This document shows positions 1 through 64,000 of a stretch of 64,000 nucleotides of DNA, one piece after another. Numbering within the stretch: the stretch's first letter is position 1; each line of letters starts with the position of its first letter. Below the pieces are notes generated by a model, which was given only the letters and a program-made list of their open reading frames with translations, was not told the DNA's origin and ran no database searches. Both the position numbers and the translations under genes were made by a program. The DNA lies in contig NZ_JAGQBA010000002.1 in the NCBI RefSeq assembly GCF_024345395.1, positions 310,001-374,000 on the forward strand, read 5' to 3'. This stretch comes from Cyanobium sp. Tous-M-B4 (GTDB lineage Bacteria; Cyanobacteriota; Cyanobacteriia; PCC-6307; Cyanobiaceae).

Positions 1-531
1 ACCTTGATCACCGGACCTAGTGGAGTCGGCAAGGGCACCTTGGTGCAGCGACTGCTGCTACTTCATCCAGAGATCTGGCTATCAATCTCAGCCACCACCC
101 GCGCCCCCCGCGCCGGTGAGCTGGATGGCCAGCACTACTTCTTTCTGACTCGCGACGCCTTTGAAGGCCAGGTGGCTGAGGGCGGGTTTCTGGAGTGGGC
201 CGAATTTGCCGGCAACCTCTACGGCACCCCCCGCCAACCGGTGCAGGCCCAGCTAGCTGCAGGAAGGCCCGTTCTGCTTGAGATCGAGCTGGAGGGGGCA
301 CGCCAGGTGCGCCAAAGCTTTGCCGAGGCTTTCCAGATTTTTGTCGAACCCCCCAGTTTTGAGGAGCTTGAGCGGCGTATCCGCGGCCGCGGCACCGACA
401 GCGAGGAGGCGATTGGCCGGCGGCTGGAGCGGGCCAAGGTGGAGCTGGCTGCGGCGCCAGAATTTGACGCGGTGCTTGTCAACGGCGAACTTGAACAGGC
501 GTTAGCTGAGCTTGAGCAGCTGCTGAGCTAG
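1..531 (+). CDS. gmk: Guanylate kinase, 5' end outside window
   Basis: Guanylate kinase phosphorylates GMP to GDP with ATP in the cytosol. The reading frame is open from base 1 and the P-loop (GPSGVGKGT) starts only a few codons in, so the true start lies just upstream and a short N-terminal piece is missing. The GMP-binding lid region ([11 protein letters not shown], then YFF and FLEWAEF) follows in the usual order. The visible 176 codons are close to the full family length. The gene converges with psaJ-psaF, whose terminator lies just past its stop. Identification is certain; only the start is unseen. Confidence 0.95.
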
Positions 532-548
532 GCCAGCTGGGCACGGGC

Positions 549-572
549 AAAAAAAAAGGCCCCGAGGGGGCC
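549..572 (-). terminator. Intrinsic terminator of psaF-psaJ
   Basis: On the minus strand a GC-rich hairpin (GGCCCCCTCGGGGCC) is followed at once by a run of nine T. It sits about 40 bases after the psaJ stop, the right place to end a psaF-psaJ transcript. It also lies just beyond the convergent gmk stop and may block read-through from that side. Confidence 0.85.
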
Positions 573-608
573 GCCGCTGATCAGAAATGGCTGATCTGAG
601 GGGGCTGA

Positions 609-725
609 TCAGAGGGGAAGGAACAGCAAGTCGGGGAAGAAATGGTTGAACTCGATCATTATTAAGGCGGTAACGCCGAACCAAATGGCAGCAAATACCG
701 GAGCGGTGGTGAGGAACTTTTTCAT
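609..725 (-). CDS. psaJ: Photosystem I reaction centre subunit IX (PsaJ)
   Basis: A 38-residue thylakoid protein read directly from the minus strand: it starts [15 protein letters not shown], contains the conserved [11 protein letters not shown] segment and ends FLPL. This is a full-length PsaJ with one membrane helix. PsaJ packs beside PsaF at the edge of photosystem I and helps hold PsaF and nearby chlorophylls. It lies 66 bases downstream of psaF on the same strand, the normal cyanobacterial psaFJ operon. A strong terminator follows. Confidence 0.95.
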
Positions 726-791
726 GATGAAAAATTTAGAGATACGTCTTGGACTTGAAGGGCTAAGAACCCCTTAGCGGGGCGAAACTGC

Positions 792-1286
792 TCAGCGAGG
801 AGAAACAGTGACCTTGTCGTCGGATTCGAGCAGCTTGCCGCTGGTGAGCTCGCCGAAGGCTGCCAGGGGCCAGGTGGCTGCTGCCAGGGTGCTCTTAATA
901 GCCAGGGGCAGATCAATCTGGATCTCCTTCATGGTGGCGTCCTTGTCGCCGCGGATGGCGCGCAAGTAGTTGCGACCAGCCCAGCCAATGCAGCCAGCTA
1001 TGTAAAGGAAGGCGATACCGGGGAGCATGAAATCACCGGCATGGTTCCAGCGTCCATCCACGATCAGGTGGGGTAGGCCATCGGTGCCGCATACGGACTG
1101 GCTGTACATCGCGAAACGCGCCTTGGCCTGATCGGTTTTGGCGGTAGCAGCGCGCTGCTGGAAGCGGGCGCTCTCGGAGCAGGGGGTCAGTCCTGCCACG
1201 TCAGCCTTGGCCGCAGGGGCGAAGCCGAGCAACAGGAAGGCGGAGAGCAGAACCGCGAAGAGTCGGCGGGAGAAAAGACGGCGCAT
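792..1286 (-). CDS. psaF: Photosystem I reaction centre subunit III (PsaF)
   Basis: PsaF is a photosystem I subunit with a lumenal domain and a membrane helix. In some phototrophs it aids docking of plastocyanin or cytochrome c6. The protein starts MRRLFSRRLF with a signal peptide cleaved near AKADVAGLTPC. Conserved features follow: paired cysteines (CSES and SVCGTDGLPHL), HAGDFMLPGIAFLYIAGCIGWAGR, and a C-terminal hydrophobic stretch (LAAATWPLAAFGEL). A start ten codons earlier is possible, but the chosen ATG gives a normal signal peptide. It forms an operon with psaJ and is divergent from tsaD with a short shared promoter gap. Confidence 0.95.
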   Translation of the reverse strand: MRRLFSRRLFAVLLSAFLLLGFAPAAKADVAGLTPCSESARFQQRAATAKTDQAKARFAMYSQSVCGTDGLPHLIVDGRWNHAGDFMLPGIAFLYIAGCIGWAGRNYLRAIRGDKDATMKEIQIDLPLAIKSTLAAATWPLAAFGELTSGKLLESDDKVTVSPR

Positions 1287-1347
1287 CGGACGCAAGGCCG
1301 CGGGGCAGGATGACACTTCTGGACAGTACGGGAGCTGTTGAAGTCCA

Positions 1348-2415
1348 ATGCCTTTGGTTCTTGCCCTCGAAACAAGTTGTGACGAGTCGGCGGCAGCGAT
1401 TGTGCGTGATCAGACGGTGCTCGCCAGTGCCGTCGCCTCCCAGGTCGAGGAGCACGCCCGCTGGGGTGGCGTGGTGCCGGAAATCGCCTCGCGGCGTCAC
1501 GTCGAGGCCCTGCCCCAGCTGATTGGGCAGGTGTGCCGAGATAGCGGCGTGACCATGGCCGAGCTCGATGGCATCGCCGCCACCGCCGCGCCGGGCCTGG
1601 TGGGGGCCCTGCTGGTGGCATCGGTCACGGGCCGCACCCTGGCGAGGCTGCATGGCAAGCCCTTTGTGGCTGTTCATCACCTTGAAGGTCATCTCTGCTC
1701 GGTGCAGCTGGGCGAGCCCCTGCCGCCCGGTCCCTACCTGGTGCTGCTGGTGAGCGGCGGCCATACCGAGTTGCTGCGGGTCGACGGGCCTGGCCGCTAT
1801 GTCCGCTTGGGCCGCAGCCACGACGATGCCGCCGGCGAAGCCTTCGACAAGGTCTCCCGCCTGCTCGGGCTCGGATACCCGGGTGGACCGGCGATTGAGG
1901 CGGCTGGGCAAAACGGCGACCCCCTTCGCTTTGCCCTGCCCAAGGGCCGGGTGTCGCGGCCGGAGGGTGGCTTTTATCCCTACGACTTCAGTTTCAGCGG
2001 CCTCAAGACGGCGATGCTGCGCCAGGTGCGCGCTTTGGAGGCTGAGCACCAGGCGGGCGGCGAGCCGCTACCGCTGGCTGATCTAGCGGCCAGCTTTGAG
2101 CAGGTGGTGGCCCAGGTGTTGGTGGAGCGCAGTTGCCGCTGCGCCCGTGAGCAGGGCCTGGGCACGCTGGTGCTGGTGGGTGGCGTGGCCGCCAATCGGC
2201 GGCTGCGGCAGCTGTTGGAGCAGCGCTGCGGGCTTGATGGCCTGGCCTGGAGGGTGGCTCCGCTGGCCTACTGCACCGATAACGCCGCCATGATCGGTGT
2301 GGCTGCGGCCCAGCGCCTGGCCGGCGGCCAGAGCAGCTGTTTCGACTTGGGCGTGGCTGCCCGGCTGCCCCTGGAGCAAGCCGGCTTGCTTTACGAATCA
2401 CAACCGTGCTTTTAA
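1348..2415 (+). CDS. tsaD: tRNA N6-adenosine threonylcarbamoyltransferase (TsaD)
   Basis: TsaD transfers the threonylcarbamoyl group to A37 of tRNAs reading ANN codons, the last step of t6A synthesis, working with TsaB/TsaE in the cytosol. The 355-residue protein shows the ASKHA-fold signatures: [10 protein letters not shown] at the N-terminus, the metal-binding HHLEGHL near residue 108, LVSGGHTEL, and the glycine-rich [12 protein letters not shown]. Length is normal. It is divergent from psaF; the small HLIP gene follows by about 40 bases on the same strand and may share its transcript. Confidence 0.95.
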
Positions 2416-2455
2416 TCGTCGTAAACTGAAATTCCTCCGGTATTGGTGCGGCCCG

Positions 2456-2665
2456 ATGACCACCCTCAACCGCGAGCGCGAACTGCAAGACGCCGTCGAT
2501 ATTGATCAGGTGCCAGACGGGTTTGAGCCGGTGAGTGCCACCGAGCTCAATGCCTGGCGCCGCGGTTTCACCCCCCAAGCCGAGATCTGGAACGGCCGGC
2601 TGGCAATGGTGGGCCTGTCTGTGGGCTTATCGGTGCTGCTAGTGGCCCGCCTAGCGAGCCACTAG
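2456..2665 (+). CDS. High-light-inducible protein (HLIP/SCP family)
   Basis: A 69-residue single-helix protein of the chlorophyll a/b-binding-like superfamily. It carries the hallmark AEIWNGRLAMVGL, whose Glu, Asn and Arg bind chlorophyll and pair helices, followed by a hydrophobic stretch reaching nearly to the C-terminus. The polar N-terminal 40 residues face the cytoplasm. HLIPs protect photosystems under excess light by binding newly made or released pigment. It lies just after tsaD and converges with the pilT-like gene. Which HLIP subtype it is cannot be decided from sequence alone. Confidence 0.92.
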   Translation: MTTLNRERELQDAVDIDQVPDGFEPVSATELNAWRRGFTPQAEIWNGRLAMVGLSVGLSVLLVARLASH

Positions 2666-2691
2666 AAACCCTTGCCTCATCCCTGGGTTGA

Positions 2692-3909
2692 CTAGCTCCG
2701 ACCGCGAAGAGCTTGGGCCAGTTCGTTGGGCTTGAGGCTTTGGGCTAATGCGTCCTCTGGCGCAACCCGGTTGGCTTCCACCAATTGCTGCAAGGCCTGA
2801 TTAGCGGTTTGCATGCCATCGAAAGCGCTGCGCTTCATGATCTCCTCGATCTCGTCGAGTTCGCCGCGCTGGATGTAATCCTTGCAGGCGTCGGTGTTGA
2901 TCAAAATGTCGTGATAAGCGGCACGTTTGCCGTCGGTTGTTTTAAGCAGTCCCTGGGCTATCACGCCGAGCAGTGATTCTGAAACCGCACGCCGTACACT
3001 GTCCTGCTCGCTGGGGGGGTACATGCCCAGCACCCGTTCTACGGTTTTGACGGCGGAGTTTGTGTGCAAGGTGCCAAACACCAAGTGGCCTGTCTGGGAG
3101 GCCTCGATGGCTGTGGCCAGGGTCTCTTGATCGCGTATTTCTCCAATCAGGATTACATCGGGATCTTCCCGAAGCGCTGCCCGCAGGGCGTTGTGGAACA
3201 CCTTGGTGTGCTGACCCACCTCCCGGTGCCTAATCAACGACTGGCGGCTTTCGTGTACGAATTCGACCGGATCTTCGATGGTGAGAATATGGCGGCACAT
3301 GTTGCGGTTGATCCAGTCGATCATCGCGGCCAGGGTGGTGCTCTTGCCGGAGCCGGTGGGGCCCGTAACCAGGATCATTCCCTTGGGCCGGGCCGCCAGC
3401 TCCTTGAGCACTGACGGCAGGTTGAGATCTTCCATGGTGGCGATCTTTTGGGGGATCAGCCGCAGCACCATCGCCGGCCCCCGCAACGAATCCAACAGGT
3501 TGATGCGCACTCGCACAAAGGAAAAGGCGTGGGAGCCGTCGAATTCCTTGTCGCGTTGGAAGCCGTCGATTTCGGCGGGGCTGAGCATCTCTCTCATCCA
3601 GCCGCTGAAGGTGGCCGCATCAGTCACGGGCCATCCGGTGCCAGCCATCTCCCCCCGGGCCCGGAAGCGGGGTTCCTCTCCGACTCCCAGATGTACATCC
3701 GAGTAGCCCCTCTCGTTGGCGATGCGCACGATGCCTTCGAGGCTGTCGGGCTGGCTGCCATTATCTACCCGGGTGGGGGCAGTTCCACTGTCTGCGGTGG
3801 GGGCCGGGGGCGCCGCTGCTGGAGCTGGGGGTGCGGCGGCTGGCGGTGCTGCGGCAGGGGGGAAAGGTGACGGGGGAAAGGGAGACGGAGGAAAGGGTGA
3901 AGTCGTCAT
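2692..3909 (-). CDS. pilT: PilT-family type IV pilus ATPase
   Basis: PilT is a cytoplasmic hexameric ATPase that drives type IV pilus retraction for twitching motility or DNA uptake. The core has Walker A (TGPTGSGKST), the Asp box (TIEDPVEF), Walker B (DVILIGEIRD) and the His box (TGHLVFGTLHTNSA), in family order. The first 45 or so residues are unusual: a low-complexity Pro/Ala tail with three SPFPP copies in a row, absent from classical PilT of about 350 residues. It overlaps no neighbour and no other pilus gene is nearby, as is common in cyanobacteria. A specialised PilT paralogue is possible. Confidence 0.88.
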   Translation of the reverse strand: MTTSPFPPSPFPPSPFPPAAAPPAAAPPAPAAAPPAPTADSGTAPTRVDNGSQPDSLEGIVRIANERGYSDVHLGVGEEPRFRARGEMAGTGWPVTDAATFSGWMREMLSPAEIDGFQRDKEFDGSHAFSFVRVRINLLDSLRGPAMVLRLIPQKIATMEDLNLPSVLKELAARPKGMILVTGPTGSGKSTTLAAMIDWINRNMCRHILTIEDPVEFVHESRQSLIRHREVGQHTKVFHNALRAALREDPDVILIGEIRDQETLATAIEASQTGHLVFGTLHTNSAVKTVERVLGMYPPSEQDSVRRAVSESLLGVIAQGLLKTTDGKRAAYHDILINTDACKDYIQRGELDEIEEIMKRSAFDGMQTANQALQQLVEANRVAPEDALAQSLKPNELAQALRGRS

Positions 3910-4017
3910 CTGCTGCGGTCACCGGTATCTGCCCAGCTTCGCTGCTGCAGCGGCTCCTGTCAGCCCCGGACCCTTTGCTGATGACCTTCGTAGGATCAAT
4001 TGGTCTGCAGCGCTTCG

Positions 4018-5127
4018 GTGTCCAAGCCCCTTGTCACGATCGTGCTGGGCACCCGTCCGGAGGCCATCAAGCTGGCGCCGGTGATCCGGGCCTTTCAGCA
4101 GGCCGACGATTTCCGCACTCGGGTTGTGCTCACCGGCCAACACCGCGAAATGGTGAGCCAGGTAATGGGTCTGTTTGGCCTGACGGCCGACCACGATCTG
4201 GCCCTGATGGCTCCCAAGCAGACCCTCACCCACATCACCTGCGGCGCGCTGCAGGGGCTGAAGGAGGAATTTGGCGAGCATCGGCCCGATCTGGTGCTGG
4301 TGCAGGGCGACACCACCACCGCCTTCGCTTCGGCCCTGGCGGCCTTCTACGAGCAGATCCCGGTGGGCCACGTAGAGGCCGGGCTGCGCACCGACAACCT
4401 GCTCGATCCCTTCCCGGAGGAGGCCAACCGGCGCCTGATCTCCCAGCTGGCCCAGCTGCACTTCGCCCCCACGGCCCTCTCGGCTGCTAATTGCCGGGCA
4501 TCAGGGGTGGTGGGCACGGTGCTTACCACCGGCAACACGGTGATCGACGCCCTGCTGTTGATGGCCGAGCAGGCGCCTCCCTACACCCTGCCCGGCCTCG
4601 ATTTTGAGACGCAGCGGGTGATTCTGGCCACGGTGCACCGGCGTGAAAATTGGGGTGAGCGCCTACAGGACATAGGCCGCGGCTTCCGTGAGCTGCTCGA
4701 GCTCTATCCCGATACGTCCCTGCTGCTGCCCTTGCATCGCAATCCCACCGTGCGAGAGCCCCTGCAAGCCCTGCTCGGAGACCACCCCCGCGCCTTCCTG
4801 GTTGAACCCCTCGATTACGACCAGCTGGTGGCGGCGATGCGCGGCGCCACCTTGGTGCTGAGCGATTCGGGCGGTCTGCAGGAGGAGGCGCCATCGCTGG
4901 GTAAGCCGGTGCTGGTGCTGCGCCGCACCACGGAGCGCCCTGAGGCTGTGGAGGCAGGCACGGCAAAGCTGATCGGCACCGATAGCGCCGACATCGTGGC
5001 CGAGGCCAGCCGTCTGCTGGATGATCCGGCGGCTTATGAGGCCATGGCCCGGGCCCACAATCCCTTTGGCGACGGCCAGGCTTCAGGGCGGATCGTGGAG
5101 GCTGCGCGCACTTTCCTGGCTGGCTAA
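4018..5127 (+). CDS. wecB: UDP-N-acetylglucosamine 2-epimerase, non-hydrolysing
   Basis: The enzyme interconverts UDP-GlcNAc and UDP-ManNAc, feeding surface polysaccharide synthesis. Family landmarks are VLGTRPEAIKLAPV at the start, TGQHREMV, QGDTTTAF, GHVEAGLRT with NRRL, TVHRRENWG and the UDP-binding SDSGGLQEEAPSLGKP with RRTTERPE. I chose the GTG giving VSKPLVT; a TTG six codons upstream is an alternative. Length of about 370 residues is normal. It is divergent from the pilT-like gene and converges with the HlyD-type gene. Confidence 0.93.
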   Translation: MSKPLVTIVLGTRPEAIKLAPVIRAFQQADDFRTRVVLTGQHREMVSQVMGLFGLTADHDLALMAPKQTLTHITCGALQGLKEEFGEHRPDLVLVQGDTTTAFASALAAFYEQIPVGHVEAGLRTDNLLDPFPEEANRRLISQLAQLHFAPTALSAANCRASGVVGTVLTTGNTVIDALLLMAEQAPPYTLPGLDFETQRVILATVHRRENWGERLQDIGRGFRELLELYPDTSLLLPLHRNPTVREPLQALLGDHPRAFLVEPLDYDQLVAAMRGATLVLSDSGGLQEEAPSLGKPVLVLRRTTERPEAVEAGTAKLIGTDSADIVAEASRLLDDPAAYEAMARAHNPFGDGQASGRIVEAARTFLAG

Positions 5128-5144
5128 GCCTTGGGACCTGAGGT

Positions 5145-6311
5145 TCAGGGGCGCTTCTTGGCCCAGGGGGGCAGGTCGATGAACACCCGGGTGCCGCTTT
5201 TGAGCCCGGAGAGGATTTGGGTGTCCTTGCCGCTGCTGATGCCGAGCTCCACCGGCTGGAAGGTGGGCTGGTTTTTCGTGCCCACCAGCAGCACGCCCGG
5301 CCGCCCAGCCTCGGTGACGATCGCCACGGTGGGCACCAGGGTGTCGGCCCGCACCTGACCTGTCTGGAAGCCGACGTCGGCAGTCATGCCGATGCGCAGC
5401 TGGGGGGGCTCGCCAACCAAGCGCAGCACCACATCGAAGGAGGTGACGTTGTTGATCTTCACGGCCCGGGGGGTGACGCGCTTGACCCGTGCTTCAAAGC
5501 TTTTATCGGGAAAGGCATCCACCCGCACCGTGGCGCTCTGGCCTAGCTGCACACGGCCAATGTCGCTTTCCGGCACCTTGGCCACCACCTCCAGCCCCTG
5601 GGCTAGCTCCACAATCGAGGAGCTGGTTGCACCGGCGGTGGCCGAGGCGGTGGTGGTGGGTGTCACAAAGGCGCCAGGATCGGCGAAGCGCTGGGTCACC
5701 ACCCCATCGAACGGCGCCCGCACCACCAGATCGGCTTGCTCCACCTGGCGGGCGGTCAACCGCTGGCGGGCGGCCTGTTCAGCCGCCTGGTCCACCAGGA
5801 AGGTGCTGCGCACGCTGTTGAAGTCGCTAAGGCTGATGGCGTTCTGGCGGTAGAGGCGCTCGTTGCGCTCCAGCTCGCTGCGGCTGCGGGCCAGCTGGGC
5901 CTGGGCTGAGCGCAATTGGGCCCGCAGCTCGGCGAGCCGCTCGTCGAGGTCGCCTCGATCCATGCGAGCTAGGGCCTGGCCGCGGTCTACCGGGTCGCCC
6001 TCCTCCACGTAGAGCGCCTCGATCACCCCCTGCCGTTTGGGGCTGACGTTTACGCGCTTTTCGGCCTCGAGTTCGCCGCTGGCACTCACCACCCCTGGCA
6101 GGTCGCCCGCAGCTGCAACAACGGTGTACAGCTCGAGATTGGCCCGGCTGGTGCCGCGCTGTCGCTGCACTAGGCCGATGCCAGCTACGAGCACAAGCCC
6201 TGCGGCGGCCGCGGCCCAAAGGCGCCGACGCTGCCAGGGCCGGCGCGGCGAGCTGGAAATCGCCGGCACTGAAGTGGGGGTGGAAATTGGGCTGGGGGCA
6301 GATAATTCCAT
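5145..6311 (-). CDS. HlyD/RND-type periplasmic adaptor (membrane fusion protein)
   Basis: An export adaptor linking an inner-membrane pump to the outer membrane. After a Pro/Ser-rich N-terminus there is one membrane helix (LWAAAAAGLVLVAGIGLVQ), then a lipoyl-like half (KRQGVIEALYVEEGDPV), a coiled-coil hairpin rich in Ala, Arg and Gln, a second lipoyl half (VVRAPFDGVVTQRFADPGAF) and beta-barrel domains. The ATG giving MELSAPSP was preferred to an upstream extension that would run into the ychF promoter. No pump gene is adjacent, so the partner (RND or MacB-type ABC) is unknown. It is divergent from ychF. Confidence 0.88.
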   Translation of the reverse strand: MELSAPSPISTPTSVPAISSSPRRPWQRRRLWAAAAAGLVLVAGIGLVQRQRGTSRANLELYTVVAAAGDLPGVVSASGELEAEKRVNVSPKRQGVIEALYVEEGDPVDRGQALARMDRGDLDERLAELRAQLRSAQAQLARSRSELERNERLYRQNAISLSDFNSVRSTFLVDQAAEQAARQRLTARQVEQADLVVRAPFDGVVTQRFADPGAFVTPTTTASATAGATSSSIVELAQGLEVVAKVPESDIGRVQLGQSATVRVDAFPDKSFEARVKRVTPRAVKINNVTSFDVVLRLVGEPPQLRIGMTADVGFQTGQVRADTLVPTVAIVTEAGRPGVLLVGTKNQPTFQPVELGISSGKDTQILSGLKSGTRVFIDLPPWAKKRP

Positions 6312-6354
6312 TTTCGCTGCTGGCGCCTCGACCTGCGGCCCGTAGATTTCGTTG

Positions 6355-7446
6355 ATGCTTAAAGCCGGAATCGTCGGTTTGCCCAACGTCGGCAAATCGA
6401 CCCTGTTCAATGCCCTGGTCGCCAACGCCCAGGCCGAAGCCGCCAACTACCCCTTCTGCACGATTGAGCCGAATTCCGGTGTGGTCTCCGTGCCAGACCC
6501 CCGGCTTGACCAGCTAGCTGCGCTCAGCTCCAGCAAGGAGATCATTGCCACCCGGGTTGAGTTTGTCGATATCGCCGGGCTGGTGAAGGGGGCCAGCCAG
6601 GGAGAGGGTCTTGGCAACAAGTTTCTGGCCAACATCCGCGAGGTGGACGCAATCGTGCACGTGGTGCGCTGCTTCGAAAATGACGACGTGATCCATGTGA
6701 GTGGCTCGGTGGGGCCGGCCCGCGACGCGGAGGTGATCAACCTCGAGCTGGGCCTGGCCGATCTCTCCCAGGTGGAGAAGCGCCGCGAGCGGCTCAAGAA
6801 GCAGGTGCGCACCAGCAAGGAGGCCCAGCTTGAAGATGCCGTCCTCGAGCGCATCCAGGTAGAGCTGGAGGCCGGCGGTGCCGCCCGCAATGTGGCCCTC
6901 AGCGAGGAGGAGGCCCCGTTGCTCAAGCCCCTGGGGCTGCTCACCGCCAAGCCGATCATCTATGCCACCAATGTCAGCGAAGACGATCTGGCCAGCGGCA
7001 ACGCCTACTGCGAGGAGGTGGCAGCGCTGGCCCTGAAGGAAGGGGCGGGCACGGTGCGCATCTCGGCCCAGGTGGAGGCTGAATTGATTGAGCTTCCCGA
7101 GGAGGATCGCACCGAATTCCTGGCGGGTCTCGGCGTAGGGGAGGGCGGCCTGCAGAGCCTGATCCGCGCCACCTACGACCTGCTGGGGCTGCGCACCTAT
7201 TTCACTACCGGCGAGAAGGAAACCCGCGCCTGGACCATCCAGGCCGGCATGACCGCCCCCCAGGCCGCTGGCGTGATTCACACCGACTTCGAGCGCGGCT
7301 TCATCCGCGCCCAGACGATCGGCTACAAACAGCTGCTCGAGGCGGGTTCGCTGGTGGAAGCTCGCACCAAGGGCTGGCTGCGGGCTGAAGGCAAGGAGTA
7401 CGTGGTGGCTGAGGGCGACGTGATGGAGTTTCTGTTCAACGTGTGA
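6355..7446 (+). CDS. ychF: Ribosome-associated ATPase YchF (Obg/OLA1 family)
   Basis: YchF is a universally conserved TRAFAC-class P-loop NTPase that prefers ATP and associates with ribosomes; in bacteria it is linked to oxidative stress responses. The 363-residue protein has G1 (GLPNVGKST), G2/G3 ([21 protein letters not shown]), the variant G4 region (YATNVSE) and the C-terminal TGS domain ([12 protein letters not shown] to [13 protein letters not shown]). The ATG at 6355 directly follows an in-frame TTG; the ATG is preferred. A small conserved protein gene follows downstream. Confidence 0.95.
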
Positions 7447-7507
7447 GCTCGGGGGCCGTTCACCAAGCCTGAACCTGCTTCAAAATGGATTTGCTGAGAG
7501 ACACGCC

Positions 7508-7717
7508 ATGACTACCCCCCAACCAACCAACCCTCAGCCCGAAGAAGCCGTGGACGTTGGCCATCCCCACGATTTTGAGGTGCAGAAGGAGCTGCACCAA
7601 AAGATCCGCAACGATCCCGACTACGACGACTGGGAATACGGCACCGAGCCCCTGCCCCACGAGGCCTGGGTGGCTAAGCAGGCATCCGCGCGCGAGCAAC
7701 CGCCGGCCTCGGCTTGA
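7508..7717 (+). CDS. Small acidic protein, cyanobacterial type, function unknown
   Basis: A 69-residue soluble protein starting MTTPQPTNPQPEEAVD, with the central stretch HDFEVQKELHQKIRNDPDYDDWEYG and a Pro/Ala-rich tail. It has no signal peptide or membrane segment and no catalytic motif that I recognise. Base composition and codon use match the flanking genes, and it lies 61 bases after ychF on the same strand, so co-transcription is plausible. I believe it is a real gene of picocyanobacteria but cannot give it a role. Confidence 0.7.
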   Translation: MTTPQPTNPQPEEAVDVGHPHDFEVQKELHQKIRNDPDYDDWEYGTEPLPHEAWVAKQASAREQPPASA

Positions 7718-7807
7718 AGCATGGCCCCCCTCTGAATCCGTACAACTCCTGCAACTTGCACAGCCTGTACACATTTCCTACAGGGGTTTCAGATTTTGGA
7801 CCGGGTT

Positions 7808-9070
7808 TCAGCTCAACTGGTCCGATCCGAAATCTGCAGCTGGCTTCGGCCTGAGCCGCTTCACCAGGTTGAGGCCTGCCAGGCATAGCAGGGTCATGCC
7901 GATCCAGAAGCCACCGGCGTGGCTCTGGGCATCGAGGGCTACACCCGCCAGCAATGGAGCACCTAGGGCGCTCAGGGCAAAACATTGGGAAAAAAGAGCC
8001 ATGGCCAAGCCCTGGTGCTCCTTCGGGCTGAGCTCGATCACCGCTGCGGTGGCAATCGGCAGGAAAGCAGCTGCCCCCAGAGCCAGGGGCAGCTGGGCCA
8101 GTAGCACCAGCCAAAGCCCTTGGCTGCTCAGGGCCGAAAAGGCCAGCAGCACCGTGCCCATCGCAAAGCAGGCCAGGCTCAGCCCTAGCCCGTGCGCTAT
8201 GGGGCGCTTGGCCAGGGCCTGACCCACCGGCCACTGGATCAGCACCAGCACGCCCAGCTGCAGACCAACCAGCAGCGCCCCCAGGCTTTCAGGCATGGCC
8301 GCCCGCTCCAGGCCGCCGCGCACCAGATCCAGGGGCAGGGCGCTCTGCATCAGCGCCGGCAGCGAGGTGGCCAGCAGGCTGATCGCTAGTAGCGGCAGCA
8401 GTGGCGGCAACCATTGGCGCCAGGGGGTGTGATCGGCTGGATCGAGGCTGGCAGGTCTAGCCCGCTGCAGGGGCTGCCTTAGCAGCAGCGCTACCACCGC
8501 CAGCAGGCAGATGATGTCGATTAGGTAGATGCCCCGCAGCCGGCCGGCTGCAGCTAGCAGCGCCCCGAGCAAGGCTCCAGCCGCAATCCCAGCCGCATCG
8601 GCGCTGCGCACCAAGGCATAGCCCCGGGCGGTGGGAATCGGGGCAGGCCCCATGCGGCAGCCCAGGGGCACCGCCAGCTCAACCGCCGGCCAGTAGAGCC
8701 CGGCAGCGATGCCGATCAACAATTGCCCCTGCACATAGCCCGGGAAGCTGGCCGTGCCGAACAGCCGCAGGTCCCCCAGCAGGGCTGCCAGGGCGGCCAG
8801 TAGCACCGGTATCGAGCAGGCCAGCCCCCGATCCAGCAGCATGCCGCTCAAAAAACGACCAGCCGTGCCAGCCAGCGCTGCCAGCGCCAAACCCTGGGTC
8901 ACCGCCTGGGCGCTGAAGGCCGCCTGGTGGAACACGATCGGAGTTAGGTACAGCACCCCACCGGCTCCAAACGAAGCCACCAGTCGCACTAAGGCCACCT
9001 GGCGCAGCGCCGCCGGAAACTGGGCCAGCCAGCCGGACTGCGGCGGACTGGCGGAACGGAAGGGGCGCAA
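7808..9070 (-). CDS. Major facilitator superfamily transporter
   Basis: A polytopic membrane protein of about 420 residues with some 12 hydrophobic segments, for example VRLVASFGAGGVLYLTPIVF, LLAALAALLGDLRLF and LACFAMGTVLLAFSAL. Loops include an MFS-like FLSGMLLDRGL after helix 2 and SPKEHQGLAMALFSQCFAL in the second half. The start is uncertain: the frame stays open far upstream, but that part would overlap the divergent hydrolase gene and looks non-coding, so I placed the start at the TTG at 9070. Substrate cannot be predicted; many cyanobacterial members are annotated only as MFS permeases. Confidence 0.8.
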   Translation of the reverse strand: MRPFRSASPPQSGWLAQFPAALRQVALVRLVASFGAGGVLYLTPIVFHQAAFSAQAVTQGLALAALAGTAGRFLSGMLLDRGLACSIPVLLAALAALLGDLRLFGTASFPGYVQGQLLIGIAAGLYWPAVELAVPLGCRMGPAPIPTARGYALVRSADAAGIAAGALLGALLAAAGRLRGIYLIDIICLLAVVALLLRQPLQRARPASLDPADHTPWRQWLPPLLPLLAISLLATSLPALMQSALPLDLVRGGLERAAMPESLGALLVGLQLGVLVLIQWPVGQALAKRPIAHGLGLSLACFAMGTVLLAFSALSSQGLWLVLLAQLPLALGAAAFLPIATAAVIELSPKEHQGLAMALFSQCFALSALGAPLLAGVALDAQSHAGGFWIGMTLLCLAGLNLVKRLRPKPAADFGSDQLS

Positions 9071-9151
9071 ACGGGCCGTTAGGTAGCTGAAGGGAGTCTG
9101 GCGCCGCCTAGCGGCCCTGGCACGAGAGAATAAATACCCCCGCCCTTTGCC

Positions 9152-10750
9152 TTGGCTCGCCGCTCGTTGCGCCTCTGGTGTTGCTTTACCGGAGCTCTGG
9201 CCATGGGCTGTATGCCGGCTCGGGCTGCCGAGGAGTTGGTGCTGCAACTCGATGGCCTGGCGCTGCCCATCGACCTGGTGGCCCTGGAGTCCTGGACTCG
9301 CCAGCCCCAGCAGGCATCTAACGACCTGAAGGCGTGGCTCAATCTGCTGGAGCCCCAGAGTCGCCGCGACCTGGTCCGCTTGCTGCAGGCGCCACTGCTG
9401 CGGGATCGCAGTTTTGGGCTGCAGCTGCTCAACAGCTGGACCGGCGAGCAGATGCTTAAAGAAGCCGGCAGCCTGCTGACTACCGGCCCTTCTGACCGCA
9501 GCACGGCACCGCTGCTGCTCAGCAGCCTGCGTCGGTTGCTGGAGGCACAGAGCAGCGTCTCCGCCCTGGAGCTGCTGCGGGCCCTGCCTGTGGCCAGCGT
9601 CACCCTGCGCCTCGATGGCGCGTTGCAGCTTGCCGGCCAGTGGCGCCGCCAGCTGCAGCGTCAAAACACTGCCCTGGAGCGGTTGCGCCAGCTGCCCCTG
9701 CCCCGGCGTAGCTCCAGTCCTTTGGGGTTTACCAGCGCCGTGCGGCGCCAGCCCCAGCGCCTGCAGCTGCAAGTTCCCCATCGGGTGGCGCCCCTGCCGC
9801 TGGAGCTATGGCCTGCCCAGCAGGCCCGCCGTGGCCCTTGGCTGCTGCTGATGCCGGGCCTGGGCGGCAGCGCCGACCAGCTCAGCTGGTTGGCGGCGGC
9901 TCTGGCTGATCGGGGTTGGCCCGTGTTGGTGGTGGTCCATCCCGGCAGCGACCAGCAGGCACTGCAGGCGTCGCTGCTTGGCGATGCCCCACCGCCCGGG
10001 GCCGAAACCTTGCCCCAGCGCCTGGCAGATCTGCAGGCCGTGCTCGAGGCCCAGCGGGAGGGCCAGCTGCCCTCTTTAGGCCCGGCGCCGGCGGGGGAGC
10101 AGGGCGTGGTGCTGGGGGGGCACTCACTTGGTGGCCTGGCTGCGCTGATGGGGGCTGGCCTGGTGCCGGAGCGGGGACTGGGTCGCCGTTGTGAGCTGGC
10201 CCTGGCGTCCTTGCCGCTTACCAACCTGTCGCGGCTGCTCCAGTGCCAGCTGCCTCGGATCACCGGTGATGGCGACGCCAGCGCCGGCCCCTTGCGGCCC
10301 CAGGCCACCCCCTTGCTGGGAGTGGTTGCCTTCAATGGTTTCGGCAGCCTGCTTTGGCCCCACCGCGGCCTGCAAGATCTCAACGTGCCGGTGTTGCTGG
10401 TTGGCGGCAGTCTCGATCTGGTGACCCCTCCGGTGCAGGAGCAGCTGGCCGTGTTTGCTGGTGCCACCCATTCCCGCAGCCGGCTGGTGCTGGTTGAAGG
10501 TGCCAGCCATTTCTCACCGGTGCGTATCGACAACCGGGGCGAAGCGTTGTTTCGACTCGGTGAGGAGCTGGTGGGCATCGAGCCCCTGAAGGTGCAGGCG
10601 CTGCTGCTCAACGTCACCAGCGAGTTTCTGCAGGGCTTTGAGCACCCATTGCTGCTTACCCCCCAACGCCGCGACCAGGACGGCGTCCGGGCCTACGTGC
10701 TCGATCGCAACCAGGCTCGCCGCTGGCAGGGGTTGCTGCCGCCGGAGTGA
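9152..10750 (+). CDS. Alpha/beta hydrolase with N-terminal DUF1400-type domain
   Basis: A 532-residue exported hydrolase. The TTG start gives a signal peptide ending near MPARAAEELV. Next comes a helical domain (residues about 25-180) typical of cyanobacterial DUF1400 proteins, with repeated Leu/Arg-rich helices around lipid-binding-like LVLQLDGLALPIDL. An alpha/beta hydrolase fold follows: oxyanion segment LLMPGLGGSADQL, nucleophile elbow GGHSLGG, an Asp around GGSLDLVTPP and a final His in VEGASHFSPV. Substrate is unknown; lipase or dienelactone-hydrolase-like activity is usual for relatives. It converges with the ABC permease gene and is divergent from the MFS gene. Confidence 0.85.
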   Translation: MARRSLRLWCCFTGALAMGCMPARAAEELVLQLDGLALPIDLVALESWTRQPQQASNDLKAWLNLLEPQSRRDLVRLLQAPLLRDRSFGLQLLNSWTGEQMLKEAGSLLTTGPSDRSTAPLLLSSLRRLLEAQSSVSALELLRALPVASVTLRLDGALQLAGQWRRQLQRQNTALERLRQLPLPRRSSSPLGFTSAVRRQPQRLQLQVPHRVAPLPLELWPAQQARRGPWLLLMPGLGGSADQLSWLAAALADRGWPVLVVVHPGSDQQALQASLLGDAPPPGAETLPQRLADLQAVLEAQREGQLPSLGPAPAGEQGVVLGGHSLGGLAALMGAGLVPERGLGRRCELALASLPLTNLSRLLQCQLPRITGDGDASAGPLRPQATPLLGVVAFNGFGSLLWPHRGLQDLNVPVLLVGGSLDLVTPPVQEQLAVFAGATHSRSRLVLVEGASHFSPVRIDNRGEALFRLGEELVGIEPLKVQALLLNVTSEFLQGFEHPLLLTPQRRDQDGVRAYVLDRNQARRWQGLLPPE

Positions 10751-10758
10751 GTTAAGGC

Positions 10759-11790
10759 TCAGAACTTGATCCGCGGATCGAGCACGGCCACCAGCAGATC
10801 CACCAGCACCGTCACCAGCACCACCAGGCCGGCCACCACCACCACGATGCCCTGTACCAGTGGGTAGTCGCGCTGGCCGATCGCTTCCTGCAGCCGGAAG
10901 GCGATTCCTGGCCAGGAGTAGGTGACCTCGATCAGCAGTGCCCCGCCGATCAGCGACGCCACGGTGATGCCCGTGATCGTGAGCACCGGCAGCAGGGCAT
11001 TGGGCAGGGCGTGGCGCAGCACCACCCGGGCCTCTCCCAGACCGCGGCTGCGGGCTGCTTCCACGTAATCGGAGCCGAGGGTGCGGCGCAGATTTAGCCG
11101 CAGCGAGTTGGCGAAGATGCCGCTGAGCAATAGGCCCAGGGTGGACGCTGGCAGCACCAGATGGCGCACGCTCCCTAGCAGCTGCTGCCATTCGCCCGTG
11201 GCCAGGCCACTGCGCAGGCTGTCGAGCAAGTAGAAGCCACTGCCTTGCGGCGGCAGCAAGGTGGGCGGGAAGCGCCCCCCCACCGGCAGCCAGCCCAGCC
11301 ACACCGCAAACACCAGCTGCACCACCATCGCGGCCCAGAAGGGCGGTAGGGCATAGGTGCCGATGCCGTAGAGCCGGCCAGCTAGATCGAGCTTGCCTTC
11401 CGGGCGGGCAATGCCGGAAAAGCCCACCGCTAAACCGACAACGGCAGCCAGCAGCAGGGCCACCACCCCCAGCTCCAGGGAGGCCGGCAGGCTTTGGCGA
11501 ATCACTTCCGTCACCGGTTCCTGGTTGGTGAGCGAGGCGCCCAGGTCGCCATGCAGCAATTTGCCCAGGAAGCCGCCGTATTGGTGCAGCAATGGTTGAT
11601 CTAGGCCCAGCTGGGCCCGCAGCGCAGCGCGGGCGCTTTCGGGAGCGCGGGTGCCGAGCAGGGCGTCGATCGGATCCCCTGGCGCCAGCCGTAGCAGCAG
11701 AAAAACCAGGCTGGCGATCAGCCACAACATCAATGGCGCCAGCGCCAGCCGGGCGGCCAGGTAGCGCAGTAGGGCCCGGCGGCGGCTCAT
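10759..11790 (-). CDS. ABC transporter permease, DppB/OppB family
   Basis: An inner-membrane subunit of a peptide/nickel-type ABC importer, 343 residues with about six helices. It begins with a first helix ending in APGDPIDALLG, carries GDLGASLTNQEPV before helix 2, and has the EAA-type loop EAARSRGLGEARVVLRHALPNALLPV that contacts the ATPase. Its start overlaps the stop of the upstream binding-protein gene by four bases, so the two are translationally coupled. No second permease or ATPase is present here, so the remaining subunits must be encoded elsewhere. Confidence 0.9.
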   Translation of the reverse strand: MSRRRALLRYLAARLALAPLMLWLIASLVFLLLRLAPGDPIDALLGTRAPESARAALRAQLGLDQPLLHQYGGFLGKLLHGDLGASLTNQEPVTEVIRQSLPASLELGVVALLLAAVVGLAVGFSGIARPEGKLDLAGRLYGIGTYALPPFWAAMVVQLVFAVWLGWLPVGGRFPPTLLPPQGSGFYLLDSLRSGLATGEWQQLLGSVRHLVLPASTLGLLLSGIFANSLRLNLRRTLGSDYVEAARSRGLGEARVVLRHALPNALLPVLTITGITVASLIGGALLIEVTYSWPGIAFRLQEAIGQRDYPLVQGIVVVVAGLVVLVTVLVDLLVAVLDPRIKF

Positions 11791-13409
11791 GGTTTGCTGC
11801 TCCCTTGGGAGGTCTGCTTACGGGTCAATTCCTGGAGCAAGAGGCGGCCGGAGCCATCGAAACGGGGCTGGCTGATGCTGGGCTGGGCCCAGGCCCGCGG
11901 TGCCACCAGCCACACCGGTAGGTAGGGGTTGGCGGCCGCCGTTTGGCGCTGGATGCGGCGCAACAGGGCGGCGCGGGCGGGGCCGGCTACAGAAGCACTG
12001 CGCTCCAGGTCTAGTTGCAGGCCGGGTTTGGCCCAGAAACTGCCACTGGCGGCGCTGGCCCCCTTGAGACAGCGCTCCCCTTGGGCTTCCTCACAGCCCA
12101 GCAAGGGCACCAGGTAGTTGTCGGCATCGGGAAAGTCGCCCATCCACTCCAGCAGGATTAGCGGGAAGGCCCCTTCCCCTAGCTGGCGGTAGGCGGTGGT
12201 GGCCTCCATGCCGGTCACCTCTAGCTCAACGCAATCGCCCAGATCTTGCTGCAGCTGGGCCTGCCAGGTGAGGGCAAACATCCGGTCGGCGGGGATGTTG
12301 GAGCGGAAGGTGAGCGGCAGGGCCAGGCGCTTGCCTTGGCAGTAACCGGCCTGGCGATAGAGCTGGCGGGCCTTGGCTGGGTTGTAGCTGGGCCAGGCCT
12401 GGGGGTCGGAGCCCTTGAGGCTGGGGGGCACCAGATCGCGCAAGGGCGGCCGCAGGCCCAGGGTGACCCGGCGGCTGATGGTGTGGCGATCGAGGCTGTA
12501 GGCCACCGCTTGGCGCAGCCGGGGATCGTTGAGGGGCGGCTGGTCGGTGAGCAGGGTGAGGTAGCCGATCTCCAGTGCCGGACCGCTGCCCTCCCGCAGG
12601 CTCCCAGCTGCAGCCTGGCGTTGCAAGGCGGCCTGCTGGTCGATTTCGAGGCTGGTCGAGAGCAGCACATCCACCTCGCCGCTCTGCAGGGCGCCGTAGA
12701 GAGCGGTGGAATTACTGAGCGACACCAGGTCGATGCCGCCATTGGCGGGTTTGGGCCCCCAATACCCCGCAAACGGCTCTAAGCGTTGCTGCTGACCTGT
12801 AAAGAAGCTGAGCCGGTAGGGCCCGGTGCCCACGAAGCGGTCGTTGAGGAAGCGATCGCGATGGTTTTTGTAGGCGCTGGGGGAGAGGGGCGTCAGGTTG
12901 ACGGCGCTGAGCAGCTCGGCGAGGGGGCTGAAGGGGCGCTTGAGCGTCAGCTCGATTGTGTAGGGACCTACGGCCCGCGCTGCGCTTACCCGATCGCCCA
13001 GCAGGTAGCTGAGCTTGCCGATAGCTAGGAAGCGCTCCAGGCTGAACACCATGGCCGCGGCATTGAACGGCGTGCCGTCGTGGAAGCGCACGCCCTGGCG
13101 CAGCTGCACCTGGGCCTTGAGCCCGTCGGCGCTCAGCTGGGGCAGCGCCACTGCCAGGCGCGGCTCCAGCTGGCCAGCGGCATTGATCGCATAGAGCGGA
13201 TCGCCGATCGCGCTCAACAGCTGCATGGCACCGAAGGTGTAGGCGCCGCCTGGATCAACCGTGTCGATGCGGTTTTTGCTGGCAACTACAAGCCGGTTGG
13301 CCGACGCCTCGTGCTTGGGCCGGCAGCCGGAGAGAGCCAGGCCAGCTGTCAGGACGCTGGTCAGCAGGGCTGCTGCCAGGGTTTGGGTCAGCCGCGGAGC
13401 GCGGGGCAA
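11787..13409 (-). CDS. ABC transporter substrate-binding lipoprotein, family 5
   Basis: A periplasmic binding protein of the DppA/OppA/NikA class, 540 residues. The signal peptide ends in a lipobox (GLALSGCRPK), so it should be lipid-anchored. Family marks are RLAVALPQLSADGLKAQVQLRQGVRFHDGTPFNAAAMVFSLER (shown in parts: the FHDGTPFNA core), VGTGPYRL and the late block AVAYSLDRHTI. It is upstream of and overlaps the permease gene. Oligopeptide, nickel or another ligand is possible; no ligand-specific motif was visible. Confidence 0.9.
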   Translation of the reverse strand: MPRAPRLTQTLAAALLTSVLTAGLALSGCRPKHEASANRLVVASKNRIDTVDPGGAYTFGAMQLLSAIGDPLYAINAAGQLEPRLAVALPQLSADGLKAQVQLRQGVRFHDGTPFNAAAMVFSLERFLAIGKLSYLLGDRVSAARAVGPYTIELTLKRPFSPLAELLSAVNLTPLSPSAYKNHRDRFLNDRFVGTGPYRLSFFTGQQQRLEPFAGYWGPKPANGGIDLVSLSNSTALYGALQSGEVDVLLSTSLEIDQQAALQRQAAAGSLREGSGPALEIGYLTLLTDQPPLNDPRLRQAVAYSLDRHTISRRVTLGLRPPLRDLVPPSLKGSDPQAWPSYNPAKARQLYRQAGYCQGKRLALPLTFRSNIPADRMFALTWQAQLQQDLGDCVELEVTGMEATTAYRQLGEGAFPLILLEWMGDFPDADNYLVPLLGCEEAQGERCLKGASAASGSFWAKPGLQLDLERSASVAGPARAALLRRIQRQTAAANPYLPVWLVAPRAWAQPSISQPRFDGSGRLLLQELTRKQTSQGSSKP

Positions 13410-13434
13410 GGGGCGGCCGTCAAATCAACGCCAT

Positions 13435-13659
13435 TCAAGACCGACGCGGCCAGGCAGGGCGCACCTGTTGCAGGGAAATTTCAAACACTTCCGATCCCTG
13501 GCGCGCCAGGGGCCAGCGGCGCAGCCAGCAGCGGTCGTGGTGGTCGTCGACGCCAATCACTTGGTAGAGCTGCTCATCGCTTTCAAGGTGCACGCAGGCG
13601 CCTTGGTGAAGGTTGACGGTGCTCGAGGCCTGGGCACTGGAGCAGGTGGGGCCGGTCAT
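13435..13659 (-). CDS. Small conserved cyanobacterial protein, function unknown
   Basis: A 74-residue soluble protein. The central part (GACVHLESDEQLYQVIGVDDHHDRCWLRRWPL, of which VYQ-like VIGVDDHHDRCW is the core) has the look of a small beta-barrel, and the protein ends in Arg/Pro-rich sequence. There is no signal peptide or membrane helix. It lies just upstream of the ABC binding-protein gene on the same strand with a 25-base gap, so it may be first in that transcript. I regard it as real because its composition matches neighbours, but I cannot assign a role. Confidence 0.65.
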   Translation of the reverse strand: MTGPTCSSAQASSTVNLHQGACVHLESDEQLYQVIGVDDHHDRCWLRRWPLARQGSEVFEISLQQVRPAWPRRS

Positions 13660-13919
13660 GGGGTTAGGGGCTAACTGATTGGTGCTTGCTGGGCAGATGC
13701 TGCGGGGGACAGGGGCTAAACACTGTTCGCCTCGCTACAAACATCGGCCTGGGTGTGGGGATCTCGACAGGGCTTGCCGCAGCACTGGCCCTTTCAGATC
13801 AGACCCCGCTGGGGTCTTAATAATTAATTTCGATTTATACCCCCACTGTGGCCTGCCACTGGTCCCATTGGCCAGTTGATGGCGATTTGGAGACCTGATG
13901 GAGTCAATCAGGCCCGCTG
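13660..13919. other. Intergenic region with one hairpin
   Basis: A 260-base gap between hom and the small protein gene, both on the minus strand. It contains a perfect hairpin GACCCCGCTGGGGTC at 13802-13816 next to an AT-rich stretch (TTAATAATTAATTT) on its plus-strand 3' side. The T-rich tail is on the wrong side for ending the hom message, so it could be a bidirectional hairpin or part of the promoter of the downstream gene. No tRNA or known small RNA was recognised. Confidence 0.45.
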
Positions 13920-15233
13920 CTACAGGGTGCGCAGGCAGGCGGCCACGGCCTGAACATCTGACAGGGCCTCGATTGCGGCTAGGGCCTGGCGGAAGTTGGC
14001 TTCGCAAACCTCGTGGGTAATCACCACGATTTCGGCGGCGCCGGCGCTCTGGGTTTCGAACTGCACTATCGATTGAATCGACACCCCCGCTTCGCCAAAG
14101 CAGGTGCCGATCGCACCGATCACGCCAGCCCGGTCGCTGGTGCGCAGCCGCAAGTAGTTGCGGTGGCTGGTTACGGCACTCTCGACCAGCTGGCAGTCGC
14201 GCCAGCTGCCGGCGGCCAGCAGGGGATCGAGGGGCGCCTGAATGCCCCTACCGCCAGTGGCCTGGCGGATGCCGGCGATGTTGAGAATGTCGGCCACCAC
14301 CGCCGATGCGGTGGGTCCTGCTCCAGCCCCGGGCCCGTAGAACATCACCTGGCCCACGGGGTCTCCCTCCACCAGGATCGCGTTGTTGACCCCGTTCACC
14401 CCGGCCAGCGGATGGGACTTGGGCAGCAGGGTGGGATGGACGCGCACATCGAGGAGCTGCTCGGCTTGCTCACTTGGCATGGCCTGGGCCACGGCCAAAA
14501 GCTTCACCACGTAGCCAAGCTGCTCGGCGTAGGCGATGTCGCGGGCATCGAGCTGGTCGATCCCTTCGGTTGGGATGGCTTCGCGGGGCACCGGACCGCC
14601 GTAGGCCAGGCCCGCCAAAATTGCGATCTTGTCGGCGGCATCTCCCCCCTGCACATCAGCGGCGGGGTCGGCTTCGGCGTAGCCCAGGCGCTGGGCGTCG
14701 GCCAGCACGTCGGCGTAGGCGGCGCCCTCTGCCGCCATGCGGCTGAGGATGTAGTTGGTGGTGCCGTTGATGATGCCGCTCACCCGCTGGATCCGGTTGG
14801 CTCCCAGGGACTGCTTCAGGGGCTCGATGATCGGGATGCCGCCACCTACGGCGGCTTCGATCAGCACGTACACCCCGCTGCGGGCAGCGGCGGCGGCGAT
14901 CTCCTCGCCGTAGCGCGCAATTACGGCCTTGTTGGCGGTTACTACCGGTTTGCCGGCCGCAATCGCCCGCAGGATCAGGGAGCGGGCCGGCTCCAGGCCA
15001 CCCATCACCTCCACCACGATGTCTACCGCCGGGTCGTCGATCACTGCTTCTGGGTCGGTGCAGAGCAGTTCGGCGGCCAGCTCCACCGTGCGCGGCCGGT
15101 TCAGGTCGCGAACGGCCACCCGCCGCAATTCGAGTTCGCCCACCAGCGGGTGGCGGCCGGCTGGGGTCGCCAGGATGGCTGCCACACCAGCCCCCACCGT
15201 GCCGAGCCCGAGCAAGCCGATGCCGATGGTCAT
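13920..15233 (-). CDS. hom: Homoserine dehydrogenase
   Basis: Reduces aspartate semialdehyde to homoserine with NAD(P)H, the branch to threonine and methionine. The 437-residue protein has the Rossmann motif GLLGLGTVGAGV, the NADP contact VANKAVIARYG, the catalytic-domain block GGGIPIIEPLKQSL and GIINGTTNYILSRM, the substrate region FAEADPAADVQGGDAADK (YAEADP here), and a C-terminal ACT domain (RAGVIGAIGTCFGEAGVSI) for allosteric control. Length is normal. It is separated by about 50 bases from sufE upstream on the same strand. Confidence 0.96.
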   Translation of the reverse strand: MTIGIGLLGLGTVGAGVAAILATPAGRHPLVGELELRRVAVRDLNRPRTVELAAELLCTDPEAVIDDPAVDIVVEVMGGLEPARSLILRAIAAGKPVVTANKAVIARYGEEIAAAAARSGVYVLIEAAVGGGIPIIEPLKQSLGANRIQRVSGIINGTTNYILSRMAAEGAAYADVLADAQRLGYAEADPAADVQGGDAADKIAILAGLAYGGPVPREAIPTEGIDQLDARDIAYAEQLGYVVKLLAVAQAMPSEQAEQLLDVRVHPTLLPKSHPLAGVNGVNNAILVEGDPVGQVMFYGPGAGAGPTASAVVADILNIAGIRQATGGRGIQAPLDPLLAAGSWRDCQLVESAVTSHRNYLRLRTSDRAGVIGAIGTCFGEAGVSIQSIVQFETQSAGAAEIVVITHEVCEANFRQALAAIEALSDVQAVAACLRTL

Positions 15234-15281
15234 GCGTTGGGGGGTAGCGGTGCGGCGATCCTATAAATCAATTGGCTTGGC

Positions 15282-15713
15282 CTAGGGGGTGGCCGACAAG
15301 GACTGGGCTTGGGCCTGCATCAGCCGCAGGATGTTAAGAAAGCCGTTGGCCCTTGAGGGGGTCAGGCTGGCCTGCAGGCCGGTGGCGGCGATGAAGGCCG
15401 GATCAATGGCGGTGGCCTGCTGCGGGGTCAGTCCCTCAAGCCCTTCGATCAGCAGGGCCAGCAGTCCCTTAGTGATGGCGGCGTCGGAGTCACCGCGCCA
15501 GTGCAGGGCACCATCGACTAACTCCGCCACCACAAAAACCTGCGAAACGCAGCCCTTCACCTTGAAGGCGTCATTGCGAAATTCCTCGGGCAGGGGCTCG
15601 AGCTTTTTGGCCAGCCAAAGCACGTATTCGTAGCGGCGGCGTGGATCGCTGGTGCTGGCGAGGCGCTCCACCATGCGGTCGAGGGCCGGACTGCCGCTGG
15701 GGGTAATGCTCAT
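15282..15713 (-). CDS. sufE: Cysteine desulfuration protein SufE
   Basis: SufE accepts persulfide sulfur from the cysteine desulfurase SufS for iron-sulfur cluster assembly. The 143-residue protein has the family segment RYEYVLWLAKKLEPLPEEF and the sulfur-accepting cysteine in VKGCVSQVFV, followed by HWRGDSDAAITKGLLALL. The start shares one base with the stop of the upstream secreted-protein gene, so the two are probably co-transcribed. Identification is firm. Confidence 0.94.
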   Translation of the reverse strand: MSITPSGSPALDRMVERLASTSDPRRRYEYVLWLAKKLEPLPEEFRNDAFKVKGCVSQVFVVAELVDGALHWRGDSDAAITKGLLALLIEGLEGLTPQQATAIDPAFIAATGLQASLTPSRANGFLNILRLMQAQAQSLSATP

Positions 15714-16168
15714 CAGCGCCGGCCGCGGCGGCGCCAGCTCAGGGCTCCTCCCAGGGCGCCGGCTGCGGCACTGAGGCCGAGCAGTGCCAGCCCTGTTTGG
15801 CCTCCTTGCCCTGGTCGGGAGCTGTTGAAGCGAGTTGAAAGGGCCGGTGCTGCCCCTGGCAGCTCGAGATAGTCGCGGTGGCCTGGTCCGCGGTCTACCT
15901 GCAGTTCCCAGGCTGAGGTTGCGTTGCTGGGCAGCTGGAAGCGGAGCTGGCCGCTGGCATCGGTGCGACCTACTTCGATTGGTTCACCATTGGGTGGCAC
16001 CAGCCGTACCACCGCATCATCGGCGGGTTCCCCATTGCCGAAACGGCTGTCGAGCACCAGTTGATCGGTGAGGCTGCTCAGGCGCTCCAGGCTGCTTTCA
16101 ATCGCGTGGCTATGGGCCGGGGCGGCGCTGGCAAACAGCAGCAGGGCCGGAATTACACGCAGATTCAT
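15713..16168 (-). CDS. Secreted membrane-anchored protein with Ig-like domain
   Basis: A 151-residue protein with a signal peptide (LRVIPALLLFASAAPAHSHA), a compact beta domain with the pattern DDAVVRLVPPNGEPIEVGRTDASGQLRF (short form: GEPIEVGRTDASGQ) and a C-terminal membrane helix plus Arg tail (GLSAAAGALGGALSWRRRGRR). The middle resembles carboxypeptidase-regulatory-like or NikL/CbiL-type periplasmic domains found with nickel and cobalt uptake. That link is only by pattern, and no metal transporter is adjacent. It abuts sufE. Confidence 0.6.
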   Translation of the reverse strand: MNLRVIPALLLFASAAPAHSHAIESSLERLSSLTDQLVLDSRFGNGEPADDAVVRLVPPNGEPIEVGRTDASGQLRFQLPSNATSAWELQVDRGPGHRDYLELPGAAPALSTRFNSSRPGQGGQTGLALLGLSAAAGALGGALSWRRRGRR

Positions 16169-16175
16169 GGCTGAA

Positions 16176-16385
16176 TCAGGAAGCTTGCCAACGACTATCG
16201 CTACTTTTGCCGGCCTGAACCATCCGCACCATCGAACTCACCATCATCGAGAGGGCGTCGTGGCTCTGACCACGCTCCTGAAGTTCGGCAGCCAAGACCC
16301 TCTCTGGGACCGAGGCGTAGCTGCAGGGAGCAGTAAGAGCTTTGAGATCCAAGGCGTGGCCTGTTCTATGAGTTGATCTTGGCAA
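16176..16385 (-). CDS. Possible small protein of unknown function
   Basis: A 69-codon frame in an otherwise empty 250-base gap between the cyclo-ligase and secreted-protein genes. Its second half (PERVLAAELQERGQSHDALS then MMVSSMVRMVQAG) reads like amphipathic helices, which is why I keep it. Its first 25 residues look less protein-like, so a real start might be further in. No family recognised. It could also be chance. Confidence 0.3.
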   Translation of the reverse strand: MPRSTHRTGHALDLKALTAPCSYASVPERVLAAELQERGQSHDALSMMVSSMVRMVQAGKSSDSRWQAS

Positions 16386-16421
16386 ATAGCTGCTCGCAGC
16401 GCGTCCCGTGTAAAGGCATTG

Positions 16422-17006
16422 TCAAGAAGGGTGCCCGAGGCCGTTTTCATCGAGCCAGCCCTGCAGGGGCACATCCCAGGGGTCGCGCGGCAGCTGCTCA
16501 ACCCGGCAGCCGCGGGGCAGCACCGCCAGCGCCGGCACTTGGGCCCAGGCGGGGTCGGCCCGCAGCCGGTCGTACCAGCCGCCGCCATAGCCCAGGCGGA
16601 TGCCGGCCGCATCGCAGGACAGGGAAGGAATCAACAGCAGGCCCAGCTGCTCCGCGGCCAGCGCGCCGTCGCCATGCGCTGCGGATCGGGCCGCTGGTGC
16701 GGGGATGCCGCAGCCATCGGGCTCCAGGTCGTCGCCGCTCCGCCAGGGGCGGTACACCAGCCGGGCCGCCGGATCGCTTGGGGCGGCGGTGATGGCCGGC
16801 AGGGCCAGCTGGTTGGGCAGTAGGGCCTGCAGCGAGCGCAGGTCGACTTCGCCGGGCAGGGGCCAGTAGAGGCCCAGGTGGCGCCCGGGGGGCACCAGAG
16901 CTAGACAGTGCCGCCGGGCCTGGGCCTCGATGGCGGGCTGGGCCTCTGGCAGTAGGGCCAGGCGCCGGGCCCGGAATTGCTGGCGCAGGCTGGCTTTGGC
17001 GCTCAC
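16422..17006 (-). CDS. 5-formyltetrahydrofolate cyclo-ligase
   Basis: Converts 5-formyl-THF to 5,10-methenyl-THF using ATP, recycling a storage or inhibitory folate. The 194-residue protein starts with the basic helix [15 protein letters not shown] and carries the ATP-binding signature [15 protein letters not shown], plus [10 protein letters not shown] and [13 protein letters not shown], all typical. It overlaps the upstream ruvC stop by four bases, so the two are coupled. FolD lies elsewhere in the window, as expected for dispersed one-carbon genes. Confidence 0.92.
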
Positions 17007-17476
17007 CGCTGGAACCAGCCGGTGAGGGCGGCGGCTAGGGCATCGGCGGCGTCGTCGGGGCGGGGCGGGGTGTCGAGGTTGAGCTCGCGCATTACCGCTT
17101 CGAGCACGTCGTCCTTCTGGGCGTGGCCATGGCCGGTGAGGGCCAGCTTGATCTGCATCGGTGGAAACTCCACCACCGGCACCTTGAGCCGCGCCAGGGT
17201 CATCATCAGCACGCCGCGGGCCTGTACCACCGAGATCGTGGTGCTGGAGCGGTAGAAGAAAAACTTTTCCACCACTGCCAGCTGGGGCTGCCAGGTGCGG
17301 ATCAGCACCCGCAGGTCGCGGGCGATCTCCACCATCCGCTCCCCATCGCTGCGTCCAGGATCGGTGCGGATGATGCCGCAGTCGAGTAGGTGCTGGGCGC
17401 CGCCGCGGTGCTCCTCCACCTCAATCATCCCGTAGCCGACGCGGGCCAGGCCGGGATCGATGCCGAGGATCCTCAT
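17003..17476 (-). CDS. ruvC: Holliday junction resolvase RuvC
   Basis: RuvC cuts Holliday junctions made during recombination and repair. The 157-residue protein has the catalytic acidic residues in place: Asp in [15 protein letters not shown], Glu in [11 protein letters not shown] and the paired Asp near the end ([15 protein letters not shown]). The conserved [13 protein letters not shown] segment is also present. It overlaps the cyclo-ligase gene and follows the PAP2-phosphatase gene by a few bases. Length is normal. Confidence 0.95.
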
Positions 17477-17479
17477 GGT

Positions 17480-18271
17480 TCAGCGCAGCATCGGCGGCAG
17501 GGCCTTGGCTGGAACTGCCCGCAGCAATTCGAGCTCCGCCCGTAGCGCCGGATCCTGCCGGAAGGCTCGCCACTGGGGACTGGCGATGATCTGCAGGGCG
17601 GCGTCAGCACCGAGGCGCTGGCCTGCCTCCACATCGGATGGGTAATGCACGCCGCAGAGCACCCGGTTGGCTCCACCCTGGCGGCCTACGTGATGGAGGC
17701 GCTCGCGACGCTCGGGAAGTAGATCGGCGAGCAGCTCGGCTGTGCTGCGGAACCACACGGCGTGTCCAGAGGGAAAGGAGCCGGTGTCTTCCCGTGGCAG
17801 ACAGGGCTCCAGCCCAGGGTGGGCGATGTAGGGACGGATGCGGCCCTGTTGTTGCTTGATCCTTCGATAGGCGCTGTTCACCGGCGCCATGAACGCGTGT
17901 AGGCCGGCGCTGAGCATTGGCGTGGCCTTGCCGAGCTCAGTGCCCACAGCGCTGCTGAAGACATTGAGGTCGCGATCTAGTAGCAGCCAGGTGGTGGCCA
18001 CGATCTCCGGGCTTCGGAAGCGCTGCAGCCACTCCAAGATCGCCAGATCAGCGGCTTCCGTGGCACTCCCGGGCGCTGGAGGGAGGCCAGCGATTGCGGC
18101 CAGTCGGCGCTGGTCGAGTTGGAGCTCCGCTGCTGCCGGTTCGGCTTGGGCGGCCAGGCATGTTTGCTGCAGGGCTAGGGCGGCCAGCAGACCAGCTACC
18201 CACTGAGACCGCCGCAGGGTGGTGGAACGGTGTGTTACACAGGTGGCCATGGCGGTGAACGTTGCAAACAA
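17480..18271 (-). CDS. Exported PAP2-family acid phosphatase
   Basis: A vanadium-haloperoxidase/PAP2-fold phosphatase, 263 residues or slightly fewer depending on start. The three active-site motifs are visible: KQQQGRIRP (Lys, six residues, Arg-Pro), SFPSGHA and NRVLCGVHYPSDVEAG. A hydrophobic N-terminal segment (WVAGLLAALALQQTCLAAQA) should act as a signal peptide, so the enzyme is periplasmic and resembles non-specific class A acid phosphatases. Internal ATGs are alternatives to the start used. It is next to ruvC, with no obvious functional link. Confidence 0.85.
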   Translation of the reverse strand: MFATFTAMATCVTHRSTTLRRSQWVAGLLAALALQQTCLAAQAEPAAAELQLDQRRLAAIAGLPPAPGSATEAADLAILEWLQRFRSPEIVATTWLLLDRDLNVFSSAVGTELGKATPMLSAGLHAFMAPVNSAYRRIKQQQGRIRPYIAHPGLEPCLPREDTGSFPSGHAVWFRSTAELLADLLPERRERLHHVGRQGGANRVLCGVHYPSDVEAGQRLGADAALQIIASPQWRAFRQDPALRAELELLRAVPAKALPPMLR

Positions 18272-18313
18272 TTGGGGGGAGGCAATATTTGAGGACTTCA
18301 GGGCCGGCGATGG

Positions 18314-18946
18314 TCAGCTCCGCGGTTGCTGACGAGGCTCCAGGCGTGGTTCACAGCGCTGCTGGCCATCGAGCAGCTGGGCCTGGCTGTAGATCCGCAC
18401 CTCGGGCTGCTTTAGGGACGGCCGGTAGCGGAGCACAACCAGCTGGTCGAAGTCGTCGTCGGCGATCGGTGCCATCGCTGGCCAGCCCAGGCCTGCGGCG
18501 AGCTGCGGCAGGCGACGGTGTTCCCAGAACAGCACCACCCTGCCGCCGGCAACGCTCGGATCGGTGAGAATTTGGCGTCCTGACTGGAAAGAATCCTCGC
18601 GGGAGGCGAGGTCGATGGCGATGTCTACGCCGGTAGCAACCGCTAGAGGCACGGCCGTCTGGTAACTGCGGGCGTTCTTACTGGAAATGGGATCGAGATA
18701 GAAGCTGCGGATCTGGCTGGGGCGCCCAAAACAGTGCGGCAGCAGCGAGGCCAGCGCAATAGCGCGCTCGAATCCCTGCGCCGACAGGTTGTAATTGGAC
18801 CCCCCAGGACCTTTGTGGCCATGCCGCATCAGCACCACCAGCTCAGGCGTGGCCCGAGCGGAGGGGGCCAGTGGCATCAGGCCGATACAGGCGGTGAAAA
18901 GCATCACCCGGCCGATGCAGTCAGCAGATGAGGCTCGGGAGGCCAT
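18314..18946 (-). CDS. Exported histidine phosphatase family protein
   Basis: A 210-residue protein with a signal peptide (VMLFTACIGLMPLAPSARA) and the phosphohistidine motif VVLMRHGHKG just after it. A second His lies in LFWEHRRLPQLA, as in the branch-2-like histidine phosphatases. A conserved Arg-type segment is seen in SSKNARSYQTA. It is probably periplasmic; the substrate is unknown. The ATG used starts eight bases after the chlI stop, so it may be the last gene of the chlI transcript. Confidence 0.8.
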   Translation of the reverse strand: MASRASSADCIGRVMLFTACIGLMPLAPSARATPELVVLMRHGHKGPGGSNYNLSAQGFERAIALASLLPHCFGRPSQIRSFYLDPISSKNARSYQTAVPLAVATGVDIAIDLASREDSFQSGRQILTDPSVAGGRVVLFWEHRRLPQLAAGLGWPAMAPIADDDFDQLVVLRYRPSLKQPEVRIYSQAQLLDGQQRCEPRLEPRQQPRS

Positions 18947-18954
18947 GGGGTGGT

Positions 18955-20043
18955 TCACCCCACCAATGCCAGCTCGAAGGCGCTGCGATCGCTGCTGTCG
19001 GAGCGCTCGAACACCTTGCAGAACACCTTCACCACCCGGTCGCCGGAGTCGATCGTTTCCAGAGGGTCTTTGCGCAGGCGATGGCGCAGGCAGCAGGCCA
19101 CGACGCGAGCCACGTCTTCTTCGCCCACCTCGGTGCGACCCTCGAAGGCGGCCAGGGCCCGGGCGGCCCGGTTGGTGACGATGTCGCCGCGCAGGCCATC
19201 CACATCCAGCTCGCCGCACACCGCCGAGATGCGAATGCGTAGGTCGGCATCGATCGCCACTTGATTCAGAAGCTTCTGCGCCGCAATCACCCGGTCCTGC
19301 AGGGCGTCCTGGGTTGTTTGCACAGCGTTGTTGAAGCCGTCTGGATCGCTGTCGAAGGCGGTGCGCTGATCCACCACCTGCACCCGCAGCTCTGGATCGC
19401 GCACTGTGCGCACCTCCACGCTCATGCCGAAGCGATCGAGCAGCTGGGGCCGCAGCTCCCCCTCCTCGGGGTTGCCGGAGCCGATCAGCACGAAGCGGGC
19501 CGGGTGGCGCACACTCACGCCTTCGCGCTCGACCGTGTTCCAGCCGGAGGCGGCTGAATCCAGCAGCACGTCCACCAGGTGGTCGTCGAGCAGGTTCACC
19601 TCATCCACGTAGAGCAGGCCGCGGTTGGCCTTGGCCAGCAGGCCGGGCTCAAAGGCCCGCACGCCTTCACTCAAGGCCTTTTCGATGTCGATCGTGCCGC
19701 AGAGGCGATCTTCCGTGGCGCCTAGGGGTAGGTCGACCATGGGCACCTGGCGGGGCTCCACCGGCAGCTCCTCACCCTGCTCGGCGCGGGCGCGCACCTC
19801 GGTGCTCTGCAGGTCTGGGTCGCTGGGGGAGCTGTTGTAAGGGTCGCCGGCCACCACATCGATTTCGGGCAGCAGGTCGGCCAGGGCCCGGATCGTGGTC
19901 GATTTGCCTGTGCCCCGGTCGCCCATGATCATCACGCCGCCAATGCGCGGATCGATCACGTTGAGCAGCAGGGCCAGTTTCATCTCCTCCTGCCCGACGA
20001 TCGCGGTGAAGGGGAAGACCCTGCGCTTGCGAACTGGCGTCAC
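18955..20043 (-). CDS. chlI: Magnesium chelatase ATPase subunit I (ChlI)
   Basis: ChlI is the AAA+ ring of Mg-chelatase, which with ChlD and ChlH inserts Mg into protoporphyrin IX, the first committed step of chlorophyll synthesis. The 362-residue protein has Walker A (GDRGTGKST), Walker B (LLYVDEVNLLDDHLVDVLLD in short form YVDEVNLL), sensor 1 (LIGSGNPEEGELRPQLLDRF) and the C-terminal helical lid. Its start overlaps the DUF3370 gene stop by four bases. No chlD or chlH is here. Confidence 0.96.
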   Translation of the reverse strand: MTPVRKRRVFPFTAIVGQEEMKLALLLNVIDPRIGGVMIMGDRGTGKSTTIRALADLLPEIDVVAGDPYNSSPSDPDLQSTEVRARAEQGEELPVEPRQVPMVDLPLGATEDRLCGTIDIEKALSEGVRAFEPGLLAKANRGLLYVDEVNLLDDHLVDVLLDSAASGWNTVEREGVSVRHPARFVLIGSGNPEEGELRPQLLDRFGMSVEVRTVRDPELRVQVVDQRTAFDSDPDGFNNAVQTTQDALQDRVIAAQKLLNQVAIDADLRIRISAVCGELDVDGLRGDIVTNRAARALAAFEGRTEVGEEDVARVVACCLRHRLRKDPLETIDSGDRVVKVFCKVFERSDSSDRSAFELALVG

Positions 20044-21503
20044 GGCTGGCTGGCTGGAGTTGATTCGGATTGTTTCACAGCTGGGTTCATAGCTGGATCT
20101 GGAAGCGGCAACAGGCTGAGCACCTGGGGCGGGGTCGCATCGGCCGGATAGATCAGCCGCACCTGCAGCTGGCGGTTGGCCCCTGGCGCCAGGCTGATGG
20201 TGCCGAAGGCGGGGCTGGGTTCACCAGCACGCTGCACCAAATGGAAGCTGCGCCGGCCAAGGGGCCTGCTGCCCGGGCTGGCGCCATCGAGGCCCGTCAC
20301 CTCCACCGTTCCGCGGAACATCACTGGCCGGCTGCCACTATTAATGCCGTCAATGCTTTTGAAGCGCAGGCCACCAATGGCGGCATCGCCCTTGAGCGGC
20401 GATTCCAGGGCCAGCTGCAGCGTCACCGGCTTGGTCGTGTCGTTGCGCAGGGGGATGCTGAGGTCGTATTCGACGCCGTAGTTGCCGTGGGCGGCCCAGG
20501 CGGTGCCCGGGTAGAAAGCCTGCAGCTCGGCGGTCTGCACCTGGCCGCTGCCGAGAGTGCCCCGCTCCAGGCTGCTGATCGGCCAGGAGATCGGCGCCCG
20601 GCTCACGCTCAGCCAGTTTTTACCGGGATCGCTGAGGCGGCTGCGCCAGGTGCTGCCCACCTGCACCCCACTCACCCGCGAATACACCATCCCCCCCTTG
20701 CTGCCCCGGGGGGTGGGGCTGTGCTCCCGGGGGCTGAGATCCCCCTCCAGCAGGGCGGCCCAGGCACCGGCCGGCGGTGGCGCGTTGCCGCTGCCAAAAG
20801 CGGCCAGGGTGGCCAGGCTCACGGGGGCCGAGCTCTCCAGCCGCAGCTGCAGGTTGCGGCCGTTGAGCAGGGGATCAAGGCCCCGCACCGGCAGGGGCAG
20901 CACCAGCAGGGTGGTGGTGGCCCCTGGGGGCAGGATCCAGCTGGCGGGCAGCTCGGTGCTGCGCTGGCGGGCCAGCAATTCGGTGGCCACCCGGCTGCCG
21001 GGGCCAGCCCACACCGGCGTAGTGCCCTGAACCATCAGGTCTGGCAGGGGCAGGAAGGGGGCGCCGGCCTGGCCGGGATCCACGGCCTGGGAAAGGGCTG
21101 TGGAGCCAGCCAGCAGCTTCAGGGTCACGGGGCCGGGGCCGCGGGGAGCGGCCAGCACCGCCAGCCACAGGGTGGAGTCGAGGCTCTCCGGCTTGCCCGC
21201 ATACACGTGATGGCTGAACAGGTCGAAGCGGCCGTTCAAGGCCACATCGAGGTGGGCTGCAGGCACGCCGCGGCCGGCGCCGGGGAAAGTGGAGAGCAGG
21301 ATCCCGGGCTCGCGAATCAGCTCGGGATTGTTGTCGTTTACCAGCAGCAGCCGGTCCAGTCCGCCGCTCAAGGGCGCCACGGTCTGGGGGCGTAGCAGCG
21401 GGGCCGCTGGGTTGGCTTTGGTCTGGCTCAGGGCGGGGGCAGCCAGGCTGCTTAGCAGCAGCAGGGGCAGCCAGCTGGCCTGGAGCAGGCGAGCGCGGTT
21501 CAT
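20040..21503 (-). CDS. DUF3370-type secreted cyanobacterial protein
   Basis: A 487-residue exported protein with a clear signal peptide (WLPLLLLSSLAAPALSQ). The conserved N-terminal block NNPELIREPGILLSTFPGAG then VPAAHLDVALNGRFDLFSHH marks the DUF3370 family, known mainly from cyanobacteria and of unknown function. Later parts are beta-rich with YPGTAWAAHGNYGVEYDL. It sits between the beta-lactamase-fold gene and chlI, overlapping both by four bases, so all three are one transcript. An envelope or cell-wall role is my inference from the neighbour. Confidence 0.82.
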   Translation of the reverse strand: MNRARLLQASWLPLLLLSSLAAPALSQTKANPAAPLLRPQTVAPLSGGLDRLLLVNDNNPELIREPGILLSTFPGAGRGVPAAHLDVALNGRFDLFSHHVYAGKPESLDSTLWLAVLAAPRGPGPVTLKLLAGSTALSQAVDPGQAGAPFLPLPDLMVQGTTPVWAGPGSRVATELLARQRSTELPASWILPPGATTTLLVLPLPVRGLDPLLNGRNLQLRLESSAPVSLATLAAFGSGNAPPPAGAWAALLEGDLSPREHSPTPRGSKGGMVYSRVSGVQVGSTWRSRLSDPGKNWLSVSRAPISWPISSLERGTLGSGQVQTAELQAFYPGTAWAAHGNYGVEYDLSIPLRNDTTKPVTLQLALESPLKGDAAIGGLRFKSIDGINSGSRPVMFRGTVEVTGLDGASPGSRPLGRRSFHLVQRAGEPSPAFGTISLAPGANRQLQVRLIYPADATPPQVLSLLPLPDPAMNPAVKQSESTPASQP

Positions 21504-22570
21504 TTGCGACCTACCAGGGTTTTTGATACTTCAGCTGCCATGGCGCGGATCAGATCGGTGGAGCGGGGGTCGTTGAACGGACCTTTCACCATGAAGGCCG
21601 CCACGGCGCGCTGGCCGTTGGGGAGCTGGATCAGGGCCGCATCGGCGTAGGCAATGCCGATATCACCGGTTTTGTTGTAGACGGTGATGCCGAAACTGAG
21701 CAGCTCGCTGTCGGGGTCGGCGGCATCTTTACCGAGCCCCTGGAGTAAGCCCAGGGGAATCAGGGTGTTGGTGCGGGAGCTGCCCATGATTTCCCTAAAC
21801 AGGTCCCGTGCCCGGGGACTAAGACTTTCGCCGATATCCACCATGGCGATCGACTTGGCCAGGTCGCGGCTGCTGGTGGTGTTGGTGCCGTCGAGATCGG
21901 GCAGCCAGTTGTTGACTGCCGTCGCAGGCAGGCCCATGGCGGTGAAACGCTCATTGAGGGTCGTTTTGCCGCCTAGACGCTTGATCAGCAGGTTGGTGGC
22001 GCTGTTGTCGCTCACCCGGATCATCTCGGTGGCTGCTTCAAAAAACGGGAAGCGGGTGCCCACCGGTTTGTTGGCCATCCAGCCGGCTCCGCCGCCCACC
22101 ACCTCTTTGGTGAGGGACAGGGGCTCGTTCCAGCGCAACTTGCCGTTATCGAGGTCTTCCAGGCCTGCCAGCAGAATCGGCGTTTTGATTGAGCTGGCGG
22201 CCGGCAGGGGTAGGTCGGGTTGCAGCTGGGCAAAGCGGCCGTCGTCGAGCACCAGCAGGAAGGCGCTGGCGGTGAGGTCTTTCTGGGCCGCTGCCAGCTC
22301 ACCCCAGCGCTTGCTCACGGCTGCCAGCTCCGTGCGGGCTTCGAACTGGCCTGGATCGAGGCCCTTGGTGTTGCTGGCTGCGCTGAGGTCGAGGCTGGGG
22401 GCCTTGATGGCGCCTTGGGCCAGGCGGGGGGCCAGCAGCTTGAGACTGGTGCCGGTGACTACGCCTAGACCAATTCCCATCACCACCAGGCGCAACACCA
22501 ACCGAAAGGGGCCTCCCCAGCGGTTCTTGGGGCTACGGGGCTGACGGCCAGCGGTCACGGGCCACTCCAA
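21500..22570 (-). CDS. Class A beta-lactamase-fold serine hydrolase
   Basis: A 356-residue membrane-anchored protein. After a basic N-terminus comes one helix (LVLRLVVMGIGLGVVTGTSL). The serine hydrolase motifs follow: SSIKTP (Ser-x-x-Lys), VSDNSATN (Ser-Asp-Asn) and NKTGDIG (Lys-Thr-Gly). All active-site residues are present, so activity is likely; in cyanobacteria such proteins may act on peptidoglycan peptides rather than as resistance enzymes. It is the first gene of the operon with DUF3370 and chlI. Confidence 0.85.
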   Translation of the reverse strand: MEWPVTAGRQPRSPKNRWGGPFRLVLRLVVMGIGLGVVTGTSLKLLAPRLAQGAIKAPSLDLSAASNTKGLDPGQFEARTELAAVSKRWGELAAAQKDLTASAFLLVLDDGRFAQLQPDLPLPAASSIKTPILLAGLEDLDNGKLRWNEPLSLTKEVVGGGAGWMANKPVGTRFPFFEAATEMIRVSDNSATNLLIKRLGGKTTLNERFTAMGLPATAVNNWLPDLDGTNTTSSRDLAKSIAMVDIGESLSPRARDLFREIMGSSRTNTLIPLGLLQGLGKDAADPDSELLSFGITVYNKTGDIGIAYADAALIQLPNGQRAVAAFMVKGPFNDPRSTDLIRAMAAEVSKTLVGRK

Positions 22571-22585
22571 CGAAGTGACCTGAAG

Positions 22586-23335
22586 TTAAGGGGTCTGACC
22601 AGGGTTGCTCTCGCGCTCACTGGCCCAGCGCAGCTGGCGCACCATGCCGCGCACCAGTGCTACCTCTTCGGTGGAGATTTGGGCCCGCTGCAGCAGCCCC
22701 CGCAGCTTGGCCATGCGGGCGTGGGCAGTGTGGGGATGGAGGAAGCCCACGTCGAGCAGCAGGGCCTCGGCATCGCCGAGCATCGCTTCGAGGCCCTGGC
22801 GGTCGCTTGGCTCCGGCAGGGCGCCAACCTCAGGGCCGCTGCCCAGGCTGCTTTCTAAGCAATGCCAGCTATGCAGCACCAGGGCTGCAGCGTGGGAGAG
22901 GTTGAGGGAGGCGTAGGCGTCGCCGCTGCCCAGGGTGAGCAGCTGGCCAGCCTGGAGCAGCTCGTCGTTGCTGAGGCCCCGATCCTCCCTGCCGAACACC
23001 AGGGCGCAGGGGCCACTGGCCTGGGCCAGCCAGCGCAGGGCCGGCTCCGGTGCTTGCAGGGGTAGGGGTTCGCCGGCCCGCCGGCCGCTGGTGGCCACCA
23101 CCCGGCAGCAGTCGGCCAGGGCGGCGCTGAGACTGGGGAACAGGCGGGCCTGCTCCAGTAGCCAGCCGCCGTGCACGGCCATGCGCCGGGCCTCCTCGCC
23201 GAGGTGGTCGCAGCGGGGCGCCACCAGGCGCAGCTCACCTACGTCGAAGTTGGCACAGAGGCGAGCGACGCTGCCGACGTTGAGCGGCCCGGAGGGTTCC
23301 ACCAGCACCACGGCCAGCTGGGCGGCGCTGCTCAC
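22586..23335 (-). CDS. TrmH/SpoU-family RNA methyltransferase (TrmJ-like)
   Basis: A SPOUT-fold enzyme that uses S-adenosylmethionine to methylate ribose 2'-OH in tRNA or rRNA. Motif 1 is VLVEPSGPLNVGSVARLCANF (short: PLNVGSVAR), motif 2 LVFGREDRGLSNDEL and motif 3 DAYASLNLSHAAALVLH, the TrmJ pattern, followed by a C-terminal extension. I chose the GTG at 23335, which overlaps the cytM stop by four bases; the longer upstream frame would lie over cytM and has no family match. tRNA Cm32/Um32 is the likeliest target by analogy. Confidence 0.88.
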   Translation of the reverse strand: MSSAAQLAVVLVEPSGPLNVGSVARLCANFDVGELRLVAPRCDHLGEEARRMAVHGGWLLEQARLFPSLSAALADCCRVVATSGRRAGEPLPLQAPEPALRWLAQASGPCALVFGREDRGLSNDELLQAGQLLTLGSGDAYASLNLSHAAALVLHSWHCLESSLGSGPEVGALPEPSDRQGLEAMLGDAEALLLDVGFLHPHTAHARMAKLRGLLQRAQISTEEVALVRGMVRQLRWASERESNPGQTP

Positions 23336-23763
23336 ACAAGACCGTTCAAGTAGGCCAGCAGATCGGCCATGGCCTGGGGTTCCGGTTGGAAGCGGGGCAT
23401 CGGTGGCGTGCGGCCACTCACCACCTGCTGGATCAGCTGGCGGGAGCTCTTGCGGGCGGCGACGCCATGCAGATTGGGGCCCACCAGCCCTTGGGCGGCG
23501 ATGCCGTGGCAGCCGGCGCAATTGAGCCGAAACAGCCGGCCGCCTTTTTCACTGGAGCCGGTGAGCTCAAGGGTCTGACGGCTGTAGGGATCGGCCTGGG
23601 CTGCAGGCAGCACAAGCAACACCGCCACGATGCAGGCCGCGGCCGCCATGCCCACCAGGGCAGCGATAAGGCCGCGGCGCCTATTAGCGGCATCTGGGTT
23701 TAGGGGTTGGCCGGTCACAGTTGGTGCAGGGCGCTCGCGGTGTGGGGGATGGGCGTGGAACAA
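23332..23763 (-). CDS. cytM: Cytochrome c of CytM type
   Basis: A membrane-anchored c-type cytochrome. The N-terminal helix ([21 protein letters not shown]) is followed by [11 protein letters not shown], the heme site CAGCH, the segment [29 protein letters not shown] with the methionine ligand, and [11 protein letters not shown]. This order matches cyanobacterial cytochrome cM, a low-potential cytochrome implicated in stress and in lowering photosynthesis in favour of respiration. It overlaps the RNA methyltransferase gene and is divergent from petG by 30 bases. Confidence 0.9.
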
Positions 23764-23793
23764 TTGTGCCCTGAACGCTTTGTCAGTGCTCCC

Positions 23794-23904
23794 ATGATCG
23801 AACCCCTGCTCTGCGGCATCGTGCTCGGTCTGATCCCCGTGACCCTGGCTGGTTTGTTTGTAGCCGCCTGGAACCAGTATCGCCGTGGCACCCTGCTCGA
23901 CTGA
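23794..23904 (+). CDS. petG: Cytochrome b6f complex subunit 5 (PetG)
   Basis: A 36-residue single-helix thylakoid protein, starting [20 protein letters not shown] and ending RRGTLLD. PetG is needed for assembly and stability of the b6f dimer. The start is fixed by the family N-terminus. It is divergent from cytM, placing two electron-transfer genes back to back with a 30-base gap that must hold overlapping promoter elements, and converges with rsmD. Confidence 0.95.
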
Positions 23905-23931
23905 ACTTCAGTCGGCGCCTCAGTTGACTCG

Positions 23932-24498
23932 TTAGTTGACTTGGTCCAGCAGCAGCAAGCTGGTGCTGCCGTAACGACGTTGATCGCGCTTGCTCCATCC
24001 GGCTGGAAGCGCTGGCAGCTCTGAGCTAGCGCATTCCCAGATCAAGGTGCCGCCTGGCTTGAGCCAGCCCCCTGCCAGCACACCATTTGCTATCTGGGCA
24101 TAAAGGTTTGCGGCGTAGGGGGGGTCGGCATAGATCAAATCAAAGGCTGCCTGTTGATTTGGCTCCGCCAGCCAACGCCCCACCTCGCGGCAGTGCACCG
24201 CCCAGGCGCTCGCTTGGCGGCTGGCTTCCCCCAGCCCCTGATGCACCACCTCGAGATTGGTGCGGGCCACGGCGGCGATGCGGCGGTCCTGCTCGATCGC
24301 CACAACTCGGCTAGCACCCCGATGCAGGGCTTCGCAGGCCATAGCGCCGCTGCCGCTGCATAGATCCAGCCAGGCGCAGCCGGGCAGCTCGGCTGCCAGC
24401 AGGTTCATTGTCGCCAGCCGCACCCGGGAGCTGGTGGGGCGGGCGATGCTGCCCGGTGGACTCTGCAGCCGCCGGCCCCCGCTAAGCCGCAGGCTCAT
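23932..24498 (-). CDS. rsmD: 16S rRNA guanine-966 N2-methyltransferase (RsmD)
   Basis: Methylates G966 of 16S rRNA in the small subunit. The 188-residue protein has the family N-terminus RLSGGRRLQSPPG with RPTSSRVR, the SAM-binding WLDLCSGSGAMACEALHRGA and the catalytic DPPY in LIYADPPYAA. The start overlaps the hisH stop by four bases. It is the last gene of the LOG-family/hisH/rsmD operon and converges with petG. Confidence 0.93.
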   Translation of the reverse strand: MSLRLSGGRRLQSPPGSIARPTSSRVRLATMNLLAAELPGCAWLDLCSGSGAMACEALHRGASRVVAIEQDRRIAAVARTNLEVVHQGLGEASRQASAWAVHCREVGRWLAEPNQQAAFDLIYADPPYAANLYAQIANGVLAGGWLKPGGTLIWECASSELPALPAGWSKRDQRRYGSTSLLLLDQVN

Positions 24499-25114
24499 AA
24501 GACATCGAGCCAGGCCAGCCAGCGGCGCAGGATCGCCTCGCCGTGGGGGCCTGATTTTTCCGGGTGAAACTGGCAGGCGCCAATGGCGCCCTGCCAGACC
24601 GCGGCGGTGACGGTGGTGTCGGCGAAGCGCACCAGGGCGGTGTTGCAGGCCGGATCACTGGGTTCGGCGGCGTAGGAGTGCACGAAGTACACCCAGCTCT
24701 CCGGGCTGGCGGCCGGCAGCAGGGGACTGGGGTTTGCTGGCAGCAGGGGCTCCCAGCCCATGTGCGGAATCGGGTGGCCAGGTCGGCGGGGCAGGGCCCG
24801 TACCCGCCCCTGGAACAGGCCCAGGCCGGCGGCTTCGCCCTCATCGCTGGCCTCAAACAGCAGCTGCAGCCCCAGGCAAATGCCCAGCAGGGGCCGGCCG
24901 GCGGCGCACCAGGTCGTGATCGCCTCGGCTAGACCACCCTGGCGCAGGCGCTCCATCGCCGGATCAAAGGCTCCCACCCCTGGCAGCACCAGGGCCTTGC
25001 AGCCCTCCATTTCGGCGCCGCTATGGACGGTCTGCACCGTTGCTCCGAGCCGTTCGAAAGCCCGCTGCACTGAGTGCAGATTGCCCATGCCGTAATCGAT
25101 CAAGCCGAGGCGAC

Positions 25115-25118
<4 letters not shown>
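24495..25118 (-). CDS. hisH: Imidazole glycerol phosphate synthase, glutaminase subunit (HisH)
   Basis: HisH releases ammonia from glutamine for HisF in histidine synthesis. The 207-residue class I glutaminase has the N-terminal IDYGMGNLHSV, the oxyanion PGVGAFDPAM, the nucleophile Cys in LGICLGLQLLFE and the His/Glu of the triad in ACQFHPEKSG. It overlaps both neighbours by four bases in the LOG-family/hisH/rsmD operon. HisF is not nearby, as is normal in cyanobacteria. Confidence 0.95.
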
Positions 25119-26149
<1,031 letters not shown>

Positions 26150-26202
26150 AGGGCTCTGGCCGAAATGGGATGGGTCGCTCAGAACTAGATGCTCAACTGC
26201 GC

Positions 26203-26526
26203 TCAGAGGTACTTAGAAATCGTGGACGACAGGGTGGTTTTAGGCACGGCACCAACCACGGTGTCGACCTTCTGGCCCCCCTTGAAGATCATCAGGGTGG
26301 GGATGCTACGGATGCCGTACTGACTGGCGACGTTGGGATTCTCGTCGGTGTTTAGCTTGAACACCTTGATCTTGCCTTCGAATTCGGTGGCAATTTCGTC
26401 GACGATTGGCGCCACCATGCGGCAAGGGCCGCACCAGGGGGCCCAAAAATCGATCAGCACGGGCAAATCACTTTTGAGCACGTCTTGCTCAAAGGAGGCA
26501 TCAGTGACAGCGGCAGCGCTGGACAT
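26203..26526 (-). CDS. trxA: Thioredoxin
   Basis: A 107-residue m-type thioredoxin that reduces disulfides of Calvin-cycle and other enzymes. It has [11 protein letters not shown] with the redox-active WCGPC, the buried Asp in LIDFWAPW, the cis-Pro loop [11 protein letters not shown] and the LNTDENP segment. The ATG giving MSSAAAV was chosen; an ATG 11 codons upstream would add a non-conserved tail. A perfect inverted repeat about 50 bases upstream may be regulatory. Confidence 0.95.
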
Positions 26527-26577
26527 CCTTGCAGGATCAGGGTTTGGCGAATCTAGCAAGGTTGTTTAAGGCCTACC

Positions 26578-26597
26578 CACGACCGTTGCAGGTCGTG
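26578..26597. promoter_or_regulatory. Perfect inverted repeat upstream of trxA
   Basis: CACGACC, six bases (GTTGCA), then GGTCGTG: perfect 7-base arms located 52 bases before the trxA ATG and upstream of its message. No T-run follows on either strand, so it is more like an operator or an RNA stem in the leader than a terminator. The binding factor is unknown. Confidence 0.4.
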
Positions 26598-26621
26598 ATC
26601 CGGTGAGCCTGGGCAGCGGGA

Positions 26622-26647
26622 AGACAAAAGGCCCGGACGCGCCGGGC
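26622..26647 (-). terminator. Intrinsic terminator after the guaB-type gene
   Basis: On the minus strand GCCCGG and CCGGGC arms around a short loop are followed by CTTTTGTCT. It lies about 90 bases past the stop of the IMP-dehydrogenase-like gene and before trxA on the same strand, so it should separate the two messages. Confidence 0.65.
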
Positions 26648-26737
26648 TGGAGGGTGTGAGGAGTGTGAGAGCCGAAGCTCGCACCTGTTGAGGCTAACGC
26701 TGCCGTCTGCCCTGGCTGTAGAAACGCCCGCCCAGGC

Positions 26738-27901
26738 CTATTTGCCCATGCCGAGCTGCTGGGCTTTTTGGTAAACCTTGCCCTCGGTGAGCAGGGATGG
26801 GGCAACCACCACTTCCACTTTCTGCATGTCTTTGATGGTGCGGGCGCCGAGGGTGCCCATCGAGGTGCGAATACAGCCCAGCAGGTTCTGGGTGCCGTCA
26901 TCGAGACCGGCCGGACCCCGCAGGATCTTTTCCAGGCTGCCGGTGGTGCCAACTTTGATGCGGGTGCCGCGGGGCAGCACCGGGCTAGGGGTGGCCATAC
27001 CCCAGTGGAAGCCCCGGCCGGGGGCCTCGCTGGCGCGGGCAATGGGGGAGCCGATCATCACGGCGTCGGCACCGCAGGCCAGGCACTTGCAGATGTCACC
27101 GCCGTTGACGATGCCGCCATCGGCCACGATCGGCACATAGCGGCCGCTCTCGGCGAAATATTCGTCGCGGGCGGCGGCACAGTCGGAAACAGAGGTGGCT
27201 TGGGGAATGCCAATACCCAGCACGCCGCGGCTGGTGCAGGCAGCACCGGGGCCGATGCCCACCATCACGCCGGCGGCGCCGGCCCGCATCAACTTCAGTG
27301 CCACCTCATAGGTGACGCAATTGCCAATGATCACGGGCACCCCGAAGGTGCGGCAAAGGTGCTCGAGATCGAGGCTCTCCTGGCCCTCAGGGCCGATGTG
27401 CTCGGTGCTGACAACCGTTGCCTGCACAAAGAAGAGGTCGGCGCCGGCTTCGGCGATGGCCTTGCCGAATCGCAGGGCGGCCACTGGAGTGGCGCTCACC
27501 GCCGCGATGCCGCCCTGCTGCTTGATCTCGGCAATCCGCTGACGGATCAGGTCTTCCCGCACCGGCTGGCTATAGAGCTCCTGCATCAGGGGCACGAAGT
27601 CCTCCTTGCCCACCGCTGCGATGCGGTCGAGGATGGGATTGGGGTCGTCGTAGCGGCACTGGACGCCCTCCAGGTTCAAAACGCCTAGGGCTCCTTGTTT
27701 GCTCAGTTCCACCGCCATGGCCACATCGACCACCCCGTCCATGGCACTGGCGATGATCGGAATCTCGCGGCTGATGCCGCCAAGGCTCCAACTGCTATCG
27801 GTGATAGCTGGATCAACCGTGCGGCCACCGGGCACCAGGGCGATCTCGTCGATGCCATAGGCACGACGCACAGTGCGGAAGCGACCGAGCTGAATGTCCA
27901 C
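26738..27901 (-). CDS. GuaB3-family IMP dehydrogenase-like protein
   Basis: A 387-residue TIM-barrel protein of the IMPDH/GMP reductase family that lacks CBS domains. The N-terminus LGRFRTVRRAYGIDEIALVPG and the loop GPGAACTSRGVLGIGIPQAT, which holds the presumed catalytic Cys, match the GuaB3 group of actinobacteria and cyanobacteria. DGGIVNGGDICKCLACGADAVMIGSP forms the phosphate-binding part. In cyanobacteria GuaB3-type enzymes have been proposed to act as the IMP or guanylate oxidoreductase, so IMPDH activity versus GMP reductase remains open from sequence alone. Confidence 0.87.
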   Translation of the reverse strand: MDIQLGRFRTVRRAYGIDEIALVPGGRTVDPAITDSSWSLGGISREIPIIASAMDGVVDVAMAVELSKQGALGVLNLEGVQCRYDDPNPILDRIAAVGKEDFVPLMQELYSQPVREDLIRQRIAEIKQQGGIAAVSATPVAALRFGKAIAEAGADLFFVQATVVSTEHIGPEGQESLDLEHLCRTFGVPVIIGNCVTYEVALKLMRAGAAGVMVGIGPGAACTSRGVLGIGIPQATSVSDCAAARDEYFAESGRYVPIVADGGIVNGGDICKCLACGADAVMIGSPIARASEAPGRGFHWGMATPSPVLPRGTRIKVGTTGSLEKILRGPAGLDDGTQNLLGCIRTSMGTLGARTIKDMQKVEVVVAPSLLTEGKVYQKAQQLGMGK

Positions 27902-27966
27902 CTGGAGTCAACTAATTCGGGCCAAGCTATCAACCAGCCGCCCGCAGGCCACGGGGCAAGGCGGGA

Positions 27967-28506
27967 TCAGTCCTTGCCGCGGAAGGCTTTCCAGCTTTGC
28001 TGCAGACCGCCCAGCAGCCGTTCGCGCTCGCTGCTGCGCAGCAGTTTGGGAATGCCATAGCGCACCGCCCACACCACCCCAACCAGCTCGAGCAGGCCGG
28101 GCACCAGGGGCAGGCTGTCGAGGGCGCCCAGCACGGCGCTGTAAACCCGTAGCACCAGCAGCAGGCCCACTAGGCCAGCCAGGATGGTCACCGGTTTGCG
28201 GGCCTGGGCCCACAGGTTGTTGAGCTCGTTTTGATCGAGCCACTGGCGCAGCTTGCCCAGCAGCAGTTCCCACTCACCACCTTCGCCGTTTTGGGGCTCG
28301 GCTTCAATCACCAGGGTGGCGGCGATGCTGGGCTCGGGGGGCGCCGCCTGTGGAGTGGGCTGTTCAACGATCTCTTCAAAGGGCTGTGGAGTGGGCTGTT
28401 CAACCGCCTGTGGAGCGGTTTGTTCAGTTGACTGTTGAACAGCCTCAACCTCTTGGCTGGGGCTGGCGGGATCGGTGTCGGGGTTGATGGTGGTGTCGTC
28501 GGCCAT
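27967..28506 (-). CDS. CAAD/CurT-type thylakoid membrane protein
   Basis: A 179-residue protein. The first 95 residues are acidic and Pro/Gln-rich with imperfect repeats (EQPTPQ, EQTAPQ). The last 80 carry two helices and flanking amphipathic helices: ILAGLVGLLLVLRVYSAVLG and SLPLVPGLLELVGVVWAVRY. LRVYSAVLGALDSLPLVPGL is the CAAD/CURT1 signature. CurT proteins bend thylakoid membranes; CAAD domains also occur fused to aminoacyl-tRNA synthetases. The start MADDTT was chosen over an upstream extension. It is followed upstream by the DUF39 gene on the same strand. Confidence 0.85.
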   Translation of the reverse strand: MADDTTINPDTDPASPSQEVEAVQQSTEQTAPQAVEQPTPQPFEEIVEQPTPQAAPPEPSIAATLVIEAEPQNGEGGEWELLLGKLRQWLDQNELNNLWAQARKPVTILAGLVGLLLVLRVYSAVLGALDSLPLVPGLLELVGVVWAVRYGIPKLLRSSERERLLGGLQQSWKAFRGKD

Positions 28507-28585
28507 GGCGAGCGGAGCGGCGGGCGGCGCGGCGGGGATATGAATGTGGCGGGAGCTTAGGTGCGGTTGGCTGGGACACCAAGCC

Positions 28586-29746
28586 CTAGGCCTCAATCGG
28601 CAGCAAGCTGGGGCGGCTGCTCAGCGGCACGACAGGTAGGCGCAGGGGGAAGCTGCCTTCGATAAGGGCTTTTATCAGGGCCTCGCTGGCGGCGGCGGCC
28701 AGGCGCGGGCTGTGGGAGGGCGCACAGGCCACCGAGCGGCCTGCCACCTGGATCGTGCCGCTGAGCAGTTCGGCGTAGCTCACCGACCCCAGGCTGGGTT
28801 TGATGCGCCGCGGCACCGACAGGTCGAGCACGGGCGCCTCGAGCTCTTGGGGGCCAGCGGCGGCCTGGCGCGCTACCTCGGCATTGATCAGGGGCACCGG
28901 CGCCGCAATCGCAATCAGTAGGGCGCTGCCATGGCCCTCAAAAAAACAAGGCCGCACCCACTCGGGCCGCAGGCCGTGCAAATCCACGCTCACGGCGGCG
29001 GCTGCGCCGGGGGTGCGGGCATGGCCGCTGGCCTGGCGCCGGCAACCGGGCTGGTGGCCGCTGCCAGCGCCGATCACCCAGCCGATGGCGCCGCCTACCA
29101 GCACCGGTGAGCCAGGCCCCAGCAGCGACAACCCCGGCATGGTGAGGCCGATGCTGCCGGCGCCGCCGCAGGAATAGAGGGCGTTGGCGGCTGGACCCAG
29201 CAGGGTGCCGTAGGGGCTGGGGCAGGGCCCCTGCGCCTGGCTGAGGGCCACTACGCCGTTTTCAGTGATGGCCCGCTGCAGCAGCAGCCGGCCAGCGCCG
29301 ATCTGTTCCAGCCCCAGCTCCGTGTGCAGCTCTCGGCGCGGGTGCAGGGCGGTGGCCTCGCCGCTGGCGTTGAAGGGCAGCGACTGGCCCTGCAGCAGGG
29401 CGCCGAGCAGCTGGGCGCCGCCCATCGCATCGCCTAGGCCGCCGCCGATCGGCAGCACCAGCTCGCCGCTGCCGCAGCCCGCTAACCCCGCCACTCCGGC
29501 CAGCTGGACGTCGCGCAGGCGGATGGGTGGATCCGTGGGGCCGAGGCTTAGGAGCAGGCTGGCCTGGTCGCTGAAACCCGCATCGGCTGCCACCACCACA
29601 TCAGTGCTGGCGTAGGCCTCGGCCAGCCCGGCTTGCTGCACCAGGCTGCGAAAATCAGCGGCGGCGCGCACCTGCAGCTGGCCCCGTTGCTGCTTGAGCC
29701 TTAGCTCCGCCTCCTGGCGTGGCGGGAATGGATCGGATTTGGGCAT
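28586..29746 (-). CDS. DUF39/COG1900 homocysteine biosynthesis-type protein
   Basis: A 386-residue cytosolic protein. The blocks CGGAGSIGLTMPGLSLLGPG and GGAIGWVIGAGSGHQP, with later DLHGLRPEWVRPCFFEGHG, match the DUF39 family, which in methanogens takes part in making homocysteine from aspartate semialdehyde with a reduced sulfur donor. Cyanobacterial copies are poorly studied. Cysteines in the CGGAG and PCFFEG segments could be active. It ends just before the divergent gyrA. hom, which uses the same substrate, is elsewhere in this window. Confidence 0.72.
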   Translation of the reverse strand: MPKSDPFPPRQEAELRLKQQRGQLQVRAAADFRSLVQQAGLAEAYASTDVVVAADAGFSDQASLLLSLGPTDPPIRLRDVQLAGVAGLAGCGSGELVLPIGGGLGDAMGGAQLLGALLQGQSLPFNASGEATALHPRRELHTELGLEQIGAGRLLLQRAITENGVVALSQAQGPCPSPYGTLLGPAANALYSCGGAGSIGLTMPGLSLLGPGSPVLVGGAIGWVIGAGSGHQPGCRRQASGHARTPGAAAAVSVDLHGLRPEWVRPCFFEGHGSALLIAIAAPVPLINAEVARQAAAGPQELEAPVLDLSVPRRIKPSLGSVSYAELLSGTIQVAGRSVACAPSHSPRLAAAASEALIKALIEGSFPLRLPVVPLSSRPSLLPIEA

Positions 29747-29769
29747 TCCCCCTGGGCTTTAGATAAACT

Positions 29770-29789
29770 GACCGTTGCTAAAGACGGTC
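29770..29789. promoter_or_regulatory. Inverted repeat just before the gyrA start
   Basis: GACCGT, eight bases (TGCTAAAG), ACGGTC: perfect 6-base arms ending four bases before the gyrA ATG at 29794, with an AT-rich TAGATAAAC just upstream that could be a -10 element. It would form a hairpin over the ribosome-binding region or act as an operator. No obvious Shine-Dalgarno is left outside it. Confidence 0.4.
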
Positions 29790-29793
29790 ATCC

Positions 29794-32424
<2,631 letters not shown>

Positions 32425-32442
32425 GCCATAGGTTCCATTCCC

Positions 32443-33576
32443 ATGGCCGACCTCTGGATCGCAAACACCATCAGCGATTTGATTCAGGGCGATGTGAACG
32501 AGCACCTGCCCCTGGAGCGCATTCCTCTCCAGGGTGATGTGTTGGGATTGGGCACCACCACCAGCATCGACAACGGGGAGCTCACCTTCCTGCAGGATGC
32601 CGATGGCGTGGTCACCACGATCTGGAAATGCCAGGCCAGCGATGGCGGTATTCGGGCCTTGCGGCCTGGGGATGGCAGCAGCCACTTCCCTTACGTTTGT
32701 TTCAGCGGTGATGCCACCGCCGTGCGCACGCCGGTGGATCTGGCCAGCCTGAGCGAGGTGCGGGGCCGGCCGTTGCAGGAGCTGGTGGCTGAGGCGATTG
32801 CCCAGCTGCGGCAGCAGGGCCGGTTAGCAGAGGCGCCGATTTATGGCCTGCGCCTGGTGTCGCAGTGGGAGTCTCTGGTGATCACGGTGGCCTCAAAGTT
32901 GTGCATGGGGCAGCAGCGGCGCAACACCTCCGTGGCCAGCAGTGCGGCCAGCGATGGCACCGCAGCGCGAAGCATCTACCAACTGCTGCAGCACTACCGA
33001 TTAGCGCCGGAGAATCCCGGGGATCCCAGCGATCCGATCCGGTTTCTGGGCCGCTCCCTGGAGTGGGATTGCTGCGGCTTCTTCGACACCGATCCAGCCC
33101 AGGGCCGGGTCACGATCCCCGATCCCCACGCCCATCTGCATCTGCACGGCTGCAGCACTGATCTGCGTTACGGAGGCCATCTTCACCACGAACATCCCGG
33201 CACACGGCTGGCATCCCTGCAGCGGCTGGTGCTCTATCCCTTGCAGCAACTGCACCAGCTGGTGAGTGATCTGGCCATTGAGGCGCTGTACTTCCGCGAT
33301 GGCAGCGCCCACTTCACCGTGGCCAATCGTGGTGCCATGGATGTGAGCGATGTGGGCGTTGCCGTGGTTGTCAACGACAGCTATGGCGGCCATCGCTATC
33401 TGCGGCTCCCCTGGCTGGCGGCCGGTGCCAGTGAAACCTTCAGCGTTCCCCTGCAGCTCCCCGCGGGGTGCCATCGTCTCGAGGTGATCGCCGATCCCGA
33501 GGGTCAGATCCTGGAGGAGGCAGCTTTCCAGTTCAACAATCGCGCCACTCTCGACATCCAGCTGCCAGATGTCTGA
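32443..33576 (+). CDS. Acetolactate-decarboxylase-like domain joined to a CARDB-like domain
   Basis: A 377-residue protein. Residues about 5-255 follow the alpha-acetolactate decarboxylase pattern: DLIQGDVNEHLPLERIPLQG, GLGTTTSIDNGELTFLQDAD, a central LYGLRLV-like strand (APIYGLRLVSQWESL), and the metal site HAHLHLHG with GGHLHH further on, equivalent to the HxH...GGH zinc ligands of ALDC. Residues about 275-370 look like a CARDB/beta-sandwich domain (FTVANRGAMDVSDVGVAVVVND). Known ALDCs make acetoin from acetolactate, but this one is longer and its substrate is unproven. It overlaps the lycopene cyclase start by eight bases. Confidence 0.65.
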   Translation: MADLWIANTISDLIQGDVNEHLPLERIPLQGDVLGLGTTTSIDNGELTFLQDADGVVTTIWKCQASDGGIRALRPGDGSSHFPYVCFSGDATAVRTPVDLASLSEVRGRPLQELVAEAIAQLRQQGRLAEAPIYGLRLVSQWESLVITVASKLCMGQQRRNTSVASSAASDGTAARSIYQLLQHYRLAPENPGDPSDPIRFLGRSLEWDCCGFFDTDPAQGRVTIPDPHAHLHLHGCSTDLRYGGHLHHEHPGTRLASLQRLVLYPLQQLHQLVSDLAIEALYFRDGSAHFTVANRGAMDVSDVGVAVVVNDSYGGHRYLRLPWLAAGASETFSVPLQLPAGCHRLEVIADPEGQILEEAAFQFNNRATLDIQLPDV

Positions 33577-34846
33577 GCTGTTGGTTTTTGATGTGCTGGT
33601 GGTGGGTGCAGGCCCGGCGGCACTGGCTATCGCTGCCGAGCTGGCGGAGCAGGGGCTGGCGGTGGTTGTGCTGGCGGCAAGCGATTGCCGCGACCCCTGG
33701 CCCAACACCTACGGGATCTGGGGAGACGAGGTGGATGCCCTAGGCCTTGGCCACCTGCTGGAGCATCGCTGGAGCGACACGCTGAGTTATTTCGGTGCCG
33801 GCAGCAGCGATCCTGCCGATCCAGCCAACAGCCCCACCGCCCACGGCCGCGACTACGGCCTGTTCGACAAAAACAGGCTGCAGCAGTTCTGGCTGGAGCG
33901 TTGTGAGGCTGCCGGCGTGCAGTGGCTGCGCGGGCAGGCACTGGAGCTGAGCCATGGGGGCGGCCGCAGCCAGGTGGCCACCGCCGCAGGGGAAGTTCTG
34001 GAAGCAAGGCTGGTGCTGGATGCCAGCGGCCACAAGGCGGTATTTGTGCGGCGGCCCGACCAGGGGCCGGTGGCCGGCCAGGCGGCCTATGGCGTGGTGG
34101 GACGCTTCACGGCGCCGCCGGTGGAGCCGGGGCAATTCGTGCTGATGGATTACCGCGCCGACCATCTCAGCCCCGAGGAGCGCAGCGAGCCCCCCACTTT
34201 TCTCTATGCGATGGATCTGGGCCAGGGACGGTTTTTTGTGGAGGAGACCTCCCTGGCCCTGGCGCCACCGGTGCCCTACGCCACGCTCAAGCAGCGCCTC
34301 GAGCGGCGGCTGGCCCATCGCGGTGTGGCGATCGAGCAGGTGGAGCACGAGGAGTTTTGCCTGTTTCCGATGAACCTGCCCCTACCGGATCTGGATCAGC
34401 CCGTGCTGGCCTTTGGTGGGGCTGCGGCGATGGTGCATCCGGCCTCCGGCTACCTGGTGGGGGCCCTGCTGCGCCGGGCCCCGGCGGTGGCCGCAGCGGT
34501 GGCGGCGCGGCTGCGGGCTGAACCGGCCGCCACTTCGGCGGAGCTGGCCGCAGCTGGCTGGCAGGCGCTCTGGCCCCCGGAGCTACGCCGTAAACAGGCC
34601 CTCTACCAATTTGGGCTGGAGAAATTGATGCGCTTCTCGGAGCCCCAGCTGCGCAGTCACTTCGCCAGCTTCTTCTCCCTGCCCAGCGCCCAGTGGTATG
34701 GCTTTTTGACCAATACGCTCAGCCTGGGCGAGCTGCTGGCGGCGATGCTCGCCCTATTTGCCACGGCACCCTGGAGCGTGCGCTGGGGCCTGATGGGCAT
34801 GCGGGGCCGGGAGTTGCAGCTGGGACTGCGCATGCTGGATCCCTAG
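33569..34846 (+). CDS. crtL: Lycopene cyclase, CrtL type
   Basis: Cyclises lycopene ends to beta (or epsilon) rings in carotenoid synthesis at the thylakoid or plasma membrane. The 425-residue flavoprotein-like enzyme has the dinucleotide motif DVLVVGAGPAALAIAAEL, the family NTYGIWGDEVDALGL, the FLYAMDLGQGRFFVEETSL block with conserved acidic residues, and a late GGAAAMVHPASGYLVGALLRRAP. CrtL-b versus CrtL-e cannot be told from sight. It overlaps the ALDC-like gene, so the two are co-transcribed, and converges with the GH57 gene within eight bases. Confidence 0.92.
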   Translation: MSELLVFDVLVVGAGPAALAIAAELAEQGLAVVVLAASDCRDPWPNTYGIWGDEVDALGLGHLLEHRWSDTLSYFGAGSSDPADPANSPTAHGRDYGLFDKNRLQQFWLERCEAAGVQWLRGQALELSHGGGRSQVATAAGEVLEARLVLDASGHKAVFVRRPDQGPVAGQAAYGVVGRFTAPPVEPGQFVLMDYRADHLSPEERSEPPTFLYAMDLGQGRFFVEETSLALAPPVPYATLKQRLERRLAHRGVAIEQVEHEEFCLFPMNLPLPDLDQPVLAFGGAAAMVHPASGYLVGALLRRAPAVAAAVAARLRAEPAATSAELAAAGWQALWPPELRRKQALYQFGLEKLMRFSEPQLRSHFASFFSLPSAQWYGFLTNTLSLGELLAAMLALFATAPWSVRWGLMGMRGRELQLGLRMLDP

Positions 34847-34854
34847 TTTTGTGC

Positions 34855-36429
34855 CTAGGCCTGGACCGGCGCCGGCAGCCAATCGGCTGCGTTGAGCAGG
34901 GGGAATAGGCCGTCTTCGATGGCTATCGCCTTGAGCCATTTGGTGGGTAGCTCGGTGCCGTTTTCGATCGCATCCAGCAGGCGCCAGAAGCGATCAAGGT
35001 GGCGCTCGATCCTTTCTTTGGCCAGTCCGGTGGTGGTGCCCGCCCGCAGGATGAAGCTCCAATCAGAGCTTTGGGCCAGCAGCAGCTCCCGGCCCGCCTG
35101 GGTGAGCAGGTCTCGCTGGGCTGGGCTGCCAACGCCGCGCTGAACCCGAGCCACCATGGCCTGGGAGGCCCGTTGCCACTCGGCCACCACCCAGGCGTTG
35201 GTCTCGTTGAGCCAGTAGTCGTGGTAGCCACCCTGGCCCCAGCTGCTGGGGGAGGGGCGGCACACCTGCAGGGGCTCGACGCCTCCGAGGGCCTCCCGCA
35301 GGGTCACCAGGCGCACGCCGGCCTCATTGGCCTGGCGGAATAGGGCAGCTAGAAACTGGGGCCCCTCAAACCACCAATGGCCAAATAGCTCGGCATCGAA
35401 GGGGGCCACCAGCAGCGGCCGGCGCTCCATCGAGCGGGCCAGGCCGCTGAGCTCCTCGGCTCGGCCCTGCAGGTAGGTGGCGGCATGCTCCTCGATGCGC
35501 TCGGCGGCAACTGCGGGTTCGTAGGGCTGTTTCTGGTCGAGGGGGCAGCCCTGGGCCGTGACCCGGTGCAGCTTCAGGCCGAGGGGCCGGCGGCTGGTGA
35601 TTGCATGGCTGGCTAGTTCGCTGTCGGGTAGATCCCAGCCCAGGTCGCGGTGGAATTCCCGGTAGGCGCCGTCGCCGGGGTAGCCCTCGCGGGCGCTCCA
35701 CACCGGCAGGGTGGCGCTGCTGTCGCGGCCGAAGAAGGCTGCCCCAGCCGGCGAGCAGATCGGTGCGAACACGCCATAGCGGGGGCGGGGTTGGGCGTGC
35801 AGCAGACCGTGGGCATCGAGCACCGAGTAGCGCAGACCGCAGCCCACCAGCTGCTGATCGAGGCCTTCGTAGTAGGCGCATTCCGGCAGCCAGATGCCTA
35901 GGGGCCGCTCACCCAGCAGGCGTTCGTGCTCGCGCACTGCGGTGATCAGCTGGGCCCGCACCGCCTCTGGCACCTGGCGCAGCAGGGGCAGGTAGCCGTG
36001 GGTGGCGCCGCAGGTGATCAGGTCGAGCACCCCCTGTTGCTGCAGCCTGCGGAAGCGGGGGATCAGTTGCCCCTTGGCCTGACGCCACTGGTTCACCACC
36101 GTCTCGAGTTGGGCAGCTAGGTGGCTGGCGGCTGCTGTTTGGTCTTCCGGGGCTTGCTGCAGCAGCTCCTGACGGACGGCGATCCAGGCCAGGAAGCGGC
36201 CATTGAGCTGGGGATCGGCCAGCAGGGAAAGCAGGGTGGGCGAGAGGCCGAGGGTGAGCCGGGGGCGCTGGCGCCGGTCAGCGGCGGAGGCCTCGAGCAC
36301 GGCCAGCAGCGGCAGGTAGCACTCCTGGAGCGCTTGGAAATACCAATCTTCCTCAAGCGAGCCGGGTTCGCTGGAGCGCACGTAGGGAAGATGAGCGTGG
36401 AGGACTAGGGCCAGATCGCCTGCGGCCAT
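34855..36429 (-). CDS. Glycoside hydrolase family 57 protein, branching-enzyme type
   Basis: A 524-residue alpha-glucan enzyme. The N-terminal LVLHAHLPYVR is the GH57 first motif; LGIWLPECAYYEGLDQQL contains the catalytic nucleophile Glu; LVAPFDAELFGHWWFEGPQFL holds the acid Asp. A C-terminal helical DUF1957-type region follows (NAWVVAEWQRASQAMV). This architecture is that of GH57 1,4-alpha-glucan branching enzymes or 4-alpha-glucanotransferases in glycogen metabolism. The ATG giving MAAGDLAL was preferred. It is divergent from leuA. Confidence 0.86.
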   Translation of the reverse strand: MAAGDLALVLHAHLPYVRSSEPGSLEEDWYFQALQECYLPLLAVLEASAADRRQRPRLTLGLSPTLLSLLADPQLNGRFLAWIAVRQELLQQAPEDQTAAASHLAAQLETVVNQWRQAKGQLIPRFRRLQQQGVLDLITCGATHGYLPLLRQVPEAVRAQLITAVREHERLLGERPLGIWLPECAYYEGLDQQLVGCGLRYSVLDAHGLLHAQPRPRYGVFAPICSPAGAAFFGRDSSATLPVWSAREGYPGDGAYREFHRDLGWDLPDSELASHAITSRRPLGLKLHRVTAQGCPLDQKQPYEPAVAAERIEEHAATYLQGRAEELSGLARSMERRPLLVAPFDAELFGHWWFEGPQFLAALFRQANEAGVRLVTLREALGGVEPLQVCRPSPSSWGQGGYHDYWLNETNAWVVAEWQRASQAMVARVQRGVGSPAQRDLLTQAGRELLLAQSSDWSFILRAGTTTGLAKERIERHLDRFWRLLDAIENGTELPTKWLKAIAIEDGLFPLLNAADWLPAPVQA

Positions 36430-36469
36430 AACCTTCCTGCGATAACTGCACTCTAGGCGTAGTGCCCGC

Positions 36470-36476
36470 ATACAAT
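36470..36476 (+). promoter_or_regulatory. Putative -10 element of leuA
   Basis: ATACAAT about 40 bases before the leuA ATG in the 86-base gap shared with the divergent GH57 gene. It is close to the bacterial TATAAT consensus. No convincing -35 was seen at the usual distance, which is common in cyanobacteria. Confidence 0.35.
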
Positions 36477-36515
36477 GGGCTATCTCATAGTCATTCCGCC
36501 TAGAGGGGCTCCCTT

Positions 36516-38159
36516 ATGGCCCGCGATCCCGGCCGCGTATTGATCTTCGATACCACCTTGCGCGATGGCGAGCAGTCGCCTGGCGCCAGCCTGAACCTCG
36601 AGGAGAAGCTGGCGATCGCCCAGCAGTTGGCGCGGCTGGGGGTGGACATCATCGAGGCCGGCTTCCCCTTTGCCAGCCCCGGAGATTTCAACGCAGTGCA
36701 GCGCATTGCCGAAACCGTTGGCACGCCGGAAGGGCCGGTGATCTGCGGCCTGGCTCGGGCAGCTGCCGGCGACATCAAGGCCTGCGCTGATGCGGTGGCG
36801 CCCGCTGCTAAGCGGCGCATCCACACCTTTATTGCCACCAGCGACATCCATCTCGAGCACAAGCTGCGCAAGAGCCGCGCTGAGGTGCTGGCGATCACCG
36901 CCGAGATGGTGGCCTACGCCCGCTCGCTGGTGGACGACGTGGAATTTTCCTGCGAAGACGCCGGCCGCAGTGATCCGGAGTTCATGCATCAGGTGATCGA
37001 GGCGGCGATCAGCGCCGGCGCCACCACGATCAATATTCCCGACACCGTGGGCTACGCCACCCCAGCGGAATTCGGCGCCCTGATCGCCGGTATCAATGCC
37101 CAGGTGCCCAACATCGACCAGGCGGTGATCTCGGTGCACGGCCACAACGACCTGGGCCTGGCGGTGGCCAACTTCCTCGAGGCGGTGAAAAACGGCGCCC
37201 GCCAGCTGGAGTGCACGATCAATGGCATCGGTGAGCGGGCTGGCAACGCCTCGCTCGAGGAGCTGGTGATGGCGCTGCACGTGCGGCGCAGCTACTTCAA
37301 CCCCTTCCTGGGGCGGCCAGCGGAGAGCACCGAGCCGCTCACGGGCGTGCGCACCGAGGAGATCACCAAGACCTCGCGGCTGGTGAGCAACCTCACCGGC
37401 ATGGCGGTCCAGCCCAATAAGGCGATCGTGGGCGCCAACGCCTTTGCCCACGAGAGTGGCATCCACCAAGACGGCGTACTCAAGAACCGCCTCACCTACG
37501 AAATCATTGATGCCCGCACCGTTGGTTTGGCGGACAACCGCATCTCCCTGGGCAAGTTGAGCGGGCGCAGCGCCTTCCGGGCCCGGCTTGAGGAGCTGGG
37601 CTACACGCTCGAGCGTGAGGACCTCGACGATGCCTTCGCCCGCTTCAAGGAGCTGGCTGATCGCAAGCGGGAAATCAGCGACCGCGATCTAGAGGCGATC
37701 GTGAGCGAGCAGGTGCAGCAGCAAGATGGCGGCAGCTTCACCCTCAAGAGCGTGCAGGTGAGCTGTGGCACGGGCTTGCAGCCCACCGCCACCGTCACCC
37801 TGGTAACGGCGGATGGCGCCGAGCTCAGCGAGGCGGCGATCGGCACCGGGCCGGTGGATGCGGTGTGTCAGGCGCTCAATCGGCTGGCCCAGGTGCCCAA
37901 TGAGCTGGTGGAATTTTCGGTGAAATCGGTCACCGAAGGCATCGATGCCATGGGTGATGTGACGATCCGGCTGCGCCACGAGGGCGTGCTCTATTCGGGC
38001 CACTCAGCTGACACGGACATCGTGGTGGCCGCCGCCCAGGCCTTCGTGAACGCCCTCAATAGGCTGGTAGCCGGTGGGCGTCACCAGCCGCTGCACCCCC
38101 AGAAGGCGCCGCTGCCCGTAGTGGGCGATCTGCCCCTGGCCGACCGGCCACGGGTTTAG
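36516..38159 (+). CDS. leuA: 2-isopropylmalate synthase
   Basis: Condenses 2-oxoisovalerate and acetyl-CoA, the first step of leucine synthesis, with leucine feedback. The 547-residue protein has the catalytic [48 protein letters not shown] with the metal-binding HxH type residues, [12 protein letters not shown], and the flexible linker [13 protein letters not shown]. The C-terminal third (about 390-510) is the LeuA dimer allosteric domain ([18 protein letters not shown] to GQGVDTDI-like [10 protein letters not shown]). Length is normal. Confidence 0.96.
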
Positions 38160-38160
38160 G

Positions 38161-38202
38161 CCTGTGGGTCTATGCCTGTGGATCTATGCCTGTGGATCTG
38201 GT
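38161..38202. repeat. 14-base tandem repeat, three units
   Basis: CCTGTGGGTCTATG, CCTGTGGATCTATG and CCTGTGGATCTGGT follow one another directly after the leuA stop. The units differ by one substitution until the last decays. This is too short and too perfect in spacing for CRISPR and looks like replication slippage. Confidence 0.85.
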
Positions 38203-38282
38203 CGTTTGGGTGCGGCGTTTCAGCTTGGGTTCGCGTCCATGGGTCGGCGTTGTTTTTATTAATTAGCTAAGCCAAGACTAAG

Positions 38283-38318
38283 CTAAGCGCCAAAACACGA
38301 CTAAGCGCCAAAACACGA
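38283..38318. repeat. 18-base tandem duplication
   Basis: CTAAGCGCCAAAACACGA occurs twice in immediate succession, upstream of the sugar-type ABC permease gene and before a C-tract. A shorter half copy (CTAAGC) precedes it. With the 14-base array 80 bases away, the leuA to permease gap is unusually repetitive for this compact genome. Confidence 0.85.
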
Positions 38319-38379
38319 CATCCCCCCCCCTGGCCAGTCCCCCCGCCTGAGTCATCTTCTTCCCTTCAGCTCCCCCGCC

Positions 38380-39228
38380 ATGAGCCTGCCCCTCTCAGGA
38401 CCGCGCCGCTCACGGCTCAGAGCCGCCGCCCAGCTGATTTTGCTGTTGCTGGTGGCCCTGGCGATGCTGGTGCCGCTGCTGTGGCTGGTGAGCACCTCGC
38501 TGAAGGGTCCGGCGGAGGACATTTTCACCAGCCCGCCAGCCCTCTGGCCCAGTCAGCCCAGCTTTGAGGCCTACAGGCGCCTTTTTAGCGACAATCCAAT
38601 CGGCACCTACCTGCTCAACAGCACGATTGTGAGTGGCCTGGCGGTGCTGGCCAATGTGCTCTTCTGCTCGTTGGCGGCCTATCCCCTGGCCCGCATGAAT
38701 TTTCGCGGCCGGGGCTTGGTGCTGGCCCTAGTGGTAGCAACGATTTTGATCCCCTTTCAGGTGGTCATGATTCCGCTCTACCTGTTGATGGTGCAGATCG
38801 GCCTGCGCAACACCCTTTGGGCCCTGATCATTCCCCAGGCGGCCACCGCCTTTGGCATTTTCCTGCTGCGGCAGAGCTTCCTGGGGGTGCCGGTGGAGCT
38901 GGAGGAGGCGGCCCGCTGCGATGGCTGCACGCCGGTGGGGGAGTGGTGGAACGTGATGATTCCAGCGGCCCGGGCCGACCTGATCACCCTGGCGATGTTC
39001 GTGTTCATCGGTACCTGGAGCGATTTTCTCTGGCCCCTGGTGATCCTCGATGAACCCGAGCTCTACACGCTGCCACTTGGTCTGCAACAGCTGGCCAGCA
39101 GCTTTTCGCTCGACTGGCGCCTGGTGGCGGCAGGAGCGGTGATTTCGATCCTGCCGGTGCTGGTGGTGTTTATCGGCCTGCAGCGCTACATCCTGCCCAG
39201 CGCCGCCGGCGATGCAGTCAAAGGCTGA
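38380..39228 (+). CDS. ABC sugar-type transporter permease, MalG/UgpE family
   Basis: An inner-membrane permease of carbohydrate-uptake type 1, 282 residues with six helices. The first helix leads to SLKGPAEDIFTSPPALWP as in family members. The EAA loop EAARCDGCTPVGEWWNVMIPAARAD contacts the ATPase. The last helix ends in FIGLQRYILPS, also typical. Glucosylglycerol/sucrose-type or glycerol-phosphate-type substrates are usual in cyanobacteria, but no other subunit is near. A repetitive 220-base gap separates it from leuA. Confidence 0.88.
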   Translation: MSLPLSGPRRSRLRAAAQLILLLLVALAMLVPLLWLVSTSLKGPAEDIFTSPPALWPSQPSFEAYRRLFSDNPIGTYLLNSTIVSGLAVLANVLFCSLAAYPLARMNFRGRGLVLALVVATILIPFQVVMIPLYLLMVQIGLRNTLWALIIPQAATAFGIFLLRQSFLGVPVELEEAARCDGCTPVGEWWNVMIPAARADLITLAMFVFIGTWSDFLWPLVILDEPELYTLPLGLQQLASSFSLDWRLVAAGAVISILPVLVVFIGLQRYILPSAAGDAVKG

Positions 39229-39261
39229 AAACCAGTGAGGGATTGAAAAGCTCCTGCTTGA

Positions 39262-39702
39262 TCAGTTTGTAGATGCAGGGGGGCGCACAGGCGGCAGGGG
39301 CGGCACCCCCAAAGGCAGCTCATCGCTTTTCGGGTCAGTCGCTTCGCTGGGGCGGGCTGCGCGCAACTTGCTGAGCTCCGCCCGCAGGTTTGCGGTTTCG
39401 CGGCTCAGCCCATCGATGCGGGTGCCGTTGCGCTCCACCGCCTGCAGCCGCTCCACGGTGGTGCGCAGCTGCTGTTCCAGGCCAGTGGTGCGATCGAGGG
39501 CCCGGCTGTTCTCCAATCCCTGCACCCGCTCCTGCAGCTGGCGGATCGTGTCGTTTTGCTGGCGGGATTTACCCACGATCACCAAAAAAAGCACCACCAG
39601 CATTGCCGTGACACCGGCCTGCAGCCAGGGCACCCAGGCGAGAGAAGCGCCGTTGGGGCTGGCTTCGGTGCTGATCGCGGCTTGGTCAGGGGCTGGGGTC
39701 AT
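39262..39702 (-). CDS. Single-helix coiled-coil membrane protein, function unknown
   Basis: A 146-residue protein. One membrane helix lies at residues about 25-45 (WLQAGVTAMLVVLFLVIVG), followed by a coiled coil (RQLQERVQGLENSRALDR to LRAELSKLRAA) and a Pro-rich tail ending PPVRPPASTN. It has no catalytic motif. The ATG at 39702 is used rather than the TTG one codon earlier. It converges with the ABC permease gene. A structural or septum-type role is conceivable but unsupported. Confidence 0.6.
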   Translation of the reverse strand: MTPAPDQAAISTEASPNGASLAWVPWLQAGVTAMLVVLFLVIVGKSRQQNDTIRQLQERVQGLENSRALDRTTGLEQQLRTTVERLQAVERNGTRIDGLSRETANLRAELSKLRAARPSEATDPKSDELPLGVPPLPPVRPPASTN

Positions 39703-39850
39703 CAAGGCAAGCAGCCAGTTCTGCCTAGATGCTGGCGGGCAGAAGGAGTTTTGTCAGGGGTGGCTGGGGGATTGTGAGGTGTTTGCAGGCAAGAGGCCAG
39801 GCAGTTATTTAAGCCATCTCTTGATGGGCACCCGCCACGTTTACGGCCTG

Positions 39851-39872
39851 GATTACGAATTTGGTTTCGTAA
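39851..39872. promoter_or_regulatory. Perfect inverted repeat between two minus-strand genes
   Basis: ATTACGAA, six bases (TTTGGT), TTCGTAAT. It lies about 30 bases past the stop of the lipoprotein gene and 150 bases upstream of the coiled-coil gene. It may end the first message or be an operator for the second; it has no downstream T-run on the minus strand. Confidence 0.4.
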
Positions 39873-39903
39873 TAAACCATGTTGCAGCCAAAGGCTACTG
39901 AGT

Positions 39904-40431
39904 TCAACGTAGCGCTACCGCGGCAAGTTGCTGCGCATCGCAGCGGCTCCAGGCGTTGCGATCCGCAGCTGTGCTGCCAACTCCTAGGGCCAGCAAGGCT
40001 TTTTCGGCTTGCTGCTGGCGGGCCTTGCTGCGTTGCCGCTTGGCCTCCTGCTCACCCTGCCAGTAGCGGCGCTCGGCGCGATCCCTGCTGCGCCAGGCCG
40101 CCAGGGCCTGCTCATAGCGCTCCTGCTCCAGCTCCTGGTCTTCGCGGGTGAAGCGTGCCAGCAGCTCCGGATCTGGTGCCGCAGGCCTCCGAAGGGGGGA
40201 GTAGGCCTGTTGCTTGAGATTGGCTAGCTCGCTGCTGCTGCGCCGCAGCTCCTGCAATTGACGCTGCACCGCTGGCTGCTGGCCGCGGCAGCGGCTCACC
40301 AGGGCACTCAGCTGCCGCTGGGCTGCCTCCGCCTGCTCGCGCTTTTGCCGCTCCGCGCCATTGCAGCCCAGCAGCGTTAGCGCCATCAAGGTGGTGCAAA
40401 AAAGGTTGGCCGTGGCGCGCCGTTGCTGCAT
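39904..40431 (-). CDS. Putative coiled-coil lipoprotein, function unknown
   Basis: A 175-residue protein whose signal peptide ends in a plausible lipobox (LMALTLLGCNGAE). The rest is highly charged and Gln/Arg/Ala-rich, predicted helical and coiled (AAQRQLSALVSRCRGQQPAV, YEQALAAWRSRDRAERRYWQ). No domain is recognised. It lies eight bases before the end of the next small gene on the same strand, so it is probably last in a transcript with the ATP-grasp gene. Confidence 0.55.
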   Translation of the reverse strand: MQQRRATANLFCTTLMALTLLGCNGAERQKREQAEAAQRQLSALVSRCRGQQPAVQRQLQELRRSSSELANLKQQAYSPLRRPAAPDPELLARFTREDQELEQERYEQALAAWRSRDRAERRYWQGEQEAKRQRSKARQQQAEKALLALGVGSTAADRNAWSRCDAQQLAAVALR

Positions 40432-40439
40432 TGGTGCCC

Positions 40440-40727
40440 TTAGGCAGCCCTACGGCCTAACTCGCCAGCGGGCGGCAGAAACTGCCACAGCCGCCGGTAG
40501 GCCTCCAACTCCAGATCACCCCAGCCCACTAGCTCGGGGTTGCTGCTCTGGATCGCCTCAAAAAGCTCCTGCCGGCTGCCTGGCAGGGCTTTCAGGCGAA
40601 GGATGGAGAGGGCCTCCGTCCGCTGCATGGGTGCTTGAAAACTCCCTCCAACCAACCGGATCTCGCTATCCGTGTCAAGCCACTCAGACCTGCGGCTGGT
40701 CTCCAGCTGCACCAATTCATCAGCCAT
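40440..40727 (-). CDS. Small soluble protein next to the ATP-grasp gene
   Basis: A 95-residue protein without a signal peptide. It begins MADELVQLETSRRSEWLDTD and has ILRLKALPGSRQELFEAIQ then LVGWGDLELEAYRRLWQFLP. The second half looks helical. No family is recognised. It follows the ATP-grasp ligase gene by four bases on the same strand, so the two are almost certainly co-translated, and it could be a substrate, leader or accessory factor. That is inference only. Confidence 0.55.
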   Translation of the reverse strand: MADELVQLETSRRSEWLDTDSEIRLVGGSFQAPMQRTEALSILRLKALPGSRQELFEAIQSSNPELVGWGDLELEAYRRLWQFLPPAGELGRRAA

Positions 40728-40731
40728 TGCC

Positions 40732-42243
40732 CTAGTGCCCCAGCCGCCGGGCGGCTCTCAGCAGCTCCGCTTCCGTGGCCCCGTACACCGCTTCTGCTTC
40801 CGCGGCGCTGCGGCCGATGCAGGTCATGCCGAGCTTGCCGTATTGCGACAGGCATCCCAGCAGGTGAAACACGCTGCCGCGCAGCTGGGACGGGTCGAAG
40901 TGCAGGCCCGCCTCAGCCACGATGTCGATCAGATCCACCGGCAGCAGCCCGCGCAGGTGCGGCGCCGTGAGGTTGTCGGTGGCCTTGTAGTGCAGGGCCG
41001 GGCCGCTGGGGGCGTGATACAGCCCGCTGACTGGATCGAGGCTGCCGCTGGTGATGGCGCTTAGCGCCATGTAGGGGTGGGTGGTGCCGCCCTGGCGCAG
41101 GTTCACCTCGATCGCCTGCAGATCCCAGCGATCGCCAAAGCGCCGGGCGATGAAATCCACCGCATAGCGCTCCAGCGCGCCCTCTGCCGCTAGCGCCTCG
41201 CCCACCGCCTGGCCGTGGCGCATCAGCTCGGCCCGGTAGGACTCGGCCGCCGGGAAGCTGCAGCCCAGGTAGGTCTGGCCGCTGGGGCCGCCTAGCACCT
41301 GCTCATGGCTCGAGAGCACCTCCACCGCGCCGGCCTGCCCGCCCCTGCCGGGATAAATCGTGCCCTGCACGCTTGGTGAGCTGAGCTCCTCCCCTCCCTC
41401 CAGCCAAGCCTCCACCAGCGCCCCCTGCACCGCCAGCTGCTCCTTCCAGCTGGCGGCTGGCATCGGCAGAGCCTCCAGGGCCTGCCGCAGCCGCCGCCGC
41501 CGCTCAGCGCCACTGAGTCCCGCCAGCTGCAGGGGTGCGAGCGGCAAAGGGGCATTGCCCTCGCCGCTGAAGCCCTCATTGAGCTTCACCACGCACTGGC
41601 GCAGCTCGGGGTGGGCTTCCCAAAGCTCAGCCGCCGCCTCGGTGAGGTCGTCGAGGTTGTGGGTGAGGGCCGAGCCGGGGGGGTGGGGCACGCCGCAGCG
41701 GGCGAACAGCTCGCGGCTGCCGGCCTTGCTGCCCCAATAGCCCAGGGCCGGATCGGTGCCCAGCAGCGGCACCTGCAGCCGCTCCGAGAGCTGGCGTTCC
41801 AGGTCGCTCACAACAAAGCAGTTGATGAAGCTGCGCCCCGGCCGCAGCAGCTCGGCGATGCGCCCCAGTAGGGCCGGCCGCTCCAGCAGCTTGGCGGTGA
41901 GGGGTCGGCTGGAGGCGTCGTCGGTGTCGACTAGGTGCAGCCGCCGCCGCGCGTGGGAGGTGGGCACCCCCGGCAGCAGCTCCAGCACCGCATCCACCAC
42001 CAGCTCCCCCAGCGGTTTGCTGGTGGCATACACCATGCGCACCCCCGGATCCCGCAGCCGGATCAGCGAAAACAGTTGGCGCTCCTCGTAGTGGTGGGCG
42101 CCGGTCACCAGGTCGATCTGGTTCTGGTCCATCGACAGCGACGGCACCATCAGCACGTCCACATCCGGCCCCTGGGCTGCGGTGCTCTGGCCCCACTGCG
42201 GCTGCAGTTGGGCCTGGAGCTCGCGGAAGCTGAGCAATGTCAT
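40732..42243 (-). CDS. ATP-grasp peptide ligase, PGM1-related
   Basis: A 503-residue ATP-grasp ligase. The N-terminal domain has VDVLMVPSLSMDQNQIDLV, and the grasp fold shows LGTDPALGYWGSKAGSREL, the Lys strand CVVKLNEGFSGEGN and the metal site AIEVNLRQGGTTHPYM (Glu and Asn). These blocks match the PGM1 family, whose founder joins amino acids in the peptide antibiotic pheganomycin in Streptomyces. Cyanobacterial relatives are uncharacterised. ATG giving MTLLSF was chosen. It is divergent from the SemiSWEET gene and just upstream of a small protein gene. Confidence 0.72.
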   Translation of the reverse strand: MTLLSFRELQAQLQPQWGQSTAAQGPDVDVLMVPSLSMDQNQIDLVTGAHHYEERQLFSLIRLRDPGVRMVYATSKPLGELVVDAVLELLPGVPTSHARRRLHLVDTDDASSRPLTAKLLERPALLGRIAELLRPGRSFINCFVVSDLERQLSERLQVPLLGTDPALGYWGSKAGSRELFARCGVPHPPGSALTHNLDDLTEAAAELWEAHPELRQCVVKLNEGFSGEGNAPLPLAPLQLAGLSGAERRRRLRQALEALPMPAASWKEQLAVQGALVEAWLEGGEELSSPSVQGTIYPGRGGQAGAVEVLSSHEQVLGGPSGQTYLGCSFPAAESYRAELMRHGQAVGEALAAEGALERYAVDFIARRFGDRWDLQAIEVNLRQGGTTHPYMALSAITSGSLDPVSGLYHAPSGPALHYKATDNLTAPHLRGLLPVDLIDIVAEAGLHFDPSQLRGSVFHLLGCLSQYGKLGMTCIGRSAAEAEAVYGATEAELLRAARRLGH

Positions 42244-42303
42244 GGGAGTGGGGGCAGGATCGAGTGCCAGCTCCCATGCTGACGGCACGCTCGCCCAACC
42301 CCC

Positions 42304-42591
42304 ATGGCAGTTCCTTTGGTTAGTCCTGCTGTGCGCGCCCTTGGCTACCTGGCGGCGTTGCTCACCACCTTGAGCTTCTTCCCCCAGGCCCTCAAGACCC
42401 TGCGCAGTGGCGACACCAGCGCCATCTCCCTGCGCATGTACGGCCTGTTTACCGCCGGCATTGCCCTGTGGGCCATCTACGGGTTTTACACAGGCGATGG
42501 CCCCTTGATCGTGGCCAACCTGGTCACCCTGGTGCCCGCGGGGATCGTGCTGGAGCGCAAGCTGCAGTCCCTGCGCGCTCCGCGCCGATGA
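42304..42591 (+). CDS. SemiSWEET/MtN3-type sugar transporter
   Basis: A 95-residue protein with three membrane helices, one half of a eukaryotic SWEET; it works as a dimer for sugar movement down a gradient. Landmarks are the first-helix LTTLSFFPQALKTLRSGDTSAISL with the conserved Pro, and MYGLFTAGIALWAIYGF plus LIVANLVTLVPAGIVL. The final ATGA overlaps the start of the next gene, so they are coupled. Sucrose, glucose or other sugars are possible substrates. Confidence 0.9.
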   Translation: MAVPLVSPAVRALGYLAALLTTLSFFPQALKTLRSGDTSAISLRMYGLFTAGIALWAIYGFYTGDGPLIVANLVTLVPAGIVLERKLQSLRAPRR

Positions 42592-43127
42592 GCGCCCGGA
42601 TCCGCCCAGCCCTGGACTCGCTGCTGCACGGCCTGATCAGTCTGGGCCTCGGTGCCCTGCTGGCCGCCTTCATCCTGGTGGGTGCCAGCCAGCAGGGGGG
42701 GCAGGGCAACTCCCAGCTCGCTGCCGACAGCCTGCGCATGCTCTGGTCGCCGGCGATATTTGCCGGGGTGGGTGTCCTGCTGATTGCCAATGGGCTGCTG
42801 CGCTGCCTGTGGCTGCTGCTGAAGAGGCAGCAGCGGGCTAAGCCAGTGCTGGTGCGGCCCGTGCTGGTGCGGAGTACTCCTGGGCGCACCGTTGCTACTG
42901 AGCCGGCTGTCGCCGAGTTAGCACCGCCGCCCCCGGATGCCTACCGGCGGGCCTGCGCTGAGCTTGGAGTCGAGCCAGGCAGCGACTGGGCCCTGGTGCG
43001 CTCAGCCTGGCGCCGCAACCTGCCCCAGTGGCATCCCGATCAGGGCGGCGCGCTAGATGTCTGGCGGCGCAAGCTGGCGGCCTACACCCTGCTCGAGGCC
43101 TGGCAGCAATTTGAGGAGCCGCGCTAG
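42588..43127 (+). CDS. Membrane protein with a C-terminal J-domain-like HPD motif
   Basis: A 179-residue protein: two membrane helices (LHGLISLGLGALLAAFILVGA and MLWSPAIFAGVGVLLIANGLL), a basic linker, then a C-terminal region with WALVRSAWRRNLPQWHPDQGG, a DnaJ-type helix II and HPD loop followed by RKLAAYTLLEAWQQF. A membrane-tethered DnaK co-chaperone is likely, though the J domain is short and the last helices degenerate. Start overlaps the SemiSWEET stop by four bases. It converges with the HD gene; the two stops share CTAG. Confidence 0.7.
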   Translation: MSARIRPALDSLLHGLISLGLGALLAAFILVGASQQGGQGNSQLAADSLRMLWSPAIFAGVGVLLIANGLLRCLWLLLKRQQRAKPVLVRPVLVRSTPGRTVATEPAVAELAPPPPDAYRRACAELGVEPGSDWALVRSAWRRNLPQWHPDQGGALDVWRRKLAAYTLLEAWQQFEEPR

Positions 43128-45193
43128 GCGCTGTAGCCCTTTCTGGCTGGGATCGGGTAGGCGATCCGCCGGTGGCGCATCCGCCGCCACACCCGCACGA
43201 AGGCCCGGATCAGTAGTTCCAGTTCGGCCCGACTGATGCCGCTTTCGGCTAGCTGGTTGTCGTCTTGGCGAGCTTCGATGATGCGGCGCACCATCTGGCG
43301 AGCCTCGCTTTCGCAAGTGCCGGGCGGCAGGGAGCGCAGGGCGGCTTCGCAGCCATCGGCCAGCATCAAGATCGCCGTCTCCCGGCTGCGGGGCGTTGGC
43401 CCCCGATAGCGGAAGCGCTCCTCGGCAACGCCCGGATCCCGTTCGCGGGCATGGTGCAGGAAGTAGCCCATCTTCAAGGTGCCCTGGTGCTCTGGGATGA
43501 AGTCGGCCAGGGGCCGTGGCAGCCGGTAGCGGCGGGCCAGCTTCAACCCCTCATCCACATGGGCCTGCAGGATGGCGGCGCTGGCGAAGGGGTCGTCAAG
43601 GCTGTCGTGCGGGTTGGCGCCCTCGCCCTGGTTCTCGATAAACCATTGGGGGCCGTGCAGCTTGCCTACGTCGTGATATAGCGCCCCGGTGCGCACCAGA
43701 TCGATGTCGGCCTGGATGGCCCGCGCCCCCTCCTCAGCTAGGCCCGCGATCATCAAGGTGTGCTCGAAGGTGCCGGGTGCTTCCACCGAGAGCCGCCGCA
43801 GCAGGGGCCTTTGCAGGTCGGCCAGCTCCATCAACCGCGCCCGCGTCACCAGGCCAAAGAAGGTTTCCACCAGCGGCGCCAGCAGCAGGCCCGCCATCAG
43901 CAGGCCGCCCAGCAGCAGGGCTTCGCTCACGAGGTCCACCTGGGCCACCGCTCCCGGCCCCTGCAGCCCCCATTGAAGTGGTAGCCACTGCAGCAGCAGA
44001 CCGGCGCCGGGCAGCAGCACCGCCAGTTGCAGTAGTTCGGCCCGGCTGCGCTGTCGTCCGGCCGCCAGGGCAGCCACGCTGCCCACCGCTGCCGCCACCA
44101 GCAGCCTCACTCCCATCAGGGCCGTGATCGGCATCGGCCACAGGAAGCTGGCTGCCGCCAGCCAGGCCAAGCCGCAGGGGGTGCCCAGCCCTTGGGCCAG
44201 CAGCAGCGCCGGGGGCACCAGCAGCACCAGCGGACTCGCCAGGGGCCCCAGCCAAAGCGCAAAACCCTGCACTACCAGCAGTGCCCCCAGGGCCAGCAGC
44301 GCTTGCCGCGGCTCCAGGCAGGCCCGCCAGCGGCGCAGCACCAGCACCAGCACGCCAGCCATGGCCAGCGCTTCTAGGAAGTGACCAAGCCAGGCCAGGG
44401 GCCGCGGCCGCCGGTTCACCAGGCCGAAGTAATCAAGTACGTCAAAGGCCTGGGGGCTGATCCTGTCGCCCTGACGGGTGATCAGATCTCCCTGTTGCAC
44501 CGTGATCGTGGGGATCCCCTGCTGGGTGATCAACGCCTCGATGCGTCGCTGGCTCAGGCCTGGATCACTGCGCAGGTTGGAGTGGCCCTGCAGGGAGCTA
44601 GCCAAAAGCCGTGCCCCCAGCCCCCGCGGTAGCGGTGCCAAGGGCTCGAGCTGCAGGGTGGCCGCCTGAAGCAGCTGGCCTTCTGCGACCCCAGCTGCCA
44701 GCCCCTGGCTGAGCATGCGCAGCTGGGCTTGGCGCACCTCCCGGCCCCAGGCCGTGAGCTGGGTGCCCCCGGCCCCCCGCAGCCAATTGCGCTCCTCGGT
44801 GGTAATTGCCACCGGTTCGATGCGCTGCTGGTCTGATTTGGCCTGCTGCTCCACCGCCTGCAGATCCTGCTCCAATTTCTGACGCAGCTGCCTGTTGACC
44901 TGCTCATCCACCACCTGCACCGTGCTGCGAGGCACCACCTCCTGGCGCCGCTCCTCCAGGGCATTGCTATCCACCACCTTTGCCGCCTGCGGTGCCCTAG
45001 CCGTGAAGGGAGCCTCCATGCCGGGTCGCAGGTTTGGCTCCACCAACCAGGGCCAACTCGATACCAGTGCCACCAGGGCGCACACCAGCAGCACTGACGC
45101 TGTATCGCGATTGCGCCAAACCCCCGGCGAATGCCGCGGGCGCTCCAGCCGCAATAGCTGCCGCCACAGGGTTCGCAGCCGCCTTAACACCAT
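43124..45193 (-). CDS. 7TM-HD phosphohydrolase, PgpH type
   Basis: A 689-residue membrane protein of the 7TMR-HD family, which includes PgpH, a phosphodiesterase of cyclic di-AMP. An N-terminal helix precedes a 7TM-HDED extracellular domain ([23 protein letters not shown]). Seven hydrophobic segments occupy about residues 270-440. A cytosolic HD domain follows: [26 protein letters not shown] with the metal-binding [17 protein letters not shown] and [11 protein letters not shown]. All metal ligands are present. It is divergent from folD. Confidence 0.92.
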
Positions 45194-45262
45194 TCCAAAA
45201 CGCTAGCGGGCCCTAGGCCGGGCGGGATTGCAAGCTGGGGAGGCGTGCTTGCTTTCTGCACC

Positions 45263-46141
45263 ATGGCCACCCGTATGGACGGCCGCCAGCTGGCCGGTGA
45301 GATCGAACTCCGGTTGCAGGCGACGATCGCTGAGCGACTGGCAGCCGTGGGGCGCCCGCCTGGTTTGGCGGTGTTGCGGGTGGGCGACGACCCGGCCAGT
45401 GGCGTCTATGTAGCTAATAAGGAAAAGGCCTGCGCCCGGGTGGGCATCACCAGCCTCGGCGCCCACCTCAGCGCCACGGCCAGCGCTGCCGAGGTGCTGG
45501 CCGCGGTGCAGCAGCTCAACGCCGATATCGCCTGCGACGGCATCCTGCTGCAGCTGCCCCTGCCTGCCGGCCTCGATGAAGGCCCGCTGCTGCTGGGGAT
45601 CGACCCGGAGAAGGATGCCGACGGCCTGCACACCCTCAACCTGGGCCGGCTGCTCAAGGGTGAGCCGGGGCCGCGTAGCTGCACCCCCGCCGGTGTGATG
45701 GCCCTGCTGGCCCGCCACGGCGTGGCCCTTTCCGGCCAGCGGGCCGTCGTGGTGGGCCGCAGCATCTTGGTGGGCCAGCCGATGGCGCTGATGCTCCAGG
45801 CCGCCGATGCCACCGTGAGCGTGGCCCACTCCCGCACCACTGATCTTGCTGCCCTCACCCGCCAGGCCGACGTGCTGGTGGTGGCCGCCGGCCGGCCCCG
45901 CATGATCGGTGCTGAGCATGTGAAACCCGGCGCCGTGGTGATTGATGTGGGCATCCACCGCACCGAGAGCGGCCTATGCGGCGATGTGTGTTTTGAGGAG
46001 GTGGAGCCCCTCGCCAGCGCCATCAGCCCCGTGCCCGGTGGCGTGGGCCCGATGACCGTCACCATGCTGCTGGTGAACACCGTGGTGGCCTGGTGCCGCC
46101 GTGCCGGCGTCGAGCACGGCCTGGGCGATCTGGTCCCCTGA
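45263..46141 (+). CDS. folD: Bifunctional methylene-THF dehydrogenase/cyclohydrolase (FolD)
   Basis: FolD interconverts 5,10-methylene-THF, 5,10-methenyl-THF and 10-formyl-THF with NADP. The protein of about 292 residues has the Tyr/Lys motif [12 protein letters not shown], the [15 protein letters not shown] substrate loop, the Rossmann-type [17 protein letters not shown] and the [14 protein letters not shown]-terminal block. ATG at 45263 ([11 protein letters not shown]) is preferred to the GTG six codons upstream. A hairpin terminator follows. It is divergent from the HD hydrolase gene. Confidence 0.95.
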
Positions 46142-46206
46142 GCGGGCGGGGCCCGACCAGCGCCGCTCTAATAAGGCGGGCTAGTTATATCCAGGTTTGG
46201 CTGTTG

Positions 46207-46228
46207 ATACCCAGGTTTGGGTATTTTT
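46207..46228 (+). terminator. Intrinsic terminator of folD
   Basis: ATACCCA, a short GGTT loop, TGGGTAT, then TTTT: a perfect 7-base stem with a T tail about 65 bases past the folD stop. The CCAGGTTTGG core also occurs just upstream (from 46191), so the stem may have arisen by a small duplication. Confidence 0.65.
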
Positions 46229-46292
46229 ACCGGCAGCACTCCCAGTCAGTTCATCTATGCTTCTATAAGGTCTTTGATTCTGGAGTCTATGA

Positions 46293-46511
46293 ATGGAGAT
46301 CTCTATAGTTTTGTCACAGGTTCTCCGGGCTCAGGAGTCCGTGGAGTTGCTCTTGGACGAAGAGGCCCATGGCAAGCATTTCAGCCAAATTTCCGAGGCG
46401 CTGGAAGCGCTTAAGCTCGCTGAGATGCGTATCTATGAAGTGTTGAAAGAGCGTTCAGCGGTGCTCGGTAAGTGCATGACCACGTTGTCGTACACACCGA
46501 AAAGTAGGTAG
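46293..46511 (+). CDS. Possible small helical protein in the folD-crtE gap
   Basis: A 72-codon frame, MEISIVLSQVLRAQESVELL then ISEALEALKLAEMRIYEVLKE, predicted helical and charged with no signal or membrane segment. It lies in a 600-base low-GC stretch between folD and crtE and may be a real small gene of unknown role. A second small frame on the minus strand lies further on. Nothing else was recognised in this gap. Confidence 0.4.
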   Translation: MEISIVLSQVLRAQESVELLLDEEAHGKHFSQISEALEALKLAEMRIYEVLKERSAVLGKCMTTLSYTPKSR

Positions 46512-46546
46512 GACTTGCTGCCTTTTTAATATTTATCCCACTGGAA

Positions 46547-46750
46547 TTAACCATCCTCGTGCAGCAGGGCGTAGGCCGACCCCTTGCGTTTGAAAACCTC
46601 CAATCCCGGGCCTGTTAGCTTGGCAACGATGGTGGGGGGCCATGGGCGGCTGGAGGGCTGAGAACCGGGCTTTTGCAATGGAAATGTTTTTACGCGCCTG
46701 ACTGCCAGGAGGTTGCCTGAGAGAATCCCTGCGAACAACCTGATTGGCAT
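46547..46750 (-). CDS. Possible small protein antisense to the crtE leader
   Basis: A 67-codon minus-strand frame whose C-terminal part ([20 protein letters not shown] then [11 protein letters not shown]) reads like a genuine beta-rich small protein, whereas its first 20 codons overlap the crtE promoter and look less convincing. The real start may be an internal TTG or GTG. No family recognised. Confidence 0.3.
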
Positions 46751-47651
46751 GACGGCGGCGGACTCCAGCCCCTTTGACTTCGCTGCCTATCTGGAGGCGA
46801 CCCGCGTGCGGGTAGAGGCGGCCCTTGATGGCTCCCTGGGGCCGGAGCGGCCCGAATCCCTGCGCGAGGCGATGCGTTATTCGCTGCTGGCCGGTGGCAA
46901 GCGGCTGCGGCCGATCCTCTGCCTGGCGGCCTGTGAGCTGGCTGGCGGCAACAGCGAACTGGCCATGCCCACGGCTGTGGCCCTTGAGATGGTGCACACC
47001 ATGTCGCTGATCCACGACGACCTGCCGGCGATGGACAACGACGATCTGCGCCGCGGCCGCCCCACCAATCACAAGGTCTATGGCGAAGCCAACGCCATCC
47101 TGGCCGGCGATGCCCTGCTCACCCGCGCCTTTGAGATGGTGGCGCTGCGCAGCCCAGGTGTGCCGGCCGAGCGCTTGCTGGCGGTGGTGGGCGAGCTATC
47201 CCTGGCTTCTGGCGCCCCTGGCCTGGTGGGCGGTCAGGTGGTGGATCTGGAGTGCGAGGCCAAATCCGTCGACCTCGAGACCCTCGAATACATCCACCTG
47301 CACAAGACCGGCGCTCTGCTGCGGGCCTGCGTGCTCACCGGCGCCCTGATCGCCGGCGCTTCCGAAGACTTGCTGGCCGCCCTGCGCACCTACGCCCGCG
47401 GCATTGGTTTGGCCTTTCAGATCATCGACGACATTCTTGATGTCACCTCCAGTAGTGAGGTGCTTGGCAAAACCGCCGGCAAGGATCTCACCGCCGACAA
47501 AACCACCTACCCCAAGCTGCTGGGCCTAGAGGAGTCGCGCCAGCGGGCTGATGCCCTGGTGGCCGAGGCCAAGGCCGCCCTGGCTCCCTGGCAAGCCAGT
47601 GCCGCGCCCCTGCTGTCCCTGGCCGACTACATCACGAGCCGCGACCGATGA
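46749..47651 (+). CDS. crtE: Geranylgeranyl diphosphate synthase (CrtE)
   Basis: Joins isopentenyl diphosphate to allylic primers to give C20 GGPP for carotenoids, phytyl chains and quinones. The 300-residue protein has [19 protein letters not shown], the first Asp-rich motif [47 protein letters not shown], and the second motif [13 protein letters not shown] with [20 protein letters not shown]. Residue size ahead of the first motif suggests C15/C20 products. The ATG giving MTAADSS is used. Overlaps the DUF212 gene by four bases. Confidence 0.95.
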
Positions 47652-48133
47652 GTAACCCCGTGCTGATTGGCGTCTTCGATAACGGCGTGCTCTGGTGGGG
47701 CCTGGCGGCCTGTGGCGCTGCCCAGCTCTCCAAGCTGGTGATTGAGCTGGTGGTGCATCGCCGCTGGAATCCGCGGGTGCTGGTGGAAACCGGTGGCATG
47801 CCCTCGAGCCACTCGGCCCTGCTCACCGGCACCACCGCAGCCCTGGGTTGGGTGCAGGGCTTTGAGGGGCCCCTGTTTGCCCTGGCGGCCGTGCTCTGTT
47901 TTGTAGTGCTCTACGACGCCTCTGGCGTGCGCCGCGCCGCCGGCCTCACCGCCGCCCGCGTTAATGAGATGGGACCGGACGCCAAGCCCCTCAAGGAAAA
48001 TCTCGGCCACACCCGCCTGGAGGTGCTGATCGGTGCCCTGATCGGGCCGCTGGTGGCCTTGCCCGGTCTGGTGCTGGCTGGCTCGCCGCTGCATCTGGCC
48101 CAGGGCCTGGGCTGGTTCACCGCGGTTGGTTGA
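47648..48133 (+). CDS. Divergent PAP2 family (DUF212) membrane protein
   Basis: A 161-residue integral membrane protein. Family marks are [20 protein letters not shown], the conserved [13 protein letters not shown] in a PAP2-like active-site position, and [19 protein letters not shown] with the final [14 protein letters not shown]. It belongs to the acidPPc-related DUF212 family whose activity is untested. The gene pair crtE-DUF212 is also seen in other cyanobacteria, so a role in isoprenoid diphosphate dephosphorylation is possible. Overlaps crtE and the helicase gene. Confidence 0.85.
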
Positions 48134-49577
48134 CCCCGCTGCGGCCCTCACCGCCGACCAGCAGGTCGCAGTAGAGGCTTTTGCCGATTGGCTGGCGGCG
48201 CCCGCAGAGGGCACGCCCTTTGTGCTTAGTGGCTACGCCGGCACCGGCAAAACCTTCCTCTCGATGCGCTTTCTGGTCCAGGTGGAGGCCACTGGCCTCT
48301 GCTGGACCGTGGTGGCCCCCACCCATAAGGCCGTGGGTGTGCTGCGCTCCTACCTGGCTGGGGCTGGCCTTTCGCCCACCTGGTTTCCTTCCACCATTCA
48401 CCGCTTGCTGCGGCTGAAACTCAAGCGCCAGCGCGATATCGAGCGCTGCGAGGAAACCGAGCAAACCGCCGTCGCCCTCGAGCACCTGGGCCTGGTGCTG
48501 ATCGATGAGGCCTCGATGGTGGACTCCACCCTGCTGGAGATCAGCTTGCGCTGCGCCCACCCTTTTCGCACCCGGCTGGTGTTTGTGGGCGATCCAGCCC
48601 AGTTGCCGCCGGTTGGTGAACCCGTGAGCCCGGTGTTCAGCCTGGGCCGGGCCAGCCGGGCCGAGCTGCGCCAGGTGGTGCGCCACCAGGGGCCGGTGCT
48701 GCGCCTGGCTTCGGGGTTGCGCGAGGGCGACCTGCCCTGCCGCCGCCCGCCGCCGCTGCCGCCGATCCGCAACGCCAGCGGTCAGGTGGCCCTGCTGGAG
48801 CGCGGCGCCTGGCTGCAAGCCGCCCAGGCCGCCCTGCGCCGCAGCGCCGAAACTGACAACCCCGATCTAGCCCGCATCCTCTGCTACACCAACCGCTCCC
48901 TCGAGCAGCTGGTGCCGATCGCCCGCCGCGCCCTGCACGGCGAGATGGCCGACCAGCTGCCGGTGCTGCCAGGGGAGGTGCTGATCACCCGCGCTGCCGT
49001 GATGGCCCCTGCCTGCCGCGAGGGCGAAGATGCCGCCGAGGAGCCCGACATGCTGCTGGGCTCCAACCGGGAGCTGGTGGTGCGCGATGTCATCCCCGAG
49101 CGCTGCGATCTGGCCGACTTCGGCGTTACTGATCCGCCGGTGATCGATACCCTCACCGCCCGGGTGGAGGCCGGCGATAGCCAGCTGAGCCTGCGGCTAC
49201 TGCCGCCCCTGGGCTCGGCGGCCCGGATCGCCCTCGAGGCTGTGTTGGCCCGCCTACGCCAGCAGGCCAAGGACGCCGGCAAGCAGGACGGCAAGGGCCT
49301 GTGGCGCCGTTTTTTCCTGGTGCGAGATGCCTTTGCCTCTCTAGGTCCGGCCGCCGTTCTCACCGTCCATCGCAGCCAGGGCAGCACTTTTGCCGAGGTG
49401 TTTGTCGATGGCGATGTGTTCTGGCCCAGCGACACCGTGCTGCGCCGCCAGCTGGTGTATGTGGCAGTGAGCCGGGCCAGCCAGGCGGTCACGCTCCAGG
49501 CCGGCGCTCCGGGTGCCGGGCCCAGCGCCCTAGCCGACCAGCAGCTCTGGAGCGACTGGTTGCTTGATCAGAGGTAG
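48126..49577 (+). CDS. RecD-like AAA/superfamily 1B helicase
   Basis: A 483-residue ATP-dependent DNA helicase of the RecD/Dda type. Motif I is SGYAGTGKTFLSM, the Walker B motif LVLIDEASMVDS, motif III FVGDPAQLPPVGE and the C-terminal motifs AVLTVHRSQGSTFAEV and YVAVSRASQAV. The N-terminus (LTADQQVAVEAFADWL) is the Q-like motif. It has no RecBC-binding domain, so a stand-alone helicase for repair or conjugation-like processing is likely. TTG is the probable start, overlapping the DUF212 gene by eight bases. Confidence 0.85.
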   Translation: MVDPAAALTADQQVAVEAFADWLAAPAEGTPFVLSGYAGTGKTFLSMRFLVQVEATGLCWTVVAPTHKAVGVLRSYLAGAGLSPTWFPSTIHRLLRLKLKRQRDIERCEETEQTAVALEHLGLVLIDEASMVDSTLLEISLRCAHPFRTRLVFVGDPAQLPPVGEPVSPVFSLGRASRAELRQVVRHQGPVLRLASGLREGDLPCRRPPPLPPIRNASGQVALLERGAWLQAAQAALRRSAETDNPDLARILCYTNRSLEQLVPIARRALHGEMADQLPVLPGEVLITRAAVMAPACREGEDAAEEPDMLLGSNRELVVRDVIPERCDLADFGVTDPPVIDTLTARVEAGDSQLSLRLLPPLGSAARIALEAVLARLRQQAKDAGKQDGKGLWRRFFLVRDAFASLGPAAVLTVHRSQGSTFAEVFVDGDVFWPSDTVLRRQLVYVAVSRASQAVTLQAGAPGAGPSALADQQLWSDWLLDQR

Positions 49578-50407
49578 GCGACGCTGCCATCGCCGCCGAT
49601 CACAAGCGTGCCTGTTTGAAACTTGACCTCTTCGAAAGAACTGGAACTGCCGATACTTTCAAAGCTGATAGCCGTCATGGACACTCCACGCTGATCGGTG
49701 ATGCTCTGGCCATTGGTGTAGTTGTATTCGTCAGTATTGTCTGAAATCACATAAGTACCCTCCTTGAGGAACAGGCTGTCGCGGTCGCCTCCGCCATCTA
49801 CGGTTTGGGGGCCAAAACCAATTAATCGATCAAAGCCAGGGCCCATGTCCAGATATCCCTTGCCATCAAGTCCCCCGCGGCGAACATTGACAAGGTCCGA
49901 ACCCTTGCCCATATAGATATAATTGTCGTTGCGCAGGCCGGCTAGAACGCCGACTCCTCTTAGGGTGTCGTTGCCGCTGCCCATGTCGAGGTAGCCGCTG
50001 TTGGTGATGCCTTCCTGTCTGCGGCTTTTGCCGAGCATCAAGTCTTCGCCGCCTTCGCTGTAGATATTGCCTTGATTTTCCAGGCCTCTTGAGTTTGCAG
50101 AGATACCAGTGATCGTGTCATCCTCCAGGCCGGTGTTGATCGTGTCTTCGTTGTATAGCCCTGATTCCTGATCTGATTCACCGCGTACCAGATCATTGCC
50201 GGCCTGGGTTTTCAAGCTGCCGCTGATCCTTACCCCGCTGATTTCTTCGCTGCTGCCATTGATGATGTCGTCGCCGTCTAGGGTTTTTGCATTGAAGCGG
50301 CCGGAGAGACGAATCCCTTCTTCGCTATCCCGCACCCGATCCCGGCGTGGAGTCCAACGTCCATCTGTGCCGTTAGCCCAGCCTTTGTTGGTGAGTTTCG
50401 TGGTCAT
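49568..50407 (-). CDS. Short RTX-like repeat protein, probably secreted
   Basis: A 279-residue acidic protein rich in Gly, Asp and Asn with irregular repeats: GDDIINGSS, GNDLVRGES, DDTITGISA, GNDTLRGVG, GSDLVNVRR and GFDRLIGFG. These resemble the RTX calcium-binding nonapeptide (GGxGxDxux) but are spaced about 20 to 45 residues apart instead of nine. A C-terminal beta/Ser-rich stretch (IGSSSSFEEVKFQTGTLVI) ends the protein. There is no N-terminal signal peptide, as for type I secretion cargoes. No transporter is adjacent. Its stop overlaps the convergent helicase gene. Confidence 0.6.
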   Translation of the reverse strand: MTTKLTNKGWANGTDGRWTPRRDRVRDSEEGIRLSGRFNAKTLDGDDIINGSSEEISGVRISGSLKTQAGNDLVRGESDQESGLYNEDTINTGLEDDTITGISANSRGLENQGNIYSEGGEDLMLGKSRRQEGITNSGYLDMGSGNDTLRGVGVLAGLRNDNYIYMGKGSDLVNVRRGGLDGKGYLDMGPGFDRLIGFGPQTVDGGGDRDSLFLKEGTYVISDNTDEYNYTNGQSITDQRGVSMTAISFESIGSSSSFEEVKFQTGTLVIGGDGSVAYL

Positions 50408-50513
50408 GATGTCTATGTTTTGTTGGCTTTTTCATCTTGACCACGTTGAATGGCTTTGGGCCTGAGTAATGCACATCTGGCCCACTTTGCTCCAGATCTG
50501 CGATCTGCTCAGC

Positions 50514-50711
50514 TCAGGCCAGCCGCAGGCCCTCGATGCCCTGCCAGCCCAGATAGATCGCCAGGGCCACGCTCACCAGGCCCACCAGCAGGTCGCCCTT
50601 GGCGAACAGCCACTGCTTGCCCCGCTCCAGCCCCACTAGTTTTTTGGATTTGGGGGACCGCGATCTTTTAACCGAGTCGGCCTTCGTGATCAGGTCGGAC
50701 TCGATGATCAC
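50514..50711 (-). CDS. Possible small single-helix protein
   Basis: A 65-codon frame: charged N-terminus MIIESDLITKADSVKRSRSPK, then a hydrophobic stretch (GDLLVGLVSVALAIYLGWQGI). The size and pattern would suit a small membrane anchor. It precedes the RTX-like gene on the same strand. The surrounding DNA is otherwise thinly coding and no family is recognised. Confidence 0.4.
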   Translation of the reverse strand: MIIESDLITKADSVKRSRSPKSKKLVGLERGKQWLFAKGDLLVGLVSVALAIYLGWQGIEGLRLA

Positions 50712-50973
50712 CAGTGCGTCTTTCTAGCCCAGCACAACTGGGGAATCCATCACCAGCGCTTCAGCGGCGACGACGAGCCCCCGCAGTGACGAGCCTCCTC
50801 GCGCAGGCTCTTAGTCAAGTCGTGAAGCAACCGAAGAATGAATAGGGAAAGCGAGATGGGATGGCTTACCAAGTGATCTGGCTTAATTTTTGCAAGGGAA
50901 CTTCTAGTCAGCATGGCGCGAAATCCAAGTGCTGATCCCGTGGGTATTCCCAGGGTCAGCACGTTTTCTGCCC
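50712..50973. other. Thinly coding gap at the left edge of the arsenic island
   Basis: A 262-base gap. A minus-strand frame (50750-50989) runs through it but has no recognisable domain, and its first part overlaps the Cys-rich lipoprotein gene. A moderately AT-rich spot lies near 50860-50900. No mobile element end or tRNA was recognised. Confidence 0.4.
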
Positions 50974-51156
50974 ATGGCATCCCTCTCATCCCGCCTGCGG
51001 GCGGGTCTCGGTGTGGCCGCTCTTACGGCTGCTGCTCTTACCCTTCCGGGCTGTGCGGGCATCTGCGGCCCGCGCGGCGGTTGTGGGAGTAAGCAGGAGC
51101 AAAAGGCAGGAGGTTGCGGTGCTGCCAAATCGGGTGGCTGCGGCGCGGAGCGCTGA
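50974..51156 (+). CDS. Tiny Cys/Gly-rich lipoprotein
   Basis: A 60-residue protein: signal peptide MASLSSRLRAGLGVAALTAA, lipobox TLPGCAGIC, then a mature part of about 20-25 residues that is nearly all Cys, Gly, Lys and Ala (CGPRGGCGS, GGCGAAKSGGCG). After the lipid-modified Cys there are four more cysteines in CGGCG-like spacing, suited to binding a soft metal or metalloid such as As(III). The stop codon overlaps the next gene's ATG by one base (TGATG), so they are translated together. The role is inferred from composition and the arsenic genes nearby. Confidence 0.6.
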   Translation: MASLSSRLRAGLGVAALTAAALTLPGCAGICGPRGGCGSKQEQKAGGCGAAKSGGCGAER

Positions 51157-51839
51157 TGCACCTGCGCCAGCGCTATCAGGCCGGTTGCCGCAGCCTGCGC
51201 CACTGGCTCATGGTCAATGAGCGGCATGGTTCCTTGGTGCGTGCTTGCACTGGTGAGGGGGTCGTGCTGGCCGATCGCCATTACCCCGAGAACGACTGGC
51301 GTGATCCGCTCAGCGGCAGCCAGGCTTATTACCACTGCCATCGGCCAGGTGAGGAGCATGGTCACCTGCACCTCTTTATGCCCGCCGAACCTGGAGCAGA
51401 TCTCACCCATCTTCTGGCCATCGGTCTCGATCCCCGGGGTCTGCCCCTGAGCCTCTTCACGGTGAATCGCTGGGTCGCCAACGACGCTTGGCTCCCCGCA
51501 CAGCTGAGCTGCCATCTGTTGGAGCGTTTTAGCCTTGCTGCGAGTGAGGCAGATCGGCACACCAGTGGATGGCTGGAGCAGTTACTCCGCTTCTATGCTC
51601 CAACAATTCAGTCTCTGCTGTTGGAGCGAGACCGAACCCTCGAGGATCGGGAAGGCTCACTGGAGCAGGCGCTTGAGGATCGGGATTTTGAGATCCCCAG
51701 CCAGCTGACCATCGACTGGGGTGCCGATCTCGATTCCGTTCAACAGCAGTGGAAATCACATGTGGAGCAGCTTCGATCCGGCGCTGTTGCACCATCCGGC
51801 CGGGATGGTGCTGTTCGTGCTGGCCTATGCCGTGGCTGA
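51156..51839 (+). CDS. DUF6969-like protein, function unknown
   Basis: A 227-residue soluble protein. The most conserved-looking part is AYYHCHRPGEEHGHLHLFMP then LLAIGLDPRGLPLSLFTVNRW, a His-rich motif that may bind metal. This matches my memory of the DUF6969 family, but I hold that name loosely. The last 40 codons overlap the next gene in another frame and look non-conserved, so the native C-terminus may be read-through. It is coupled to the Cys-rich lipoprotein gene upstream. Confidence 0.55.
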   Translation: MHLRQRYQAGCRSLRHWLMVNERHGSLVRACTGEGVVLADRHYPENDWRDPLSGSQAYYHCHRPGEEHGHLHLFMPAEPGADLTHLLAIGLDPRGLPLSLFTVNRWVANDAWLPAQLSCHLLERFSLAASEADRHTSGWLEQLLRFYAPTIQSLLLERDRTLEDREGSLEQALEDRDFEIPSQLTIDWGADLDSVQQQWKSHVEQLRSGAVAPSGRDGAVRAGLCRG

Positions 51840-52338
51840 AATGCTGCTGCTTCCAGCGCTGCCTGCCACGGTCCTGGCCGGCAGCGTCTATGGCCTGACG
51901 TTGGGGTCGTTCTTGGTAGTGCTGGGGGCATCCCTGGGAGCTATGGGGGTGTTCACGCTGGCGCGGTGTTGGCTGCGCCCCCAGGCCAGCCGTTGGTTGG
52001 AGCGCTCCCGGCACCTGAAGTCCCTGCAGAGGGTGGTGAACCAGGAAGGCCTGCGGGTGCTGTTGCTGGCCCGTCTCTCGCCTGTGCTCCCTTTCAACCT
52101 CCTGAACGTGGCCTACGGCCTTAGCGACATCCCTCCGCTCACCTTCGGCCTCGGTCTGATCGGTATCGTCCCTGGCACGGTGCTGTATGTGGGGCTTGGG
52201 TCCGCTGTTGCCGATCCCCAAGCCGGTGCCGGGAGCCTGCACTTGATCGGACTGCTGGCCACGCTGGCCTGCGCGCTGCTCCTGGCGCGACGGTTGTTGC
52301 CCGGCTCCGCTCCAGCGCAGTCCGAGGACGATCCCTGA
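51760..52338 (+). CDS. TVP38/TMEM64 (DedA-like) membrane protein
   Basis: A protein of about 190 residues with several helices. It has LPALPATVLAGSVYGLTLGSFL, GASLGAMGVFTLARCWLRP and the family mark LVLLARLSPVLPFNLLNVAYGLSDIPP, ending with GIVPGTVLYVGLGS. Start is uncertain: ATGs at 51721, 51760 and 51805 all overlap the upstream gene; MWSSFDPALL is a compromise. TVP38 proteins may move lipids or small ions. A second TVP38 domain occurs fused to the flavoprotein at 53853-56057, so two copies flank arsM. Confidence 0.82.
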   Translation: MWSSFDPALLHHPAGMVLFVLAYAVAEMLLLPALPATVLAGSVYGLTLGSFLVVLGASLGAMGVFTLARCWLRPQASRWLERSRHLKSLQRVVNQEGLRVLLLARLSPVLPFNLLNVAYGLSDIPPLTFGLGLIGIVPGTVLYVGLGSAVADPQAGAGSLHLIGLLATLACALLLARRLLPGSAPAQSEDDP

Positions 52339-52450
52339 GCCTTCCTTCCTTTCCCATGACTGTGCAGCCACAGGCAGGTCCACTGCATTTCATGGAGCTA
52401 CAGGACTCGGGGCGATAGCGCTCTCTGCCAATCCCCATGGGTGTGCCGGC

Positions 52451-52700
52451 ATGGTCTTGATGGGAGCCGTTGCCGGCTGCAGCGCAGCTAGCGAATAAAA
52501 CCTCAGCCTCAGCGGATCCAGCACGGTAGCCCCCCTGGCCGCCGAGATCGCCGACGCGCGCAGCGGCACCGCCCAGATCGGTCTGGGGTCCAGGGCGCTC
52601 AAGCCGGAGGAAGCGGATCTGCAGGCCACCACGACCGCCATCGACGGGATTGCCCTGCTCGGAGATCACCGCTGCCTACCTCGATGGTGTCCGGGGCTGA
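52451..52700 (+). pseudogene. Decayed phosphate-binding-protein (PstS-like) gene
   Basis: Read in one frame this stretch gives a lipoprotein signal end (MGAVAGCSAASE), a stop, then LSLSGSSTVAPLAAEIADAR, SGTAQIGLGSRALKPEEADL and ATTTAIDGIALL, all in the order of PstS-family phosphate-binding proteins. Damage is plain: a nonsense codon in the signal region, a missing middle where LAAEIA joins directly to DARSGT (the residues for about 25 amino acids between are lost) and loss of most of the C-terminal half. A different frame at the end gives ITAAYLDGVRG, perhaps the old C-terminus. No function is expected. Confidence 0.65.
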
Positions 52701-52712
52701 CGCGGCAGCGAT

Positions 52713-53813
52713 TCAGCAGCAGGAGCCACTCGTTGCAGCTGTGCCTGCCGCGGAGGAGGCAGCGGCTGCGGCAAAGGTTGTGGCCTCCGGTCCTCCAAAC
52801 GGCAGGGCTGTTCCGCAGCCCTCGAACAGGCCGTAGTGGCGGCTGAAATCGCCGATGAAGCTGAAGTGGGGGGCCAGGCGGCTATCCGCAAGCATCCGGA
52901 AGGTGTTGCCACAGACGGGAAACACCTTGCCGGCCTCGATCCAGTGGTGCTTGTCGAAAGGCAGGGCGTGGGGGTGCTCGGCGATCGTGCCGCGGTAGAT
53001 CACCGCCTGGCCGTGGTCTTCGCAGTCATCCTCCAGCTCGGGGAGGTGGAACAGCCGGTAGGTGGCGGAGAAGAAGCGGATGGCGCCGGTGCGGGCGGCC
53101 AGCTCGGCATCGGTGATCTCCAGGGGCCGGTCGCTCACCAGGCGGGGATCGGCGAAACCGGACTGGCGGGCCAGGCGCAGAAAGTCGTTCCAGTAGAGGG
53201 CGCCGCTGAGGCATTCGCCGTAGAGCACCTCATCGTGGCGCAGCGCCTCGGGCACGCGCCGGTCGGCGTACACGTCTGCGAAGAAGAACTCACCGCCGCT
53301 CTTGAGCAGGCGCCGCACCCCGTTCAGCACGGCCAGCTTGTCGGCCGAGAGGTTCACCACACAGTTGGAGATCACCAGATCGAAGCTGCCGGGCTCCAGG
53401 GGCAGCTGATCGAGCTGCTCGATGCGGCCCTCCAGGAACTCCACATTGGCGAAGCCGAACTGGTCGGCGTGGTGCTGTTGGTGCCGCCGGGCCACCGCCA
53501 GCTGCTCGGGCGTCATGTCCACCCCCACCACCGCGCCGCTGGCGCCCACCAGCTGGGCCAGCAGGTACACATCGCGGCCACTGCCGCAGCCCAGATCCAG
53601 CACCCGCATGCCCTCCAGCAGCGGCGGCACCACCAGGCCGCAGCCGTAGTAGCGCGACAGCACCTCGGGATGGATGCGGGCCAGCAGCGGACGCAGGGCT
53701 TCTGGCACGTTGCTGGCGTCGCAGCAGGCGTCGGTGCGCAGGTCGGCGCTGCTGCTGAGCGTGGCGCCGTAGTACTCCTGGACACTGCGGCTGACGTCGG
53801 TGGGGCTGGCCAT
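52713..53813 (-). CDS. arsM: Arsenite S-adenosylmethionine methyltransferase (ArsM)
   Basis: ArsM methylates As(III) stepwise with SAM to mono-, di- and trimethyl forms. The 366-residue protein has the As-binding CC at residues 30-31, a further Cys in YYGCGL near 58, the SAM motif MRVLDLGCGSGRDVYLLAQL, the conserved Cys in LVISNCVVNLS and Cys in the VFPVCGNTF segment. The C-terminus is extended by an Ala/Ser/Thr-rich linker ending SGSCC, an extra Cys pair that may help bind As. It follows the flavoprotein gene by 40 bases on the same strand, likely one operon. Confidence 0.92.
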   Translation of the reverse strand: MASPTDVSRSVQEYYGATLSSSADLRTDACCDASNVPEALRPLLARIHPEVLSRYYGCGLVVPPLLEGMRVLDLGCGSGRDVYLLAQLVGASGAVVGVDMTPEQLAVARRHQQHHADQFGFANVEFLEGRIEQLDQLPLEPGSFDLVISNCVVNLSADKLAVLNGVRRLLKSGGEFFFADVYADRRVPEALRHDEVLYGECLSGALYWNDFLRLARQSGFADPRLVSDRPLEITDAELAARTGAIRFFSATYRLFHLPELEDDCEDHGQAVIYRGTIAEHPHALPFDKHHWIEAGKVFPVCGNTFRMLADSRLAPHFSFIGDFSRHYGLFEGCGTALPFGGPEATTFAAAAASSAAGTAATSGSCC

Positions 53814-53852
53814 GGAAGGTTGCAGGGGGTTGGACAGGAGGCTTCGGGGGGC

Positions 53853-56057
53853 TCAGCCGCGTCGCCGCCAGGCGTGATAGCGGCGCAGCCAGGGCATCAG
53901 GTGTTGGGGCACCCGCTGCTTCTTCCAGCTGGCGGCGGCGAACTTGTTGGCCTCCGCCATGGTGGGGTAGGCGTGAATGGTGGCAAAGATCCGGCCCAGC
54001 CCCAGGCCCCACTTCATCGCCAGCACAAACTCGGCCAGCAGTTCGCCTGCGTGCTCGCCCACGATCGTGGCGCCGAGGATGCGGTCGCTGCCGGGCTGGG
54101 TAAGCACCTTCACGAAGCCCTGCTCGGCGCTCTCCACGATCGCGCGGTCGAGTTCGTGCAGGGGGAAACGGGTCACGTCCACGGTGATGCCCTGCTGTTC
54201 GGCTTCGGCTTCGGTGAGTCCCACCGTGGCCACCTCCGGTTCGGTGAAGGTGGTGCGCGGAATCACCCGGTAGTCGGCCTTGAAGGCGCGCAGGTTGCCA
54301 AACAGGGCGTTCACCGCCGCATACCAGGCTTGGTGGGCGGCGGTGTGGGTGAACTGGAACGGTCCGGCCACATCGCCGGCGGCGTAGATGTTGGGGTAGT
54401 TGGTCTGCAGGAAGTCGTTGGTGGTGACCGTGGCGCCGGTAGGAATGCCCAGCTCCTCCAGGCCGTAGCCCGTGAGCCGGGCGCGGCGGCCTAGGGCGCA
54501 GAGCACGGCATCGCAGGCGATCGCCCGCTCCTCGTCCCCCTGCCGCACCCGCACTGTTACCGCACCCTGTGGGCCGGGCTGGCGCTCGAAGCCGAGCACC
54601 TGGGCGCCCATCAGTAGGGTCACGCCGTCGGTTTCCAGGGCCCGCTGCACCTCGACGGCCACGTCCGCGTCTTCCTTGCTGAGCAGGCGCTCGCTGCGCT
54701 GGATCTGGGTGATAGGCAGGCCCAGCTGGGCCAGGGCCTGGGCCAGTTCGCAGGCGATTGGCCCACCCCCCAGCACCGCCATCCGCGGCTGCTCCAGCGC
54801 GCAGTTGCCCAGCCAGCTCCACACCGTTTCGCTGGTGAGCAGCGGCACAGCCTCGCTCCCCGGCCAGTGAGGCAGCACCGGCTCGGCGCCGGTGGCCAGC
54901 ACGATCGCGCGCGCAGTGAGCATCTGATCTTCCCCATCGGCCCCCTGGATCGCCACGGTCCAGGGATCGAGCAGGCGGGCCTGGCCGCGCAGCACCTCCA
55001 CCCCCAGGCCCTCGTAGCGCTCGACGCTGTCGTGGGGCGCAATCGCCTCCACCTTGGCTGCCACCCGGGCGAACACCTGCCGCACGCTCAGGCGCGGCTC
55101 CACCGGCTCTAGGCCGTAGCGGTCGGCGCGCCGCATGCGCGCCGCCAGCCGCGCCGAGCTGATCAGCGCCTTGCTGGGCACGCAGCCGGTGTTGAGGCAG
55201 TCGCCGCCCATCTCGGCGCGCTCCACCAGAGTCACGCGCGCCTTGACCGTGGCGGCGATGTAGGAGGTCACCAGCCCTGCCGCACCGGCGCCGATCACGA
55301 TCAGGTTGCGGTCGAAGTGGCGGGGGCGCTGCCAGGGGCGGTAGAGCCGCCAGATCTGCCAGCGGCGGGTCGCCGCCTTCGCCAGCCAGGGGAACAGGGC
55401 CAGCAGCAGCAGCGAGCCCAGCAGCGGCGGGCTGAGGATGCCGCCCAGGCCCCGCAGCTGGGCCAGCTGGGTGCCGGCGTTCACATACACCAGCGTGCCG
55501 GGCAGCATGCCGATCTGGCTGGTGAGGTAGTAGCTGGCGGCCCGCATCGGCGTCAGCGCCATCAGCAGATTCACCAGAAAGAAAGGAAACACCGGCGCCA
55601 GCCGCAGGCTGAGCAGGTAGAACACCCCATCGCGCGCCACGCCCGCCTCAATCGGCGCCAGCTGGCGGCCGAAGCGGCGCCGCACCAGATCGCGCAGCAG
55701 GGTGCGGGCCACCAGGAAGGCCAGCAGGGCCCCCAGGCTGGAGGCGAACGACACCAGCAGGGTGCCGAGCCCCAGGCCGAAGATCGCCCCGCCGGCGAGG
55801 GTGAGCACTGCGGCCCCCGGCAGCGACAGGGCCGTCACTAGAACGTAGATGAGCATGTAGGTGCCGGCCACCAGCACGGGCGCCTGCGCCCGCCGCTCCA
55901 GCAGGGCGCCATGGGCGCGCTGCAGGCCCTCCAGGGTGAGCTGGCGGTGCAGGCCCAGAGCGAAGAACAGGGTGACCACCATGGCGATGGCGGTGATCAG
56001 CAGCATTTGGCGCCAGCGGGCGTGCCGACCGGTCTGTGGCGCTGCAGAGGAGTTCAT
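53853..56057 (-). CDS. TVP38 domain fused to a mercuric-reductase-like flavoprotein
   Basis: A 734-residue fusion. Residues about 15-230 are a TVP38/TMEM64 membrane domain (FGLGLGTLLVSFASSLGALL, RLAPVFPFFLVNLLMAL). Residues about 250-734 are a class I pyridine nucleotide-disulfide oxidoreductase: FAD motif LIVIGAGAAGLVTSYIA, redox Cys pair GGDCLNTGCVPSK, NAD motif VLGGGPIACELAQAL, IYAAGDVAGPFQFTH, and the dimer domain ending in HAYPTMAEANKF. There is no HMA metal-binding domain and no terminal Cys pair as in MerA. Upstream of arsM, it is probably co-transcribed. Role in As or S redox is inferred. Confidence 0.88.
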   Translation of the reverse strand: MNSSAAPQTGRHARWRQMLLITAIAMVVTLFFALGLHRQLTLEGLQRAHGALLERRAQAPVLVAGTYMLIYVLVTALSLPGAAVLTLAGGAIFGLGLGTLLVSFASSLGALLAFLVARTLLRDLVRRRFGRQLAPIEAGVARDGVFYLLSLRLAPVFPFFLVNLLMALTPMRAASYYLTSQIGMLPGTLVYVNAGTQLAQLRGLGGILSPPLLGSLLLLALFPWLAKAATRRWQIWRLYRPWQRPRHFDRNLIVIGAGAAGLVTSYIAATVKARVTLVERAEMGGDCLNTGCVPSKALISSARLAARMRRADRYGLEPVEPRLSVRQVFARVAAKVEAIAPHDSVERYEGLGVEVLRGQARLLDPWTVAIQGADGEDQMLTARAIVLATGAEPVLPHWPGSEAVPLLTSETVWSWLGNCALEQPRMAVLGGGPIACELAQALAQLGLPITQIQRSERLLSKEDADVAVEVQRALETDGVTLLMGAQVLGFERQPGPQGAVTVRVRQGDEERAIACDAVLCALGRRARLTGYGLEELGIPTGATVTTNDFLQTNYPNIYAAGDVAGPFQFTHTAAHQAWYAAVNALFGNLRAFKADYRVIPRTTFTEPEVATVGLTEAEAEQQGITVDVTRFPLHELDRAIVESAEQGFVKVLTQPGSDRILGATIVGEHAGELLAEFVLAMKWGLGLGRIFATIHAYPTMAEANKFAAASWKKQRVPQHLMPWLRRYHAWRRRG

Positions 56058-56194
56058 GCATCAGGCTAGGTCCCCTCGTTACCGGTGAGGCCTTGCCGTG
56101 GATTGCCCGCGGAGGGGGAGATGAAAACCACCAGGTCCGTTGGCCGGTACTGCCATCACCGGGTTTTGGGAGGGTCGGTTTCCTGCAGCTTCCT

Positions 56195-56887
56195 GTGCGA
56201 GTCGTGATCCTGGCCAAGGCCCCAAGGCCAGGCGCGGTAAAAACCAGGCTGGCGCCGGCCCTGGGGCAGGACGGGGCCGCCCGCCTGGCGGAACGGCTCT
56301 TGCTCCGCACTATTGGTACTGCCTGTGCCAGTGGCCTCGGCGTGGTGGAGCTGTGTGCGACTCCCGCCCCCGATGATCCGGCCTGGCGGCGGCGGAGCTG
56401 GCCGCCGGAGCTGGTATGGAGCGAACAGACCGACGGTGATCTGGGCGGGCGCATGGCAGCGGTGGCCCAGCGGGTGCTGGCGTCGGGAGCAAATCTGCTG
56501 CTACTGGGGATGGATTGTCCTGAACTAGAGGTCCACCACCTGCAGACGGCTGCGGTCCAGCTGTCCGGCACCGATGCCGCGCTGATCCCCAGCCTGGATG
56601 GGGGCTATGTGCTGCTGGGCCTGCGCCGCTTTCACCCCAACCTGTTTGATGCAGTTCCCTGGAGCACCGCCGCGGTCTGCGCCCTCACCCGCGAGCGGCT
56701 GCGCACGCTTGGATGGTCGTGGAACGAGCAGTGCCCCCTGGCCGATCTCGACGAACCTGCCGATCTGGATCGCCTGCCGAAGACAATCCGTGGGCAACTC
56801 GGAATCGACCATGTTTCTGGATCATCCGCCACAAGCGGTCGGCCCGGCCCTGCTCAACAGCATCCAGGTGGTGATTCCGGTGCGTGA
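56195..56887 (+). CDS. TIGR04282-type glycosyltransferase
   Basis: A 230-residue protein of the TIGR04282 group (formerly rSAM-associated transferase 1), a GT-A fold nucleotidyl-sugar enzyme often placed beside arsS. It has RVVILAKAPRPGAVKTRLAPAL at the N-terminus, GDLGGRMAAVAQRVL, LLLLGMDCPELEVHHL and LIPSLDGGYVLLGL. I used the GTG giving VRVVILA, since the frame upstream lacks family sequence. Its last 77 bases overlap the GT2 gene in another frame. In arsenosugar clusters it may make or transfer the ribose-derived unit. Confidence 0.83.
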   Translation: MRVVILAKAPRPGAVKTRLAPALGQDGAARLAERLLLRTIGTACASGLGVVELCATPAPDDPAWRRRSWPPELVWSEQTDGDLGGRMAAVAQRVLASGANLLLLGMDCPELEVHHLQTAAVQLSGTDAALIPSLDGGYVLLGLRRFHPNLFDAVPWSTAAVCALTRERLRTLGWSWNEQCPLADLDEPADLDRLPKTIRGQLGIDHVSGSSATSGRPGPAQQHPGGDSGA

Positions 56888-57542
56888 TGAGGAGCAAACG
56901 CTCAGCCATGTGATTTGGCAGCTGCAGGCCCAGGGACTGGGCCGCATCCGTGTGGTGGACAACGGCAGCCGCGATCGCAGCGCCACCATTGCCCGGCACA
57001 TGGGGGCTGAGGTGCTCAGCGAACCGAGCCCCGGCTACGGGCGGGCCTGCTGGCGGGGCTGCCGCAACCTCGATCCGGCCGTGCGCTGGATTTTGTTCTG
57101 CGATGGCGATGGCGGTGATCCGCTCGAGGAGCTGCCCCGCTTCCTGGATCAGCTCAGCGATCACGACTTGCTGCTGGGCGACCGCACCGCCACCGCCGCC
57201 GGCCGAGCGGCGCTGACGCCTCTGCAGCGCTGGGGAAACTGGCTGGCCACAACGCTGATCGCCCTGGGCTGGGGATTCCGCTACCGCGATCTGGGCCCTC
57301 TGCGGCTGGTGCGGCGCTCGGCGTTCGAGGCCATGGGGATGCGCGACCGCGGGTACGGCTGGACCCTGGAGATGCAGGTGCGGGCCATCGAGCTGGGTCT
57401 GCGCGTGCGCGAGATGCCCGTCTCCCATCGGCCCCGCCTGGCCGGCCACTCCAAGATCTCCGGTCGGTGGGGCGCCAGTGTGCGGGCCGGCAGCGTGATT
57501 CTCACGACAGTTGGGCGCAGCTGGCTGAGGCGATGGCAGTGA
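56811..57542 (+). CDS. GT2 glycosyltransferase, polyprenol-phosphate type
   Basis: A 243-residue GT-A enzyme: IQVVIPVRDEEQTLSHVIWQLQ, VVDNGSRDRSATIARHMGAEV, the DxD-type FCDGDGGDPLEELPRFLD, LLLGDRTATAA, and a late FRYRDLGPLRLVRRSAFE with YGWTLEMQVRAIELGLRVRE. This resembles dolichyl/polyprenol-phosphate mannose or glucose synthases. It lacks the GRARQMN block of TIGR04283 enzymes, so I do not assign it there. It overlaps both neighbours on the same strand, showing a tight operon. Confidence 0.86.
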   Translation: MFLDHPPQAVGPALLNSIQVVIPVRDEEQTLSHVIWQLQAQGLGRIRVVDNGSRDRSATIARHMGAEVLSEPSPGYGRACWRGCRNLDPAVRWILFCDGDGGDPLEELPRFLDQLSDHDLLLGDRTATAAGRAALTPLQRWGNWLATTLIALGWGFRYRDLGPLRLVRRSAFEAMGMRDRGYGWTLEMQVRAIELGLRVREMPVSHRPRLAGHSKISGRWGASVRAGSVILTTVGRSWLRRWQ

Positions 57543-58840
57543 CAGCTCCCTCTTCTGCCCGCCTGCGGCTGTCGGCCAGCGCCCTGCTGCTGATCGGCGG
57601 GGCGTTGTGGATGGCTCCCCACGGCGACCTGTTCCACCCAGCCCAGCTGTTGCCGTTCTGGGGGGCGGCGGCGGTGATGGGGCTCGGGTTTGCCCTCTCA
57701 TGGACCATGCCTGCCGTTCCCCGGGCACTCTTCTGGGCCGTGGCGGTGCTGGCGCGGCTGGCGCTGCTGCCGATGGAGCCCGGCGATGACATTTGGCGCT
57801 ACCTCTGGGAGGGAGGCATCCAGCTGCAGGGATTCAGCCCGTATCACATTCCTCCCGATGCCCCTGCCCTGGAGGCCCTGCGCACGCCCTGGTGGGGGCA
57901 GATCAACCACCCAGACACCACGGCGATCTACCCGCCCCTGGCCCAGCTGTTGTTCCGGCTGCATGCTGCCCTGGCCCATCAGGTGGTGCTGTTCAAGGCG
58001 TCCTTCCTGGCCGCCGACCTGGCCATCTGCGGCCTGCTCGCTGCCCGCTTCGGTGCGACCCGCGCGGCGCTCTATGGCTGGAATCCGCTGGTGATCTACA
58101 GCGTCAGTGGCGGCGGCCACTACGACAGCTGGTTCCTGCTGCCGCTGGTGGCCGGCTGGCTGCTGGCCGAGCGCGAACCCCCGCCCCAGGGCCCCCGCTT
58201 CCAGGCCTGGATCGACCTGCTGCTGGGCCTGAGCGTGGCCCTGAAGTGGATCACCCTGCCGCTGCTGCTCCATCGAGTCTGGAGCCGTTGGCGGCAGCTT
58301 CGGCGCCCCGGCCCCGTGGTCGCCGCCGTGCTGCTGGGGCTGGCCCCCCTGCTGCTAGGGGCCCTGGCTTTCTGCCGTGGGCCGGCCTGCCCGTTGCTGC
58401 CCACCGGCTCCACATTCATGCGTTACGGCCGCAGTGCCGAGTGGATGCCCCACTGGATCGCCCAGTTCTTGCCCTGGACCCGGCAGATCAACGCTCTACA
58501 CGGCCTGTTGCTTGTGGTGGTGGTGGTGCTGCTGCTGGCCACCACCGCGCGGTTGGGGGTGTTTGCCTGGCGCTACCTGGTGGCGGTGCTCCTGCTCTCA
58601 CCGGTGGTGCATGGCTGGTATTTCATCTGGCTCATGCCCTTCGCCGTGCCTAGCCAGAACTGGGGGGCCAGGTTGGTGAGCCTCTCGGCCTTCGTGTACT
58701 TCGTTCTCCCCTCGAGGCTGCCCGACTGGCAGCTCACCACAGCGGAGCGCTTGCTTCTGTGGCTGCCCTTGCTTTTCGGTCTGCTGCTCAGTGGCCCGCT
58801 GCAGCGCCGCGCGCGAACCGATCCGGCAGTTCAGCGGTAA
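57533..58840 (+). CDS. Multi-spanning glycosyltransferase, GT87/GT-C-like
   Basis: A 435-residue integral membrane protein with about ten helices. The first loop has the GT-C style acidic segment MEPGDDIWRYLWEGGIQLQGFSPY, then TAIYPPLAQLLFRLHAALAHQ, ALYGWNPLVIYSVSGGGHYDS and VHGWYFIWLMPF, all as in polyprenol-phosphate-sugar-using mannosyltransferases. It probably takes the lipid-linked sugar made by the GT2 gene that overlaps it by ten bases. Whether it belongs to arsenosugar or arsenolipid synthesis is an inference from location. Confidence 0.8.
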   Translation: MAVTAPSSARLRLSASALLLIGGALWMAPHGDLFHPAQLLPFWGAAAVMGLGFALSWTMPAVPRALFWAVAVLARLALLPMEPGDDIWRYLWEGGIQLQGFSPYHIPPDAPALEALRTPWWGQINHPDTTAIYPPLAQLLFRLHAALAHQVVLFKASFLAADLAICGLLAARFGATRAALYGWNPLVIYSVSGGGHYDSWFLLPLVAGWLLAEREPPPQGPRFQAWIDLLLGLSVALKWITLPLLLHRVWSRWRQLRRPGPVVAAVLLGLAPLLLGALAFCRGPACPLLPTGSTFMRYGRSAEWMPHWIAQFLPWTRQINALHGLLLVVVVVLLLATTARLGVFAWRYLVAVLLLSPVVHGWYFIWLMPFAVPSQNWGARLVSLSAFVYFVLPSRLPDWQLTTAERLLLWLPLLFGLLLSGPLQRRARTDPAVQR

Positions 58841-58869
58841 CCCCCGTGTCCGGTTCCGGCTTTGCCTCC

Positions 58870-59736
58870 ATGCTCCCCGCCCGTCACCGAGGCCCGTTGA
58901 TCCTGCTCTGCGGCGTGTTGCTGCTCGGCATCGCGGGCTGCGACCGAGGGCCCGAGGACTTGCTGGCCCGCTCCACCAGCAGCACCACGGTGGCGTCCTC
59001 CACGCCCCAGCTTCCCTTGGATCCAGCTGAGTTCAACGCTGTACTGGCGTGGGTTGTGAATGGCCGCGGCATGGTCAACTATGCGGCCTTGCAGCGGCAA
59101 CCCGCCCAGCTCGATCGCTACCTCCAGGCGCTGGCCGACCTTTCTCCCGCTCGCTTCGCCTCCTGGTCTGAGGCAGAACAGATCGCCCTGCTGATCAACG
59201 CCTACAACGCCCTGACCCTGCGCTCGATCATTGATCACGATCCGATCCGGCCGAGCATCAAGGCGATTCCTGGAGTGTGGAAACTGCGCCGTCACTCGGT
59301 GATTGGCCAGCGCCTCACCCTCGATGAAATCGAGCACCGGATTCTGCGGCGCGAGTACAACGAACCCCGCATCCACGCAGCCCTGGTGTGTGCAGCCATC
59401 AGCTGCCCGCCGCTGCGGAGCGAGGCCTACACGGGTCCGGAGCTGGACCGGCAGCTGGAGGATCAGACCAACCGCTGGCTGGCCAGCAGCGAGGGTCTGC
59501 GGATAGATCGGGAAGCCGGCACGGTGGCCATTTCCTCGATCTTTCAGTGGTTCGCCGAAGATTGGCCGCGTGCTGACCCCAGCGCCACCCCCGTACCTGG
59601 CCACAAGAAAGAGAGCGCCGTGCTCCACTTCATCGCGCGCCATCGCCCCGCTGAGGATCGGCCCCTGTTGCTGGGGGGTGACTTCCGCCTTGAATACCTT
59701 CCCTACAACTGGTCCCTGAACCGTCAGAGCCCCTGA
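58870..59736 (+). CDS. DUF547 lipoprotein
   Basis: A 288-residue exported lipoprotein with signal peptide and lipobox LLLGIAGCDRG. The DUF547 domain shows MVNYAALQRQPAQLDRYLQAL, LINAYNALTLRSIIDH, LTLDEIEHRIL, IHAALVCAAISCPPLRSEAY with conserved His and Cys, and FQWFAEDW. DUF547 proteins are often found beside arsenic and TIGR04282 genes, but their activity is unknown. ATG at 58870 gives a proper signal peptide and starts 30 bases after the upstream stop. Confidence 0.85.
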   Translation: MLPARHRGPLILLCGVLLLGIAGCDRGPEDLLARSTSSTTVASSTPQLPLDPAEFNAVLAWVVNGRGMVNYAALQRQPAQLDRYLQALADLSPARFASWSEAEQIALLINAYNALTLRSIIDHDPIRPSIKAIPGVWKLRRHSVIGQRLTLDEIEHRILRREYNEPRIHAALVCAAISCPPLRSEAYTGPELDRQLEDQTNRWLASSEGLRIDREAGTVAISSIFQWFAEDWPRADPSATPVPGHKKESAVLHFIARHRPAEDRPLLLGGDFRLEYLPYNWSLNRQSP

Positions 59737-59757
59737 ACGGAGGGGGGATCTGACGGT

Positions 59758-60195
59758 TCAGGCCAGCTCTGCGGCCAGCAGGGCGCTGATTCGCTGCGCC
59801 AGTTCGTCGAAGCAGGCGGAGAAGGCCTGCCGGGCCTGCTCCCCCTCCCCGTGGGCAGCCGGATCGGGCAGACTCCAGTGCAGTGTTTCCGGGCCACCTG
59901 GCAGCGGTCCGCAGGTGCTGGCCGCGTGATCGCACACCGTCACCACCAAGTCGAAGGGGGCTTTAGCCGCCTCCAGTACGGCCGGCAGGCTCTTGCTTCT
60001 GAACTGACTGGTGTCCACGGGGAGCAGGCTGATCTGCTCGAGGGCCAGTGGGTGCACCCGGCCGGTGGGGGCGCTGCCTGCGCTGGCGACGTCAATGGTT
60101 CCCTGGCCCAAGGCCTGGAAGAGGGCCTCAGCCATGATGCTGCGCGCGGAATTGCCGGTGCACACCACCAGCACACGTTGGCGGATGTCGGTCAT
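59758..60195 (-). CDS. arsC: Arsenate reductase, low-molecular-weight phosphatase type (ArsC)
   Basis: Reduces As(V) to As(III) using a Cys relay and thioredoxin or glutathione. The 145-residue protein has the P-loop VCTGNSARS with the catalytic Cys (CX5R), a further Cys pair in VVTVCDHAASTCG spaced seven apart as in thioredoxin-linked ArsC, and the general acid Asp in HWSLPDPAAH. It is 91 bases downstream of arsS on the same strand, last gene of the sigma/anti-sigma/arsS/arsC run. As(III) would be the substrate of arsM. The phosphatase relatives are excluded by the relay cysteines. Confidence 0.92.
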   Translation of the reverse strand: MTDIRQRVLVVCTGNSARSIMAEALFQALGQGTIDVASAGSAPTGRVHPLALEQISLLPVDTSQFRSKSLPAVLEAAKAPFDLVVTVCDHAASTCGPLPGGPETLHWSLPDPAAHGEGEQARQAFSACFDELAQRISALLAAELA

Positions 60196-60286
60196 GGCAG
60201 GAAAGATGTCAGGTGGACTGTCGGGAGGAATTTCAGTGGGGCCTGTAAGGAGAGACAGGCCAGGGCCGCGAAGGCAGTTTGTGCAC

Positions 60287-61303
<1,017 letters not shown>

Positions 61304-61986
61304 CGGGTTGGAGGGGCTCGAGGGTGATACTGAGGGCCTGGGCCTGGCTGGAGGGCTGGGTGGGGATCGGCATCGCCACGCTGCCGTCGGCATTGGGAAC
61401 GAAGCGCACACATCCCTTCGTTCTGCCGTTCACATTCGCCCACAGGCGGTACACATGGGTGGGCGGCGCCGGCGGCAGCCCACGAACCAGCAGCAGGTTG
61501 TGATCCTGGCCCGGGCTAACCACCACTTTTCCGGAGATCCCGGCATGGCCCGAGGTGCCCCGCAGCGCGAGTGTGCGGCTGGCCGTCGCCGGTGTCGCCT
61601 GCCGCAGGTTGGCCATCTCCTCGCGCAGCTGCACCACCTGGGTGCCCAGAGCCACGAGGCCGCAGGCCATGGCGGCCATGCCGAGTTGGGCGGGTCGCAA
61701 CGGCCAGCGCCGGGCCTGCTCCTCGGTCCGCGGCTGATGACGGTTCTGCTCGGATTGCAACAGGCGGCGGCGCAGCCGGGCGGGCGGGGTTGCGTCATTG
61801 GGCAGGGCCATGGGCAGCAGCTCCAGGGTCAGCCGCAGTTCATCTAGCTGGCTCTGCAGGTGAGGGTCACTGGCGAGGGTCTTCCGCAGCTCCTGCCGCT
61901 CGCCTTCATCAAGGTCGCCGAGCACGTAGCCGGCCATCAGTTCATTGAGCTGGGGATGGGAGTCGTGGCGATCAGGTCGGTTGGGA

Positions 61987-62580
61987 TCAAGGGCGGCCAT
62001 GGTGATCGGCGGCGGTGGGGGAGGGGGCGAGGGCGTTGAGGGAACTGGAGGAGAAATCCATAAGATGGCCACGCAGGGCAAGCAGGCCCTGGCGGGAGCG
62101 TGTCTTCACCGTGCCCAGGGGTATCTGCAGGTGTTCGGCGATCGTCGACTGACTCATGCCCTCGTAGTAGGCCAGTTCCAGTACCTGGCGCTGGTTGGGG
62201 TGAATGCGTGCCAGGGCGCTGCGCATGCGCTCGGCCAGATCCCCCAGCTCCGCCCAGTCGTGGGGGCTGCGGGTGTGCCCGCCTAGAAGCTGGGTAGACC
62301 AGCGCTGCAGCAGATGCCAGCGATTGCGTTGCTGGCTGAGGCGGTTGATCGCCATCGAGCGGGTGAGCAGCAGCAGGTAGGCGAGCACCGGCCCGCGGCT
62401 GGCGTCGTAGCGCTCTTGGCGCCAGTAGCGCAGGAAAACGTCCTGCAAAAGATCTTCCGCCGCGGCGCTGTCGCGGCAGAGACGCAGCGCCAAGCGGTAG
62501 ACAGCAGGGCTGTAGGCGTCGTAGAGGCCGGCCAGATCGTCGGGCGGCGGTGGCGAGAGTTTGTAATCGTTGACGACCAT
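61987..62580 (-). CDS. ECF-type RNA polymerase sigma factor
   Basis: A 197-residue group 4 sigma factor. Region 2 is YDAYSPAVYRLALRLCRDSA then AEDLLQDVFLRYWRQ; region 4 is IHPNQRQVLELAYYEGMSQS then TIAEHLQIPLGTVKTRSRQG, the helix-turn-helix that binds the -35 element. Region 1.1 and 3 are absent, as usual. It is the first gene of a run with an anti-sigma factor, arsS and arsC. ECF sigmas normally control their own operon, so control of arsenosugar genes is a fair inference. Upstream lies the AT-rich tail. Confidence 0.9.
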   Translation of the reverse strand: MVVNDYKLSPPPPDDLAGLYDAYSPAVYRLALRLCRDSAAAEDLLQDVFLRYWRQERYDASRGPVLAYLLLLTRSMAINRLSQQRNRWHLLQRWSTQLLGGHTRSPHDWAELGDLAERMRSALARIHPNQRQVLELAYYEGMSQSTIAEHLQIPLGTVKTRSRQGLLALRGHLMDFSSSSLNALAPSPTAADHHGRP

Positions 62581-64000
62581 GCAGCGAACTGGGATCTGTA
62601 GGTTCTACCAGCTGCTTGTGGGATTGGTTTTAAGTCTGTGGCTTCTACCCATCCTGCGATCGGTTGCTGCTTGGGTCGCACCTTGATCAGCTTTGCTGGG
62701 TGAACAGGGCTATGGGTTTGGATTCATTCTGGAGGGTCGGTGTGCAGTGGCAGCATTGGACGAAAGCAATGTGCTGGCTATGGCCTGCTGTGATCTTGGT
62801 GAGGGACTGCGAAATCGATCTCCTAGAAGTCTTTCCCAATCACTGATCATTAGGGATGGTAAGTTTGTACGGCTTAGTTTTTTCTCCCAATTAACTTCTC
62901 CCAATTCGGACGAATCTAAGTATCGGCTTTCCGCAGTATTTAACGCTTTTGTTGGTTACTTAGAGATTCATCAGCCTCGGCTTCCATAGGCTTAATCAGC
63001 TATTGGACACAGATTCCGGCAGGCCGCGAGCGGACTCAATTTTTATTTTGCCAGTTGCCCAACTGAATTTGGTGTGTTTTGTAACCGTCTCATGGGACTG
63101 AATGGCTGGCCAATCGCATATTGGCAAGGCGCTCGACACCTTGCTTTGTTTGCAGTCTCGATCAATGAGAACGACTCAGGTAGAGGGTGTTTGCTCGCTC
63201 TCGCGGACCTCTACTCTAGAGCCTGGGTGTGGGGTGTGCTTAATCCACCTACTCGGGTAGTTAAATCTAGGCCCTGCGAAACTTGGCTTAGAATTTATAT
63301 TTTAAGTGAGCGCTAGCAGAGGCCGACATGTTGCATATAAATCACCATTTTCCCCCTGCCTCGCCCAGCGCAGCGCTGACTTTCTGATCGCGGTTGTGCG
63401 CCCTAGCCGGCAAGCAACCGGCAGGTGAAACTGGATAGTCATCTCACGTGGACTTTCGAGCGATTCAGTCACCTGAGTTGATGGCCGAGCAGTAGCCCGG
63501 AGATACCACGATCCGCGCCATGCGCAGACATGGCATCAGCAATGGCAGGCCGTATGACGATATCTGTCACAACGTATTTGCTTAGCGTACCTATCGGTGC
63601 GACACGAGTTTGCTGACTTGTGCCAAGGCCCTGTTGCAGATCGTTTCCGATTGGTGGTGAATCGATATAGCAGGCACTGGGATCGTGACGGGCCTATGCG
63701 GGAAGTTTCCAACCGCTATCGGGAGGATCATGGAGTAATAACCCCGGCCGCGCCAAGCTGGGCAGCCTGGCGAGCAAAACCCTTCGATCTGATGGGATTT
63801 GGTCGATCACTGAGGTCATCGCTGCCCTCGCTTACGTCATCAATGGACTGCTAAACAGGCAGGTAAGGTAAAGCCCCTATAATTACTTGTAATAGGCCTT
63901 AGATTTATTGTATTATTGAGAGACAATGTTATAGGCTGAATATATCTTAATAAGTCTAGCCGCTCCCTTGTTGTATCTTCATGCGGTGTAATCGTGATGG
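62581..64000. other. AT-rich tail without recognisable genes
   Basis: About 1.4 kb with visibly lower GC than the rest. Only short broken frames exist (for example around 62693-62989, 63074-63316, 63597-63854), none with a family motif. There is an imperfect palindrome near 63878-63897 (CCTATAATTACTTGTAATAGG) and several stop-rich AT runs toward the end. It reads like decayed or newly acquired DNA at the border of the arsenic island. No integrase, tRNA or IS end was recognised. Confidence 0.5.

Follow-up and report, generated by a model that had tools for sequence, protein, structure and literature searches.

What kind of enzyme is encoded by an open reading frame wedged between gyrA and crtL in a cyanobacterium, and does its place beside a carotenoid gene say anything about its role? 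The frame belongs to Cyanobium sp. Tous-M-B4, with a genome of 2.74 Mb in 11 contigs, and was analyzed within a stretch of 64,000 nucleotides, here called the window. It starts 18 nt past the gyrA stop codon, and among named relatives the nearest found was Synechococcus sp. 8F6, whose protein is 94% identical to its product. Picocyanobacteria are abundant primary producers, and their dark and anoxic metabolism is poorly known. An earlier note, made from the DNA letters alone, had delimited this frame, quoted several motifs from it and read it as an acetolactate decarboxylase (ALDC)-like domain with a CARDB-like tail. The frame and the motifs are present as described (Table 1).

Table 1. Features of the locus, in window coordinates
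Feature	Position	Strand	Basis
gyrA, upstream neighbor	29794..32424	+	PF00521, PF03989
ALDC-fold metalloenzyme with C-terminal CARDB domain, 377 aa (predicted)	32443..33576 (ATG at 32443, last stop-codon base 33576)	+	ORF, Pfam, AlphaFold, Foldseek, Z scores
ALDC-like domain, about residues 1–276	32443..33270	+	Fold match, profile–profile match, alignment
E46 codon, aligned with ALDC-invariant Glu (4bt2 E65)	32578..32580	+	Alignments
T148 codon, invariant Thr where ALDC has invariant Arg (4bt2 R145)	32884..32886	+	Alignments
H233-L-H235 codons, presumed metal ligands 1 and 2 (4bt2 H194, H196)	33139..33147	+	Alignments
H246 codon, presumed metal ligand 3 (4bt2 H207)	33178..33180	+	Alignments
CARDB-like beta-sandwich, about residues 277–377	33271..33573	+	PF07705; 3idu (model residues 270–377)
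crtL, lycopene beta cyclase, downstream neighbor	33569..34846	+	NF045687, 639.8 bits (cut-off 500)

Family Assignment and Predicted Fold

The catalytic part of the protein goes unrecognized at Pfam and NCBIfam cut-offs. The window protein scores 18.6 bits against PF03306 (ALDC; cut-off 25), over residues 6–51 only, and 16.4 bits against TIGR01252, the NCBIfam ALDC model (cut-off 180.65). The CARDB domain (PF07705) is found above its cut-off at residues 290–360 (E 1.4e-6, 28.9 bits, cut-off 22.7). Homologues are full-length and 52–94% identical, and within an alignment of 33 sequences that holds them and the window protein (A1), PF03306 is weakly matched by 32 members (E up to 0.1) and CARDB by all 33. 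A search of the PDB with the window protein returned two chance-level matches only, and one with the family profile returned three, the third being the ALDC structure 4bt2 at E 2.5. When profiles were compared with one another, 21 family members matched 16 cyanobacterial ALDCs with a probability of 93.3 (E 2.6e-7) over 183 columns that begin at the N-terminus and end at the GGH motif. The 16 ALDCs were also made into a profile; run filter-free at E 10 against the 21 members only, it reported all 21, with 20 above the HMMER inclusion line; the best of them (L010) matched in two colinear stretches, residues 10–82 and 225–266, the second of which falls in the HLH...GGH region.

The AlphaFold model, built with the 33 sequences, has a pLDDT of 88.0 and a pTM of 0.84, with pLDDT below 50 at residues 156–158 and 161–176. 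Among PDB entries, the model resembles ALDC structures most (Foldseek E 7.6e-9; Z 19.2–19.8, rmsd 3.0–3.4 over 210–216 residues), and its tail, residues 270–377, matches the CARDB domain 3idu with Z 14.6 over 102 residues, so that both halves of the domain reading in the earlier note are borne out. Proteins matching the CARDB part only reach Z 9–11. Full-length homologues, the PF03306 and CARDB matches across members and the likeness of the model to ALDC crystal structures together indicate that the frame is more than a chance one.

Three known systems invite comparison. With the ALDCs (PF03306/TIGR01252; AlsD, BudA; 4bt2, 6j92, 5xne) the window protein shares the fold, three histidines, the Glu of the DGE block and the Thr of the GLGT block, and it differs from them in the added CARDB domain and an extra segment at about residues 153–200, as well as in the active-site and partner differences described below. 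Human PTD012, or C11orf54 (DUF1907, PF08925; 1xcr), has a related fold (Z 14.3 to the model) and a zinc site of three histidines in a structure described as ALDC-related, and it is reported to be a beta-ketogulonate decarboxylase (commentary, PMC12435205). The window protein is nevertheless closer to ALDC, and PF08925 is absent from the families matched at E 0.1 by the 33 A1 members. A DUF1907 search of 194 cyanobacterial genomes gave no match, with the control genomes silent too.

CARDB domains (PF07705; 3idu, 2kl6) are found mostly in secreted, adhesion-type proteins. Unlike in that usual setting, the window protein carries its C-terminal beta-sandwich joined to an enzyme fold, and the N-terminus, judged by eye, has no signal-like look; by that look the protein would be cytosolic. 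A literature search on CARDB with acetolactate decarboxylase or Synechococcus gave nothing relevant among the matches listed, as judged by title and the start of the abstract.

Active-Site Residues

The reference set comprised 16 cyanobacterial ALDCs, and the alignment made with it (A3) includes 21 homologues of the window protein. Residues that are invariant or nearly so in the 16 ALDCs include T76, E83, R163, H211, H213, H224 and E270 (L078 numbering). Residues 41–270 of L078 align with 23–253 of 4bt2, and we take the equivalents there to be T58, E65, R145, H194, H196, H207 and E253, in agreement with the alignment ranges; R145 and E253 are presumably active-site residues of ALDC.

Five of these seven positions are held, in the joint alignment, by T38, E46, H233, H235 and H246, which occur without exception in the 33 A1 and the 21 A3 sequences. 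The His triad, the Glu and the Thr are still invariant in 41% and 47% identical copies from two other cyanobacterial families. The other two positions have changed. Where all 16 ALDC rows have the Arg corresponding to R145, the homologues have T148 (21 of 21); Y134-G135 and W142 anchor the block around it, which is free of gaps. For the C-terminal Glu (4bt2 E253) there is no conserved counterpart, and mixed residues within CARDB take its place, in a part where the alignment is unsure. The earlier note had named the conservation of the HxH, His, Arg and Glu residues as a check: the three histidines, which align with the presumed metal ligands of 4bt2, are conserved, as is E46 in its DNGE block, whereas the Arg and the second, C-terminal Glu are not.

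With T38, E46 and the His triad kept and the Arg and the C-terminal Glu lost, the presumed metal center appears retained and the pocket changed. Fold and His triad together make it likely that this is a metal-dependent enzyme with a putative metal center of three histidines. Judged by its residues, then, the protein is an ALDC-fold metalloenzyme and not a demonstrable ALDC. A literature search on the ALDC active site found no structural paper on it among the matches listed, and the part of PMC10466699 available names no ALDC active-site residue.

Distribution

Across picocyanobacteria the gene is accessory, and its distribution is patchy. Within the taxonomic family, matches were found in 28 of 151 genomes in one sample and 69 of 380 in a larger one, and in the 151-genome sample a full-length copy is present in 24 and broken pieces only in four. 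The locus L149 of one of these (G045, of the window's genus) shows such a copy: the gene is broken into two frames at about 6322–7439, with gyrA and crtL open. A sample of the phylum gave a match in 14 of 386 genomes, three of them outside the taxonomic family (G186, G258 and, with an internal stop, G267), and in the order of G258 the matches (2 of 100 genomes) were G258 and G267 themselves.

The surface Black Sea strain BSA11S carries the family (L052), and deep Black Sea strains are reported with ALDC and acetoin fermentation in the parts available of PMC6776005 and PMC8955281. Two contigs from metagenome-assembled genomes of Haliea (Gammaproteobacteria) also carry the gene (L057, L059), the L059 copy following a PepSY_TM-like gene; these represent either transfer between phyla or a binning question. 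In the tree the two Haliea copies are placed, at middling support (87/88), among copies from marine picocyanobacteria, and genomic context changes rarely, the context counts being approximate since L023 and L024 are labeled "other" with gyrA near. Mobile spread was rejected: plasmids, phages and a single viral-contig scan yielded no relative.

Relation to ALDC and Acetolactate Synthase

A true ALDC match is present in 26 of the same 151 genomes, including members of the window's genus (G106, G126). Stratified by genus, both genes are intact in 3 genomes against 8.3 expected (P 6e-4, with kinship within genera uncorrected), and in the 151-genome sample alone both are found in 2 against 4.7 (P 0.035). 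For ALDC, 24 of 40 further matching genomes were included, chosen by a long match and a completeness of at least 93%, and G484 was drawn from the phylum sample. The count leaves out four genomes with broken copies (G045, G035, G087 and G102), one with an internal stop (G603), one whose ALDC is in two pieces (G075) and one with no other genome of its genus for comparison (G002), together with genera that lack an intact copy and genomes of unlisted genus.

Alongside ALDC, picocyanobacteria hold a second family of this fold, one that tends to be present in genomes lacking ALDC, and this avoidance suggests that the niches of the two overlap. It may instead reflect ancestry or habitat within genera and not function. 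A simple swap is opposed by the four genomes with broken copies only, which have no ALDC match. Two genomes (G062, G484) that have an intact copy of the ALDC-fold/CARDB gene also hold ALDC fragments, and the fragments in G062 adjoin an ORF that by eye resembles a transposase.

The true ALDC gene sits in some genomes behind the gene for a catabolic acetolactate synthase (AlsS), and in some picocyanobacteria the two stand in tandem as alsSD (L083, L084, L114). Of the 56 genomes tested, a count apart from the 24 further genomes, 10 have the synthase at an identity of at least 65%, and each of the 10 has ALDC, as does G018, which holds pieces of the synthase. Among the 32 tested genomes with the ALDC-fold/CARDB gene or pieces of it, the synthase occurs only in G064 and G082, both with ALDC; G258 and G267 have a 32% match to it. 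The picocyanobacterial ALDCs carry an extra N-terminal segment with a ribbon-helix-helix look (by eye). At L085, L088 and L109, in genomes with no catabolic synthase, the true ALDC gene lies directly upstream of what appears by eye to be an era-like GTPase gene.

In G258 the ALDC-fold/CARDB gene is preceded by an MFS gene and, 107 nt upstream, a gene for a TPP enzyme; this enzyme matches indolepyruvate decarboxylase best, at 414 bits where the cut-off is 946. Genes 42–47% identical to the TPP enzyme over most of its length were found in 12 of the 151 family genomes. An intact ALDC-fold/CARDB copy occurs in 4 of these 12 and in 20 of the 139 others (P 0.10), and ALDC in 5 of 12 and 21 of 139 (P 0.035). 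The TPP decarboxylase was rejected as a partner, given that it does not clearly track the gene over the 151 genomes and goes with ALDC as much or more. A small fermentation cluster is suggested in two genomes, where a gene resembling pyruvate/indolepyruvate decarboxylase stands near alsSD on the opposite strand (G064:C1:237494-240439, G134:C1:73892-76756).

Possible Reaction

The best reading of the protein, to which we give roughly an even chance, is a metal-dependent decarboxylase with acetolactate or a similar 2-hydroxy-3-oxo acid as its putative substrate. Two ALDC-fold families with an assigned reaction, ALDC and, as reported, C11orf54, decarboxylate 3-oxo acids, which makes decarboxylation of a small 2-hydroxy-3-oxo acid the best guess; the name ALDC is withheld because the Arg and the Glu are lost and the synthase is missing. 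The avoidance of ALDC and the position of the gene behind a TPP-dependent decarboxylase-like gene in G258 count for the decarboxylase reading, the broken copies in genomes without ALDC against it. In such a mechanism the three histidines would hold a metal, probably zinc, and the metal would chelate the 2-hydroxy-3-oxo (or 3-oxo) acid, with E46 acting as acid/base and CO2 lost via an enediolate. With Thr in place of the ALDC Arg, and with the fused CARDB domain where the C-terminal Glu would be, the pocket would be rebuilt, and acetolactate may be bound differently or a close relative may be the substrate. The enzyme would serve as an accessory overflow or clean-up decarboxylase, and in picocyanobacteria its niche would largely coincide with that of classical ALDC. 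A decarboxylase would mean an added route, or a new substrate, for pyruvate overflow; an enzyme of another kind would show how the ALDC metal fold gains new chemistry.

A bolder form of the decarboxylase reading is offered tentatively. The protein could stand for a third ALDC-fold decarboxylase family, with CARDB closing the site in place of the C-terminal Glu and a Thr/Lys/His set standing in for the Arg. Such a family would act on a new 2-hydroxy-3-oxo acid or by a changed acetolactate mechanism, and would replace classical ALDC in many picocyanobacteria.

Alternatively, an unrelated metabolite might be the target, with the fold and metal serving a different reaction, that of a hydrolase, lyase or isomerase. 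Further invariant residues with no evident ALDC partner, among them Y84, C86, K152, R160, H184, W208, H249 and H251, would fit such a change, and PTD012 hydrolyzes p-nitrophenyl acetate in vitro (PMC12435205). This alternative is doubtful, as E46 and T38 are retained as in ALDC and both known assigned families of the fold, ALDC and C11orf54 (PMC12435205), decarboxylate 3-oxo acids.

We consider it rather unlikely that the protein is a plain acetolactate decarboxylase (EC 4.1.1.5) that turns acetolactate escaping from the valine-pathway synthase into acetoin. The common fold and His triad speak for this, as do the rarity of the gene in ALDC genomes and the two genomes, G062 and G484, that pair an intact copy with ALDC in fragments only. 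The exchange of Arg for Thr in every A3 homologue, the absent C-terminal Glu, the scores below Pfam and NCBIfam cut-offs and the absence of the AlsS partner from the tested genomes without ALDC all argue against it.

Two more readings have little in their favor: a part in carotenoid metabolism, weighed with the neighborhood below, and a catalytically dead binding protein, which the loss of two ALDC active-site residues might suggest and which is the least credible of all, given a His triad, Glu and Thr invariant down to 41% and 47% identical copies in two other cyanobacterial families.

The gyrA–crtL Neighborhood

The earlier note had called the gene coupled to lycopene cyclase, and in position this stands: the stop codon region overlaps the start of crtL by 8 nt. 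Operon structure and translational coupling could then imply a role with crtL in carotenoid metabolism. An overlapping match with crtL was also found at L045, and among 35 homologous loci in named genomes gyrA is present in 21 and crtL lies directly downstream in 17. Fourteen of the 35, however, have neither gyrA nor crtL within the fetched flank, some flanks being short at contig ends, and at L011, L041 and L024 the gene is placed after crtL instead. Twenty genomes in which the gene had no match yielded 19 crtL loci, and gyrA is next upstream of crtL in 18 of them, in one case (L170) with a toxin–antitoxin-like pair between; the exception, L186, begins 748 bases before crtL. Because the gyrA–crtL pair also exists where the gene is absent and many of the homologues sit in other places, the link to crtL looks positional only and the place beside a carotenoid gene accidental. 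The carotenoid role was accordingly rejected as very improbable.

Most simply read, the gene was inserted into a gyrA–crtL gap that already existed, and this gap seems open to insertions. The pair at L170, in the sister genome G143, occupies it at about 700–1490; it has by eye the look of a toxin–antitoxin system, and from its motif we take it to be DUF1778-like/GNAT-like. No constant neighbor partner was seen, since neighbors vary among the homologous loci; those identified include S66 LD-carboxypeptidase, YCII-domain and PepSY_TM genes (Pfam) and, by eye, a gamma-glutamyltranspeptidase-like gene. At three loci (L036 9113–10190, L040 9119–10218 and L042 3520–4619) a membrane-like ORF of about 350 amino acids lies on the opposite strand between the gene and crtL.
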